This document shows positions 1-64,000 of a stretch of 64,000 nt of DNA, piece by piece. Made by a program: the position numbers and the translations under genes. A model generated the notes under the pieces. It did not search any database and was not told the DNA's origin. It saw nothing but the letters and a program-made list of their open reading frames with translations. Source of the DNA: Chlamydoabsidia padenii (lineage: Eukaryota; Mucoromycota; Mucoromycetes; Mucorales; Cunninghamellaceae); the NCBI GenBank assembly GCA_025330725.1, contig JAIWND010000055.1, forward strand, positions 56,023 through 120,022, in the 5' to 3' direction. Every line of letters begins with the position of its first letter. Position 1 is the stretch's first letter.

Positions 1-3000
1 CATCTTCATGTAGTAATTCAGCAAACGCTTCCGCCAAACGATCCGCCAACGCCTTGGCCATGATAGACGAGTAATCATCTTGGTCATCGTCGTATTTTTG
101 CACCATTTCATCACATCCAAAGCCAGTACTGACAGCAAACATACCTACATAGTCAGCAACATTGGCTGATTTGGGAGCGACAAAGTCAGAGAGACAGTAG
201 TAAGGGTCGTCCGTTTCCTTTTCAGATTGTTGTCGCAGCCCATAAAAGGTAGCCTTGACTGATTCACGAGATTCGTCTTCATAGATTTCAATATCGTCAC
301 CATTCGAGTTGGCAGGATAAAAGCCAACAATACCACGAGCGCGCAACAATTTCTTGTCAACAATTTCTTTAAGCATCACCTGAGCATCATCAAAGAGTCG
401 TCGAGCTTCAGGTCCCACCGCTTCATCATCAAAGATCTTGGGGTAGCCACGGTTAGGGTAACGACCACGCAGTTGGAAGACTTGGAAAAAGGGGTTCCAA
501 TCGATACGGTCCAATAGTCTTTCCAGAGGGTAATCATCATATACTTTGGTGCCGAGATAAGTAGGTTTGCCAGGAGGAGGGGTAGCAGTCCAGTCAATGT
601 GCATCTTTTTATCTCGAGCAGCAGATAAGGACAATAGGCGTTTTTCTTCCAAACCTTCATAGTATTCTTCACGGAGTTCGTCGTATTCTTCGCGAATGTC
701 GTCGGCAAAGTCTTCCTTGAGGTCATCGTTCAGCAAACTGGCGGCCACAGGGACACTACGGGAGGCATCCAGCACATAGATCACAGGGTTTTGGTATTGG
801 GGAGCAATCTTGACCGCCGTATGCATTTTACTTGTTGTTGCACCACCAATAAGAATAGGGATTTTTAGACCAGCTTTTTGGAATTCCTTGGCCACAATCA
901 CCATTTCTTCCAAGGAGGGAGTGATCAGTCCAGACAAACCAACAATATCCGCTTTTTCTTCGATAGCCGTCTTGATAATCTTGTCACATGGTACCATCAC
1001 ACCCATATCAATCACCCGATAGTTGTTGCATCCAAGGACGACACCACAAATGTTCTTGCCAATATCGTGTACATCTCCTTTGACTGTCGCCATGACAATG
1101 GTTCCATTCCCCTTGATTTCACCACCACCAGCGGCTTCCATGTCTTGTTCTTTTTCGACCTTGATATATTCCACCAAATGCGCCACCGCCTTTTTCATTA
1201 CACTACAAGAAAAAGAAAAAGAAAAAAGGTGAGTCATTCATCATGATTATTGTCTTGTTATTTTGTTCACATCTTACCGAGCAGATCGGATGACTTGAGG
1301 TAAAAACATTTTGCCTTTACCGAATAGATCACCCACAACATTCATACCAGCCATGAGAGGTCCTTCAATCACATTAAGAGCACGAGGGTACTTTACCTTG
1401 TCTTGACGAGCTTCTTCGGTGTCCTCCAAGATGAACTTCATGATACCCTTGACCAAAGCATGTGTGATTCGTTCAGTAACAGGCCAGGTACGCCATTCTT
1501 CGAGATCTTCATCCTTCTTTGCATCTTTTGAGTGAGCCTTTGCATATTCCAAGAGTTTTTCCGTCACATCAGGGTCGCGATTCCATACAGCGTCTTCACA
1601 AAGAGTCAACAAGTCCTTGGGGATATCATCATACACGGTCAAGAAACCAGCGTTTACAATGCCCATGTCCATACCAGCCTTGACAGTGTGGAATAAAAAG
1701 ACAGAGTGCATAGCTTCACGTACCTTGTCCATACCACGGAAGGCAAATGACAGATTGGATACACCACCACTGATCTTGGCACCACGAAGATTTTTCTTAA
1801 TTCCATAGCACGCATTGATGAATTCGACAGCATAGTTATTGTGTTCCTCTAAATCAATGCAAAAATATAAGATGTTGTTGTTAATATCATACTAAACACA
1901 AATTCAATACTTTTTTTATTCTTCCTTCTTCTTCTTACCCATGCCCGTAGCGATAGTGAGAATGTTGGGATCAAAGATGATATCAAAAGGATTGAATCTA
2001 TCAAAAAAGAATGTGAGTGCAGTTGTCCTAACGGTTTGCCTTTTCTTTTCCTTATCATTACCCAACTTTGTCAACCAAGATATTGTAAGACCGAGTACAG
2101 ATTTCGAGTTTTCGATCAGCTTCGGCAGCTTGTCCAACTTCATCAAACTGAAAAGAAGATCGTTAGCAAGTCGTTTATAGAATCCTTGACTACTTACCGC
2201 CATGACAACAACAGCAGCACCAAATCGCTTAATGATCTTGGCCTTTCGGACAAAGTCTTCTTCACCTTCTTTCAAAGAGATAGAGTTGACGATACATTTA
2301 CCTTGAGCGCACTTTAGACCAGCTTCAATAACAGCAAAGTTGGAGGAATCAATCATCAGTGGTACACGAGCACAATCAGGATCAGAGCCAAGCAAGTTCA
2401 AAAACCGAGTCATTGCCGCCTTGCCATCCAAAAGACCTTCGTCAAAATTACAATCCACCACCTGAGCACCACTTTCCACCTGGGCGCGAGCAATGGCCAG
2501 AGCTTCTTCATATTCCCCTTTCAAAATATGGCGACAGAATTTTCTTGACCCAGCAACGTTACACCGTTCCCCAACATTGACAAACCCAGTGGTCGAGTTG
2601 ACAGTGAGGACTTCCAATCCAGACAAAACCATTTCATCAGTGTTCTTTTGAGGTTTAGGACGAGGTGAGTATTTTCTGCACACTTCGGCAATAGCCTAAT
2701 AAGGATACAAAAAACAAGAGTTGGTCATCCATTCTATGCATTATTTACTCTTTTATACTCTGGTTCTTACCTTAATATGTTCAGGAGTGGTACCACAACA
2801 ACCGCCAACAATAGTGATCAATCTTTCCTTGGCAAAAGGTTCAACGTTAATAGCCATTTGAGCAGGACTTTCATCGTATTCACCCATAGCATTTGGTAGA
2901 CCCTACGTTATGTCAAAATCAAAGGTATTGTGTTAGGGCACATGAAAGTATTCCATTCATCTGAATCCAACCAACTTACTGCATTAGGATAACATATAAT

Positions 3001-4203
3001 ATGAGCATCGGTAAATCTGCTAATATTTTGGATAAAAGGTTTCATTTGGGGAGCACCGAGAGCACAGTTGAGACCAAAAGCCATAGGTTCGGCATGGCGA
3101 AGAGAAGTGACAAAAGCTTCACCAGTTTGACCAGACAAAGTACGACCACTTTGATCCACAATGGTACCTGAGATAAAGATAGGCACCTTTGGACGTCTAT
3201 AAAAAATAAGGGAGGGGGAAGGGTTAATTCATGATGGATGATAGGGCTATTTGTGGATTCTTTTTTTGCAGTCTTACTTGTCTTCTTCCATTACAACATC
3301 AATGGCAAAGATAGCAGCTTTGGCATTCAAGGTATCAAAGATAGTTTCCACCAATAAGATATCAGCACCACCATCAAGTAAACCACGGATTTGTTCAGCA
3401 TAGGCTTCAACGAGTTCATCAAACGTCACATTTCTGTAAGCGGGATTTTCAACGGAAGGTGAGATGGAAGCGGTTCTGTTCGTTGGACCGATGGCACCAC
3501 ATACAAATCGAGGGATGCCTGTTTCTTCCCAAACCTAAATCATATACAAGTTCATTATCCCCGAATAAATAGATGATTCCAGATACTTACGTCAAGACAC
3601 GCCTTTTTAGCCAAAGCGGCTCCTTCCTTATTCAATCGATATGCATAGGCTTCTAAACTATAATCCAATTGAGCAATGGATGTCGAACTAAAGGTATTTG
3701 TTTCCACCATATCAGAGCCCGCTTCCAAGTATTGTCGGTGAATGTTGTAGATAGCATCAGGTAAAGTCAATGTCAGTAAATCATTGTTGCCGCGTAGATC
3801 TTTGGGTGAGTTGATGAATTCCGTTCCTGTACATAGTATAAAAAAGTTAGTATCCTTTCTTTTTTTTTTTTTTACTACCCAACGTTTCAAGTGCCTTACC
3901 GCGAAAATGCGATTCTTGTAACTTGAGCCTTTGTACCTATAATTGAAGACCGAGTTAATTCTAATAGCTCCAGTCGTTTTTCACTGCCTTTTCTTACCAT
4001 AGTACCCATCGCGCCATCAAGCAGAAGAATTCTCTTCGCAAGCGTTTCCTCCAAGTAGGCAAAGACATCTACCAAAAAAAAAAAAATAATTGGTTGTCAG
4101 TTAGTTTTCATTCAAATGGGACATTATCAGGCAAGAGAAAGAATAAAGTGTTCATGCAAGCTGAGGTTTCTTTTTTTGTTTTATTACCTATAGGTTCGGG
4201 CAT
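1..4203 (-). CDS. metH: Cobalamin-dependent methionine synthase (5-methyltetrahydrofolate-homocysteine methyltransferase), 3' end cut by window edge
   Basis: Transfers the methyl group of 5-methyl-THF to homocysteine through cobalamin. Spliced translation shows all four MetH modules in order. The homocysteine domain (about 4200-2770) begins [11 protein letters not shown] and has the zinc cysteines GLNCALG and [10 protein letters not shown]. The pterin domain (about 2696-1276) has [14 protein letters not shown]. The cobalamin domain has the cap helices and the DVHDIG motif (1091-1020), whose His is the cobalt ligand, followed by IGGATTS. The activation domain runs off the edge after [15 protein letters not shown]. 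About 13 exons are visible. Exon 1 (4203-4188) is only 16 nt and encodes MPEPI plus one base; exon 2 is 4068-3998, exon 3 3936-3900, exon 4 3826-3591. No methionine precedes the conserved start inside exon 2, which supports the tiny first exon. Family assignment is certain; the first exon is an inference from frame and splice signals. Confidence 0.95.
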
Positions 4204-6020
4204 ATTTCAAATATATAAAAAGGTCGAAAAAAAAAAAAAGGAAAGAAGGAAAAAAAAAAAAAAAAAAATCAAGATGGCAGATGTTGAAAGATCCACCCAA
4301 TCAGCATTGTGCAATTTTTTAAAATTCAATCGGCGATCGGCGACCCTTTTGTGGCACCTACTTTCATTACGATACAACACTTTGAAAAAAAAAAAGGGAC
4401 CTTTTCATCATGGCTTATCAACACAATGATCCTTTGAGATGTTATGCACTTGACCTGTTTTTTATACTCCATGATCCTGAGCCCACTTGATACAAATGGA
4501 GAGCTCGCTCGCCGGATGATTCTCCATACCAGTAGAATATGAACCTGTTAGCGATCTCTTGTTTTCTAACGAAGGGTGGATGGATCTGACCCACATTTTA
4601 AAATCTCAGCGCTTAATAAAGGATTCATTCAGTCAACGGTGACTATCGCACGTGCACATTAATGAACAAAAGTCCAATAAGCCCTGGGCCAAGACTCTTA
4701 ATGAAATCGACAACTGGCATTAGCGGGATTTGAAAATCAAGAAATGCTTATTTTACCGGCGGATCTCTACATGAGTTCGAACTACCCAGATGATTTGACT
4801 GATGTTTGGAGTGTGTACTTTAAATACTATTGAAATGCATTCCTGAAAGTTTTAGATCAAACAGATGATTTAATGTTTTTCATACGCCAAAAGAGAACCA
4901 CACACCCCACGGGATCTAAAAATGAGGCTGTAAGTGCAAAAAAAAAAAAAAAAAAAAAAGAAAAAAAAAAGTCGAGGTGAAAAAGGGCAGTATCAGGCCT
5001 CACTCAGTTACCAAACCGATGCCAATAAACCAGGAGTGTATTTTTATGATGTATTCTCAGACTAATCGAGGAAGATCCTAGTGGAATGTTCGTCGAAATT
5101 AGGGTTCACACGCTGAATTGCTTGTAATCAGTTGGCATTTAATCCATAGCATCCTTTCCCATTTAAAGCCCGCTTTTATGTGTTGGGCGTTAAGGATTTG
5201 AGAGATGGTCAATCAAGAAACACCAACCGGAAGCATCAAACATGGGAACAGCTACATTCTTTACTGATGTATCAGGGGTACAATCATCCGCAAACAACAA
5301 AAAATCAAAACAGAAATGTGGTCAATAAACAATAAAAACCCCATTCATGCATGCACCAAGCGGGCTTTGAAACGGGGAATCTAGTCCTAGACAACAATGT
5401 GCAGTTATAGGTGATGGGACCATGCCATCATTACTGAAGCAAAAGCCGGTCAGGGGTCAAGAATGCGCTGGAGCCATCAATCTGAATCCGGTGTATGTTT
5501 TATACTAAGTCTATATATATATATATATATATATCAATAAAAATGCTTGTTACATCTTTTACATTGTTTTACTTTTAGCAATAAACAACTCTGAATAGTC
5601 ATCAACTTGAGTGCTTATCACAGTTTATGTGTTAAAGTGTGGGTGATGAGTGCCATAAAGTGTGGAGTATCATGGGCGGGTGTTTAATGTTGCTAATGCT
5701 GGATAGGTAAGACGGCCATGCTGCTTGGAGCCCGACCTCCAAGCCATCTGTAATTTTTTGAAAGCGACATTACCTTCAAAATGTGCGTCAAGTAAATACT
5801 GTATATAATTATGGAGGATAAAAGTAGCCTATCTGTCAACTCTATTCCATGTGTCCAGGAAATGGGTGGGACCCGTTCAATAATTTCATATTCCGACTTG
5901 CATGAGCTCGTTGAAACAAAAAAAAAAAAAAAAAAAAAAAAAGCGGAGGTTCCTCTTTTCCGTTCTCTTCTTTCCCATTAATACTGATCTTTACAATAAT
6001 TACTTGCACTTGACTATCCC
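4204..6020. other. Intergenic region, AT-rich, no intact gene
   Basis: Divergent interval between metH (-) and the small gene at 6021 (+). It holds poly-A tracts near 4229-4268, 4940-4970 and 5918-5942, a (TA)n run at about 5511-5533, and one copy of the recurrent GCGGGATTTGAA motif at 4723-4734. A frame open from about 5377 to 5500 (+) contains GDGTMPSLLKQKPVRGQ. I cannot assign it; it may be decayed coding sequence. Nothing else with coding character was found. Confidence 0.6.
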
Positions 6021-6629
6021 ATGGTGAATAAAAAGGTCATGGTGGGCAATGAACGCTTCTCCTCTCGACCACTCGACCAAGATGAAGAGACAACCAATAG
6101 ACGACCGACCTTGCGACATGCGGTAAAACGAAGATCGAGTGGTGCCAGGTATATGAAACGATCGAATTCATGGCAAGACACCACTCAACAACAAGCACTC
6201 ACATCCATCAGTTCCACCACGATTAGCACCAGCCCACCATCCATTGTGTCTATAAGGCAATGTGCCAAACCAGTCGAACAAACCTTCCATGCCACTGCCA
6301 ATCACCATGCATCTTTCTACTCACCTGCCGCCAACACGTTACGTTCGGTTACGAATCAATCACCTTTGGTCTCACATTTTATCAATCAGTCAGATCCACA
6401 GGACCATGACTATCTTTATCCCATGTTATCAAGTCTACGCCGTTGCCTGGTCGCCAAATCCGACTCACAACCAAGTCATTTACTCTATGTGGATCAACAC
6501 ATCATGGCTCATCGACATCATATCAGACAAATCTTGGATCATTCCGACAATCCCGTGTCTTCCTCTCCTTCACCTACACCTACACCCTGGGTTGCATCAC
6601 TTTGGGATCGGGTTTGGCATAGGTTTTAG
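6021..6629 (+). CDS. Small hypothetical protein, Ser/Thr/His-rich
   Basis: A single uninterrupted 202-residue frame. I do not recognise the family. The N-terminal half is basic and rich in Arg/Ser/Thr (RRPTLRHAVKRRSSGARYMKR), the middle is Ser/Thr/Gln/His-rich, and the end is aromatic (WVASLWDRVWHRF). No signal peptide or membrane segment is visible. The start is the first ATG after a pyrimidine-rich leader downstream of a poly-A tract (5918-5942). An AATAAA at 6676-6681 follows the stop, which supports a real transcript. The gene is divergent from metH across about 1.8 kb and convergent with the RasGEF gene. An overlapping frame (6262-6642) is the less likely alternative. Confidence 0.6.
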   Translation: MVNKKVMVGNERFSSRPLDQDEETTNRRPTLRHAVKRRSSGARYMKRSNSWQDTTQQQALTSISSTTISTSPPSIVSIRQCAKPVEQTFHATANHHASFYSPAANTLRSVTNQSPLVSHFINQSDPQDHDYLYPMLSSLRRCLVAKSDSQPSHLLYVDQHIMAHRHHIRQILDHSDNPVSSSPSPTPTPWVASLWDRVWHRF

Positions 6630-6810
6630 CAATAGTTTGTAGAATAGTATGGTATTGTATATATAGTTATTTGTCAATAAAGATCTTTGTTTGTTATGCA
6701 TAATATAAATGGTATTAATAGTTTATTCAAAGATAGTAATCATTAATGGGGAGGATAGTAAAATGTACAAGTAATAATAATAGTATGTTAAATAGTATGG
6801 TGGTTTAACA

Positions 6811-9800
6811 TCATAAGAATCCAGATTCTTGTAATAACCGAGTAATCTTTTCATCTTCTCGTTCCCTGTATATATATATAAAAACCAAGTTGATCAATAC
6901 ATTATCATCCTACTTCTTTTTTTGTCTTTACCTAGGTTCCAACTCTAAACTTTTATTGTAAAGCTGTTCTTCGTCCTGTGTACTTTTAAGATTGTTTTCG
7001 ATAAACTTTTGTAATTCATCGACCGGCGTGAGTTGATAATAAGTAGATTGGTATTGTTGTATTTCGCGAATGACTTCGGCAGTCTTCGCCCGCTTGGCAA
7101 AGTTGATGAGATCCTTGGACGTTTTCAAATAATCCGCATTACCGTCCTCGATAAAAGTCAAGTCCTGTAGATAAATCCCCAAAAAAGGAATGCACGGCGG
7201 GTTAACAGAGTGGATAATCGCGCGGTATTCAGTAAAATTCCGATTGGCCCCCATCAGTTTACGAATATGCGACAAGATTTGTAGTGTTCGAGCCCCCACC
7301 ATTTCCCATGTGCGTTTCAGTCGACCCACCGCGCTATTGTCAAACGCAGAGAGGATGGCCATACATGTGTTGAAATTGTTGAGTTGTCGACAGCGTTCGG
7401 CGATCTGTACCCAGTGTTTGATGAGTATGACCCGTTTTTTCACTTCGAGTTGACTGAGGATGGCATCGGATACCCAAGAGGTCACTTGATTACAGTATTC
7501 GATCGATGCCTTAATATTTGTCGCCACGTGTGCTTCTTTGGACCACGCCTTGTTCAAACATTCCACCGGTCGAATCGAGTTATACAGTTTAAAGTCCATG
7601 ATCGTCATTTGTCGAGCTATTTCGAGAGGGTCAATGTCCAACAGCCGGATTTTTTTTCGGTTGCGAGGAAGAATGGGTAATGGAGGCGCCGTGGGTAGTG
7701 TAAGCACCATCTTTTTTAATCCGTCACCAGTGGCTTCTTGTCGTTTCTTGATCAGTCGTTCCAGTTGCTCGGCCGAGAATTGCAACGTGCTTCGGATCGT
7801 TGTCGTTGTGAATTGTAATAGTTCGTCAAGGATCACATGATCGTCTTCATTATAGTACTGTTCCAGCCAATTCTTCAGCACATTGAACACCCGTAATCGA
7901 ATCAGTTTGAGTTTTTTGTTGTTCCAAATGTCCAGTTCGTGTTCGGTCAATCCTCCCGGAGGTGGGCGTGTATATCGTCTCTCCAAGAGTTTCAGCAATT
8001 CCATAGATGAGCAAAAGGACCGGTAGGTCAGCAAGAAGGTGTTGATAAAGTTCATATCCAGATAATCGTGCAGTGTCAGTCGTATCACTAAAGCCAACAA
8101 AGTGCCGCCCTTGACAGATCCTTCCATGTTGAATACAATTTCGCTTGGCTCGTAATCATATTGAAGGTACCACGGTCGTTCTTCATCTTTGGTCGAGTTG
8201 CTGGTTGTCGTTTCCATGGACACGCTAGGTGGACCACCCGCCACAGTGCTGTATTGGTCCGATACAGAAGATGATGTCTGAGGTATCAGCGCAGGAATAT
8301 CGTCACCAAAGAATTTCTTGAGTTTTGCATTGGATTGGCGAGGATGATCAGGAGAGGTAGATGGTATGCGTTGTAATGTTGAAATGCTATTCCGACCAAC
8401 TGTCGTAGATAATCGATTGGTAGAGTGCAAGCTGTTTGTGTTGGTTTCCGAGGATTCTGATCTATAGTCGCTTTTGATCGATGAATCGTTCCCTAGTTGA
8501 TTATGATGAGAGCTAAAGCTGACGGTTGTTCCTGCTGCATCAGTGTAATAGCTGCCATTATCCATATCATCGTCGTCATTGTCGTCACCATCATGAATGC
8601 TCATACTGCTATCGTTGATCCCTGAAGTCGTAGGCATGGATGATTCGTATATACTATAATCGCTGTTTTGTTGTCGAATATTGGGGTCAAACACAAGTTT
8701 ATCTACACAATGGCAAATGGCTTCAATCGTCCCCTTGACTTGATTTACGTCTTCAGTCGATATATAAGCACCATTATCCAAAGGCACATCTTCGTCTGTC
8801 AACACTTGTAGCTTGCAAAACAAATCGCCCACATCTTGATATAGTTTTTGCCGTAACATGTCGAGTTCAGTCAATTCAGGAGATTGGAAGCCAGTATAAT
8901 CCACGTCGTCAAATATCGTCAAGAATTGGCCTGATTGTTCACTAAAGTTTCTGAAACGAGTGAATAGTAATGCTGATAAGGATGATCGTGATGAATCCAA
9001 CGTGATGGTCGTCCTTTTATCCACCGATGATGCTGTTTGTATTGTTTGCTTGTAAGTGTTGATGCATTTAGCTATCCCATCGATAGATTCACACAGGTTG
9101 TTGCCATACGTTTCAATAGTATCAGCAAGATCACCATCCAGAGTGTACTTGGATCGATCCGTCCTACCACGATTGTTACCAATGCTATCGTTTGCTGCTG
9201 ATGGCACACGCCGTGTTTCTAATTGAGGTTCCACGTGTTGTACTTGAATTGGTATAGATTCGCCTGTGCTGATAAAGTTCCTTGTCGCCATCAAGAGTTC
9301 ATTACCGTCAGCTAGCATTTTGGTGGTATGCTCTGTTGGATTGTAGGTGCTGGCATGAGATGACAAGATGAGTTTTGATAGTGAGGCCATCATGGTTCGG
9401 TGGTGGGCACGTAAAACAGTATTGGTTTGAAGGTGGATGGAATCCTTGTTGACAGTATCAGAGGCCAGGAGCATCAATCGAACCGCATCAACAATCGAGG
9501 AGGCATGAGATTCATAGGATTTAGTGGTCAAGTTCCGTGCTGCAAGGTTGAGATTATGTATGGCCAAAGCTATATGTATCGAAAGCTTTTTCCAGGTCAA
9601 CGGTTCGTGTAGGCTGATGACTGATCCTCGTCGTAGCGTCGTTTTCCGTGCTGGTGATCGTGGTTGAGGTTCTGGTAGCTCCAAAGACAGGTTGTTGTTG
9701 GATGGTGGTAATTTATTCCGAGACTATTGGTATTAAAAAGTGAGTATCATGTGAAAGGGGCAACCGGTTCGTTGGAGGCACTTACAGTTACACCATGTGT

Positions 9801-10706
9801 AAAATCCATAATATCATTAATATCCCAAGCTACTTCATGTGTTGCCATGTTATAATAACAAGTGCCACCCTGAGCAACAGACTTCTTGATCCAGGGCGGG
9901 GGAAGCTACAAAGCAGAAGGTTCAATATATTAGTACGAAAAAACAGGTTACACTTTGTGCCATGTAATTTACCTGAGGCGCGTTTTCGTCGTTGTCCATC
10001 CAGTCTCCGCCAAAGTCGATCTCGTCCGTGCCATCCTTGTTATTCCTGACAGTACTAGATGATAAAAGTCGATCATCCACAAAATCCAACAGGTCGTTCC
10101 TTGGATCGGTCGGGGAGAGTATCTCGTCACTGATTTCCTGCTGATCAAAGGTGCTGTCGTCTTCGTCAAATAGTATTGGATCCTCCGAGTTGACGTGGAG
10201 CATTTGGAGTGTTTGTTCAGGATAATAGTAATCCAAAGCAGTGTCCTGTTTTCTTTCCAAAGACCAATCTGAAGTAGGAGGTATTGGTGAGCTTGATTGG
10301 GTGTGTTGGTCATATCGTGGCCTTGTCATTGTCGCTCGTTTGCTTTGTGGAGAGGTAGGTAGGAATAGATCGCAAGGTGCTTTATTATCACGAGCACTCA
10401 TCCCATCAAACTGCAAGGTATCTTGATCATCATTAAGGTAGTGTTGGATAATTTCCACATAGTTACTGGGGAACCAGCCTCTTTTTCCGCCGCATCTAAA
10501 AGAAGAAGAAGGGAGAAAACGTGGTCAGTTACAATTATTGCCCATGTTTACATTGTAGAGACTTACAAACCATCCCACCAGCCAGAGGGAAGTTGAGCAA
10601 GGACTTCAATAGTGTCACCCCGTTCAAAGTGTAGAGAAGATCCATCGTTGACAGTATAAGGATAAAGAGCCTTGGCGCGACATAGTAGCCTCGGTTCTGC
10701 CGCCAT
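6811..10706 (-). CDS. Ras guanine-nucleotide exchange factor (Cdc25 type) with SH3 and WW domains
   Basis: Activates Ras-family GTPases by GDP release. Five exons join in frame to 1209 residues: 10706-10567, 10495-9973, 9905-9786, 9723-6932 and 6865-6811. Residues about 9-65 form an SH3 domain (ALYPYTVNDGSSLHFERGD, then WFPSNYVE), split by the first intron. Exon 3 encodes a WW-like domain (LPPPWIKKSVAQGGTCYYN). After a long low-complexity linker come the RasGEF N-module (starting near FNMEGSVKGGTLLALV) and the CDC25 catalytic domain (LLDIDPLEIARQMTIMDFKL to about residue 1190). The last exon adds 17 residues across an intron that splits an Arg codon. A frame open only from 9684 would lose SH3 and WW, so the upstream start is preferred. 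The leader holds a 43-nt poly-A/T tract. The exact GTPase target is not visible. Confidence 0.93.
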
Positions 10707-10837
10707 GATATTTTGTATAATGAGTGAATTAACAATAAGAATGTAAGAAGGAAGAAGGAGAATATACAGAGAGTAAGGGTAGAGAGAATAAAGGTTTATA
10801 AAGGAGAAAAGGAAGGGAGATTATTTCTTCTAGAAGG

Positions 10838-10882
<45 letters not shown>

Positions 10883-11120
10883 ACAAAGACAAAGACAAAG
10901 AAAGGGATGGTCTGTCAACTTTTTCACCTTACTTTTGCCGTCGGAATTTACAATTCTAGAAGGCTCATGCGTCACATTTAGCATCAGCCGATCTCATTTT
11001 ATATACCGCACGGGATGACCACTACAAAGTGGTACGCTAGGTTTTAGTTTTTGACAAGTATTAACAAATATAGTACTATACGTAAGAAACAACAAGATTA
11101 AAAAGATACATTTTTATTGT
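10707..11120. other. Intergenic region with a 43-nt homopolymer
   Basis: It contains an uninterrupted run of 43 A on the + strand (10838-10880), lying in the RasGEF 5' leader or promoter, and a GTCGGAATTT sequence near 10942. The decarboxylase 3' end lies at 11121. No gene is seen. Confidence 0.6.
10838..10880. repeat. Poly-A tract of 43 nt
   Basis: Uninterrupted A run on the + strand upstream of the RasGEF start codon. Confidence 0.95.
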
Positions 11121-13056
11121 TTAAAAAAAGATACCATTCCAATCTACACTATTTCCAACAGATTCTATTCTATCTAACAAAATCACCAAATCACGATTTA
11201 CATTGATAGTAGGAGCATTGATGACGATTCTAAAAAAATCAGGCACACCAGGTAAAGGGGCATGATCGACCAAAAACACACCTGATTGATTGATACGTTG
11301 TTGAATTACACGAGTCACCACCGCCATCTTGTCATTAAAGGTACCATTCGATTTCCATTCATCCACGTTGACCGAGTCGGGAATATACCAAAAGCAGATT
11401 TGCAAAAAGGGGCACGGATCCCTGACGAGCACAAACCCAGGACGAAGTTTCACCAATTGCATAAATTCCGCTGCCGAGTACAATGCACGGTCCACTCTTT
11501 GCCCGAATCCTTGTTTACCATAAAACTTCCAAGCCAAAAACACCTTGAGAGCATCGGGTCGACGTCCACAACCGATCGTGGCCAAGCCCAAATCAACCGG
11601 GTTGCCATGGAAGAGATAATCCGCCTTGAGAGAATTGGTTTGAGCAAATAGGAGATGACCATTGTGAGGAGTGAGTAGCATGGAGCATTGTAAAGGTACA
11701 CCGAGAAGTTTATGAGGATTCATGGTAAAGGAGTCCACCTAGTAGATGGTAAAACATGTTGAGTCAAGTTGGACTTTCTGTGAAGCTCTTACCATTTCTG
11801 ATCCTCGAAACCAATCCTTTGTCTTTGTTACTTGATCCGAGAATACAGTCGAACCACCCCAGGAGCCATCCGCATGACACCAACAATTATATTTTTTGGC
11901 AAGGACTGCGATCTTGTCTAAAGGATCAAACGCACCCTACGTTATACATTATTAGTTTCAACTTTTTATGTTTACATACCCCTATTGTCCTCTTACCATC
12001 ACAGTTGTTCCTGATGTTGCATTGATAAAGAAGGGAGTTTCGCCACGAGCCACGGATTCTTGTAGTAATCGTTCTATTAAGATTGTGTAAGTACTTTTGA
12101 CCACCATCCTCTTTTTTTTTTTCTTTCTCTCTCTTTTGACTTGCCTAATTCAGAGACACACATTCGACCTTCATCATCGGTAGGTACCTTGACCACATTG
12201 TCCAATCCCAGACCCAGGACTTGAGCAGCTTGATCGATACTGTAATGACTATGAGATGATGTAAATACCTTGAGAATACCATATTCCGAGTTGGGGTCAC
12301 ATGGTCGAGGTAAATAACCCTTTGTCTTGATCGAAGGGTAAAGCTTGTTTCTGGCCGTTGTCATTGCCAGTAGATTAGAAGCAGAGCCACCAGGACAAAG
12401 AATGCCCCCCGAATTCTACATTATTATAAAGTGTTGCCTTGGTTCATTTCAGTTTTTATATATTCACATTCCCACTTACCTTTCCCATGTTTAACAAACG
12501 TGCAGTTGCTTGAGTCACTTCAATTTCCATAAGGGTGAGTACAGGCGAGCAATGGTATACATGTGAGTTGCTGTTCAACACGGCGAGTAGGATTTCAGAG
12601 ACTACACCGATAGGATTAGTGCCTGCATATAGTTTGTCCATAAAACGAGGATTCCAAGTATTGACGCTAAACTTGAGTGTATCTTTAATGAGGTCAAATG
12701 TTTCTAGGTGGATTAGAGTGTAACTGTTAGTTTTATCAATCTTGTTATTTCGTCTCTAATGACTTACCATCAACGCCAGCACCCACAACAGGCAAGTCCA
12801 AGTTTATCTTTTTTCGAAGTTCTTCTGGTGAATAATAATGGACAACAGCATTATCAGAATTTTGTCCTTGTTTGACAACTGTAAAAAAAAAAAAAAAAAA
12901 AAAAAGAGGGGGGAAGAAGAATTAGTCAAGAAAAAAGACCCGCTCTTTTAAAATTAAAAAATTTAAAAAATTACAATCGACAACCAATGTCTGGAGACGG
13001 GAAAGCAAGGTATCAAGCTCGTCTGCAACGTTATACGTGATTTCACTGAATACCAT
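11121..13056 (-). CDS. Group II pyridoxal-phosphate decarboxylase (glutamate / cysteine-sulfinate decarboxylase-like)
   Basis: A PLP-dependent amino-acid decarboxylase most like the GAD1/CSAD branch. The spliced protein is about 540 residues, the usual family length. Motifs in order: DTLKFSVNTWNPRF at the N-terminal lobe, LCPGGSASNLLAM, the FTSSHSHYSI His that stacks on PLP, the cofactor-binding HADGSWGGS, and the Schiff-base lysine in DSFTMNPHKLLGVPLQCS. The start (MVFSEITYNVADEL) is the first ATG of an exon ending at 12975 with a GTAATT donor. The next exon begins after a long poly-T acceptor tract near 12882-12904. A TATAAAAA box lies 71-78 bp upstream (13127-13134, minus). Substrate (glutamate, cysteine sulfinate or aspartate) cannot be decided from sequence alone. 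Confidence 0.92.
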
Positions 13057-13687
13057 CAAAGTAAGTTGTCTATTATCATCAGCAAGAGAAAATTCTATCT
13101 CTCTTTTGTCACTTTCTCCGCCCCCCTTTTTATATCAGTCGACGGAGTTGACGCATCATTTAAAAGTCTTTTCTCACTCACTTGATAAATGGTGTAATTA
13201 TATACAATGATTGTTTTCTTGTGAAACAACAACGTCATCTGATATAGAATAGTCATTCACGCATAAATCATGAAATGGTAAAGCATATCTGTCTGCACCC
13301 TGGATCACCTTTTTGACACATTCAAACCCCGTTGTAAACGGATGAGTCATTGCTTTGAAACCAGCCGATCCTAAATAAAATATTTTCAAATTCCGACTTT
13401 TCCCTCTTTCTTTTCTCCCTACTTGGAACATTTTTTTTTTTACTCCATTCGTCAACATTCTTCCTCCACAAGACATTAGCGCTTGGTCATACTCCTCCTC
13501 CCCCCCAACACACTTGACGCCTTCATTCCACTTGGCTGCTACTCCAAACCACCACTTACCTTACAATATTGTTTTAATCAGTAAGGCTAACACTCAAATG
13601 ACTCGTTCATTTATTAAACCAAAACCGAAACACTAACAAACCACTTTTTGTATCATCTTTTAGCCCTTCTCTTCACCGACAACCACA
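13057..13687. promoter_or_regulatory. Divergent promoter region between the decarboxylase and the W2-domain gene
   Basis: It holds the minus-strand TATAAAAA at 13127-13134 for the decarboxylase. A pyrimidine-rich stretch at about 13490-13680 precedes the + strand start at 13688. An open minus frame (13198-13476) is low in coding character and was not accepted as a gene. Confidence 0.4.
13127..13134 (-). promoter_or_regulatory. TATA box of the PLP decarboxylase
   Basis: TATAAAAA on the minus strand, about 71-78 bp upstream of the start codon at 13056. Confidence 0.55.
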
Positions 13688-15459
13688 ATGCCAATGCCTC
13701 TCTCTATTTATGAAACATCTGGGATCACCATTACAACCACACTCAAACCATCTATCGATCATCATACTACTTTTACGGTAAACCAGCTATTGGGGACATC
13801 ACCTGTACATACTTCAGCAGCTATTTACAGAAAGCTAGGTAAACTATGAAAAATGAATGTTAGCTGCTTGTATTAAATAAACTTGTATCATTCTTTTTTA
13901 TTTTAGAACCCTCTATTCGACAATCACCACTTGAAATATCATTTTACAAGATGTCAGCGGCAGATATGATTCGCCACCATTATAATAACACGGGTCACGA
14001 ACTCCACCAAACCACTCCTCAACTCGTTATTGAAGATCAGCACTCCTTATCCTCAGTATCCTACGATTCCACCAACTCGTCAGTATCTGATGCCACCGGT
14101 TTACCCACCATGGTCACCTCATCATCATCATCACTTTGTAAAACCAAGAAACAATCTCATCGACGCCTGTTGCGTGAAATCCGTCGTCTTCGATCTGAAA
14201 ATGCCAACCTCCATAACAGCGTCAACATTCTTAAAGAAGATCTTCGGCATGAACGGGAATCTCGCCAAATTGCTGAACAGTGTCACAAGAAATACTTTGA
14301 CGATTCCATCAACACACATACCCAATTGGAATTGGAAATTATGGACCATCAAGATCAAATCAAAAAGCTTAAATCTCAACTAGGCACTACCACCGTTAAC
14401 CTCAACACATCTATCACCAGTTACAAAAGTCCTTTGGTTGATGAAGATGACGACGATGATGATTTATGGAATTGTGAAGATATGGATTGCAGCATTGAAC
14501 GACGATGTTACCAAGATACCGACACTAATGGTCCATTCTCTATTTATCAAGATCTACAAGACAGTGATGAATATGATGATGAATATGATAATAGTGAATG
14601 TAATGGCACCCACGAACAAGATGATCAATTTGAAAACTTGGCAGTATCTTATCTACAACAAGCATTGGTTGCCAACCTCACTAGCGCACGTGCCAATCTG
14701 GAATTCGACGATTTGACACTGAAATACGATCCATCACCAGACAGGGTCTTACGAACTTTGGCAGATGCATTCTTAGTATGGCTCCGTGACACTATACACA
14801 CCATCACCAATAATGACGATAACGACAAGGCAACATATGTGGCTCGATTGATATCAACACAGGTCCAGGATGTGTTTGCTCACTTTTGGAAGGCAATATT
14901 GGAACGTTATGTACACAATGACGAAGACCAGTATCAATTTTTACACCAATTCGAACGGATTTTACTTATTGGTCATCAAGGTGAAACCTGCCAAGTATCT
15001 CAATACATTGTACAAAATTTCCACCGGCTTCTTGTCATGTTTTATAAATACGACATTGTTGGTGGTGATGCGGTGATTACTTGGTGGCATACTTTACCTG
15101 GTTCCCTCTCATCTAGTTTGGATCCATCTCAAGAATTTGACAACACTGATAATGATCATGATATTGTGGCGGATCAAATACGAGATGTGACCAAGAAATT
15201 CGTCGAATGGGTGGATGATGATGATGATGACAACGATGATGATAATGATGATGATGATGATGATCAATCTTTGGTATTTGGTAACAGTGACAACGATATT
15301 GATGATGATGATGATGACTTGGAATACGATAGTGATCTTGATATTAATGATGATCACCTTGATGGATTCGACACTACTGATCTTTTGGCAACAACCCCGT
15401 CTGGTCGGTCATCAATTTATCCGGACAAGAAAAAGAAATCGGTCACCATCCTAGTGTAA
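13688..15459 (+). CDS. Coiled-coil protein with C-terminal W2 (eIF2B-epsilon/eIF5-type HEAT) domain
   Basis: Two exons, 13688-13838 and 13907-15459, give 567 residues. Residues about 135-210 form a coiled coil (RRLLREIRRLRSENANLHNS onward). The C-terminal part resembles the W2 domain of eIF2B-epsilon: an entry helix with LEFDDLTLKYDPSPDRVLRT, an acidic-aromatic box with YKYDIVGGDAVITWW, and a final FVEWVDDDDDD. The eIF2B-epsilon tail has the same plan, an aromatic helix followed by an acidic run. A long Asp-rich C-terminal extension follows. The nucleotidyltransferase and hexapeptide parts of eIF2B-epsilon are absent, so this is a stand-alone W2 protein. It could bind eIF2, eIF1 or a kinase; the partner is not visible. 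The upstream exon is preferred because it continues the frame through a clean GTAAAC...TTTTAG intron. Confidence 0.75.
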
Positions 15460-16057
15460 ATAGCCCCTCCCTCCCTCCCTCCCTCCTTCACACTCCAGTA
15501 CATATTATCCCCCTTCCCCCCCTTTGTATATTATATTCTTTAGAACAACACACATACACTTAAAAAAAGTAGCTTTTACATTATCAATAAACAAATAAAT
15601 AAATGAAAGACTTACGGATTATCATCACTAGGCGCGTGTTTGTTACACTGATAAAGAAAAGATGTGTCATTTTTATCCCGATCGAGTGGATTCGGACCGT
15701 TTACTGAATTGAGAAAGAGAGTACAATACAAGCCGTCTTCTCCGTCTCTCCGTCTCCTTTTTTAGTGTTGTGGCTGGTTTGAACGACAAAAGATTGTTGT
15801 ATGATAACAATGGGGTACAGGATCGCAGACGAAATAGCCAATTCATCCGCAGTCTGGTTGGATGAAATCATCAAATAAACTTTTTTTTCTTGATTGATTT
15901 GATCTTTTGATGCGCTGCGGAGTTCGGCAAAAGTGTTACTTAGCCAAGCGGCGCGGAACCGAAATCAATATAAAAGTCCCTTTTTCTTGTCCTTCCCACT
16001 TTTCTTTTCTTTCTCTTTCTCTCTTTCCCTCTTATTCCAAATAAATAAATAAAAACA
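15460..16057. promoter_or_regulatory. Intergenic region and promoter of the 16058 gene
   Basis: AATAAATAAA after the W2-domain gene (about 15590-15602) is its likely poly-A signal. A TATAAAA at 15969-15975 and a CT-rich leader precede the start at 16058. Confidence 0.5.
15969..15975 (+). promoter_or_regulatory. TATA box of the 16058 gene
   Basis: TATAAAA about 83 bp upstream of the start codon, followed by a CT-rich leader. Confidence 0.55.
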
Positions 16058-16540
16058 ATGCTTCTCTCATTACCTTCTCACAACAATAACTCTTTGGATA
16101 CTTCTTCTACCTATACTCTTTCACCTGATGGTCAACAGAAATCATTTCGCAGGCGTTCTTTTTGGCGATCAGGTCATTCTCAACTCTTGGCATCTTTACG
16201 ACGAAAACGATCCAATGCTCCTTCGGAAGATACAGCTTCTCTTAGTACTAGTACTAGTACATGTGTCTCCTCCTCTTGTCCTAACTCTGCTGCTTCTTCT
16301 TTTATCAACCTTTCTGACAATGAATTGACTACACCTGATAATAACAACACATCTCTTGCTGAAGAAGACTCTTTGGTTACTACACCTTCAAATCATCCTC
16401 CTCCTCATGTATTTGGAAAAGGCGATCAAGGTTATTCTATGTTTTATCTAAAGCTACCAAATGGTAATTGGATGGTACGATGTCGAACGGCGGATCGGAA
16501 AATCATTGCTACCTATGAAGTGGATGGATCTATGATTTGA
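16058..16540 (+). CDS. Small hypothetical protein, 160 aa
   Basis: Unrecognised family. The N-terminal two thirds is low complexity (Ser/Thr/Asn), with a basic patch KSFRRRSFWRSGHSQLLASL and RRKRS that could be a nuclear signal or a kinase site. The last 45 residues are more structured: GDQGYSMFYLKLPNGNWMVR, then CRTADRKIIATYEVDGSMI, which reads like two or three beta strands. A TATAAAA box lies about 85 bp upstream, and an AATAAA at about 16683 follows the stop. Being single-exon with a clean promoter and terminator layout, it is probably a real gene. Confidence 0.65.
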   Translation: MLLSLPSHNNNSLDTSSTYTLSPDGQQKSFRRRSFWRSGHSQLLASLRRKRSNAPSEDTASLSTSTSTCVSSSCPNSAASSFINLSDNELTTPDNNNTSLAEEDSLVTTPSNHPPPHVFGKGDQGYSMFYLKLPNGNWMVRCRTADRKIIATYEVDGSMI

Positions 16541-18588
16541 TACCTCTCCCTCCCCCCCCTTACTATCCCTTCCATCTCATTAGTCTATTTTGTATATATT
16601 AGTATAGTTTAGTTTTACTTTGATGTATTATACCCACCTATCCTCCCCATCATCACTTATTCATTTATCATTGTATGTAATCAATAAAGAAAAAAAAATT
16701 GGTTATACGGCCGTTTGTACGTAATTAGTATATTATTGTCATCATCGTTTGTTTTAGAATCATCTGTTGGTTTAATTGGAAAGTGCTAAATGACTTGAGA
16801 AATTAAAACAATGATTTGTGTCGGGACAAGATAATATCGCGTATTGTTAAAGAAACCATTTTGCATGATCTCTTAACTGAGAGGGGGGTCGTTGCTTTAA
16901 AATAGAACCTTTTGGTCATTGATGGTTTTTCATTTAGATCGAGTCTCTCCTCCCCCCCCCCTTTTTTTTTAATACAGTATCAGAAAACAGATCTTTCATT
17001 CATCAATATAAATCATACATACATATGATCATCCTTCTACTAAAAAGGCAAAAGTGTTTGTATATGTATCTATCACTCGCTAATTCTTTTACAGAATATC
17101 AGTCGACTTATTTAGAAATATCAATTAGTCAAGTTTCGATGATCAAGATATGTAGATGTATCTTAATGGCCTCCCCTATCGTGTTTCATTATGCACTTTT
17201 GGTATGATACATAATGACTTTGCCATTTTCAACTGTAAACAACCTCGGGGAAGTTTCATCTACAGAAAATCCATGTCAGCACGAGAATATGAATTCTACA
17301 ACAATTTTCCCTTAAAACTAGTTGATTTCTTGGTTATATGATATGCATGAAACTCATACCAGGGGCAAAGAAGAGTTGCCTTTTTGAGTTGGATGATAGT
17401 GTACCAATGCAGAGAACAAAGTCTAGAAAGTTTAGACAATGTAACACCTCCCAAAGCAATACAAAAGATACAACCAATACTTCCTAACTAGGTATGTGCA
17501 ATCCATGTTTTACACATCTGTATGAGCACACCCCTTCTTTAGATACTGACACTCCGACATTCATGCAGTCTTTTGTTTTCAAATTCCGCGATCGAGTTAT
17601 TTGCTGGATCAAGCCAGTTTTCCATAAAGTAGGATTCACAGAGTGTCCGACTATGTTTTACTGTGTGAGATCAAGATATTCAAGTCCATATTTTTCTTTC
17701 ATCCTTATTATCTGTATCTTTTACCTATTTGTCACTCTATTTTCTTCCCAGTTTTTATGTCTTTTTGTCGCGCAAAGGCAGTAGAGCTATTATTCATGCA
17801 ATCACCCGGCACTCTATTACCTACTTGTGCCATCCCGACATCCGCTTGTGCACATGTTTCATTTGAGGCCCCACTTTCTTGGACTCAACATCATTGATTT
17901 CTTTCGACCTCCCAAATTTGTGCCACTTTATCCAAGAAATGGGTCTCAATGTTACTTTAGTCCATCCTCTTTGTAAACGCAGGGATGAGTTTGGAGATCA
18001 AAAAAAGAAAATTAAGACCCCGATATGTGTGGCGGTAGATAAAATTCCAATTCACTTTTTTTCCCTTCTTCTTTTCGTCTTTTCTTTCTCTTTTAAACTT
18101 TTACAAATCGCATGCAACTAAATAACGATTATAGATGATATATAAGTAATGCTTAAATAAAAATAAAAAAAAAGGAACATATCACATACTTTTTACTGTA
18201 GAAAGAATTACTAACTGCTCAACTTTATAATTCGTAGCCCTTTTGGCGACATTTGCCTTTGGAAAAGATTCACGGCGCGACAACAAAAGGCCATTAATCA
18301 CACACCATCGTTAAGAATGATTAATAAAGTACTGCGAAAACAATAACTAAAGGTATGTTTAAAAAAATAGAACCCCCCCCTTATAATTATCTCCCCCTTC
18401 AGTTTGATTTCACGCAGCATCAACAACACCCCAGTATACAACTCCCCCTTTTTACACAGTCTCCTTAAAAGATAGAAATAACTTCTCCTTTCTCTTAATC
18501 CCTCTCTCTCTCTTTCTTCCTTATTCCTAATTATTATAACACTCTTTGTATCTGAACTAACTTTTTTATTATTATTTGTATATAAAAG
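16541..18588. other. Intergenic region of about 2 kb, no gene seen
   Basis: AT-rich, with many stops in all frames and C-rich or T-rich homopolymer stretches (near 16950 and 18370). Short open frames at 17025-17341 and 17494-17897 lack coding character. The 3' part is the chitin synthase promoter and CT-rich leader (about 18480-18588). Confidence 0.5.
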
Positions 18589-21500
18589 ATGCCTGCTATA
18601 GAGGATCTGACGGATTTGGCTCAACTACCTGACGATCGAATAGACTCCATTTGCCGCCATCTTCACACAAGATTCGACAATGACCAGTATTATACACGAA
18701 TTGGCAATAATCGGATGGTCATTATTAACCCATGCAAATCAACACCTTTATTACTGAACGACGACACTCTTCAATACTATGTCAATCACGGTTACAAAGA
18801 CTTGGCCGCTTGCACTAACGGGATCATCACCAAAGAAACACACCTATATGAATTGGCTACTCGGATTTACTTTACCATGCGACGAAGAATGGACGACCAA
18901 TTGATATTGCTAAGGTAAGTTTTTCCCCTTCACTTGGTCCCCCCCCCTCTCTCTCTCTTCCCCTTCCCCCACTACAGCTCCACTCACCCTTGATTTTTTG
19001 ACAAGAAATGAAATATACCAACCTTTTTTTATTATAAATAATATATGTACTTTGCAACTATTAGTGGAATATCAGGATCAGGAAAATCAACAAGTCATAA
19101 TCAACTTCTTAAAACTATCCTTAATCTATCGACACACACCAGGCGTGAAGATAAATTACAACGTCAAATAACAAGCGCAATAACTATTTTGGAATCATTT
19201 GGATCAATACATGCAACAACATCAACAACTATACAACATAACAACAATCGATTCAATTTATGTCATTCACTCCTATTTAATGAACGTGGTCATATTGTGG
19301 GGTCTTACTTGGCAACATCTCTCTTTGATAAGCAACATGTTACTCGATCCAACTCTACTTCCAATTACCACATATTTTATCAACTCCTGGCTGGTACAAC
19401 ACACAATGAAAAGACAGCACTGCATATTAATTACTCGATGGGTCATTTCGTCTATCTCAAGAATACGACGCGATACAAAGACACTGACATGGATGCTGGT
19501 GGTATGGGTGGCTCTGGCATTGGTGGTGATGGCATCAGCAACGATCAGAAACAATTCATCAAGGTCAAGGAAGCTCTCAAAATCCTCGGTCTAAAAACAA
19601 AACTGGTAGCACAAATCTGTCAATTGCTGGGGGCTATTCTTCACTTGGGTAACGTTCAGTTTATTGATGGTCGTGGTCCTTTGTCAGCTTTATCTTCTCA
19701 AAGCACTTCATCTTCCGGTCAAGAATCTTGTCGGGTTAAAAACAAGGATACTGTTGCATTGGTGGCTGCTGCTCTTGGCGTTGCAACTATAAAACTGGAA
19801 AACACACTGACACATAAACTCAAATTGATTGGCAAAGAATTCTGCTCTGCTTTTTTAACGGTGGATGCTGCTGCACATCAACGAGACAGTCTTGCTCAAA
19901 GTCTGTATGGTTTGTTATTCCACTGGATTGTACAATTCATCAATAACAAGATATCTTCAACCAGCTGGGCGAACCGTATTACGATTGTGGATTTTATGGC
20001 TCAAATGGGTGGCAATAGCAACAACAACAATGGCGGTAGTATCCAGCAACGTCACGGCAACTTTCACGACCTTTGTGCTCATTTTGCAACGGAACAGATT
20101 CATCAGTGGAGTCTCTATCAAACATTTGATGCTGATAGCTCTTGCAATGTGGATAAATGGCAGGATGATCTCCCTTACATACCGTCACCTTCACCCGACT
20201 TTTTCCAATCATCAATGTCATTATGGTCTGGCAGCAACAAATTCGTTATGGTGCCATCTTTAAATCGCGAATGCCAACGATTCCAGGCCTATGCTTTGGA
20301 TGCGACTGATAGTAACTGGCTGGTGACTCTCTTCCAAAAGAAGAATGCTCAAAAAGAAGATAATGGCCCATTTACAGCACTCCAATCACCATCTACACCA
20401 ACATCCAGCTTTGCCGTCCGTCACTTTTGCACCACTGTGGAATACTCTGTTGAAGGTTTTTTGGAAGCCAACGTCGACGCCTTCTCACCAGATTTTATCC
20501 ACCTCTTTCGATACAACTGCACCAATACCTTTGTCCGTGACCTCTTCCTCAGTATCGACCAACAACAATCACAGCAATCACCATCAACATCATCGGAAAA
20601 GAAACAATTTATCACCGCAGATGATGCCAGTTCCTATGAACAACAATACCAAAACGATACAGATCAAGGCACCCAACCGAGGATCTTGTTGACGGAATCT
20701 CATCCGCGTGATAATCTTACCATCATCAAGGCACAGCTACCAACACAGCCTCTTAACGGATGGATCGGCATCAACGAAAATAGTGGATCTGAAGCAAATG
20801 AAGATACTATTGTTAATGGTGGTAAATCGACAATTCCCTCTAACGATAAAGGCTTGCATTGTATTAGTACGGTGGCTCAACAAATGGTGCATAGCATGGG
20901 TCATCTTTTGAAACTGTTTGACGCAACACCAGGGCTGTTTGAAATCATACACTTGCAACCTAATCCTGCCCAACGTGCCTCTCTCTTTGATGAAACCTGG
21001 ATCATGAATCAGCTGGATGTGTACAAGGTGGCCGAACATACTCAACGACAACGATGGGGCGATACTTGGTACGACTATTCTCATGGCGAATTCGTCGAAC
21101 GCTACAACTATCTTATGGAAAGTCTTCCGTTGGACAAAAGTTTGGATCTTGCTGGACAATTGGCTTGCCTATTGGATGTGATCCAATGGACGCCCTCTCA
21201 GTGCGTGCTGGGACGTGAAAAGATCTGGCTGCGATTTGATGTGTGGCGGGACCTGGAAAACCATTTACGACTGCTGGAAAAGGAAGCTCGACAAAGGGAA
21301 AAGGAACGACTGATACAGATGGAGGCGGAACGCAAGGCGGAAGAAGAAGCGGCTCAACGGCGACAAGCTGAATTGGAGGCGGAGGCGCTCGCTCAGGCTG
21401 AATTGGAACTGACAATGGCACAAGCGGACACAGCACCTGACTCGGCAACAATGGCGCGGCGGGGGTCTCATGGTACTGATCGGTGGTCTCACTCTAATCC

Positions 21501-24500
21501 TTTTGCAGAAGACTGTCATTCTGTATGGTCTAGCGATGATCACACGGCTCACGACAAGAGTGAATGGGGCGAAGATGACGATTCCAAGGGGTTTGCTGAT
21601 GCGTAAGTAATATAAATACCATTATTGATTATCCTAAAAGGGTGGTGGGGTTGAATCCCTGATTGCATAAAATACAATAAATGGTATCGAGTCCTAACTT
21701 GTCTTTTTTTTTTTTTTTTTTTCTTTTTTTCCTTGTAGGTTTGGACCCAATCTTGATATGAGCCAGATGGTGGAGGATTATCAAGTACATAACGAAGAAT
21801 TGATTGAAGAAGTACCAATATCAAGTACTCGACAATGGTGGTCTCGGTTTGTCTGGTTTGCGACTTGGTGTATCCCCTCCTTTACATTACGGTGGTTTGG
21901 CAAAATGCATCGACAGGATGTCCAAATGGCATGGCGTGAAAAGGTGACACTCTGTCTTCTCATCTTTTTGTTCTCGGGAAGCATCATCTTTATCATTGTG
22001 GGCCTGAATCAAATACTGTGTCCTGGAACCAAATACCTATTCTCCGCGAACGACGTCTCGGTGCATCAAACTATCAAGGACTTTTGGATCAGTGTACATG
22101 GCCAGGTTTATGATCTCTCAAGATTTGTCGCCAACGATCATGGTACTGCATCATACATGGCAAGCAAATCTACAATGGAACCTTTGGCTGGTCGTGATCT
22201 ATCTTATACCTTCCCAGTACCCCTCACAACTGCTTGCTCCGGACTGGTCGTGGACAATTATATCAACATCATTCCTAATGAAACTGTTGTTCTCGGTCCA
22301 TTTGTACACTTTTCTGGTCCTCAACAACCGGATAAAGATCTCAAAACTATGCAAGATCCTCTATGGCTACAACATCGATTCCATCCTCTACTTGAAAAGT
22401 ATCGAAAAGGTGACTTGGTGGTGCCAATGAAGCAATTACAAGTCGATTTTCAAAGCTATGGGCGTTTGGCCATCTCCATTCACGAAAAGGTATACGATCT
22501 GACTGACTATATGAACTCGGCTCGGCGATATCCACAAGGCTCTGTACCAAACTATCACTTTTTACACCCATCTATCGAACGCCTCTTTATCACGTTTGCT
22601 GGTAGCGACGCCACTCAGGCTTGGGAACAAATGATTATGGATCCTATTGTGCGGCAACGAAACTTGGCTTGTCTGGACAACTCGTTTTATGTAGGAAAAC
22701 TGGATTACAGGGACACTGCGCGGTGCGCTTTTGTCAACTATTTGCTGCTAAGTTTTGCGGTGGTCATGTCGGTGGTCATATTGGTCAAATTCCTGGCAGC
22801 TTTGCAATTTGGTGGTGCTCCAAACCCTGAAGAGCAAGACAAGTTTGTGATCTGTCAAGTACCTTGCTACACCGAAGACGAAGATTCCCTCCGAAAGACG
22901 ATTGAATCCATTACGGTGATGCAGTACGACGACAGGCGGAAACTGCTGCTACTGATTGCTGACGGTATGATCATTGGTAGTGGAAACGATAAACCTACAC
23001 CACAAATTCTCCTGGATATTTTGGGCCACAATTATGATTTGAACAACGATGACGATGATGACAAGGATGAAGATGGAGATGCAATGGAACCATTCATGTT
23101 TAGATCCATTGGCGAAGGCTCACAACAACTCAACTATGGAAAGGTTTATTCTGGTCTCTATCAACACGAAGGACATGTGGTGCCGTATGTGGTGGTGGTC
23201 AAGGTGGGGAAAAGCTCGGAGCGCACCAAACCTGGCAATCGTGGCAAGCGGGATTCACAAATCATCTGCATGAACTTTCTCAGCAAGGTCCATTTTGACG
23301 CCCCAATGAATCCTTTGGAACTGGAAATGTATCGACATATACGCCAAATCATTGGTATCGATCCTGCTCTCTATGAATACATCCTCATGGTGGATTCTGA
23401 TACCGAAGTTTATCCGGATGCACTCACTCGAATGGTAGCCTGTATGCTTCATGACAGTCGTATCATTGGTCTCTGCGGTGAAACCGAACTTTGTAATGAA
23501 GATCGGTCTTGGGCAACTCGAATCCAGGTCTATGAATACTATATCTCTCACCACTTGGTCAAGGCTTTTGAATCTTTGTTTGGCTCGGTCACTTGTCTTC
23601 CTGGATGCTTCTGTATGTATCGTATACGCACACCTCACAAACAACTACCCTTGATTGTGTCACCTCAAGTAATTCATGGATACTCGGATAATCAAGTGGA
23701 TACTCTGCACAAGAAGAATCTGCTACATCTCGGTGAAGATCGCTACTTGACAACATTGGTGATGAAGAACTTTCCCCAGTACAAAATGATGTTTACGCCG
23801 CATGCCAAATGTCGTACAGTAGCTCCTGACGAATGGCGGGTGCTTTTATCTCAACGTCGACGATGGATCAATTCGACTATACATAATCTTTTGGAACTGG
23901 TGATGCTACAAGAGCTATGTGGATTCTGCTGTCTATCGATGCGTTTTGTGGTGATGGCGGATCTTATAGGGACGATAACCTTGCCATCGTCTGTGGTGTA
24001 TCTCATCTATCTGATATACGAATCTGTCTCGGGGGCGGGTCCTCTTCCTGTGATTGCCTTGGGGATGCTAGCAGGCGCTTATGGTTTACAAGCACTCATC
24101 TTTATTATCAAGCGACAATGGCAACATATCGGCTGGATGGTGATCTACGTCTTGGCCATTCCCATCTTTAGCTTTTTTATCCCGATATATGCGTTTTGGC
24201 ACTTTGACGACTTTTCCTGGGGCAACACACGGGTGGTGGTGGGCGACAATAAGAAGAAACAAATCATTGTCACGACGGATGGGGAAAAATTCGACGAAAA
24301 GATGATACCACTCAAGAAATGGGCACAACATGAACAGGAACTGTATGAAGAAAAAGTATCCGCCAAGGCACGGTCCGTCCATTCATTTGGCACCTCGAGA
24401 AAAAGAAACAACAATGACGATAATGATGGATCGATGGACAGGACGAGTGAAACCCAACAACAGCAACAGAACAACAATTGGCTTCTTCAACCCTTGATTA

Positions 24501-24888
24501 TGGATTTCTCTTTACAAGGCGACAATCCATTCTCTTTTGGTGATTATACGACGACGGGATCTTCGGCTATCGAAATGGTCAAGACCGATGAGGAAGATCA
24601 TGGTGGGAATGATATTGCAATGGAAACTATGGTCATCTTACCTGAAGATGATGCTATCGAGCGTGAAATCGGGAAAATTCTCATGAGTGCCAATCTGATG
24701 AATTTAACAAAGAAACAGGGTAATGGATCACTTTATCATAATGAACAATAGGAACTAATTGATTTTTTTTTCTAAAAAAAAAAACAGTACGGGATCAGTT
24801 ATCTCAACTATTTGGGGTGGATCTGACGATCAAAAAAGGTTTTATTAATGCAACCATCGAACGATTATTGGAATCAGAATTCGCCTAG
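18589..24888 (+). CDS. Class V chitin synthase with N-terminal myosin-motor-like domain
   Basis: Polymerises UDP-GlcNAc into cell-wall chitin at the plasma membrane. Four exons (18589-18914, 19065-21602, 21739-24719, 24788-24888) join in frame to 1981 residues. The motor-like domain has a P-loop GISGSGKSTS, with its first Ser codon split by intron 1, and ends in an alanine/glutamate-rich coiled coil (about 21270-21420). Next come a membrane helix, cytochrome-b5-like segments (WISVHGQVYDLSRF and SIHEKVYDLTDY) and the GT2 chitin synthase core with DSDTEVYPDA, EDRYLTTL and QRRRWINSTI. Several C-terminal membrane helices follow. The last exon adds a DEK-C-like tail (QVRDQLSQLFGVDLTIKKGF). The motor half is divergent: the switch-like segments read NNNRFNLC and VDFMAQMG, so ATPase activity is doubtful. 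The fused architecture is characteristic of filamentous fungi. Confidence 0.95.
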
Positions 24889-25901
24889 GGTGACCTTTAC
24901 ATTAGATCTATACTATATCATTGGTCACTTTGTTTAACTTGATTTTACCCATCCTATATACTGCTTGTTTACTTTTTTATTACCATTATCCATTTGTTAG
25001 AATAAACGTTTGTCTTTTAAATAAAACTTTGTGTCCTATGTCTTATCTATCCAGTCTTGATAATCACAACCTACTGTATTTGTATTATGTAGGTATGTTT
25101 CTCTCTCTCTTTTTTTTTGTGGTGCGACTGAAGGCGCATAACATGAACTTGCAAATCATCTTATCAAAAAGTTACCTCTGCATGATTTTTACGGAATTCA
25201 AACCCCGTCTCCGTTACAAACATAATTCAAATACCGCTCTATCACGACCTGCTTGTTACATTGATTGCAATGGCCTATTTTACCCGAGAGTTCAACTGCT
25301 CAAACCCTTTATTAGTCAGATCACCTTCAATGACCACACAAAGTGAATGAGTATAGGGGACTATTGTATTTTTCATTAGTATAGAAAATTTTGGCCTGTG
25401 TGGACGGGATTCGAGTGCCTCGCCCGTGAAAGCGGGTCGTCTATGCTTTTTTTTTGTCTTGTAAAAACCTTCTATACTATTATGTCTTGATGTAAAATGT
25501 ATTTGACGCAATTATTGTCCTTATTTTTATATTGAATGCAATCATATCGAACATTCAAAAGGATTGGGTAAAGCTCCATTCTAACGGGTATTGTGATTTA
25601 TACACTCCGCATATCCCGTGTGGGCGACGAGGTTTGGCCAGATAATAAAGCTCTGCCACCCACATGATCCAAATTTTTCTACAGTGGGCTCCTTGACAAT
25701 ATCAAAGAGACCAGTATACTGTGTATTGTTATCCATCCCGTATCATAAATCAACCTAATCGTACCAGATATTAATAAAAACAATGATTCCAATATATATG
25801 TTAAAGTACAAGAATGTCTTTTTAATTTTATTGATAATGATATACAACCAAAGAGGGGGAGGGGAGAATCAGCTAGTCTATGTGTGTATAATAAATAAAG
25901 C
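24889..25901. other. Intergenic region between convergent genes
   Basis: AATAAA signals near 25000 and 25018 serve the chitin synthase. On the minus strand an AATAAA-like signal near 25825 serves the deubiquitinase. A GACGGGATTCGAGTGCC segment near 25406 is tRNA-T-arm-like but has no tRNA around it. No gene is seen. Confidence 0.5.
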
Positions 25902-28356
25902 CTATTCTCTTTCATAAAACAGCATGTATGGGGGACTAGATAAAACAGTATCAATCGCCACTTCTTCCACTATTTCATCGTTGCATAGCCAGAATTTACT
26001 TGTTGGTGGTGTGGATGGAGATGGATGATTTTGGTAAGGTGAATGTTGTCGTTGAAAAGGGTGGTGATACATACCGTGGTCAATATCACCCATCGGAGGT
26101 CGTGCGTCTTGCCCTGTAGGAAGCTTTTTGCGTCGATAGGTGATAAAATGGCCAGACTCGTGTCCACCTCCATGATGAACGATCACGGCAGTCAGGCGAT
26201 ACATGATAGGTCGAATGGTCGGGATGGTCAAAGAAGGTAGCATGCTGGGTTTGTTCAAGGCATCGCTGCCACCACCACCAGGTAAGATAACATTCAATCC
26301 ATCTTGTTGGTTGGGTACAAATGGCTTGCCTGCCATATTGCGAAGGTACACAAGACTAGGTTGACTGGTTCGCATTTGAGATGGTGCCGATCGGTCGGAT
26401 GATGAGCTCAAGGCTGCAGTTGGATCTTGAGTGTTGAGATAACCGTTGGTGGTGTAAGGTGCCAGGTCAAGGTATTCGGGAAACTTGACATTACAATGAT
26501 TTTTCTGGACATAGCCAGATGGGTGATACATTGATCTTGATAGGTGAAGACATAGTGATTTAGGTGGATTGGCAAACATGGTTTGTTTTGATGTACAGGC
26601 TGTTGTTTTCGGTGGTGTCAAAGGAATGTCCGACTAGACATAAAATAAATAAAAAACAGAAATACGATCAAGTTAGCATGATAGGCGATGATAGTGGGGG
26701 AGGAACTTCCTTACCAAATTGATTTCCATATTGTTTTGCAGTGCATATTTCAATCGTTCCAATTGAGACTCTAACGCCATCATCTTTTCCGTTTTATCCT
26801 TGTTGGTTTCAACAAGTGCTTCCAGTTCATGAGTCAAAGAGTCGAGTGTGGACATCAAGGTACATTTTCGACATTGGTAATCCGTCAAGATATCTGTTTT
26901 AGTATAAGCGCCAAGGCAACTTTCCAATGTGCAATTCGCCTAAATATATATAACAAAGTTAGTCGCTGCCATATTTCCACGAGTTTATCGTTTTTTACCG
27001 TTTGTGGGACTGGCAGGGATATGTTATCAAATGTATGGTGACGAATAGGAGCCTAAGAAAGTAGGGTTGGTTAAATAAAGTGGATAAATCAAAAGAGAAA
27101 CAAGTATACTTACCGTATAGCCACATTTCAAACAGCTAATCTTGGAGGCAGCCAGGCCAGTAAACGGGTTTCGAGGTCGCCTAGGACGACGATACAGAGA
27201 TTCACCAGCAGCAGAGACAGAGAAGGAGCTCCACATGGATCCACCAAACGTTCCTACCGAAGAGAAAGACGATGATTCAAAAGCGTCCAAAGCAGATGCC
27301 GAAAGAGGTTCCTAAGTCATATTAAATCAGTCAATACAATGTTCTTCATTCCTAATATCCTTCCCCCATCCGAGATGTCATTACCGATTCAGCAGTGAGA
27401 TGGCGTAAAGTACCAACATCAAATAAGGAGGGTGTTTGTTGTTTGTATTGCATTTCTTCTTCCTGGGTCAAAGCACTTGATATGATTTGGAATAATTCGT
27501 GAGCATCCTATATAAGATATTCATTAGCATATCATCAAATGTATTGAAGAGTAAATATACCTGCTGGTCTCGGCTAATTGCACCTTGTGTCTTTCTTTCC
27601 AGGGCCCGAATGATATCTGTTGGCATGATTGATCGTGGTCGCCCCAGGGGTCGGTTCAGCACTACCAGTAATAAAAAAAAAAGTTAAAATTAAGGAATAA
27701 AAAAAAAGAAGAGTCATTTTATTAAAAGTGAGACTTACGTTCAATGGTAGAGTAGAGAGCAAGGGCGACAGATTGAAGAATGAATTCGTTGGGAGGAACT
27801 TGAGCACCAGCTTCGTCACCTTGTTCGTCCACACGTTCAGCCTATATGGAATATATTTAAAAGTGAGTTACAATTATACTTGTGCATTTGAAAGTAACTT
27901 ACCAAATATGAGCGTAAACAAGAGAGTGTTGCCATTGCCTATAAACAATCAAAGACAAGCCTTTAATCATGGTTTGACTATATTGTTTCACATAGTTCCT
28001 CCTTTCTTCTTCTTCTTTTTACCTGGAGTATCGAATTAGCAAAACAAGAGTTTCCACTATTGACCAAACCAAGGACATACTTGTCATCACGTTCTATTTG
28101 AAAAGAAGAAGAATCAAAAGTCATATATAGTTAGAATCCAATCCACCCCGGATGATTTAGAGACTAGTCCTATTTTTCCCACTACTCGATACTATATATA
28201 TTTACCTTTCATGAGTTTGGACTTGATCCTTCTTCGTCGTTTTTTTGATTCGGAGGAAGATGTGGAGGATGAGATAACATAACTGGATGCGGCAAGAGCA
28301 ATCCCAGCCATGGCGGCTATGGCAGGTAAATGATAATTGGAGGAAGACGAAGCCAT
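25902..28356 (-). CDS. Ubiquitin-specific protease, membrane-anchored (USP30/Ubp16-like)
   Basis: A cysteine protease that removes ubiquitin. The multi-exon protein starts MASSSSNYHL and has a hydrophobic helix (AIAAMAGIALAASSYVI) followed by a basic KKRRRRIKSK patch. That layout is a signal anchor like those of outer-mitochondrial USP30 and yeast Ubp16. The Cys box is GLVNSGNSCFANSILQ (about 28075-28028). Next is DAHELFQIISSAL, typical of the USP fold, then two CxxC pairs of the zinc ribbon (ISCLKCGYT and YQCRKC). The His box is GGHESGHFITYRR, followed by FWLCNDEIVEEV, where Asn or Asp would be the third catalytic residue. A coiled-coil segment (about 26720-26830) is inserted in the catalytic domain. 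Location is inferred only from the helix and basic flank. Confidence 0.9.
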
Positions 28357-28595
28357 GGTCCCCTTTGTATAAATGGAGAGAGATGTATTAATTTATAAAA
28401 AGTATAAAGAGATAGTTGGGATAAAAATAAATATAGTTCAAAAGGAGTTGTGGAAGAGAAGGAGAGAGTCAAATATGTGTAATATCCCAAATGATACATA
28501 TATAATAAAAAATCGACACAGAAAAAAGTCGGCGTTTTAAAAATGATATTTTATTTTAAAAAGGTCAAAACCAAGAAGCTCACATTTGACAGGTA

Positions 28596-29868
28596 TTAAT
28601 GATGGGCAAGAATGTTTCTATACATCAAGAAAGAGGAATTAATATAAATACTTGTTATTTTTTCATTATAAAAAAAGCAATACGTACCTGGTTCCTGTTG
28701 ACACTTGGGGTTGTGGCCGAGCATTTACCTTGAGTTGTGCGTTGGTTTTCTTTACAAGATCATCATCATCACAGGGAGCAAATATGTTTCGAGATTCAGG
28801 TACCACTCGTCGATTTGTTACGGGAGGAGTGGCAGGAGGAGAAGCAATGGCATCATCATCATCACTAGATCCCACACTGGTGGGGGTTCCTTCATCGTGA
28901 GTCAGAGAGAAGGAGGAGCCTAATCGATTAGGTTGATGAGCAACCAAGGGTTTGGGTTCAGGAGGAGCATAGGAGAATATGTTTCTATTGGGTGCGTTGG
29001 GATCTGGTTTGCGTATAGCATGGCGAACTTGATCATCGGGGTGGACTGGGCCAAAGACTCTTCCTGGAACTACTTGCAAGAAAAAAAAAAGGGGTGAGAT
29101 TATAATGAGTACTTGATTAGACACGATTGTTCTTTTTTTTTTTTGATTTACCAAATGCATTTGTGCCTGGATTAAACTATTACATTATAAGAAGAGTGAG
29201 TAACTGATCATCCATTGAGCCTTTTTTTTTCAACTCACCTTGACAGGTAAAGTCGGAGTCGGAGTTGCGGGAGTTGAAAATCCTGAAGGAGACCGTAATG
29301 CATCCACTTGTTCAGCACCCACCACAGGCCACTTGTTTCTATTCGAAATAACGCCAAGTTGTTTCAATACAGATGCTTGATCCCAGTATATACGAACGGA
29401 TGCTATCAATTCGTTTTCAAAAGCCGCCGAGAGTACCTACATGCGCAAAACAAGAGTTAATAAAAAGTCAATGTATCATATGGTAACATGTATTACCACT
29501 GGAATCTTCACTGTAGAATTAACCTAGTTCATTGAAAAGGGGGGAACCATCAGTAAATCATTGAATTATATCGTATTTGATCAACTTACAAAGTGGTGTT
29601 CATCGAGATTAGGCAACAACCAAGCACATTCACCGTGTTTGAAGGAAATCGTCCAATCCACTTCTTCGATGATCTTGTTGGATGCGCTGACCTTATTGTG
29701 AACAAGTTCAGTAATAGAGTTATTGGACTTTTGGGCCAGGTGAAACTTTCGAATAGCAGCACTGGTTTGGATGGTGACGCCAGTAGGAACGTAGGTAATT
29801 AAAGCATGATCCTGATACAGTGCCATGTTGGAAGGTTTGAGTTTATATTGAGACCATGTTTCCTCCAT
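28596..29868 (-). CDS. NTF2-like (SnoaL-like) domain protein with repeated NIF motifs
   Basis: Spliced frame starting MEETWSQYKLKPSNMALYQD. The first 150 or so residues look like an NTF2-like cone fold of a fungal family: HALITYVPTGVTIQTSAAIR, WLLPNLDEHHF and RIYWDQASVLKQLGV. After a Thr/Pro linker the C-terminal tail is disordered and repeats a short motif: RNIFSYAPP, RNIFAPCDD and, formed across the last intron, TRNILAHH at the very end (stop at 28596). Introns fall near 29590, 29515, 29240 and 29150, with the last at about 28680-28620. The 5' leader has a (GAA)n repeat at 29887-29921. Function is unknown; the tail motifs suggest repeated docking sites. The call is by family resemblance only. 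Confidence 0.75.
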
Positions 29869-30207
29869 TGTTTGAAAGATGGTATTGAAGAAGAAGAAGA
29901 AGAAGAAGAAGAAGAAGAAGGAGAAGGAAAAAGAGAAAAGGAGACAATTAAAGTCGAGAAATTAAATGAATAGCCAATAGCCACCAAGACATATTAAAAA
30001 GGGGTATTTAGTGTAACATAAAGCAATGATTAGTGGCACCTTTATTCGACAAAAAAGAGGCGCTAATTCAAACGCATATGACAAAGTGGTTTACCATTAT
30101 GTTAAGAATGACTTTATTGGATTTCATATAAAAAAAAAAAAGATAGACCGATACTACATAAGATATATCACTATTATAATTTTAAACCCCGCCATATGCC
30201 GCTACTA
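29869..30207. other. Intergenic region with (GAA)n microsatellite
   Basis: The promoter and leader of the NTF2-like gene, with a GAA/AGA repeat at 29887-29921. No gene is seen. Confidence 0.5.
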
Positions 30208-31269
30208 TTACTTTTGTTGCGCCGAAGATGCTGCTGTTGCCGAATGAGTACGGCGTTGATGTTGTGATCGTTTTGTGGTTTTGGCAGGTGCATTCAAATC
30301 ATGTTGAGAGGTCTGTCGACGGAGTCCATTTTGAGTGGCTAGGCATGATAACAATAACAAAAAGTGAGCATGTAAACAGATACCACTCTCCCCAAACAAG
30401 TAATGTTTGTTTGTTTATATTATTCTCTTTTTTTTTTTTTCATTACCTGGTGAAGAAGTACTAGCCAAATCCCTTTGAGCATTCACCCGTCGCACGGTAG
30501 GTGAAGCCTTGTTTGATGACTTTAGAGATTTAGGAGGATCTTGAGACACCTGCTGACCATCGCCGAGATCGGTTATAAGCCGCCGTTGTTGCACATTTGA
30601 TAAAATAGGTCGTTCATTTGTCATAACGGTAGGCAACGATATCTTTCTTGGTCGGACACGTAACCCTTCAGAAGATTGTGATACCATTGGGGGATGGATA
30701 GCCATGAGAGGAGACGAAGGAATAGAAGAAGACACAGAAGCTGATAAACCGGGTAGGTGAGAAGACGAATAATGGTTATATTTGGTATTGGCGGTGGTTG
30801 CAGATTGAGATCGTTGTGGTAAAGGTGGATAGGCGCCGCCTACCGAGAGATCCTCCATGGAGGCAAGTGAGCCTGCATCGTCTTCTTCTGTGGCTGCATT
30901 GCCATCAGAATTGGTTTGTTCATCAGATTGTTGAAGATAGGCCATTTCTTGATCCACCTGAAGCGCACGAGCTACGTTATCTACCACCATTAATCCCAAG
31001 AATAAACCCCATCGTATCGGCGCGCGGACCACTGTGGTGATGCCTTTTTTCTGTTTCTTGAGCCTAGCAATGACTTGGATCATAGATACTTGTACTTGTA
31101 ACAAGACAATAGTTGTCACCGAAGGCGTATGGACAGGTCCATTAGCATCTTGGTCTGCTTTGTTGCTGTGATTGCCGTAACTGTGTTGTGAATGAGACTG
31201 TAGTTTGTGATGTGTTGAAGGGGAAGAAGGACCATAAAAGATATCCTTTTTAGCCTGGTCATAAAGCAT
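30208..31269 (-). CDS. Hypothetical protein with one hydrophobic segment and long disordered tail
   Basis: Two exons, joined across an intron with donor GTAATG near 30450 and acceptor CCTAG near 30350; the spliced frame reads SPATQNGLRRQTSQ. I do not recognise the family. Residues about 50-110 are conserved-looking and partly hydrophobic (TTIVLLQVQVSMIQVIARL, then APIRWGLFLGLMVVDNVARAL), which may be a membrane or amphipathic helix pair. The rest is Ser/Pro/Gln-rich and basic. The start MLYDQAKK is preferred. An in-frame upstream ATG (31335) would add a hydrophobic, Phe/Ser-rich peptide that comes from the pyrimidine-rich leader. Confidence 0.6.
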
Positions 31270-33189
31270 GGTATTGTTTGTTGAAATAGTAAAAGAAAAA
31301 GGGAAAGAGAGAAAGAGAGAGAACCGAGAGACCAAAGGTTTTCTTTTTTGGAGAAGCGGGGTTTGAACATTTTGGGATCAACCACTCCCTTGTTTTTCAG
31401 CTGATAACGCCCCAAGTGTGACAAACACTACATAGTCCAAAATTCGAAAGAACTGGGTCACTGACAGATGTTTCCCTTCGTTCTCATATGCAAGAAGCTT
31501 GATATTTTACTTTAAAAAACAAAAAACTTTTTTTTATATAAAAAACCCCATCCCTCCTCACCGTTTATCTACTCTATCCGCCAACCATTTTCCCACTAAT
31601 CGGACTTTCAATTTGACAATGTGAAGGGGAAAAAAGACGATTCTGTGAAAGAAGAAGAGGAAGAAATGGTCTGTGCAATGTCACCCATTGTATTACTCTC
31701 TCTCTTTGAATAGTGAATAATCATCATCCGATTGTCCTCCGAGATGGGAATATGTACTAAAGTTCAATCATGTATGACACCTTATCGCACCCGTATTCCC
31801 CGAAGTCAAAAAGGACCTCCATGCACCCCAATTCAAAATTGCCTTGTTTTGATCAATAATAATAATAATAAAACAGCCTAGATCCCCACAAAAGAGAGAG
31901 AGACATTCCCACACATATATATTATGATTGATTTTGCAGTACTGTTTATTATATACTGTAATTTATATTTGGGCCTACCATCAACAACATATGTCAAATA
32001 AACAACAATAATAACATGACATGCAGTGACCTAAAAAAGTATACTAAGATAAGGTCTATACTACATCTATCTATAAAATTGTTATATCTCGCAAGTGATC
32101 CAGTCCTTGTTGTTGATTCTTGTCGTTTCCTTTGTCCTTATCGACCTATTGTTAAAAGAAAATAGGATCATCATTAGTACTTCCGACCCTCACCGATGTT
32201 TTTATCAGACACTTTACCTGCAGAAGTAAGATAAACAACATGAGATAACATCAGGAGCTTGTCGTAAAAAAGCATCATACAGTCGCCTAATACTGGATCC
32301 AGTATCCCACCTTCTGATCCGTCGTGCTTTTCACCAATGTAACTACTATTATCAATAAAAAAAAATACAATCCTTCATCAATGTCGTAGTCCTGCATTTC
32401 CTTGGCGTATTTACCTGTTTTCCTTGTACTAACATTGATAGGACAGATAGAGTAAGAGGAGAGTATCAGTGATATGTTTTGCTCGTTCTCAATTCCACAC
32501 CTTTTAGAATAGCAGAGAGGAGTTGCTCATTAAACAAGATCCATGAGCACTAATACAAGTCAGGGTCAAGTCGAAACTAGACAAAAAAGATGGTCAAAAT
32601 TAGTCGGATATACAGAGTAGATTATTCAACTTATCATGTGTATAGTCTGTCAGATGGGTGTTATTTTTACACACCATGTTGTTAAAATACAGCTTGAGCT
32701 ACGAATGGGTTTTTGTTTAAAAAGTGAAAGAGAAGGAGGGTCGCTCTCTACTTTGAAAAAGCCATTAAAGCGGGATTTGAATTCCGTAAGTTCAGGAGGC
32801 ATGAAACAATCAAGACCCTGAATTCCCTTGTCATGATCAATCAAATGCAAGTACCAAACTTGCTGAGTGATTCTTAATGGAGACGCGGGTCGATTGGAAA
32901 ATGTGATCGCCCGACAAGGCTCATAAAGGAAAAATCTGACATGAATTATTATCATTGTCATCCGCATACCATATACAAGTATACATAAATCCACTTTTTT
33001 TTTTATCTTTTGTAGATAAATGAGACAAAGGCAAGCGGGGATTGAATTTGGTTCCTTGCATGAATGGTGGGAGTGTAGACAATGGCTGTTATACATAGAC
33101 AATAGTAAAGAATGTTTTATTAGGTAAAAAAAAAAAGTGTGTAGTGGATAAAGTAGTATAGTAAAGTAGTATTGTATTAAAGGTAAGAT
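31270..33189. other. Intergenic region of about 1.9 kb, possible decayed gene or spliced non-coding transcript on the minus strand
   Basis: Minus-strand splice-like signals occur at about 32150-32480: donors GTAAAG and GTAAAT, and acceptors CAATAG and TAGTAG. An AATAAA on the minus strand lies near 31949. The putative exons do not give one open frame. A minus open frame at 32650-33102 contains GIQGLDCFMPPELTEFKSRF, which looks coding but has no start or neighbours in frame. A GCGGGATTTGAA copy lies at 32770-32781. No gene is claimed. Confidence 0.4.
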
Positions 33190-34713
33190 CTATTCTAATG
33201 CTCGACCTTCTTCCAACTGGATAGCAGATGCCGTGGCAGCCGCTACAATCCATTCAAAAGAATCTGGTGCCAGACTAGTCAGAGCAGCTGGAGACCTAAT
33301 CAAGTCTGGAAGCCCACTGGAGGAAGCAGGTGCGCGTGTCTTTTGATAATGAGTCAACCAGCACAGTGTCGAGCATAAGGCCACTTTGCAGACCACCGAT
33401 GTATACGTTTGATACGCCTTGACGTGAATAGCACCAAGCCATTCATTGATACATACGGTACCACAGGTGTCACAAGCGTTTCCCATTTTCAAATCATCTA
33501 ATAAAGAGTGTGGTATGTCCTTGTCGTCCCACCAGTGCTTCCTATTGAGATGTGTCGTGGATCGCATGACGAGTTCCTTGAGTGATGGGACCCATAGTTG
33601 ACCATCACAAGTATATATCTTTTCTTGTTGAGAATCGTCTCTTTTCGTGATAATGTCTTGATCGTTCCATAGTGAGGGTGGTGATGATAGTGTTGCTTTT
33701 CTTGTACTATTCAAAGAGTCAATCAAAGCTATATCCAAGTAGCAGTCGTCGTGTGTTGAGGAGAGTACAGCAATGGTGGAGAGTTCACGCAGTCGTTGAG
33801 CATAACTCGTGGTTGATTTCCTATGATAATCCAAAACAGGGTTCCCCACTAAGATCACGTGAGTGGATGATGCCAGCAGTGTGGTAGGGACAATATAAAT
33901 GTTATTGTTGCTGAGATCGAGTCGTTGTAAAGTATGGTGCATCATGGACGGTAAGCATGTCAGTCGATTGGAAGATATATCGAGGGTTTCCAAATAAGGA
34001 CAGCCTTCAAACCCATCCCGAGGCATCTCTTTGAGCTGGTTCCCCGAGAGTGTTAAATGTTTCAGTGCAGGTGGAAGATGAAGCGGCCAGGTGTGTAGTA
34101 GATTGTTGGCCAAGTCGAGTTGTTCCAGTTTCATCATTCGTGCCAGAGTGCTAGGTAGGCCCGTCAGTCTATTCCCACCACATTCAGATCCAAGCTGTAA
34201 ACAAGTCATGTGTGTCCATACATCCATCCTATCGTCCAGTCGTTCCAATCGATTCCCGCTTACTCGTAGCGTTTTCAGGTGTGGTAACGCCAAAGGGAGT
34301 TTGTCCAAGTGTTCAAGTTGATTTCCCGTGATATCCAAATGGTGTAAACTGGACATGTTGCATAAAACAGAGGGCAACTTGGTAAATCGGTTATAGGCGA
34401 GGTTGAGTTGCCGAAGATTGCAGAGTTGCTTGGTTTCCATGGGTAGATCTGAAAGGTCATTTCTGGACAAGTTTAATTCAACAAGGAGATCAGACATGGT
34501 GGCGTACACATACAAATAGTGTAGTATATCAGTAGGTTGTTCGAGATTGCGTCGGCGAAGATTGAGTGTATCCATGTAGCAAGGACATTCTTCTTCGTTT
34601 GGAATGTGTTGTTCTTGTTGTTCGCCATTAGGTGATAGTGACAGGTGGCTCAAGGCGGTGTCCACATTAATATGATCAAGTGTTCGGTCGTTAGATAGAT
34701 AGGATAAAGACAT
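33190..34713 (-). CDS. Leucine-rich-repeat protein
   Basis: A single exon of 507 residues. Residues about 75-330 hold around ten LRRs of the type LxxLxLxxNxLxxLP: LVELNLSRNDLSDLP, LRQLNLAYNRFTKLP, LEQLDLANNLLHTWP and LETLDISSNRLTCLP. The C-terminal third has a CDTCGTVC zinc-ribbon-like pair and an unrecognised tail (EWIVAAATASAIQLEEGRALE). LRRs of this short type bind proteins; the partner is unknown. The start MSLSYLSNDR is chosen over an upstream in-frame ATG at 34836 because the extension translates a (TA)n promoter run (34733-34755) as Tyr-Ile repeats. A TTCAATTCCCGC motif lies 110 bp upstream of the start. Confidence 0.85.
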   Translation of the reverse strand: MSLSYLSNDRTLDHINVDTALSHLSLSPNGEQQEQHIPNEEECPCYMDTLNLRRRNLEQPTDILHYLYVYATMSDLLVELNLSRNDLSDLPMETKQLCNLRQLNLAYNRFTKLPSVLCNMSSLHHLDITGNQLEHLDKLPLALPHLKTLRVSGNRLERLDDRMDVWTHMTCLQLGSECGGNRLTGLPSTLARMMKLEQLDLANNLLHTWPLHLPPALKHLTLSGNQLKEMPRDGFEGCPYLETLDISSNRLTCLPSMMHHTLQRLDLSNNNIYIVPTTLLASSTHVILVGNPVLDYHRKSTTSYAQRLRELSTIAVLSSTHDDCYLDIALIDSLNSTRKATLSSPPSLWNDQDIITKRDDSQQEKIYTCDGQLWVPSLKELVMRSTTHLNRKHWWDDKDIPHSLLDDLKMGNACDTCGTVCINEWLGAIHVKAYQTYTSVVCKVALCSTLCWLTHYQKTRAPASSSGLPDLIRSPAALTSLAPDSFEWIVAAATASAIQLEEGRALE

Positions 34714-35111
34714 AATTTCATGAATGTAAAGTATATATATATATATATATATATATAAGTTTGGGGAAGAGAAGAAAAGAGAGAATAATGCAAAAAGAAG
34801 AAAAAAATGATCACTGTCGCATTTCAATTCCCGCATGAGGGATCGGTTTTCACAGAAACTATTAATTTTACTTGATTAAACATGACTTCAGCCATTTACA
34901 TACCATAGTACTATATACATCATACTTTCATTTGTAGTTTTCATTACGATTCTTCTCATAGTGAAGATATGTCTCATAGAATTAACTCGCCTGGGATAGA
35001 TAGCAGGGGTTCAAACCAGGATGGCGGGATTTGAATATTCGAATGGGGTCATGGTATTTGAAAAAGGTTGAGGGCGAACTTTTTTTTTTCCTTTTCCTTT
35101 CAAATAAAATC
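34714..35111. promoter_or_regulatory. Divergent promoter of LRR gene and flavin-reductase-like gene
   Basis: It contains a (TA)n run (34733-34755), TTCAATTCCCGC at 34823-34834 and GCGGGATTTGAA at 35024-35035. The two motif copies face opposite ways and each lies roughly 90-120 bp upstream of the adjacent start codon. Near 35008 is a GGGGTTCAAACC sequence. Confidence 0.45.
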
Positions 35112-36086
35112 ATGACCATCAGGATTACTGGAATACGAACGATTCGACGACTCTATTCATCGACAAGCACCCTATCCATAACAGACAATGTGCGAGCCAT
35201 GATGCGCAAAGTACCTCAGCCGGTCGTCGTGGTAACGACCTCCCAACAAGACGATCCCTCCCACCGACGTGGCATCACCGTCTCGTCGTTCACCTCACTC
35301 TGTTTACACCCTGAACCCATGGTGTCCTTTTGTGTCCGGATACCTTCTCGGGCGTCTGATCTCCTCCATTCTTCAGGAAGTATGGTGGTCAACATGCTCA
35401 GCCAATACCAAATACCTCAATCGATTGCCTTTTCCTCACCACAAGCGGAACAATTCAAAAATATACCCTTTTACGACGATTCCGACACTGGTCTACCTGT
35501 ACTAATGGGTACGTTGGGGTCAATGCATTGCCACAAAGTACAGGTGATATCCACTGGGGATCATGAACTATGGATTGCCAAGGTGGTCAAGGTGGATCAA
35601 GGCGTGGGCGGGCAATACGGGAAACGCGAAGAAGCCCAACCTCTGTTATACTACGAACGTGGCTACCGGGCGGTGGGCGAAGAGGTGTTTATGACAGCCT
35701 ATGAAGATTGCGCATTGGATACACGACATTGGATGCACCGGGCACACCTTCGCATGGCTTGGAATTATCTACGGGAAATGGGGGATACGTCAAGGGCGGG
35801 GCCATTGATCAAACAACAACTCAAGATCCACTTTGAAAAGAATCCTGATGGTCATCTACGGTATCATGAAACTATTACTGGGTTTTATATTTACATGATA
35901 GATCTCGCCATGAAAACGTATCATGGCAAGGACAAGGATGACTTTTTTGACTTTATGGAACGATTCCCTATGCTGGCGGACCCTCAATCTATACAATACT
36001 ACTACTCGACCGAATTATTAAAATCAGCATCTGCTCAAACATCTTTCCAATCACCGGATCTACACCCTTTACCTTTAGAACTATAG
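35112..36086 (+). CDS. Flavin-reductase-like FMN-binding protein with extra C-terminal domain, probably mitochondrial
   Basis: 324 residues in one exon. The N-terminus (MTIRITGIRTIRRLYSSTST) is basic and Ser/Thr-rich, like a mitochondrial presequence. Residues about 30-185 form a flavin-reductase split barrel: MMRKVPQPVVVVTTS, GITVSSFTSLCLHPEPMVSF and FVMTAYE-type strands. Such domains reduce or bind FMN and act with oxygenases or alone. The C-terminal 120 residues (HWMHRAHLRMAWNYLREMG and LRYHETITGFYIYMI) resemble a small helical family with conserved His residues that in other organisms I recall as a separate protein. The start used is the ATG directly after the pyrimidine-rich leader; an upstream in-frame ATG at 35031 lies in promoter sequence. 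Confidence 0.8.
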   Translation: MTIRITGIRTIRRLYSSTSTLSITDNVRAMMRKVPQPVVVVTTSQQDDPSHRRGITVSSFTSLCLHPEPMVSFCVRIPSRASDLLHSSGSMVVNMLSQYQIPQSIAFSSPQAEQFKNIPFYDDSDTGLPVLMGTLGSMHCHKVQVISTGDHELWIAKVVKVDQGVGGQYGKREEAQPLLYYERGYRAVGEEVFMTAYEDCALDTRHWMHRAHLRMAWNYLREMGDTSRAGPLIKQQLKIHFEKNPDGHLRYHETITGFYIYMIDLAMKTYHGKDKDDFFDFMERFPMLADPQSIQYYYSTELLKSASAQTSFQSPDLHPLPLEL

Positions 36087-36245
36087 ACACTCTTTTTTAA
36101 AAAAATAAAAAATGTTACACAAAGTCTTTTTTTAAGGCGCTGTTTTAAATTCCCGCCCGACCAAATTTATGATCTTGCTTCTCTTCTTCTTTTAAAAAAA
36201 TCACTCTTTATACCCCATTATATCATTTGGCCTTTATTGACTTGA

Positions 36246-38338
36246 ATGGCGATGGTGTCTCGTCATGATGTTACCATGCGTATTGTACTGGATGAACAAC
36301 GACCCTACTTTCCTGGTGAACCGATTCGTGGCAAAGTAGTCCTGGCCAGTCCACGATCCATTCATCCTCAAGCTCTTCGCCTGACATGGGCTGGTGGGGT
36401 TACCATTCAACCAACACCTCAAGATCAACAAAGTCACCTCTACTTTAGGCGTCATTATGCTCTTTGCGACAATCATTTAAAAGGCAAAAGGGTGGGTACA
36501 GGTTGGACCTATAAATCGTCGGCGTTTGTGGAAAACTATGAAACTCCTCTTCTCCTGGTGCTGGAACAAGCGGTTACTTACTCTTTTGCGTTTGATATCA
36601 AAATCCCTGATGATATCCCTTTACCAAGTAGTACTGAAGTAAGTTGTGTTAAAAAAAAAAAGTAATAAATGCATCATACTAAATTTTAAAAAAAAAAAAC
36701 CCCTCTTCTAGACAGAAACATCCTTGTTGGGTGGAAATATCATGTATACTTTGGAATGCTGCTTGGATATGACAATAAATGATCCTACTCCAACTCGGAC
36801 TCGGGTAGTGATTACCGTACTGGAACATATGGATGTGCGTCTACCAGGATTGAATTTGTCTCGTCATGAAGAAGCTGCTTATTCTCTGTGGTTATCAGGT
36901 ACTCCCATGTCGAATCCATGTGATTACAGAACTGCTATGCGTGTCACTCTGCCATGTCAAGCTGCAACTCGTGGTAATATACTCCACTCCCTTTGTGATT
37001 CTTTACTAACCCCCTTTTTTATTCTTTTGCGTTCGACATGTAATAGGTGGTCGGATAAATGTCGGTATTCTCGTGTGGCATGGTATTGAATACTGGCACT
37101 CAAAAGGTGTTACTGTCCGTTTACTACGTGTGCGTCAATTGCATTATCAAGGATGGTAAGTCACCCTCTCCCACAAAGATGAATCGAAGGTCATTAATTC
37201 TTTGTATAGTGATTATGCCTTCCCTGATGAAACTATTATATCAATGCGTGCGGATGTTGATCTCAAGCAAGAAGACAAGTATGTCCAAACCCTCCACTGT
37301 GACTTGCCGATCCGTGAAGACCTTACCCCAAGCATAAGTGACATTGCAAAACTCTTGGAAATCTCTTACAAGGTGCGCGTCGAGGTCCAATTACAAGATG
37401 GCTCTTATCAAACCTTGGCTGGTGAAGTCTCTACTCTGATGTCTGTTGAAATCCCTATTCTCATTGGCACTGTACCTCTCATCGTTGGCAACAAGACCAT
37501 CATTCCACGTAAAACGACAAGAACAAGCACAAACGACTCGAAGAAAAGCGATGCATCGATCAACTCGGCAGCACACAAGAAACAAAGCAGCAGCAATGAT
37601 GGTGGAAAGGTGGAGAAGAAGAATAGGTCTTTTTGGAAAACTTTGCAATTACCTGGCATTACTACTAAATCACTACAAAAGGACAATACAACAACAACAA
37701 TCTACAGTAGTTCCCCAGTGACCTACTCTGATGACAATGACAGCAACCAATCTATCCGGCACGATTGCACTGCCTCTCCAACTAGTCCCTCTCACAATGA
37801 CTCTCATTCGACAATACCTTCCGAAGTGGATCAATTGTCAACTCGGCTGCAAAAACTGTATGAGCCAGGCGATAATACATTACAGTCGGTCAAAATCACA
37901 ACATCAAACATCATACTCAAGCCTGACGAAAAGGATCATGACATTGGTGCGACTGCCTACTTTACAGTCCATTCCGATCCATCACTAATCAACAAGGAAT
38001 ACAACAACAATCCAACAATAAAGAGCAATATAAATAAAAAATCATCAACAAGAGCACCAACATTTCGGCATAAAAGTGGTAGTGGTGCTCGTGTACGTGT
38101 GGTCAACATATTCGTGTCATCGGACGAAGAGGATGGGAACGAGCAGGACATTAGCAACACATATCAAGGCGACGACAAGGACAATAATACGTACGGCACA
38201 AGCGGAGGAAATAACTCGCGGACCGATTCTCTCTCACCTTCTTTATATCAAGATCGACAACATGTCGATAGTAGTAGTGACGAATCGGATTACTCTCCCT
38301 TGACACTTGTGGCCCGACAAACTCTCAAACACCAGTGA
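36246..38338 (+). CDS. Arrestin-like (alpha-arrestin) protein
   Basis: Four exons (36246-36638, 36712-36973, 37047-37155, 37210-38338) join in frame to 630 residues. The arrestin N-domain starts at residue 4 with RHDVTMRIVLDEQRPYFPGE and GKVVLASPRSIHPQALRL. The C-domain includes INVGILVWHGIEYW, then YAFPDETIISMRADVDL and VRVEVQLQDGSYQTLAGEV. The final 200 or so residues are disordered, Ser/Asn/Asp-rich and carry many acidic-serine clusters. Alpha-arrestins recruit ubiquitin ligases to membrane transporters. I see no clear PPxY motif in the tail, so ligase recruitment is not shown. The leader contains TTAAATTCCCGC about 100 bp upstream of the start. Confidence 0.85.
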
Positions 38339-39255
38339 TCTTCCCTCACTCTCTAGTTTAATATACCTCCCATTCTTGTTTATCCTATTCCCTCTATGTA
38401 ACTTTATGATTTATAATTATTTTTATATTATTCAAATAAAATGTATCATCCCCAAAGAAAAGATATTAACAGGTGTCAACGGTTATTTTGTGTGGGGATT
38501 CCCGATTTGGACAACCTCTTTCGGAATGTGAATATCCGACTGATATTCAATTCCCGCCTTATCAACTTGTTTGAAGAGAACAAATCATCTTGTTTCATGG
38601 ATGGTCACAAAGAAAAAAAATTTCTTCTCCCAAAAGAACTATATAAATCCCTTCTTTCTTTCTCTTTTTTCTTCTTTACACACCGTATAGTATCAAGGTA
38701 AGCACAAAGTAGATGACTAGGGATCAGAGCCAAAAGAGGAAATGATGAAAACATAGAAACAAGTAATTAGGAAGAGCCGACTTAGAGTTGTGGAAAACCC
38801 ACAGCTGGTGCTGATATCTTGTTCATATATAAAATAAAAAAACTGAAAAAAAAAGCTTCTTTGGTTCTGATATCGGGGTTAGCTCGTTGTTTAATAACTG
38901 TTGACTAACTCGATTTTGTTTATGATTGATAGATAGGTGATCGATGGACATGGTTTAATAGAATAGAATTGTATTTTTTACCAATAAAAACAATACTTAT
39001 ACTTTATATGATATCTCTTTTGATGCTTTGTCTACAGTAGCTTGTTGGAGTACGATCCACACACAATTCGGTATTTAAATTTTCCAATTTCTGTAAAGAC
39101 CTTTTATTAACGATGTATTGATAATGGAATCATAGTTGTTTATTTCTTTTGTGGAGCATTAAGAAGTATTAAAAAGGCATTATAAAAAAAAGGGGAGGAA
39201 GTGATAGAAAGATGATTTGGATGTCAAATGTGCTAAACTAAAGGGGGATCTACAT
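38339..39255. other. Intergenic region between convergent genes
   Basis: AATAAA at about 38433 for the arrestin-like gene; AT-rich, with TTCAATTCCCGC at 38546-38557. No gene is seen. Confidence 0.5.
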
Positions 39256-41463
39256 CTAGTATTCGTCTTCGTTTTCGATTTCAGAGTCACCAAGAGAGTC
39301 AGAGCCAACTTCTTCGTAATCCTTTTCGAGAGCAGCCAAATCTTCACGAGCTTCAGAAAATTCACCTTCTTCCATACCTTCACCAACATACCAGTGGACA
39401 AAGGCACGCTTGGCGTACATCAAGTCGAATTTGTGGTCAAGACGGTTCCAGGCTTCAGCGATAGCAGTGGTGTTGGACAACAAACAACTGTAATAAGATA
39501 ATGGTTAGTAATGATCCATATATGCACAACATACAAGTACTTACCACTAGAGACAAACATTAAAGCAGAAGGAGGAAGAGAGATAAAGTTAGTAAAATGT
39601 ACCTTGCATGTAAACATAAATAAAGCAAAAATTATTTGGATAGTTTCAACTTACACTATAAATCAAAAGGGAGAGAAATAAAGGGTTAGTAAAGATGTCA
39701 AAGAATATAAAGGAGTAACTTACGCTAATGATTCGAAGAGAATGGTCCAGCAGAGGGTAATAAATAGATAGGAAGGATTATGTTAGTAATTGTTCAAAGT
39801 ACTCTGTACACATAAAAGGAGACAGATTTACCTCTTTGGACCTTGGCGACATCACCACCGGGGACTACGCTTGGAGCTTGACCGTTGATGGCAACCTAAT
39901 AAGCAAATAAAAAAGAAGAAGAGTGTAAGAGGATACATTATTGTATGCTACTACGCATTACCTTGAAACCAGTAGGACACCTATCAAGTATATAGAAAGA
40001 AACAAGTTAGTTATCTGACCCTGTTCCCCCCCCCTTTTTTTTTCCTTTTTGTTTTGTAAAAGATAAACTTACCAGTCGACAAATTGAATGGTACGCTTGG
40101 TCTTGATAGCAGAGATAGCAGAGTTGGTATCATTGGGCACGACATCACCACGGTACAACATACAACAAGCCATGTATTTGCCATGACGAGGATCACACTT
40201 GACCATTTGATTGTTGGGTTCAAAGCAAGAGTTGGTGATTTCAGCCACGGACATTTGTTCATGGTAAGCCTTGGCAGCAGAGATGATAGGAGCATAAGCC
40301 ACCAAGGGGAAGTGAATACGAGGATAAGGCACCAAGTTAGTTTGGAATTCGTTCAAATCAGCATTGAGAGAACCATCGAAACGGAGAGAAGCAGTGATGG
40401 AAGACACGACTTGAGCAATCAATCGGTTGAGGTTGGAGTAAGTAGGACGTTCAATATCCAAGTTGCGGCGACAGATATCGTAGATGGCTTCATTGTCGAC
40501 CATGAAGGAGACATCAGAGTGTTCCAAAGTGGTGTGAGTGGTCAAGACAGAGTTGTAAGGTTCAACGACGGAAGTAGAGACTTGAGGAGCAGGGTACACA
40601 GAGAATTCCAACTTGCTCTTTTTGCCGTAATCCACAGAGAGACGTTCCATCAAGAGTGAGCCAAAACCTGACCCGGTACCCCCACCAAATGAGTGGAACA
40701 TCAAAAAACCTTGAAGACCACTACAGTTATCAGCCAATTTGCGTACACGGTCCAAGACACTGTCCACCATTTCCTTTCCCACAGTGTAATGACCACGAGC
40801 ATAGTTGTTGGCAGCATCTTCTTTACCAGAGATCAATTGTTCTAGTATAATATTAAAAGGTAAAAAGATCATATTAATATAAAGTGCTTAACGTCAAATG
40901 CTTTCTTTTTCTTACCAGGGTGGAACAATTGACGATAAGTACCGGAACGGACTTCGTCAATCACAGAGGGTTCCAAATCCACCATCACTGTACGAGGGAC
41001 ATATTTGCCATTGCCAGTTTCAGAGAAGAAGGTTTCAAAACTATAGAATAAAAGAGGAGTATATTAATGTACCATCACCATTAAGGACTCCTGCAGATAC
41101 ACTGTAATGTACAGGTAAACATACATAAAAGGAGTCATGTCAAGGGGAGAGGGGTAAAAGATGATGATAATAATAATGATGATAAAGTTGGAATTACTTA
41201 CGAGTGATCAGCAACAGAGGTACCTTCAGGTAATTTACCATCAGCTTGAATACCATGTTCATGACAATACTATATATAAATAACACTTGTTAAAAAAGAT
41301 GTTTTTTATTATTTTTTCAAAATGTCTGACTTACGAGTTCCCAACAGGCGTTACCAATTTGAACACCAGCTTGACCTATTGTTCATAATAGAGAGTGAGT
41401 ATTGATGATATAAAACATATTACTAGTTTACTTACCAACGTGGACGGAAATGATTTCTCTCAT
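39256..41463 (-). CDS. Alpha-tubulin, with three tandem microexons of 1, 1 and 2 nt
   Basis: Microtubule subunit. The spliced protein is 449 residues and ends in an acidic EENEDEY-type tail (SEIENEDEY) with terminal Tyr. [20 protein letters not shown] opens the protein and GGGTGSG is the tubulin signature. Exons: 41463-41436, 41375-41335, 41269-41202, 41040-40916, 40841-40073, 39980-39962, 39895-39832, then 39724 (1 nt), 39655 (1 nt), 39546-39545 (2 nt), and 39487-39256. Together they total 1350 nt. Without exactly one (mod 3) extra base between 39832 and 39487 the frame breaks. Using all three gives [19 protein letters not shown], which keeps the length of the conserved KVQRAVCMLSNTT segment. 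Each of the four introns there has a GTAAR donor, a TACTAAC branch sequence, and an acceptor at the first AG downstream. Gene identity is certain; the microexons are a strong inference. Confidence 0.96.
39488..39831 (-). other. Tandem microexon cluster inside alpha-tubulin (four introns, three exons of 1, 1 and 2 nt)
   Basis: Introns on the minus strand: A 39831-39725 (GTAAAT...TTAG), B 39723-39656 (GTAAGT...ATAG), C 39654-39547 (GTAAGT...CTAG) and D 39544-39488 (GTAAGT...ACAG). The exonic bases between them are C (39724), T (39655) and TG (39546-39545). Every intron contains TACTAAC, and no AG occurs between that sequence and the acceptor used. The joined bases complete Ala and Cys codons. 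Confidence 0.8.
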
Positions 41464-42090
41464 TGTGTATATTATAAAAAGAGGATGTGAGTAAAGAAGA
41501 AGAAAGAAAGAAAAAAAAAGGGCGACTGAATGAAAAATAAAAAATACATCCAACACCTTTTTTTTTCTCGTGTCACATTGGATGTTTCAAATCCCGACTG
41601 ACCTCCAAGGCTTACCTCGCTTCTTTTTTGAAAGGATCACCAACTAAATAGAGGTAACATGCTCTGCATTACACCAAAGAGACGATGAGTCTTTTTACCT
41701 TTTTTGTTATACATATATACATTACCTTGTCATGATGAAGGAAAAGAAATGTCACCACCATGGCGGTATTTTAATTTCGAAAGAAACCAGTAAGTAGTCG
41801 CGTGTTTTTTCAAACACCGCTTGCTCGCTGTGGAGAGTGAGAGAAACACGATACATGACATGGATGATTGGTGTAAATGATGTGGTACGGCATTGATCTA
41901 ATATTAAACCAACTAGTCAAGCTTATGATAGCTAATCAAGGGAAGACATAAAGACAATAGAGTAATAATGGCAGAGATTTTATTATACAATTGGATGCTA
42001 TTCTAACATGGTAAAAGGAGGGTAATAGAAGAAGTAAAAAATATAAAAAGACAAATAACCCAATAAAGCTACATCTATATAAATATATTC
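41464..42090. promoter_or_regulatory. Alpha-tubulin promoter region and spacer to glycerol-3-phosphate dehydrogenase
   Basis: TTCAAATCCCGA at 41586-41597, 123 bp upstream of the tubulin start and read on the minus strand as a GGGATTTGAA motif. The rest is AT-rich spacer. The dehydrogenase 3' end lies at 42091. No gene is seen. Confidence 0.5.
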
Positions 42091-44521
42091 TTAAGCAGAT
42101 CCAGCTCTATCAGCAGCAAGACCCATAGTGACCAAAAACGTGGCAGCCTTTTCGTATTCTTCCTTTTGACGGGCCTTGTCCCACTTGAGTTCTTCAGACA
42201 TGATTTCAATCACACGAGGCAAAGACTGGAGAGCAGCTTCGGCATTCAAGAAGGCCAAACGGGTACGACGAGCCAAGACATCCACTGCAGTACAAGCATA
42301 TTCATGACGGACAGCATAACGCACTTCGGATTCCACATAGGGATAGTTGGGAGCAATACGGTTTCCATAGGTAGGCCAGCTTAGGGTGGTAGGATCTTCA
42401 ATCGCACATAGAGCAAATGCACGACTACCATAAGAGTTGCCGAGATGGTTGGCCACTTCAGTGTCCATGCCAAATTCTTGCACCAAGCGGATAAACATAG
42501 TGCTGCTGAATCCCTTGCTACCCAAAAGCATCACTCTATCTGTATGACATTCATCCGTGGGTTTCAAATCAAACACTTCAATCGCCTTGTCCACCGTTTC
42601 CATCGCCATGGCACGGTAGGTCGTCCATTTACCGCCAGCAATGGTGATCAACTTGTTTTCGCTAACGTTGATCATGTGGTTGCGTACCAAAGACTGGGTG
42701 TTTTTAGCATGAGGATCACGGACCAAGGGGCGGATACCAGACCAGGCGGCCAATACATCGCTACGACGGACCTTGACATCAGGGCTAAGGTAGTGTGACA
42801 CTTCTTCCAGAATCCATTGTACTTCGTCCTCCTTGGGCATAGGGTTTTGTGTGACTTCAGTGGGTGAATCTATTGAGTTGTATAAAACTGAGATCAGAAT
42901 TCATTCGTGGGGGAGGTAGGTGATGATTTTTGTTTACCTGTGGTACCAGCAATAGTATTTCCTTGCCAGGGTAAGAAGAAGATAACACGTCCATCAGAAG
43001 TAGCAGGATCCAAAAGACCCATATTACGGGGACTGTAATAGTTGGGTAAGATGATATGAACACCGGAAGAAGGAGCAACGATTTCGGCATTAGTATTATC
43101 ATCCATTTTACGGAGACCATCAGTGAATGGACCAGTTGCATTGATGACACCCTAGAAAAACAGGGGTGGTAAGAAGGAGTTAGGTCGGGCTTCTTTTATC
43201 TATACCCCGCCCCCGGTTTTTTCATTTTCATTTTTTTTTTAGTTTACCTTTGCTTTGACAGTCCATTGATCGCCAGTCAATGTATCCTTCAGAATAGCAC
43301 CATTAACATGACCTTGGTCATTCTTTGTAAGATCCATCACTTCACAATGATTAGCAACAGTAGCACCATGATAAGCAGCGGTGATGGCAAGAGCGACGTT
43401 CATACGAGCATCGTTGTGTTGACCTAGATAGGGATAATTAAAGCATGATGATTAGTCAACGTTATAAATATGTATTGTCATATAAAGCAATGGCTGAATT
43501 TAAAAATCTACAAAAAAAAAAAAAAGGACAGGGGAGACTTACCATCATAATAGACCAATGCGCCAACCAATTCATCCTTTTTCAACATGGGGAAGGCTTC
43601 CAAAGCCTTGGAGCGAGTCAAAAAGTAACTGCTTTCCAAAGCTTCCCGTCCAGCAAATAGATCGTACATTTTGCAACCCACCCAGTAGTAAGGAATCTGC
43701 CACCATCTAAAAAGTAAAAAGATCAAAGCGTTTAGTATGATTTACTTCGGACATTTTATCAGAGAACCAATAAAAACCCCATCGTAGGCAACCCAACTGT
43801 TTTCTTTCTTAAGAGCCAAAACAGGTAATCCGGGTGACAAACCAATATATGTTTTTCCAATCCACTTACTTGTAAACAGGCAACATGATAGGGAGTTGAC
43901 TTGAGAGATAAGGCGCAATATCCAAAAACACCTTACGTTCATGAAGAGCTTCCACCACCAATTTGTATTGTTCATAATCCAATTCCATGATCGCCTTTTG
44001 AAGATAACGCACACCACCATGGACAAGTTTAGTAGATCGAGAAGAGGTACCTGTATTAATATATAAAAAATTAATTAGTTACCGTCCTTTTTTTTTCCAA
44101 CATGTATTATCTATTTACCTGAAGCAAAGTCATCCCGTTCAACCAAAGCAACGTTTAAACCACGTGTAGCAGCATCAAGAGCAGTACCTGTACCAGTCGC
44201 ACCACCACCCACAATCAAAAGATCATACTCTTCACCGGCCTTGAGTTTGTTGAGCACAGTTTCACGTGAAGGTGCTTGCCATAGATCTTCCTTGTCCAGC
44301 TGTTGTTGTTGTTGGATAGCTTCAGCAAAAGCAACATTACGAGGCATGAGTTTTTGAAGAGTTGTCGACATGGTGCCCATGGTTTGTTCTTGATGTTTCA
44401 AGGCAGACAAGTAGGCGTTACGAGGATGATGTTGTTCATAGGCGTGGTAAGCAACACCTAATCCACCAGCTACAGTAGCAGAGGCCAACACCTTTTGAGT
44501 ACGAGACAAATTTCTCCACAT
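42091..44521 (-). CDS. FAD-dependent glycerol-3-phosphate dehydrogenase, mitochondrial
   Basis: Oxidises glycerol-3-phosphate to dihydroxyacetone phosphate and passes electrons to ubiquinone at the inner mitochondrial membrane. The N-terminus (MWRNLSRTQKVLASATVAGG) is a presequence with a short hydrophobic stretch. The FAD-binding motif YDLLIVGGGATGTGTALDAA is in exon 1, which ends at 44119. Next comes TSSRSTKLVHGGVRYLQKAI, the glycerol-phosphate dehydrogenase signature, then FFLPWQGNTIAGTT and AAWSGIRPLVRDP. The C-terminal domain follows TIAGGKWTTYRAMA. No EF-hand pair like the animal enzyme is visible in the tail. Several short introns interrupt it. Divergently transcribed from the aminotransferase across 256 bp. 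Confidence 0.95.
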
Positions 44522-44777
44522 GACAGCTTTTTGAGCGTAGGGGTTTTTTTTTATGTAAAGTTAGAAGAAGAAGAGAATGCAAAAGAGAAGTGAAAATAAC
44601 AGAAACGACGAAGGTTTAAATTTGAAATCGCAGAAAGAGTCGGCACTTGAATTATGACACATATTCAATCTCCGGGCACTTCCTTTTTTTGAAGAGATAA
44701 AAATTGGTGGAAGATCAGTTCCCCCACCTTTTTTTCTTCTTCTTCTTTTTCACCCACTCTTAATTATTAACTCCCCC

Positions 44778-46491
<1,714 letters not shown>

Positions 46492-46755
46492 ATTTAGTTA
46501 ATTGTAGATATATATGTATATCCTTAGTGTTATGACTTCTTTTTAAATAAAGTTATATTATCTTTTGTTTGTTGGGAAAAAAAAATGAATGAAATGACAC
46601 ATAGATGATGGGCATTGAAGTGGTTACCTATTCGGGACATCACTTTTTCTCCACCTTTTTTTATAAATTCAGCTCCCGCTTTTCTTTCCTCTTTTTTACT
46701 TTCTTCCCTTGAAGACTACTCATTTACAAATAAAAAAAAAAAAAAAAACGTTACC

Positions 46756-47891
46756 ATGACTGATACTCTTGTGGAACTTGCTCCTTTTACTCAACTATCT
46801 GAAAGAATATGGCGTGTGTTGGGATTGAATCCAAGTCGGTTCACACTTCAGGTAACATTAGAAATATATGATTGATAAGCAATGTCTGAATACAGCATAG
46901 GGCGTGTGTGCTTTATGATGAACAACCGAATCTCACCTAAACTTTTTGTTTTATGATCTATATTATATAGGGAACAAACACGTATCTCATTGGAACTGGA
47001 CCAAGGAAGATCTTACTGGACTGTGGTGAAGGCATTCCCGACTATGTCCCACTTTTAGAACAATCACTACAATCCATCTCACCACAAGCCTACATATCAG
47101 ACGTTATTATCTCTCATGGGCATATGGATCACTTTGGTGGTCTCGAATCAATCTTGTCGTCACCCTTCTTTAAACATAGAGGTATTCGTGTACACAAGTT
47201 CCCAGCACCAACCGCACCTATCACCTTTAGCAACAGCAGCACCAATAACAATGACGACGGCGATACTGACGGCAATAATACAACAGTAACATTGATAGAC
47301 ACAGCTGATCTTGGTCATTTGCAGCACTTTCCCCCCTTCATCCACGTCCTGCCTCTACAAGATCAACAAGTATTCCGAACCGACGGCGCCACTCTCCGGG
47401 TCTTGCATACACCAGGACATACACCAGATCATTGCACATTCTATCTGGAAGAAGAACAAAGCGTATTCACGGCAGACTGCATCCTTGGTCATGGCACGGC
47501 GGTGTTTGAGGACTTGTCGGCCTATCTTGCCGGGCTCAAATCCATCTTGGCTCTGAATCCTATTCGATTATACCCTGGTCATGGGCCCGTGATTGAATCT
47601 GGCGCACCAAAGATCAAGGAATATATTGCACACCGGGAACAACGGGAACAACAAATCGTGGGGGTTTTGGACACTTGTTCTTCTTCTACTACTCCGCTTG
47701 AAATCGTTCAAGTGCTTTACAAGGATTATCCCGTGTCTTTGCATCAACCGGCGGCTTATAGTGTGCTGTTACATCTCTTAAAACTGGAAAAGGATGGTCG
47801 TGCTACTTGGGATCGCTCTTTGGAAACTTGTCCTTTGGATACCATGTGGAAAAGATCGGATCTGTTGCATAAGAAATGGTATCGGCTATAG
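46756..47891 (+). CDS. LACTB2-like metallo-beta-lactamase-fold hydrolase
   Basis: Two exons (46756-46851 and 46971-47891) give 338 residues. MBL-fold metal motifs in order: SHGHMDHFGG (HxHxDH), HTPGHTPDHC, TADCILGHGTAVFEDL with the bridging Asp, and LYPGHGPVI. The C-terminal winged-helix-like part (EIVQVLYKDYPVSLHQPAAY and LLHLLKLEKDGRA) is the LACTB2 tail. Human LACTB2 is a mitochondrial endoribonuclease acting on single-stranded RNA; some fungal relatives act in polyketide release, but no biosynthetic cluster lies here. An Asn/Asp-rich insertion (about residues 125-145) sits in a loop. No targeting peptide is evident. A poly-A run directly precedes the start. Confidence 0.9.
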
Positions 47892-48586
47892 AATAGATTA
47901 GTTAGTGCTGTAGTTTATACTTTTATATATTTGAAATAAAACTTTTTTTTTACTATATTAGCATGACTGTAGTCCTCGTGATCTTGATGGGTCAATAGTT
48001 TGGATTAGGGGACCACTGAATTCAGTTGGGTCACATGTGGTCGAGAATTAAGATCTGGTAACGAAATGAATCCAGGGGGGTTCCTGACAAGTGAAAATTG
48101 GAAGTCCGGTTCGATCCCGTATTTTATTTTTTTGCATAAATACTTTTTACACTCCAAGTCACTGGCTTCATTGCCCTATCATGCTACGGAAATAAAATTA
48201 TTGCAAAAAGAAAAAAGATCAATACACACATGTACAGAGTATGTGTAATGTAGGCATTCCCAGCTATCTTTGATTACCCCAGACCTTGCTTAGTACCGGT
48301 CAGATCAAGGTTAAGATGGATATAAATTGATGACTGAGCTCTCGTTTTGAAAAAACCAACTACAAGAAATAAAAATGTTTGGCTTCATTAGTAACACTGG
48401 CTAGTAAAATCATCGGCTTCGGTGGCCTTCCGAGGTCTGACTACGAATACACTTGAAGCAATTTTTTGGGGGAAAAGTTTTTTTTCCCTATCACCTTCGA
48501 TGATTCAAAAAAGCCATGGGGTCAAGTCTATCGGGATTCGAATCCTTGTTTTACTCAAAATTAAATTTACGCAGAAAAGAGGAATA

Positions 48587-48730
48587 CCGTTAAATCGCCT
48601 GAAAATAAAACTACATAGTAGAAGGAGGCATTTTGATTAAAAAAGAGTGAGGAAGAAAGAAAGAGAGGGGAAGAGAAAATAAACATTGATCGCCAAAAAG
48701 CGACATTTTTTTTTTCAGGCGATTTATTCT
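48587..48730. repeat. MITE-like inverted-repeat element
   Basis: The two ends carry TAAATCGCCTGAAAA in opposite orientation, enclosing about 105 bp rich in GA. A second left-end copy, CCGCTGAATCGCCTGAAAAT, lies at 50461-50480. Target duplication and superfamily are unclear. Confidence 0.45.
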
Positions 48731-50003
48731 CTTCGTCTGCATTATGCACAGTATAAACATAAAGGGAGTGGCTTTAGAATCATTCAAAAAGTAATGTAGC
48801 TTATTTCTGCTGTAAGGGCGATTTTTATTTTGCATGTATGTATAATATCGTAAAAATGTAATGTCACTCATTTCCCATATAAAGATGATTTTCATCTTGC
48901 ATTATGAACATTGTTAAAATAAAAGAATATCAAAAATTGATGCGTATCTTATGCAGTGAGGCGGTTACGTGAAGATTATTCGAGACCTGGAATTTGTACA
49001 CTAGGCTATAGCCTCCTTTTGAATTTTGAACGCAACCCTGTAGATCTGGAAATTCCTTGTATGATCTGAACATAACCCTGCAGACATGGTTTTTTTACTT
49101 TGAGAGAATTAAAAAAACTCTGTGATTAATGTTTTTGTGGTCGTATCTACAAACCTTATATGCAAGGGAAGGAGCATATCACCATAGTATGTTCATATAT
49201 GATGTGAATACTGATCTGAACGACGATCGATTGGTGCTGGAACCTATTCTTTTCCATCCATTTGTCAATCAAAATTACTGATCAGATCACGTTTATACCT
49301 TGTCTTGATCGCTCGATACTGTTGTACAAAGGCTCCTTGTGATGTTGGATAATGTAAACTGGGCAACTGGCAGATGAGTTTTATCTGAATGACACAAGAC
49401 TAAAGGCGTCACTAAACAAAAGATATTGCATTAACTCCCCAAGAACCTTTGGGCCCAAAAAAAGTTATACATGGGCGGAGTGTCACAAAAATTCATGCAA
49501 GATGTGCAATTTTGAACTCCCGATGAAAGTCAAGATAAACCATGACCATGATATTCCTATTTTTAAGTCTAGCTTAAAAACCGAGACGTAGACCGAAACA
49601 AAGATGACCGAACATACTGCCTTTCTATCAGTTCAATATCATGTTTTTTGATAAACAACCCTTGGAAAACTATTTTTGAACTCCCTTGTCGTATCAAGAA
49701 GGATGCTAGAGCCTAGTATACAAATTGAAAATATGGGCAAGATCACCCCATTGCATAAAATATCTATGACTGTATGGTTTGTTTAATGCATATTTTTTTT
49801 CATAATGAGTAATGGAAATCACCCTCACAGTGGGAAAAGTAATGTTGATCGATCCAAAAACTTTGATTTCATCTATAATCATTAGTACAGTACTGCAAGA
49901 TGGGTTGAAAATCGCCCCACAAGTAAAATGGAAAACTCCTAAAAGCATGAAATCGATGCCAACATGTTGCATCTATTTATTTTTTTATACTGTATCTTTT
50001 TAA

Positions 50004-50010
50004 TATAAAA
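50004..50010 (+). promoter_or_regulatory. TATA box of the small secreted protein
   Basis: TATAAAA 47 bp upstream of the start codon, followed by a short leader ending in ATCAACATT. Confidence 0.6.
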
Positions 50011-50056
50011 AGCAAGACATCCAACTGATTTTTTCCATATTTCCCTCATCAACATT

Positions 50057-50347
50057 ATGAAACTTGTTTCCATTACTCTTTTGGCCGCTGGTCTTCTTTC
50101 TGCCGTCTCTGCCCAATACGTAGTCAAGGGAAAAGTCAAGTATTCCAGAAATACGTTTGAAATTCCCTTAAACAAATGCACTTATCTCAAAGATGATGCT
50201 GATTGGGTTGAAGCTCCCAAAAAAACTGATTGTGATCTCTACCATGATTCAGCATGCAAGTACACAGTGGGTGTTGCCACTAAACATTTGGAACCTAATA
50301 AAAAATCAACATTCTGGCCGGGTTATGTGCAATGCCGCCCTGCCTAA
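50057..50347 (+). CDS. Small secreted cysteine-containing protein
   Basis: 96 residues in one exon. The N-terminus MKLVSITLLAAGLLSAVSA is a typical signal peptide with predicted cleavage after Ala19. The mature 77 residues are basic, beta-rich in appearance and have four cysteines (about positions 41, 59, 67 and 93) that could form two disulfides. I do not recognise the family, and no catalytic motif is seen. A TATAAAA box at 50004-50010 lies 47 bp upstream, which supports a real, possibly strongly expressed, gene. Candidate roles such as a cell-surface, antimicrobial or effector-like protein are only guesses from size and secretion. Confidence 0.75.
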   Translation: MKLVSITLLAAGLLSAVSAQYVVKGKVKYSRNTFEIPLNKCTYLKDDADWVEAPKKTDCDLYHDSACKYTVGVATKHLEPNKKSTFWPGYVQCRPA

Positions 50348-52957
50348 GCAATTCAATGATTTGCTTGGAGAGTGACAGCTACATGATAGTCTTTTTTATG
50401 CGTTTTTGTTTGATTTAATAAAAGTATCTGCCTTGGTCTTCTTGCAGTAACCAAAAATTACCGCTGAATCGCCTGAAAATAAAGCTAGTCCCTCTTAAAG
50501 CAGTATGCGCCCAAGTGATGATCGTCTCCAAATTAGTCAAGAGATTTAGTATCCAATCACACATAGAATTGAATAGTGGAGTGAGTATGTCTAGTATTAT
50601 ACATGCTTGCCTCAATAGTGAGATATAACATGTAATGTTTTTGGAAAAAGATGTCACCAGAGGCATAAATGTAAAAAAATAAAAAGCGAGTTTCACGCAT
50701 GGCAGGGCCGGTAGTGGTGGCAACATTGTCGTAATATCTGCTTACCATTTACAGTCTTATGATTCCAAAAAGCCTTAGCCATGTACACTAATCGGTTGTT
50801 TGTAGGTCTCACCTGGCCCGTAAGATATTATGCAATGGCAAACAGAAAGTGATTATCAAAAGCACGGAATTCAACCCCCGATATAGCTCGAATAGGTGAC
50901 ACGAATGTGTTTGATCTGTATCATTGTAGGATGCAGAAGAAGCATGATCATTTTTTAAAAAGGGTAGAAAAATCAAAACATGAATGAAAATAAAAGGACA
51001 AGTGTAATTGGAAATGACAATCATCTTATTGCTTTTGATTAGGGGAGCTTCAAAAAAGCGCCATTTTTATTTTTTGGGGGCTGTGCGGGATTTAAAATTT
51101 GTTTGTAAGAACTCCAGTGAGATTTGGGATTTGGGATTTTCTCTCTCTTTCCTTCTCGCTTTTATCATTATCCCCTCCTAAACATGCATTCAGGATCAAA
51201 CAAACACGTTGTCTACAAGTGACCGTCTTGATGAATTAACTGACAAAGTCCAATAGGTAAAAACTAAATTATGAAACCCTTCAGCCCATTACTTGACTAA
51301 CAACCTTTATGTCTTCTCTCCAGGTGGAATTGTGCCCATGACCCAAAACAACACAAAGCAATGAACCTAAATGAAGATGAAATGGTAAAGTAATATTTGG
51401 AGGCAACAGTGGTATTATGATTGATTAGAGTTCGTGGATTAGATTAGGTGTTCCTCCATACGATTGGCAAATCAAAATCTGGGACGGTGCTGACTGGTTT
51501 TGAATTACTGTGCGATCCTAAATCTAAACAAGGTAAGAAGGCAAATAAGGGTCCTCTGCGTTACTGTTTTGAAACTAGATACAAGTACCAAGCTACTCAT
51601 CCTGAACGACACACCTATCTAGTTTACCAGTAAAAAGCGCCAATTAAAATCATACTACGGATAATGATCGGCATTATGTGTATCGCCTTGGTGGCATTAT
51701 AAATGGCAAGTCAAAATGGAAAAAGGACCTTTCACTTACTTTTTTTATTTTATTATAATAGTGGCACTCGATAGAAAGCTTAAAAACATCATACTCCGAT
51801 ATCAGCAACCGAACCAGCCTACACATCATTTAAATTATACTGAAACACAAACAAGCCTTTGGATAATCACTGACATTGCTCTCTCATGGTAAAAGTTCTA
51901 GACGATGGAATATCATTCTTATGCTCACTGTACAAAGTGGCACCTTTACTGCGGATCAAATTACGTCCTTCTCGGAAAACGTACCGTCTGTGACGCAAAG
52001 GAATACAGTCGCGTGGATTAAGGATCAATGCGTTGATGTGTGTATTGATAAGGTAAGTCAAATCAGAATAGGACATTTTTTCCATATGCGATCCACTCAT
52101 GATCACATGCTCGACTTTTTTTTACCATAATACAAAGACGGTCCTGGCTCACTTGGGACTAATTGATGGGTCTCACAAGAAAGGATGGAAAATTTGGTGG
52201 CGAAGTAATAATGCCGAAAAGAAACGTTGAGTAACAACCGATAACCAACTGATCAAACTTTTTATTTTACTTTATTTTACTTGTAGAACCAAAGAGCGCA
52301 GTTTTCAATGGTGATGGACCAATTGATGGATGGATAGTTTGGTTCTGGTTTGGGAAAAGGATACAAAAAGTAGTATATACATTTGAAAACAACCACTTGG
52401 ATACTAATGATTGTCTTCTCTTGTATGCTTAGAATTCCTCCTTCTTGATCGTAATTTAGCCAAGCTTCCACTGATGAATCTGTTCCCTTGGCAACGAATA
52501 ACACAAACCATCAATACACAGTTTGTTAAAGTAGTTATATTTAGTTTTAGATTACTCTGAAACTTTATTGTATCAATAAAGTTTAACTCTTGTTTAGCCT
52601 CTCCTCGTATCTGAAGATTGTGATCACGTATTTGACAAGCTATTCAGTATCACCTATATAATATGATATGACATGATGCAACTGTTTGTACAGAAAAAAA
52701 ATAAAAATATTGTGGCTTTGTTTATATTAGAAGATCATACATTCATTATTTTCTTGAGATGTGACAAACTGTGATACTTTTTTATTTTTATTGAGAAAGA
52801 ATTGCTGTGTTTGGGTGATGTGCAACCAAGGAACTCCGATCGACCTCTTTTTTTTATTTTCTGGGTTCAACATGAAAATCTATTTATTAAACCCTTTCCG
52901 CTCTTTTTTTCATTTCTTGTTTCTCTTTTTATCCTTTTACTTGACTCTTAGAATTAA
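50348..52957. other. Intergenic region of about 2.6 kb with decayed coding fragments
   Basis: Left-end repeat copy at 50461-50480; a GCGGGATTTAAA copy at 51085-51096; decayed gene-like fragments at about 51180-52220 (separate entry); AATAAA near 52575. The last part is the CT-rich leader of the ABC transporter. Confidence 0.5.
51180..52220 (+). pseudogene. Possible decayed multi-exon gene
   Basis: Plus-strand coding-like pieces separated by plausible introns: WNCAHDPKQHKAMNLNEDEM (about 51325-51384), a frame with TIGKSKSGTVLTGFELLCDP ending at 51633, and LAHLGLIDGSHKKGWKIWWR (about 52143-52202). In-frame stops and lost phase prevent one continuous protein. I do not recognise the family. This could also be chance open sequence. 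Confidence 0.3.
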
Positions 52958-55900
52958 ATGGTAATCTATAACCATTTATATATATTTATCTCATCATCAT
53001 CCTTTTGTTATTAGGTAGAAACTACTCTCTGTACAAGGGACAGGTAAATGCCGACACTATCATCCACTTTCTCTTACTCATGTTATCTATAACAGTTTAC
53101 TAGTGGACTCTATTCCCCTTGCCACTTTTGCTGCCACTGTAGCATTCTATTCTTATCATCATTGGCGTGCAAAATCAGGTCCAATTAACGATCAGCTTGG
53201 TATTTCTATCAAGTATCGCAAATGGATTCAATTAATACTAATCCCTATTGAAATGGCAGGCTGGATCTATTGGTATATAAAAGTGGGCGACTATTGTCGT
53301 GCTGCCCCTGTTGGTTTGGCATTGGTTTTTGTAAGTAAACTTAAAAAAAAAAGCGGGATTTAAATACCCGGAACTGTAAAAAGGGTTATTGCATTTCCTT
53401 TCTTCTCACTTTCTTTCTTTAATCTTTAGGGGATTCTCTTCTCCATTGTGGCAACTTGTCCATCACCCATTCATTTTGCATCACGTTATTACATCTTCTT
53501 TTTATTCACTAGCTATACTTTGGCCTTCATACATGCTTCCTACTTTTACTACGAACATACTCAAGACGGCGAACAGTACTGGGCATTATCCAACTTGGTT
53601 ATCACACTCATTTTAACCGCCATTGTGGGTACTATTCCTTTGCCTATCAACCCTATCAATTTGGAAGTTGGTGACTTGGAAAAGGTGGAATTCAAGAATG
53701 GTCAAATTTACCGTAACGTAAGTATTCAACTCTTATAAATAATTGTTTATTATTGACTAACAAGGCTTTCTTTCTTTCTTTTAGGATCTATTATTGTGTC
53801 CTGAAGCAGACGCAAGCATTCTCTCATGGGCTTGCTTTCAATGGGTAAGATTAAACGTCCCCCCCCTTCTTCATGCTCATACTCATTACATTCTTTTTAT
53901 AGGTTAATCCTTTGGTAGTTTACGGTTACAAGAATCCTGTGAAGCGTACGGACATTTATGCATTGACTTACAATCACCTTGCTCGCTTTACCTATCAAGA
54001 ATTTACGGATACCAAGAAATGGACTGCACGAAAAAACTTGCTTCGACGAATGTATAGTGCCAACAAGGGATCTATCTGGGCTCAATTCATCTTCTCTACT
54101 GGTGCGGTTATTATCAGCTATCTCAACCCTTACTTCCAACAACGGTTTTTGGAATACATTGAACAACCTAATGGACAACCTATCAAGACTGCTTATACCT
54201 ATATCTTGGGCATGTTTACCGTCAGTCTCGCCAAACTCCTCTGCAACAATATCCAACTCTATGCTGGACGCCGGTGGAATGTCCGTACCCTTTGTATGTT
54301 GGATGCGGAAATCTATGAAAAGACTCTCAAACGCAAGGATATGTCGGGCAAGGTGGACAATCAAAAGGATGGCGAGGGTAATGAATCTGTTAGCAGCACA
54401 GGGAAAATCACAAACTTGATGAGCTTGGATGCTGATCGAGTGGGCGATTTACCTTCTTATATCTTTGTAAGTAAAAACATCAAAGTGTATTTATGTGGGA
54501 CCATGAACTAACCTGTCTTTTTTTTGGTGAGATAGATGTTTTACAATGCGCCTGTGGAACTTGCTATTGCAATCACTTATCTCTATTACTTGTTGGGAAT
54601 GGCAGCATTTGTCGGATTGGGTGTAATGATTGTCTTCTTCCCTGTGACTTGGCTTCTTATCAAACGAATTGGGAAAAACTACGAAGCACTCAGTTCTGCC
54701 AAGGATCGACGAAATGAATTGGTGAACGAACTCTTACAAGGTATCCGTATGATCAAATACTTTGCATGGGAAAACAGATGGGAAGAACGTGTGTCCGAAG
54801 CTCGATCAAAAGAAGTCAACAAACTGATTTGGGTGGTAACTTATGATGTCCTCTTAAATATTGCCTTCCTTTCTGTCCCTGTTTTGGTCACTGCCAGCTC
54901 TTTTATTTGGTATACAAAGGTATCTGGTAATCAATTGACTGCAAGGTAATGGGAACATACAGAAAAAAATAAAGTCTTCTTATTATTGCTTATTAACCAA
55001 TCTCTCTTCTTTTGCTATTTTAGTGTGGTGTTTGTTAGTATTACATTGTTTGATATGCTTCGTGCACCCCTGGTATTGATCCCCGACTCTGTGACGACCT
55101 TTACCGAATGCTACATTAGTTTAAAGCGTATTGTAAGCTATTTGGAAGAACCGGAAATTGGCGATGGGATCTTGAATGAAGCTACCAAGGTACCTGAAGG
55201 AGTCAGTGTGGAACAAGTCATTGCTCGAACTGGGTTTGAAGAATCTACCTTCCAATGGCACGCTGGAACACCAACCGATAAAAAGGATAACGATAAACTA
55301 ACAGCCGAAGCACCAGAAGTATCAGCCACTTCAAATGGGAACTCTACAGCATCATCTACTTCCAACGGCGTACCTGAAGAAGCAACATTGGCAGAAAGCA
55401 TCGAACCTGTCTCACGATCATTCTCACTGCAAATACCAGCCTTTGACTTTCCTATTGGTGAACTCAGTATTGTGTGTGGACCTACTGGGTGCGGCAAATC
55501 ATCCTTTTTGAATGCTTTGCTTGGGGAAATGGATATTGTATCTGGAAGGGTGTTCCTGCCTTCGAAGAACAAGGTTATCACCGACCAGCCTTATGATCTT
55601 GTTGAAGAAAACTCGGGTTTACACGTGGACGGTGTCGCTTATGTTGCACAACAACCTTATTTACAACATGCCAGTATTCGGGACAATATCTTATTTGGGC
55701 AGCCATTTGATCCTGTGCGTTACAAGAAGGTACTTCACCAATGTGCTCTTATCAAGGATTTGAATGTCTTGACAGATGGTGATCAAACTGAAATTGGTGA
55801 AAAAGGGTAAGATTGGAATTATTCCATACTGTCATACACTCACTCACTGTGTCTTTCTTTTTTTCTCTTCAATAGGATCTCTTTAAGTGGTGGCCAAAAA

Positions 55901-58607
55901 CAAAGGTAGGTGCACATTACAAAAAAAAAAAAAAAAAAAAAAAGGAACATGTTGATACTCATCTCCCTTTTCACTTTTATCATGATCACAATAGAGTATC
56001 ACTTGCTCGTGCTGTCTACTCCTTTGCCAAAACTATTCTTCTGGATGACTGTCTCAGTGCAGTTGACTCTCACACAGCCAAACATATCTTCCATCATTGT
56101 ATCACTGGTGACTTGTTAAAGGGACGTACCGTCATTCTTGTTACACATCATGTCCGACTATGCTTACCTGGTGCTTATTACTTGGTGAAATTGGAAAAGG
56201 GTGTCGTGGCCGGTCATGGTCATGTAAGTGAACTCGCAGAAAGCGGCCAACTTGTCAAACTACTTGGCGAAGAAGCTGTGGGCAGCAATGACGAAGGAAA
56301 CTCTGGCGACGACGACAATGATAATCACTCTGTTGTGGACGACGAAGACTACGATATCAGCAGATCGACAGCTGTCAACAAGTTGGTAGCTGAAGAAGAA
56401 TCTGCCGAAGGCCACGTTAAATACGATGTATACAAGACCTATCTCAGAGCTTGTGGTGGATGGCCATTCTGGGTGACATTGATTTTCTCTTACTTTATAT
56501 CAAGATTCTTCACTTTTGCTGAAAATTGGTAAGTGGAGAGGCACAGACATGTAAAAAAAATAAATAAATAAATAAATAAAAAGGTACTAATAGTAGGTGT
56601 TTTTTTTATGATGACACATACAGGTGGTTGCGAATCTGGGCTGCTGCTTATGCTGAACCTGTCAAGGAACAATTTGTTGCTACTGGACAAACGGTATTTG
56701 GCTATACAACATTCCAAACTCTGCGGCACTATGCTCAAGAAGTCGATGTCAACTATTATATCTGTATCTATCTTGCCTTGTGTATGTCCTTTGTCGTCTT
56801 TGATACACTCCGAAGTGTCTTGCTTTATTGGGGCTCTATCCGTGGTGCTCGTGTCTTGTTTGATGCTCTCTTGATTCGCATTATTCGGGCGCCATCTAGA
56901 TTCTTTGATACCACTCCTGTTGGACGAATCTTGAATCGCTTTGGTAAAGATGTCACTACTGTTGATCTCCGAATGGCACGATCGGCAAGTATTCTTTTAG
57001 AATGCTGTACTGGGCTTATACAATCTATCTTGGTTATCAGCTTGATTACCCCTCAATTCTTGATTATGGCCATTCTAGTCAGTAAGTATCAATGAACAAA
57101 TTAGAAAAGCACTTTATACTAAACATCATCTACTCTACTACTTAGGTGGCATTTACTTTTTGATCGGTATCTACTATCTTCGGGTGTCACGCGACTTGAA
57201 GCGGTTGAACTCGGTCAGCAGAACACCTATCTATTCTCTCTTCTCTGAATCGCTCGCCGGTGTCACCACCATTCGTGCATTTGGCCGTCAGCACAAATTC
57301 GTCCTCACCATGTACGACAAACTCGACTCATATGTTGCTCCATTCTACTTGCTGTGGATGACTAACCGCTGGCTCTACTGTCGAATGGAATTCACCGGTG
57401 CCTTTGTGACTCTGTCTGTTGGTGCCTTTATCTTGTTGAATATCGATCACATTGATGCTGGTATGGCTGGTATCTCTCTCTTTTATGCCTACACCTTTTT
57501 GATGAACGTCTACTGGTTTATCCGACAATATACTCAAGTGGAAATGGATCTCAACAGTGTGGAACGGGTACAAGAATACCTCGAAATTGATCAAGAAGCC
57601 CCTGCTATTGTTGATGGTAGACGTCCTCCTGCGGCCTGGCCCACTACTGCAGCCATTCAAGTGGATGATTTGGAAATCCGCTATGCTCCTGAACTGGACC
57701 CTGTTATCCGTGGTATTTCCTTTGATATCAGATCACATGAAAAGGTCGCCGTTGTGGGTAGAACTGGATCTGGTAAAAGTACACTCGCCTTGTCATTCTT
57801 CCGATTCCTCGAACCCAGCCGTGGTAGTATTACAATGGATGGTATCGATATTTGTAATATTGGGTTACAAGACTTGCGGTCCAAAATCACTATTATCCCA
57901 CAAGAAGCTGTCTTGTTTAGTGGTACTCTCCGCTCCAACTTGGATCCATTTGACGAACATGATGACTCTGAAATTTGGGAATCTTTGGTGCGATCAAATC
58001 TTTGCAGTGGTCCTCCTGTCAAGAAAACACAAGATACTACTACCGATTCGTCATCCTCTTCACAAGACATTGAAGACACTAACAAATCTGATTCAAGCAG
58101 TGTCATATACAGTCTGGACCAACAAATATCTGATGGAGGCAGCAACTTTAGTCAAGGACAGGTAAGCAACTACATGACTATTTTAGAACTGGATCACTCA
58201 CTCTTTTTTTTTTTTTCTGATACTTAAAGCGCCAATTACTCTGTCTTGCTCGGGCTCTTTTGAAAAACAGCAAATTGATCATCATGGACGAAGCAACTGC
58301 CAGTGTGGACTTTGACACTGACCGAAAGATTCAAGAAACAATCCGATCCGAATTTGGTGAATCGACACTGATCTGTATTGCCCATCGTATCCGATCAATC
58401 ATTGACTATGACCGAGTACTTGTCCTCGATCAAGGCAAAATCATCGAATATGACTCACCTTGGGCTCTTTTGCAAAACCGATCAGGTATCTTTAGATCAA
58501 TGTGTGAAAAGTCTGGGGAAATGGATATCTTGATGCAAATGGCGGAAAAGGCGGACGGGAAATATGTAGTTAGTGACTTTGTAGATGATCATTCTGGTTT
58601 TAAATAA
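52958..58607 (+). CDS. ABCC (MRP-type) ABC transporter, full-length, Ybt1-like
   Basis: Membrane exporter of conjugated organic anions, in fungi usually vacuolar. The start codon appears to end exon 1 (52958-52960, followed directly by GTAATC). Exon 2 is 53019-53043, giving MKLLSVQGTVDSIPLATFAA. An N-terminal extra membrane domain precedes two TMD-NBD halves. NBD1: Walker A GPTGCGKSS, signature LSGGQKQR carried by a 29-nt exon (about 55876-55904) and its flank, Walker B TILLDDCLSAVD. NBD2: Walker A GRTGSGKST, signature NFSQGQRQLLCLARALL joined across an intron, Walker B LIIMDEATASVD. In NBD1 the catalytic Glu is Asp, the usual ABCC asymmetry. An acidic linker (GDDDNDNHSVVDDEDYD) follows NBD1, and a Ser/Asp-rich insert lies in NBD2 before the signature. 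Family certain; start exon less sure. Confidence 0.94.
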
Positions 58608-59534
58608 ATAAATAACGTGGGCGATGTTGTAAATGTTTGTTATAAAGTAGATATGCATGTGGTGGTTTGCTGTGGTATGGGGATGTATATATCGTCGGGC
58701 TGTTTTTTGATTTTGCCATTTTTTTTTAGCAAGTCTAGATTCATGCTAGTCATTATAAAAGGGAATATGGAATCTAGTAATGGGATTTCTTGTAATGCAC
58801 GACCATGATCCGTTCCTAGGCGGGATTTGAAAATATTGTTTGCATAATCGGGAGGTAAACGGGCCCTGGAATTGGTAAAACATACTGTGATAGTTGATAG
58901 AGGTATAGTATGAACCTAGTGGATATTAATGCTTTTAACTTGTTCTTGGCCTTGTTGAGGCATTGTTTTTGATCAAGTCCAAAACTGCTCATTATAATTT
59001 TTCATCATATGTCTCATGACAGTATAAAATGAAAGTTGTATATGAAGCACCTTTTTTGGATTCAAAGGTATACAGGGAAGAAAGAACCGCTGAGTGTGAG
59101 TGTGTGGTGAGGTACGTGGTTAAAAAGGGAATCCGAATTTCAAACTTCAGAGCATAACTATGATTTGACCCAGTATAGTTGGGATTTAAACTTCAATTCT
59201 TTATTCTGCATGAATTTCCCAATCCGGAGTCTGAGCATTACTGATAAAAAAGATTTCCACGGTCGAAAAAAAAAAATCCAAAGTCTTTTTGTCATAATAT
59301 GGTCTCCACAGTAAAGGGCGTTAGGGGTTTTTTTTAGTTATATCAAGATGTCTCCTTTTTGTCGGCAAGGAGTTGTCAGGGTATCCCAATGTTCCATGTA
59401 AAGGATAACGGTGATAGTAAGAGACAGAAAGAGACAAAGGTAATAATTTTTTTTTTATTGAATATGCATCATCGTATGTAAAGGAGAGTTTTTTTATTTT
59501 TATTACTGAATCAATATAAATACATAAAACTATT
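58608..59534. other. Intergenic region
   Basis: GCGGGATTTGAA at 58820-58831 and a related TTGGGATTTAAA near 59178. Poly-T runs; AATAAA-type signals on the minus strand near 59457. No gene is seen. Confidence 0.45.
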
Positions 59535-60032
59535 CTATTCGGTGGTGATAGAAGAGGTTCGTTTCGATTTGGGTGTAGAGAATATTGACATTGGGGAAGG
59601 TATGGCGGAAGAAGGTTCTTGAATAGAAGGAAGGTCGAGTCTTGGGAATACATTTTCCAGTTGTTGTCACCACTGTGATACAACGAATGAAGGGATTTCA
59701 CAAGATAGTCGATTGAATCATTGGTGGTATCGTCACTGTCGATAAGAGCATCCATCGATTCATACATCTTGGCTTCACAGGCAAAATAGTCTGTTGCTTG
59801 TGTGTTGATCCGGTCTACAAATGTATTCTTGGTGGTGAAGACGGTACCTGGGGCATAATAAGAGGAATATTGATATTGTGTGAAACCAGGGTATATTTTG
59901 TCGATGATAGTGGCTATGTCTTCAGAATCCAAGAGCCAGTCTTGCTTGATCGGTTCCTTTTCATGATAAGGAGGCTCCCCGTTGCTGATGTACTTGTGAC
60001 TGACGTGGTTGAGGTGGTATTCCAGGCGAAGG

Positions 60033-60082
<50 letters not shown>

Positions 60083-60650
60083 GATGATGTAAAGAAGGAT
60101 TAGTAAACTGTTAGCAAATCAGCACTTGGTGAATACCCATATTCTTACCAATCCAGATGCAAGTCTGGCAAGTCCATTCCATTGATTGAGATCAGCTTTA
60201 CCTTTCAAACTAAAAACAAAGATGGTCAGTTAAAAAACAAGCACAATCTGACTAAATTCTGGCCTACCTTTTGAGCACATGTTGCTTCTTGTTGTGGACC
60301 AGTCTGACAGTCAAGCGTCGTTTCCACAGGTCATAGAGTACTTGCCCATTCAAGGAGACAATTGTTTCCTCGTTAAGAAGAAGACCTACAAAGTTATATA
60401 CATGTAAAAAAAAAACACTTATTAGTGTACATAAAATATATATAGAGACAAAAAGCACGTGTAATGAATAATACTTACCTTTTGCTTCCTCATGAAGGAA
60501 TGCATTCCAAGGCTGCACCTTTCGGTAAGAAGGCAACACCGTACCCAACCATTCTGCTTGCAGTAATTATGTATTGACGTTTGCTACAGCAGCTTCAGAA
60601 AGGATGGCGTCAAAGCTTTCGGCCAACGTGTTGATTTTTGCTGAAGGTTG
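59535..60650 (-). pseudogene. Broken multi-exon gene with poly-Gln/Asn repeat
   Basis: Minus-strand exons read INTLAESFDAILSEAA, then an in-frame TAA, then EWLGTVLPSYRKVQPWNAFL in the same frame. Clean introns lead to GLLLNEETIVSLNGQVLYDL and LKGKADLNQWNGLARLASGL. The next exon enters a (CAA)n tract (60032-60083). In the spliced phase this is poly-Gln and soon stops, while the longer frame after it (LEYHLNHVSHKYISNGE to WLLDSEDIATIIDKIYPGF) is out of phase. The likely C-terminus (MSIFSTPKSKRTSSITTE, stop at 59535) needs another frame change. The pattern fits a gene decayed by one nonsense and two frame changes. Sequencing error in the repeat, or introns I failed to find, are alternatives. Family not recognised. 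Confidence 0.5.
60032..60083. repeat. (TTG/CAA)n microsatellite
   Basis: About 17 tandem trinucleotides in the broken gene, reading CAA on the minus strand. Confidence 0.95.
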
Positions 60651-61876
60651 ATCATTGTTATTTAAAAAAAAGAAGTAAGAAGAGGAAATAAAGAAACAAA
60701 GAAATAAAAGGGCGGGCTACATAATACATTGTGGGCTGAATTCTCCATTCAAATCCCGCTTGGTGGGTGATGGTTGTTTGTTGTGTACCCTCCTATGCTC
60801 CGTTACTTTGTTCCGTTACTTTGAGTATCGTCACTCCGCAATAAAGCCAATATTCCAATCTAGCTTTCTAGTATTTAATCCCCGCTTTGCATAATCTTCC
60901 CTCTCCTTCCATTCCACAGACACACAACTGTTAATGTTACATATTCATCACTTTACCTTATATAAATTCTTATCAAAACAATACAAAGACAAAAAGTATA
61001 TAAACCCCATCTTTTTTTATTCAATAAAAAGAGAACCCTTATTCTACACGATCTACATTTATTTTATTTTCAAGTTCTGCTTTCCAAATTGGGATCTCTC
61101 TTTTTATTATTCGTACATCTCAAAGGTTGAATCTAAACCAAGAATATTCTGGTGCTCACTACTTAATACATACAAAACATACTTTTTGAACCCAAGATAC
61201 TCTAACATCTACCAGATTTAGCCGTATCACTTATGTTGTGAATGCCCCTCTCCAAACTCCGCTCGAAGTTTCACATGGATATTCATAGACTGGGCTCTTA
61301 CGACGGACTGACAATCCGATCATGGCACTTCACGATTAGCACAATCTTTTATCATTTTATCCCTATATTATATTATTATTCGATCATATTGTTATCCATT
61401 ATAGTTATTTGATGATTAGTGAATCCACCCCCGAACCCCAATAGTATAAATAGCCAACTTTTTTTATTCTTTTACTTCTTTAGTTTTCAAGTTCTCAAAA
61501 ATAAAAACTTTAATACAGAACCAAAAATGTATTCTTTAGCCTCTCTCTTTTACATACAATTTACTTAACAAGCGTAACTTCTGTCCCTTTATTGCTCTCA
61601 CTTTGGATCAAGAGCTTATTTCTATTTTTTATATTTTCAAATCCCGGCTTACCTCGGTCGATCTTTTTCTTTTTATCTTTTACATTTGCAAGTACATTCA
61701 AGTACATCTTAACGGTTGAATCTTACCAAAAAGATTATGGTGCTCACTACATCTTATACAAACACAAACTACTTTTACATTCCTTGCTACCATAACTACA
61801 ACCAGTTATAGCCATATCAGCCGCAACAATACAAAAGGCAATTCCACCTCCGCCGGAAAGGGGTTTAAAACAAAAA
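60651..61876. other. Intergenic region with a diverged direct duplication
   Basis: TTCAAATCCCGC at 60748-60759 and TTCAAATCCCGG at 61636-61647. Two related stretches (about 61060-61230 and 61620-61830) share GGTTGAATCT and GGTGCTCACTAC in the same order with similar spacing. Each has a TATA-like sequence upstream (near 61000 and 61445). No tRNA fold other than the one at 61877 was found. Confidence 0.45.
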
Positions 61877-61950
61877 TGTCTTCGTGCGGATTCGAACCGC
61901 AGACCGTCTGTGTGTTAGACAGACGTGATAACCAACTACACCACGAAGAC
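61877..61950 (-). tRNA. tRNA-Val (anticodon AAC)
   Basis: Read on the minus strand, the 7-bp acceptor stem GTCTTCG pairs with CGAAGAC. The D-arm is TGGTGTAGTTGGTTATCAC, the anticodon loop CTAACAC sits between TCTGT and ACAGA, and the T-arm contains GGTTCGAATCC. Discriminator base A at 61877. The gene is 74 nt, intronless, without encoded CCA, and a TTTTT terminator lies immediately downstream (61876-61872). Confidence 0.96.
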
Positions 61951-62438
61951 ACAACTGACATGTCAATCTCTATGTAGTATATATAGCAGATTGGTCGGGG
62001 TTTATCACTACGGGAAAAAATAATGATTATAATGATTCAAAATGATTAAATCGCCGCTTAAATAAGGTTTGAATCACAGTGATTCCTAGTGATTATTTTT
62101 GGTGGGTTTAATCATTATAATCATTTTGGAATCATTTTTGGAATCATTTTTTGATGATTATGATGATTATTCCGACAAACGTTATCCAATCATTCTTACT
62201 TTGTATGACAATATCATCCAACCATATTCCTTCATACTACGCATACTATTGGTCTATACACATACTTCTTTACACGTATCGTTCCGAAATAAACATTATG
62301 AATAGGTTAAAACAGTTTTATTATTATAATAACGACGATAATAATGGTATTAAAAAAAAGAGATTATATCTATGCTATTCTAAAACACTTCTTCTTGTTG
62401 TTGTTGTTCTTCTTTTTCTTCTTGTTCAATATTAACCT

Positions 62439-62627
62439 TTAGGCAGCATCCTATATAAAAGAACAAAGCAAGAGTTAGCGATGATAGCGATGATATGTTG
62501 ACTTGATTCGGATGATTACCTTGGTGAGAGCCAGCAGCGATACACTTCCAGGAGTAGACAGTGGCAGATTGGATACTATGGGAAACGGAAGTAAGTAAAA
62601 GGATTGTGTTTCAGTTCCCTTCCCCCC

Positions 62628-62672
<45 letters not shown>

Positions 62673-63246
62673 TTTGGGCAGTATGGTGTAAGATAAAAGG
62701 AAGCAAGAGTACGTGAAGACTTGCTTATGTATTAATTTGAGTTGATCAAGGCAACGCGACATACTTGATTCAATTGAGGACAGGTAGATGCTTCTGAACA
62801 AAAAAGAAGACGTCAGTACACGATGAAATTTGTTCCATGTGTTTCTATTTACCTTTTAGTGGCAAGTGGCGTAAACGTCTATAGGGGAGGAGGGTATCGT
62901 GAGTGAGATGGAGCATACGGAATGGACACTCCCACACTTGTTCTTTTTGTTATTTACCTTTAATCTAGAGCCAGTACATTGTATACCATTATAAAGAAGT
63001 AGAGCAGTTATCATAGAGGAAAGTAGTCAAAAGCAGTGAGCACGTATTACAACCTGAATGACAAGCCATCTGATAGAGAACCAACAAGAGAGTCAAAGAA
63101 GCATCTTGGAAGGAAGCAAAGGATGATGCTATCAGTATATATAAAGGGAAAGTTGGTGCTATGTGAGTGCAACAGCCAAACGATGCCTTTATTAATGAAT
63201 ACATACCCTGTTACCAGTAACGAGAAGTTAAGCAAAGAGCCATCAT
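62439..63246 (-). CDS. Small multi-exon protein gene carried by the transposon
   Basis: Seven exons join in frame to 119 residues: 63246-63215, 63158-63054, 62964-62958 (7-nt microexon), 62878-62853, 62793-62672, 62575-62520 and 62450-62439. Donors are GTAACA, GTTGTA, GTAAAT, GTAAAT, GTAAAA and GTAATC; all acceptors are YAG. The second half reads TFTPLATKRSIYLSSIESSM, then SRCLDQLKLIHKQVFTYSCF, and ends LALTKDAA. I do not recognise a family or catalytic motif. AATAAA on the minus strand (about 62317-62322) follows the stop. Exons 1-2 are less certain, because the opposite strand also has an open frame there (63036-63248) with ESKKHLGRK and a LCEC end. One intron contains a 41-nt poly-T (62629-62669). 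Confidence 0.5.
62629..62669. repeat. Poly-T tract of 41 nt
   Basis: Uninterrupted T run on the + strand inside an intron of the transposon gene. Confidence 0.95.
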
Positions 63247-63811
63247 GATGAGTAATGTAAAAAAGGATGAAGAAGGAGCAAAAAAAGAAAAAGAAAAAAA
63301 AAACGCCCCAATCCAGTTATTGAAGAAAAAAAAAAAGTATTTCCAACGCCGACTCAGAATAAACGCCCTTTTTTTTTTTTTTTCCCTCTTTCCGCTTTCT
63401 TCCTTCTTTCTTCCTTCTTTACTTTTTTCAATCCCCAACCCAGATATAGCATGTTGTTGCTTTGAAGCAGCAAAGAAAGGTAAAACTATTCAATACTCTT
63501 ATATGAATGAAACAACTGACTGTTCTATTCATATTTTATAGATCCCCTTTGACTTGATCCCTCTGTTACATCTGGTACTCTTTGTCATTGCAAACATGTA
63601 ATGGCAATAGAATGTTATAGTAGGTAGAAATAGAGTAGTTATAGTAGAAATAGAAGAGTTATAGTAGAAATATATGATTGAATTTAATAAAACATACTGT
63701 TGAACTTGATACAAACTGTATATATAATAATGACTTTACCGACTAGCGAAGCGCGTATACGTATGAAGCAGACTGGACAAACTGATGACAAGTTCAACTG
63801 GATGATGTGCA

Positions 63812-63845
<34 letters not shown>

Positions 63846-64000
63846 ATAATCGGATGACATGTAATGCTTCGTTAAGCCAAATCACGTGAAGTAATCACAA
63901 AATAATCATTTTGAATCATTTCTACCAAGAATCACTGTGATTCTGATTCAAAATGATTAAAAATGATTATCATTTGGGATTTTTCCCGTAGTGTTATAAA

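Follow-up and report, generated by a model that had tools for sequence, protein, structure and literature searches.

Predicted exons of one, one and two nucleotides in series in an alpha-tubulin gene of the fungus Chlamydoabsidia padenii

Exons of a single nucleotide have been described in the plant genes APC11 (Sci Rep 2015, PMC4674806) and VPS55 (Nat Commun 2022, PMC8831610), the latter with the donor behind the lone base conserved as GTRAGT, and in the fungal gene CYP621A of Fusarium (Int J Mol Sci 2026, PMC12940212). Micro-exons may also be neighbors: a rice gene has two adjacent ones of 5 and 12 nt (PMC8831610), and the micro-exon genes (MEGs) of parasitic flatworms carry consecutive micro-exons in runs, their lengths divisible by three and skipping allowed (PMC7653826). 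An isolated coding base that its authors attribute to further intron insertion is found in placozoan mitochondrial cox1, as a 1-bp exon (PMC5436844). Recursive splicing, finally, takes place at ratchet points in Drosophila (PMC8605326) and at RS-exons in human genes (PMC6224609), where acceptor and donor are nearly juxtaposed and removal is stepwise.

The gene considered below lies in a window of 64,000 nt (the whole stretch of DNA that was analysed) on contig C51 of a 34.2-Mb genome in 95 contigs; its paralogs are likewise named by contig (C14, C15, C29). Like APC11 and VPS55, it has a base between two canonical nuclear introns that is required for frame, but those genes have one 1-nt exon each, whereas the C51 gene is fungal and has 1+1+2 nt in series over four introns. 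CYP621A, with its single 1-nt exon, resembles it in being fungal and inferred from reading frame and an intronless relative; the CYP621A exon is conserved across orthologs. The plant exons are backed by RT-PCR or RNA-seq and that of CYP621A by SRA reads, whereas the exons of C51 are predicted from the sequence. Ratchet points amount to exons of zero nt in long introns and leave nothing behind; in C51 the introns are short and one to two coding bases are kept at each step. The run of micro-exons recalls the MEGs, but the lengths of 1, 1 and 2 nt are not divisible by three, and any skip shifts the frame. The cox1 introns are self-splicing group I introns of a mitochondrial genome, whereas those of C51 are spliceosomal. 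A preliminary description of this DNA had set it against one reported 1-nt exon, in Arabidopsis; the tally is out of date, as VPS55 and CYP621A must be added (PMC8831610, PMC12940212). Among the open-licence PMC titles and abstract openings listed, we found no report of 1-nt exons in tandem, which is not proof of absence.

The micro-exon cluster in alpha-tubulin

The alpha-tubulin gene occupies 39256..41463 on the minus strand. In the spliced model it has 11 exons (28, 41, 68, 125, 769, 19, 64, 1, 1, 2 and 232 nt) and 10 introns, with a CDS of 1350 nt that encodes 449 aa and contains no internal stops. The product carries the Pfam domains Tubulin and Tubulin_C, and its best matches among solved structures are alpha-tubulins (the 60 listed of 143 matched sequences).

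The unusual part of the gene, all of it on the same strand, begins at the end of exon 7 (39832..39895, 64 nt), which closes with AAAGAG in phase 1. Intron 7, here intron A (39725..39831, 107 nt, GTAAAT...ATTAG), is followed by exon 8, a single C at 39724 that forms the second base of an Ala codon. Intron 8, or B (39656..39723, 68 nt, GTAAGT...CTAAC...TATAG), separates it from exon 9, a single T at 39655 that forms the third base of the same codon, and intron 9, or C (39547..39654, 108 nt, GTAAGT...CTAAC...TCTAG), in turn leads to exon 10, the TG at 39545..39546 that supplies bases 1 and 2 of a Cys codon. Intron 10, or D (39488..39544, 57 nt, GTAAGT...CTAAC...TACAG), precedes exon 11 (39256..39487, 232 nt), which reads T TGT TTG TTG TCC and on to the stop. 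The single bases at 39724 and 39655 thus each lie between the canonical AG acceptor of one intron and the canonical GT donor of the next, and the joined CTTG of exons 8-10 gives the 1350-nt CDS and the motif KVQRACCLLSNTT. Positions of the two 1-nt exons, the 2-nt exon and the four introns, together with the donors GTAAAT, GTAAGT, GTAAGT and GTAAGT, reproduce exactly what the preliminary description had put forward. Very probably, four ordinary U2-type introns split Ala372-Cys373 at G^C^T^TG^T, leaving constitutive exons of 1, 1 and 2 nt that would be joined by sequential intron definition and would have arisen by intron gain.

Reading frame alone is a weak guide to such a structure. With the outer boundaries fixed, GT-AG introns of at least 40 nt and at most 7 exonic nt allow 42 chains at C51, 8 of them in frame and exactly one with a four-base insert (C+T+TG); the other inserts of 1, 4 or 7 nt were rejected on account of stops, of deleted or extra residues, or of weak donors. 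In the C15 paralog a second 4-nt solution, TT+TG, was discarded as it yields VCC rather than ACC and uses a poor donor. Dinucleotide shuffles, counted as successes if they offer a 4-nt insert coding Ala-Val or Ala-Cys, succeed in 0 of 20000 cases for C51 and 1 of 20000 for C15 when GTAAGT donors and YAG acceptors are demanded. When any GT and AG will do, they succeed in 58 and 63 of 4000, respectively, so that frame arithmetic by itself is unconvincing.

The decisive support for the structure, in our comparison of sequences, is the identical partition of the C15 paralog, one of four alpha-tubulin genes in this genome (C51, C15, C14 and C29). C15 has four introns at the same places and preserves the 1/1/2 layout with micro-exons C, G and TG, the first and last identical to those of C51 and the middle one changing GCT to the synonymous GCG. 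The AG-N-GTAAGT junctions persist between the two genes although the intron bodies cannot be aligned: of 300 shuffles, 106, 73, 210 and 217 align as well or better for introns A, B, C and D. As a separate observation, the last 14 bases of intron A (39725-39738) are alike at 12 of 14 positions between C51 and C15 (CTTCGAATCATTAG, CTTTGAATGATTAG) while the intron bodies are unlike, and this end is a possible conserved acceptor element.

The remaining paralogs provide the uninterrupted text. C14, which has two introns in total, is intronless here and reads AAC CGT GCT TGT TGT TTA TTG, or Asn-Arg-Ala-Cys-Cys-Leu-Leu (RACCLL); its RACC is the very join that CTTG predicts, including a Cys where the five PDB alignments examined have Val. 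C29 has one phase-1 intron of 76 nt, matching intron A in codon position and phase, after which CT GTC TGT gives Ala-Val-Cys. Set against intronless C14, the isolated bases are needed both for frame and for the conserved motif, which only full inclusion yields at full length. Loss of any single micro-exon is computed to shift the frame and bring a stop after 382 or 394 residues, and retention of any one intron a stop after 372-383.

Two of the in-frame C51 chains insert one base, C only or T only, and delete one residue, and it could be asked whether a functional tubulin, one residue shorter, is made with just one micro-exon. Both products are in frame, and for the C-only product the Pfam Tubulin_C score falls by just 3.9 bits (171.9 to 168.0). 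Such a reading leaves unexplained, however, why C15 should preserve each of the three micro-exon junctions despite diverged intron bodies; C14 and C29, moreover, code for the full-length motif, which is ungapped in the 5 PDB alignments examined out of 143 matched sequences. We regard it as highly improbable.

Over the 70 codons that follow the cluster, 24 synonymous codon changes and 1 nonsynonymous one separate C51 from C15, with 2/0/23 changes at codon positions 1/2/3. This excess indicates translation in the frame restored by the micro-exons, and hence purifying selection on exon 11 in the spliced frame; the codon pattern cannot by itself tell a 4-base from a 1-base join. It also bears on the suggestion that the C51 copy is decaying or silent, with the other alpha-tubulin genes doing the work and the intron cluster as debris. 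Four alpha-tubulin genes are indeed present, and C14 and C29 are simpler in structure. Against decay stand a C51 model free of stops and frameshifts, the 24:1 ratio downstream, and NG86 values of dN 0.073 and dS 0.743 for the whole C51-C15 CDS; against debris stands the retention of the cluster in C15. A silent C51 would be most surprising on this evidence. The preliminary description had named a second intact gene beside a silent copy as what would overturn it: other intact genes exist (C14, C29), but C51 looks functional, to judge from selection. Its central claim, that CTTG is joined to give KVQRACCLLSNTT from 1/1/2-nt exons in tandem, is strongly supported by chain enumeration, shuffles, paralogs and codon differences taken together. 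Sequence comparison establishes the structure, its conservation in C15 and its need for the reading frame, and predicts that the exons of 1, 1 and 2 nt would be included in the mRNA.

Splice signals and the order of intron removal

A donor matrix covering positions +1 to +8, trained on the 16 other introns of the four alpha-tubulin genes, gives 9.8-11.9 bits for each of donors B, C and D, whether in C51 or in C15. Donor A, at 6.2 bits in C51 and 3.6 in C15, is the weakest of each gene by this intron-only matrix and lies inside the range of the training donors themselves (leave-one-out mean 8.6, range 3.1-11.6). With exon contacts included, the match to CAG|GTAAGT is 6, 6 and 7 of 9 for donors B, C and D in C51 and 6, 7 and 7 in C15; donor A then reaches 7 of 9 in C51, where it ties with D and surpasses B and C, and 6 of 9 in C15, level with B. 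An order of splicing cannot be read clearly from donor strength. GTAAGT stands at all six donors that follow a micro-exon in C51 and C15, versus 9 of 16 elsewhere, a mild excess that may offset the absent exon contacts.

Acceptor-side signals are less uniform. In C51, introns A and C have low-scoring acceptors, at 1.3 and -0.1 bits, where the 16 other introns have a mean of 5.2 and a minimum of -1.1. CTAAC occurs in all four C51 cluster introns, starting 21-62 nt before the intron end, and the preliminary rule that the next AG serves as acceptor holds for all four (the AG read by eye), but it fails in C15. There, a weak TTGAT located 78 nt before the end is all that the first cluster intron offers, and the fourth has no branch-like motif; in the third, the first AG falls within a few bases of CTAAC, presumably too close for use.

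The preliminary description had also inferred that exon definition cannot work on 1 nt; this is reasonable, and the same argument has been made for APC11 (PMC4674806). With exon definition inapplicable, each intron would have to be paired end to end and recognised singly, by intron definition. Neighboring introns would share a splice-site footprint, the acceptor and the next donor being 1-2 nt apart, so that adjacent introns would not be assembled together and removal would be sequential. At least two rounds would be required, for example with non-adjacent introns removed together. Every order of removal would give the identical mRNA, and the sequence does not fix the order. We favor this sequential intron definition as the mechanism.

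The preliminary description had gone further, in proposing that removal of intron A rebuilds the next donor, and so on along the cluster in a stepwise 5'-to-3' recursion. Short introns that are spliced co-transcriptionally would tend to be removed 5' to 3', the end product is compatible with that order, and the standing of donor A in C51 with its exon contacts, noted above, fits it as well. Yet donors B-D are complete before any splicing occurs. Upstream splicing does not alter their U1 match, in C51 as in C15, so that there is nothing to rebuild and any order is chemically possible; the weakness of donor A by the intron-only matrix in both genes argues against an obligatory start at A. In Drosophila, furthermore, intronic recursive sites are described as requiring a cryptic RS-exon (PMC8605326). 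Nor do the junctions have the zero-length AG|GT form of a ratchet point, in which no base is left, since 1, 1 and 2 bases stay behind and the frame requires them. Donor rebuilding is thus unsupported, and we think obligate recursion rather unlikely. A zero-length AG|GT junction of ratchet-like form, CATGCAAG|GTACATTTTACTAAC, does occur within intron 9 at 39602-39603 on the minus strand; it is absent from the C15 intron.

Micro-exons elsewhere in the genome

The pattern CTAAC-TAG-N-GTAAGT is found at four places in the genome: the window, a site on C25 that is an ordinary end of an exon, and, on C12, both copies of a duplicated gene for a Vcx1-like Ca2+/H+ exchanger. These copies, at C12:1450978 (L035) and C12:1848845 (L036), are ~398 kb apart and near-identical in this stretch, with diverged flanks. 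In them three introns would divide an Asn codon as A|A|T, so that ATT GGG | A | A | T GCC GCT GAA gives Ile-Gly-Asn-Ala-Ala-Glu (GNAAE); the introns at L035 are 75, 99 and 72 nt, and L036 has the same two 1-nt exons. The predicted product aligns without gaps at GNAAEHVT to structure 4K1C (Vacuolar calcium ion transporter), which we take to be yeast Vcx1. Chains that use a 5-nt exon instead would add a Ser. The paralogs on C16 and C56 each have one intron here, a base further upstream, at GG^A AAC and GG^T AAT (by eye).

Three further genes appear to have one such exon each. A glutamine synthetase gene at C67:1101497-1101538 (L111, minus strand) would have a lone G as exon, flanked by introns of 78 and 72 nt, CAG|G|GA giving QGPYYC and thus GPQGPYYC, a motif intact in 3FKY; this is the sole in-frame chain found within 6 exonic bases. 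A ClpB/Hsp104-like gene at C34:138862 (L116, plus strand) would have a lone T as exon, with introns of 74 and 61 nt on either side, GAAG|T|G giving EVL with the Val codon split as G|T|G, and its 30-residue fragment aligns without gaps to 1JBK. At C25:129884 (L109, plus strand) an MFS-transporter-like gene, named by eye, has a probable 2-nt exon GG (SSWGVMQD), for which the alternative 2-nt exon is TT; no Pfam family matched this fragment at 0.001. Together with the two tubulin genes, the sequence thus points to exons of 1-2 nt at seven loci in five families, the MFS-like locus being probable, and to tandem 1-nt exons at four loci in two families.

The recurrence claim rests on the protein evidence at each locus, since pattern counts exceed the control in just one search. 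Nine genome-wide searches gave, as matches over those of a read-backwards control, 2/0, 4/25, 52/138, 5/44, 18/36, 14/18, 11/69, 7/34 and 29/150, and thus no enrichment, the matches lying below the control in 8 of 9. For the 52-match pattern, context was read at 51 matches, comprising 30 loci (29 distinct, with the C12 copies counted once), 20 more and the window copy; the remaining match, on C91, shares its matched string with one on C53. Three of the 51 were accepted (C51 and the two C12 copies), and the 48 others were judged ordinary by base composition and by eye, without translating each. Elsewhere contexts were read for 2 of 5, 2 of 18, 3 of 14 (a fourth is C15), 4 of 11, 2 of 7 and 3 of 29 matches, one more of the 29 having been read under the 5-match pattern. 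As loci were picked by the intron-like look of the matched string, the census is partial and biased to CTAAC, CTGAC and TAAC branch motifs and GTAAG donors. Candidates on C2, C20, C33, C58 (twice), C7 and C3, as well as C45:611185, C56:762275 and C45:491820, were rejected by eye.

Several other places caught our attention in passing. By eye, a membrane-protein-like gene at C12:747660 (minus strand, L120) has a possible 3-nt exon CTG, the skipping of which stays in frame, and another gene at C6:443486 (minus strand, L114) an apparent 8-nt exon, CTATTAGT. Two successive TAG-AA-GTAAGT junctions at C29:13045-13320 (L124) are possibly tandem 2-nt exons. Within the window itself, a match to the pattern CTAAC...TAG-A-GTAAGA lies at 32429-32457 (C51:88451-88479, plus strand).

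Origin of the cluster and its significance

In trees of the four alpha-tubulin genes, C14 and C15 are sisters, with support of 100 (nucleotide) and 98 (protein), and C51 groups with C29 with support of 75 when one PDB alpha-tubulin serves as outgroup. The cluster would on this topology be at least as old as the C51/C15 split (NG86 dS 0.74), unless an old gene conversion moved it; a recent conversion is rejected by the unalignable intron bodies and the high synonymous divergence. If the cluster does predate the split, C14 would in that case have lost it, and the intronless state of C14 may reflect RT-mediated intron loss, the explanation given for intronless APC11 copies (PMC8831610). In C29, three of the introns were either lost or never present, and the tree does not decide between the two. 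By eye, the C15 and C14 loci (L029, L031) have a similar upstream gene end, which suggests that they stem from a segmental or whole-genome duplication.

We suggest that the cluster sits on an older single intron, the one kept in C29, and would have grown as more introns were gained next to it. Where paralogs could be read, in two families, the cluster coincides with a single older intron site or lies one base away from it, which favors gain beside an existing intron. The same coincidence can be claimed for a different history, proposed for CYP621A by Nelson and Syed (PMC12940212), in which exon-edge bases are lost and later rescued through cryptic AG-N-GT exons within a single long intron: here, too, the split region falls where C29 has its one intron, and one base from that of the Vcx1-like paralogs. 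For the tubulin cluster, however, this would require several coordinated rescues. The intron sequence of the cluster, moreover, adds up to 340 nt, divided among four introns of 57-108 nt, as compared with one 76-nt intron in C29, and the 16 other introns of the four alpha-tubulin genes span 60-161 nt. We consider base loss and rescue rather improbable as the origin and prefer intron gain. Tandem duplication was also entertained as the source of the introns; among 36 pairs of nine introns the six lowest uncorrected shuffle fractions, 0.01-0.025, are unconvincing.

It is conceivable, and we offer this tentatively as somewhat short of an even prospect, that repeated intron gain in this fungal lineage, each time only a few bases away from existing introns and in unrelated housekeeping genes (alpha-tubulin, Vcx1-like exchanger, glutamine synthetase, ClpB-like chaperone), has produced serial 1-2-nt exons that are joined by obligate sequential intron definition without any exon recognition. 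Such clusters would act as a strict fidelity gate, because losing any one micro-exon destroys the frame.

Two consecutive 1-base exons, each touching both an acceptor and a donor, would set the extreme for a minimal exon. The cluster adds to the warning, voiced for plants and for Fusarium (PMC8831610, PMC12940212), that annotation overlooks the smallest exons. It makes testable the removal of introns without exon recognition and the order in which this takes place, and a single genome offers both the natural substrates (alpha-tubulin, Vcx1-like, glutamine synthetase and ClpB-like genes) and the controls (intronless C14 and one-intron C29). Finally, these clusters bear on how introns are gained, since in the two families whose paralogs were read they coincide with older intron sites or lie one base away.
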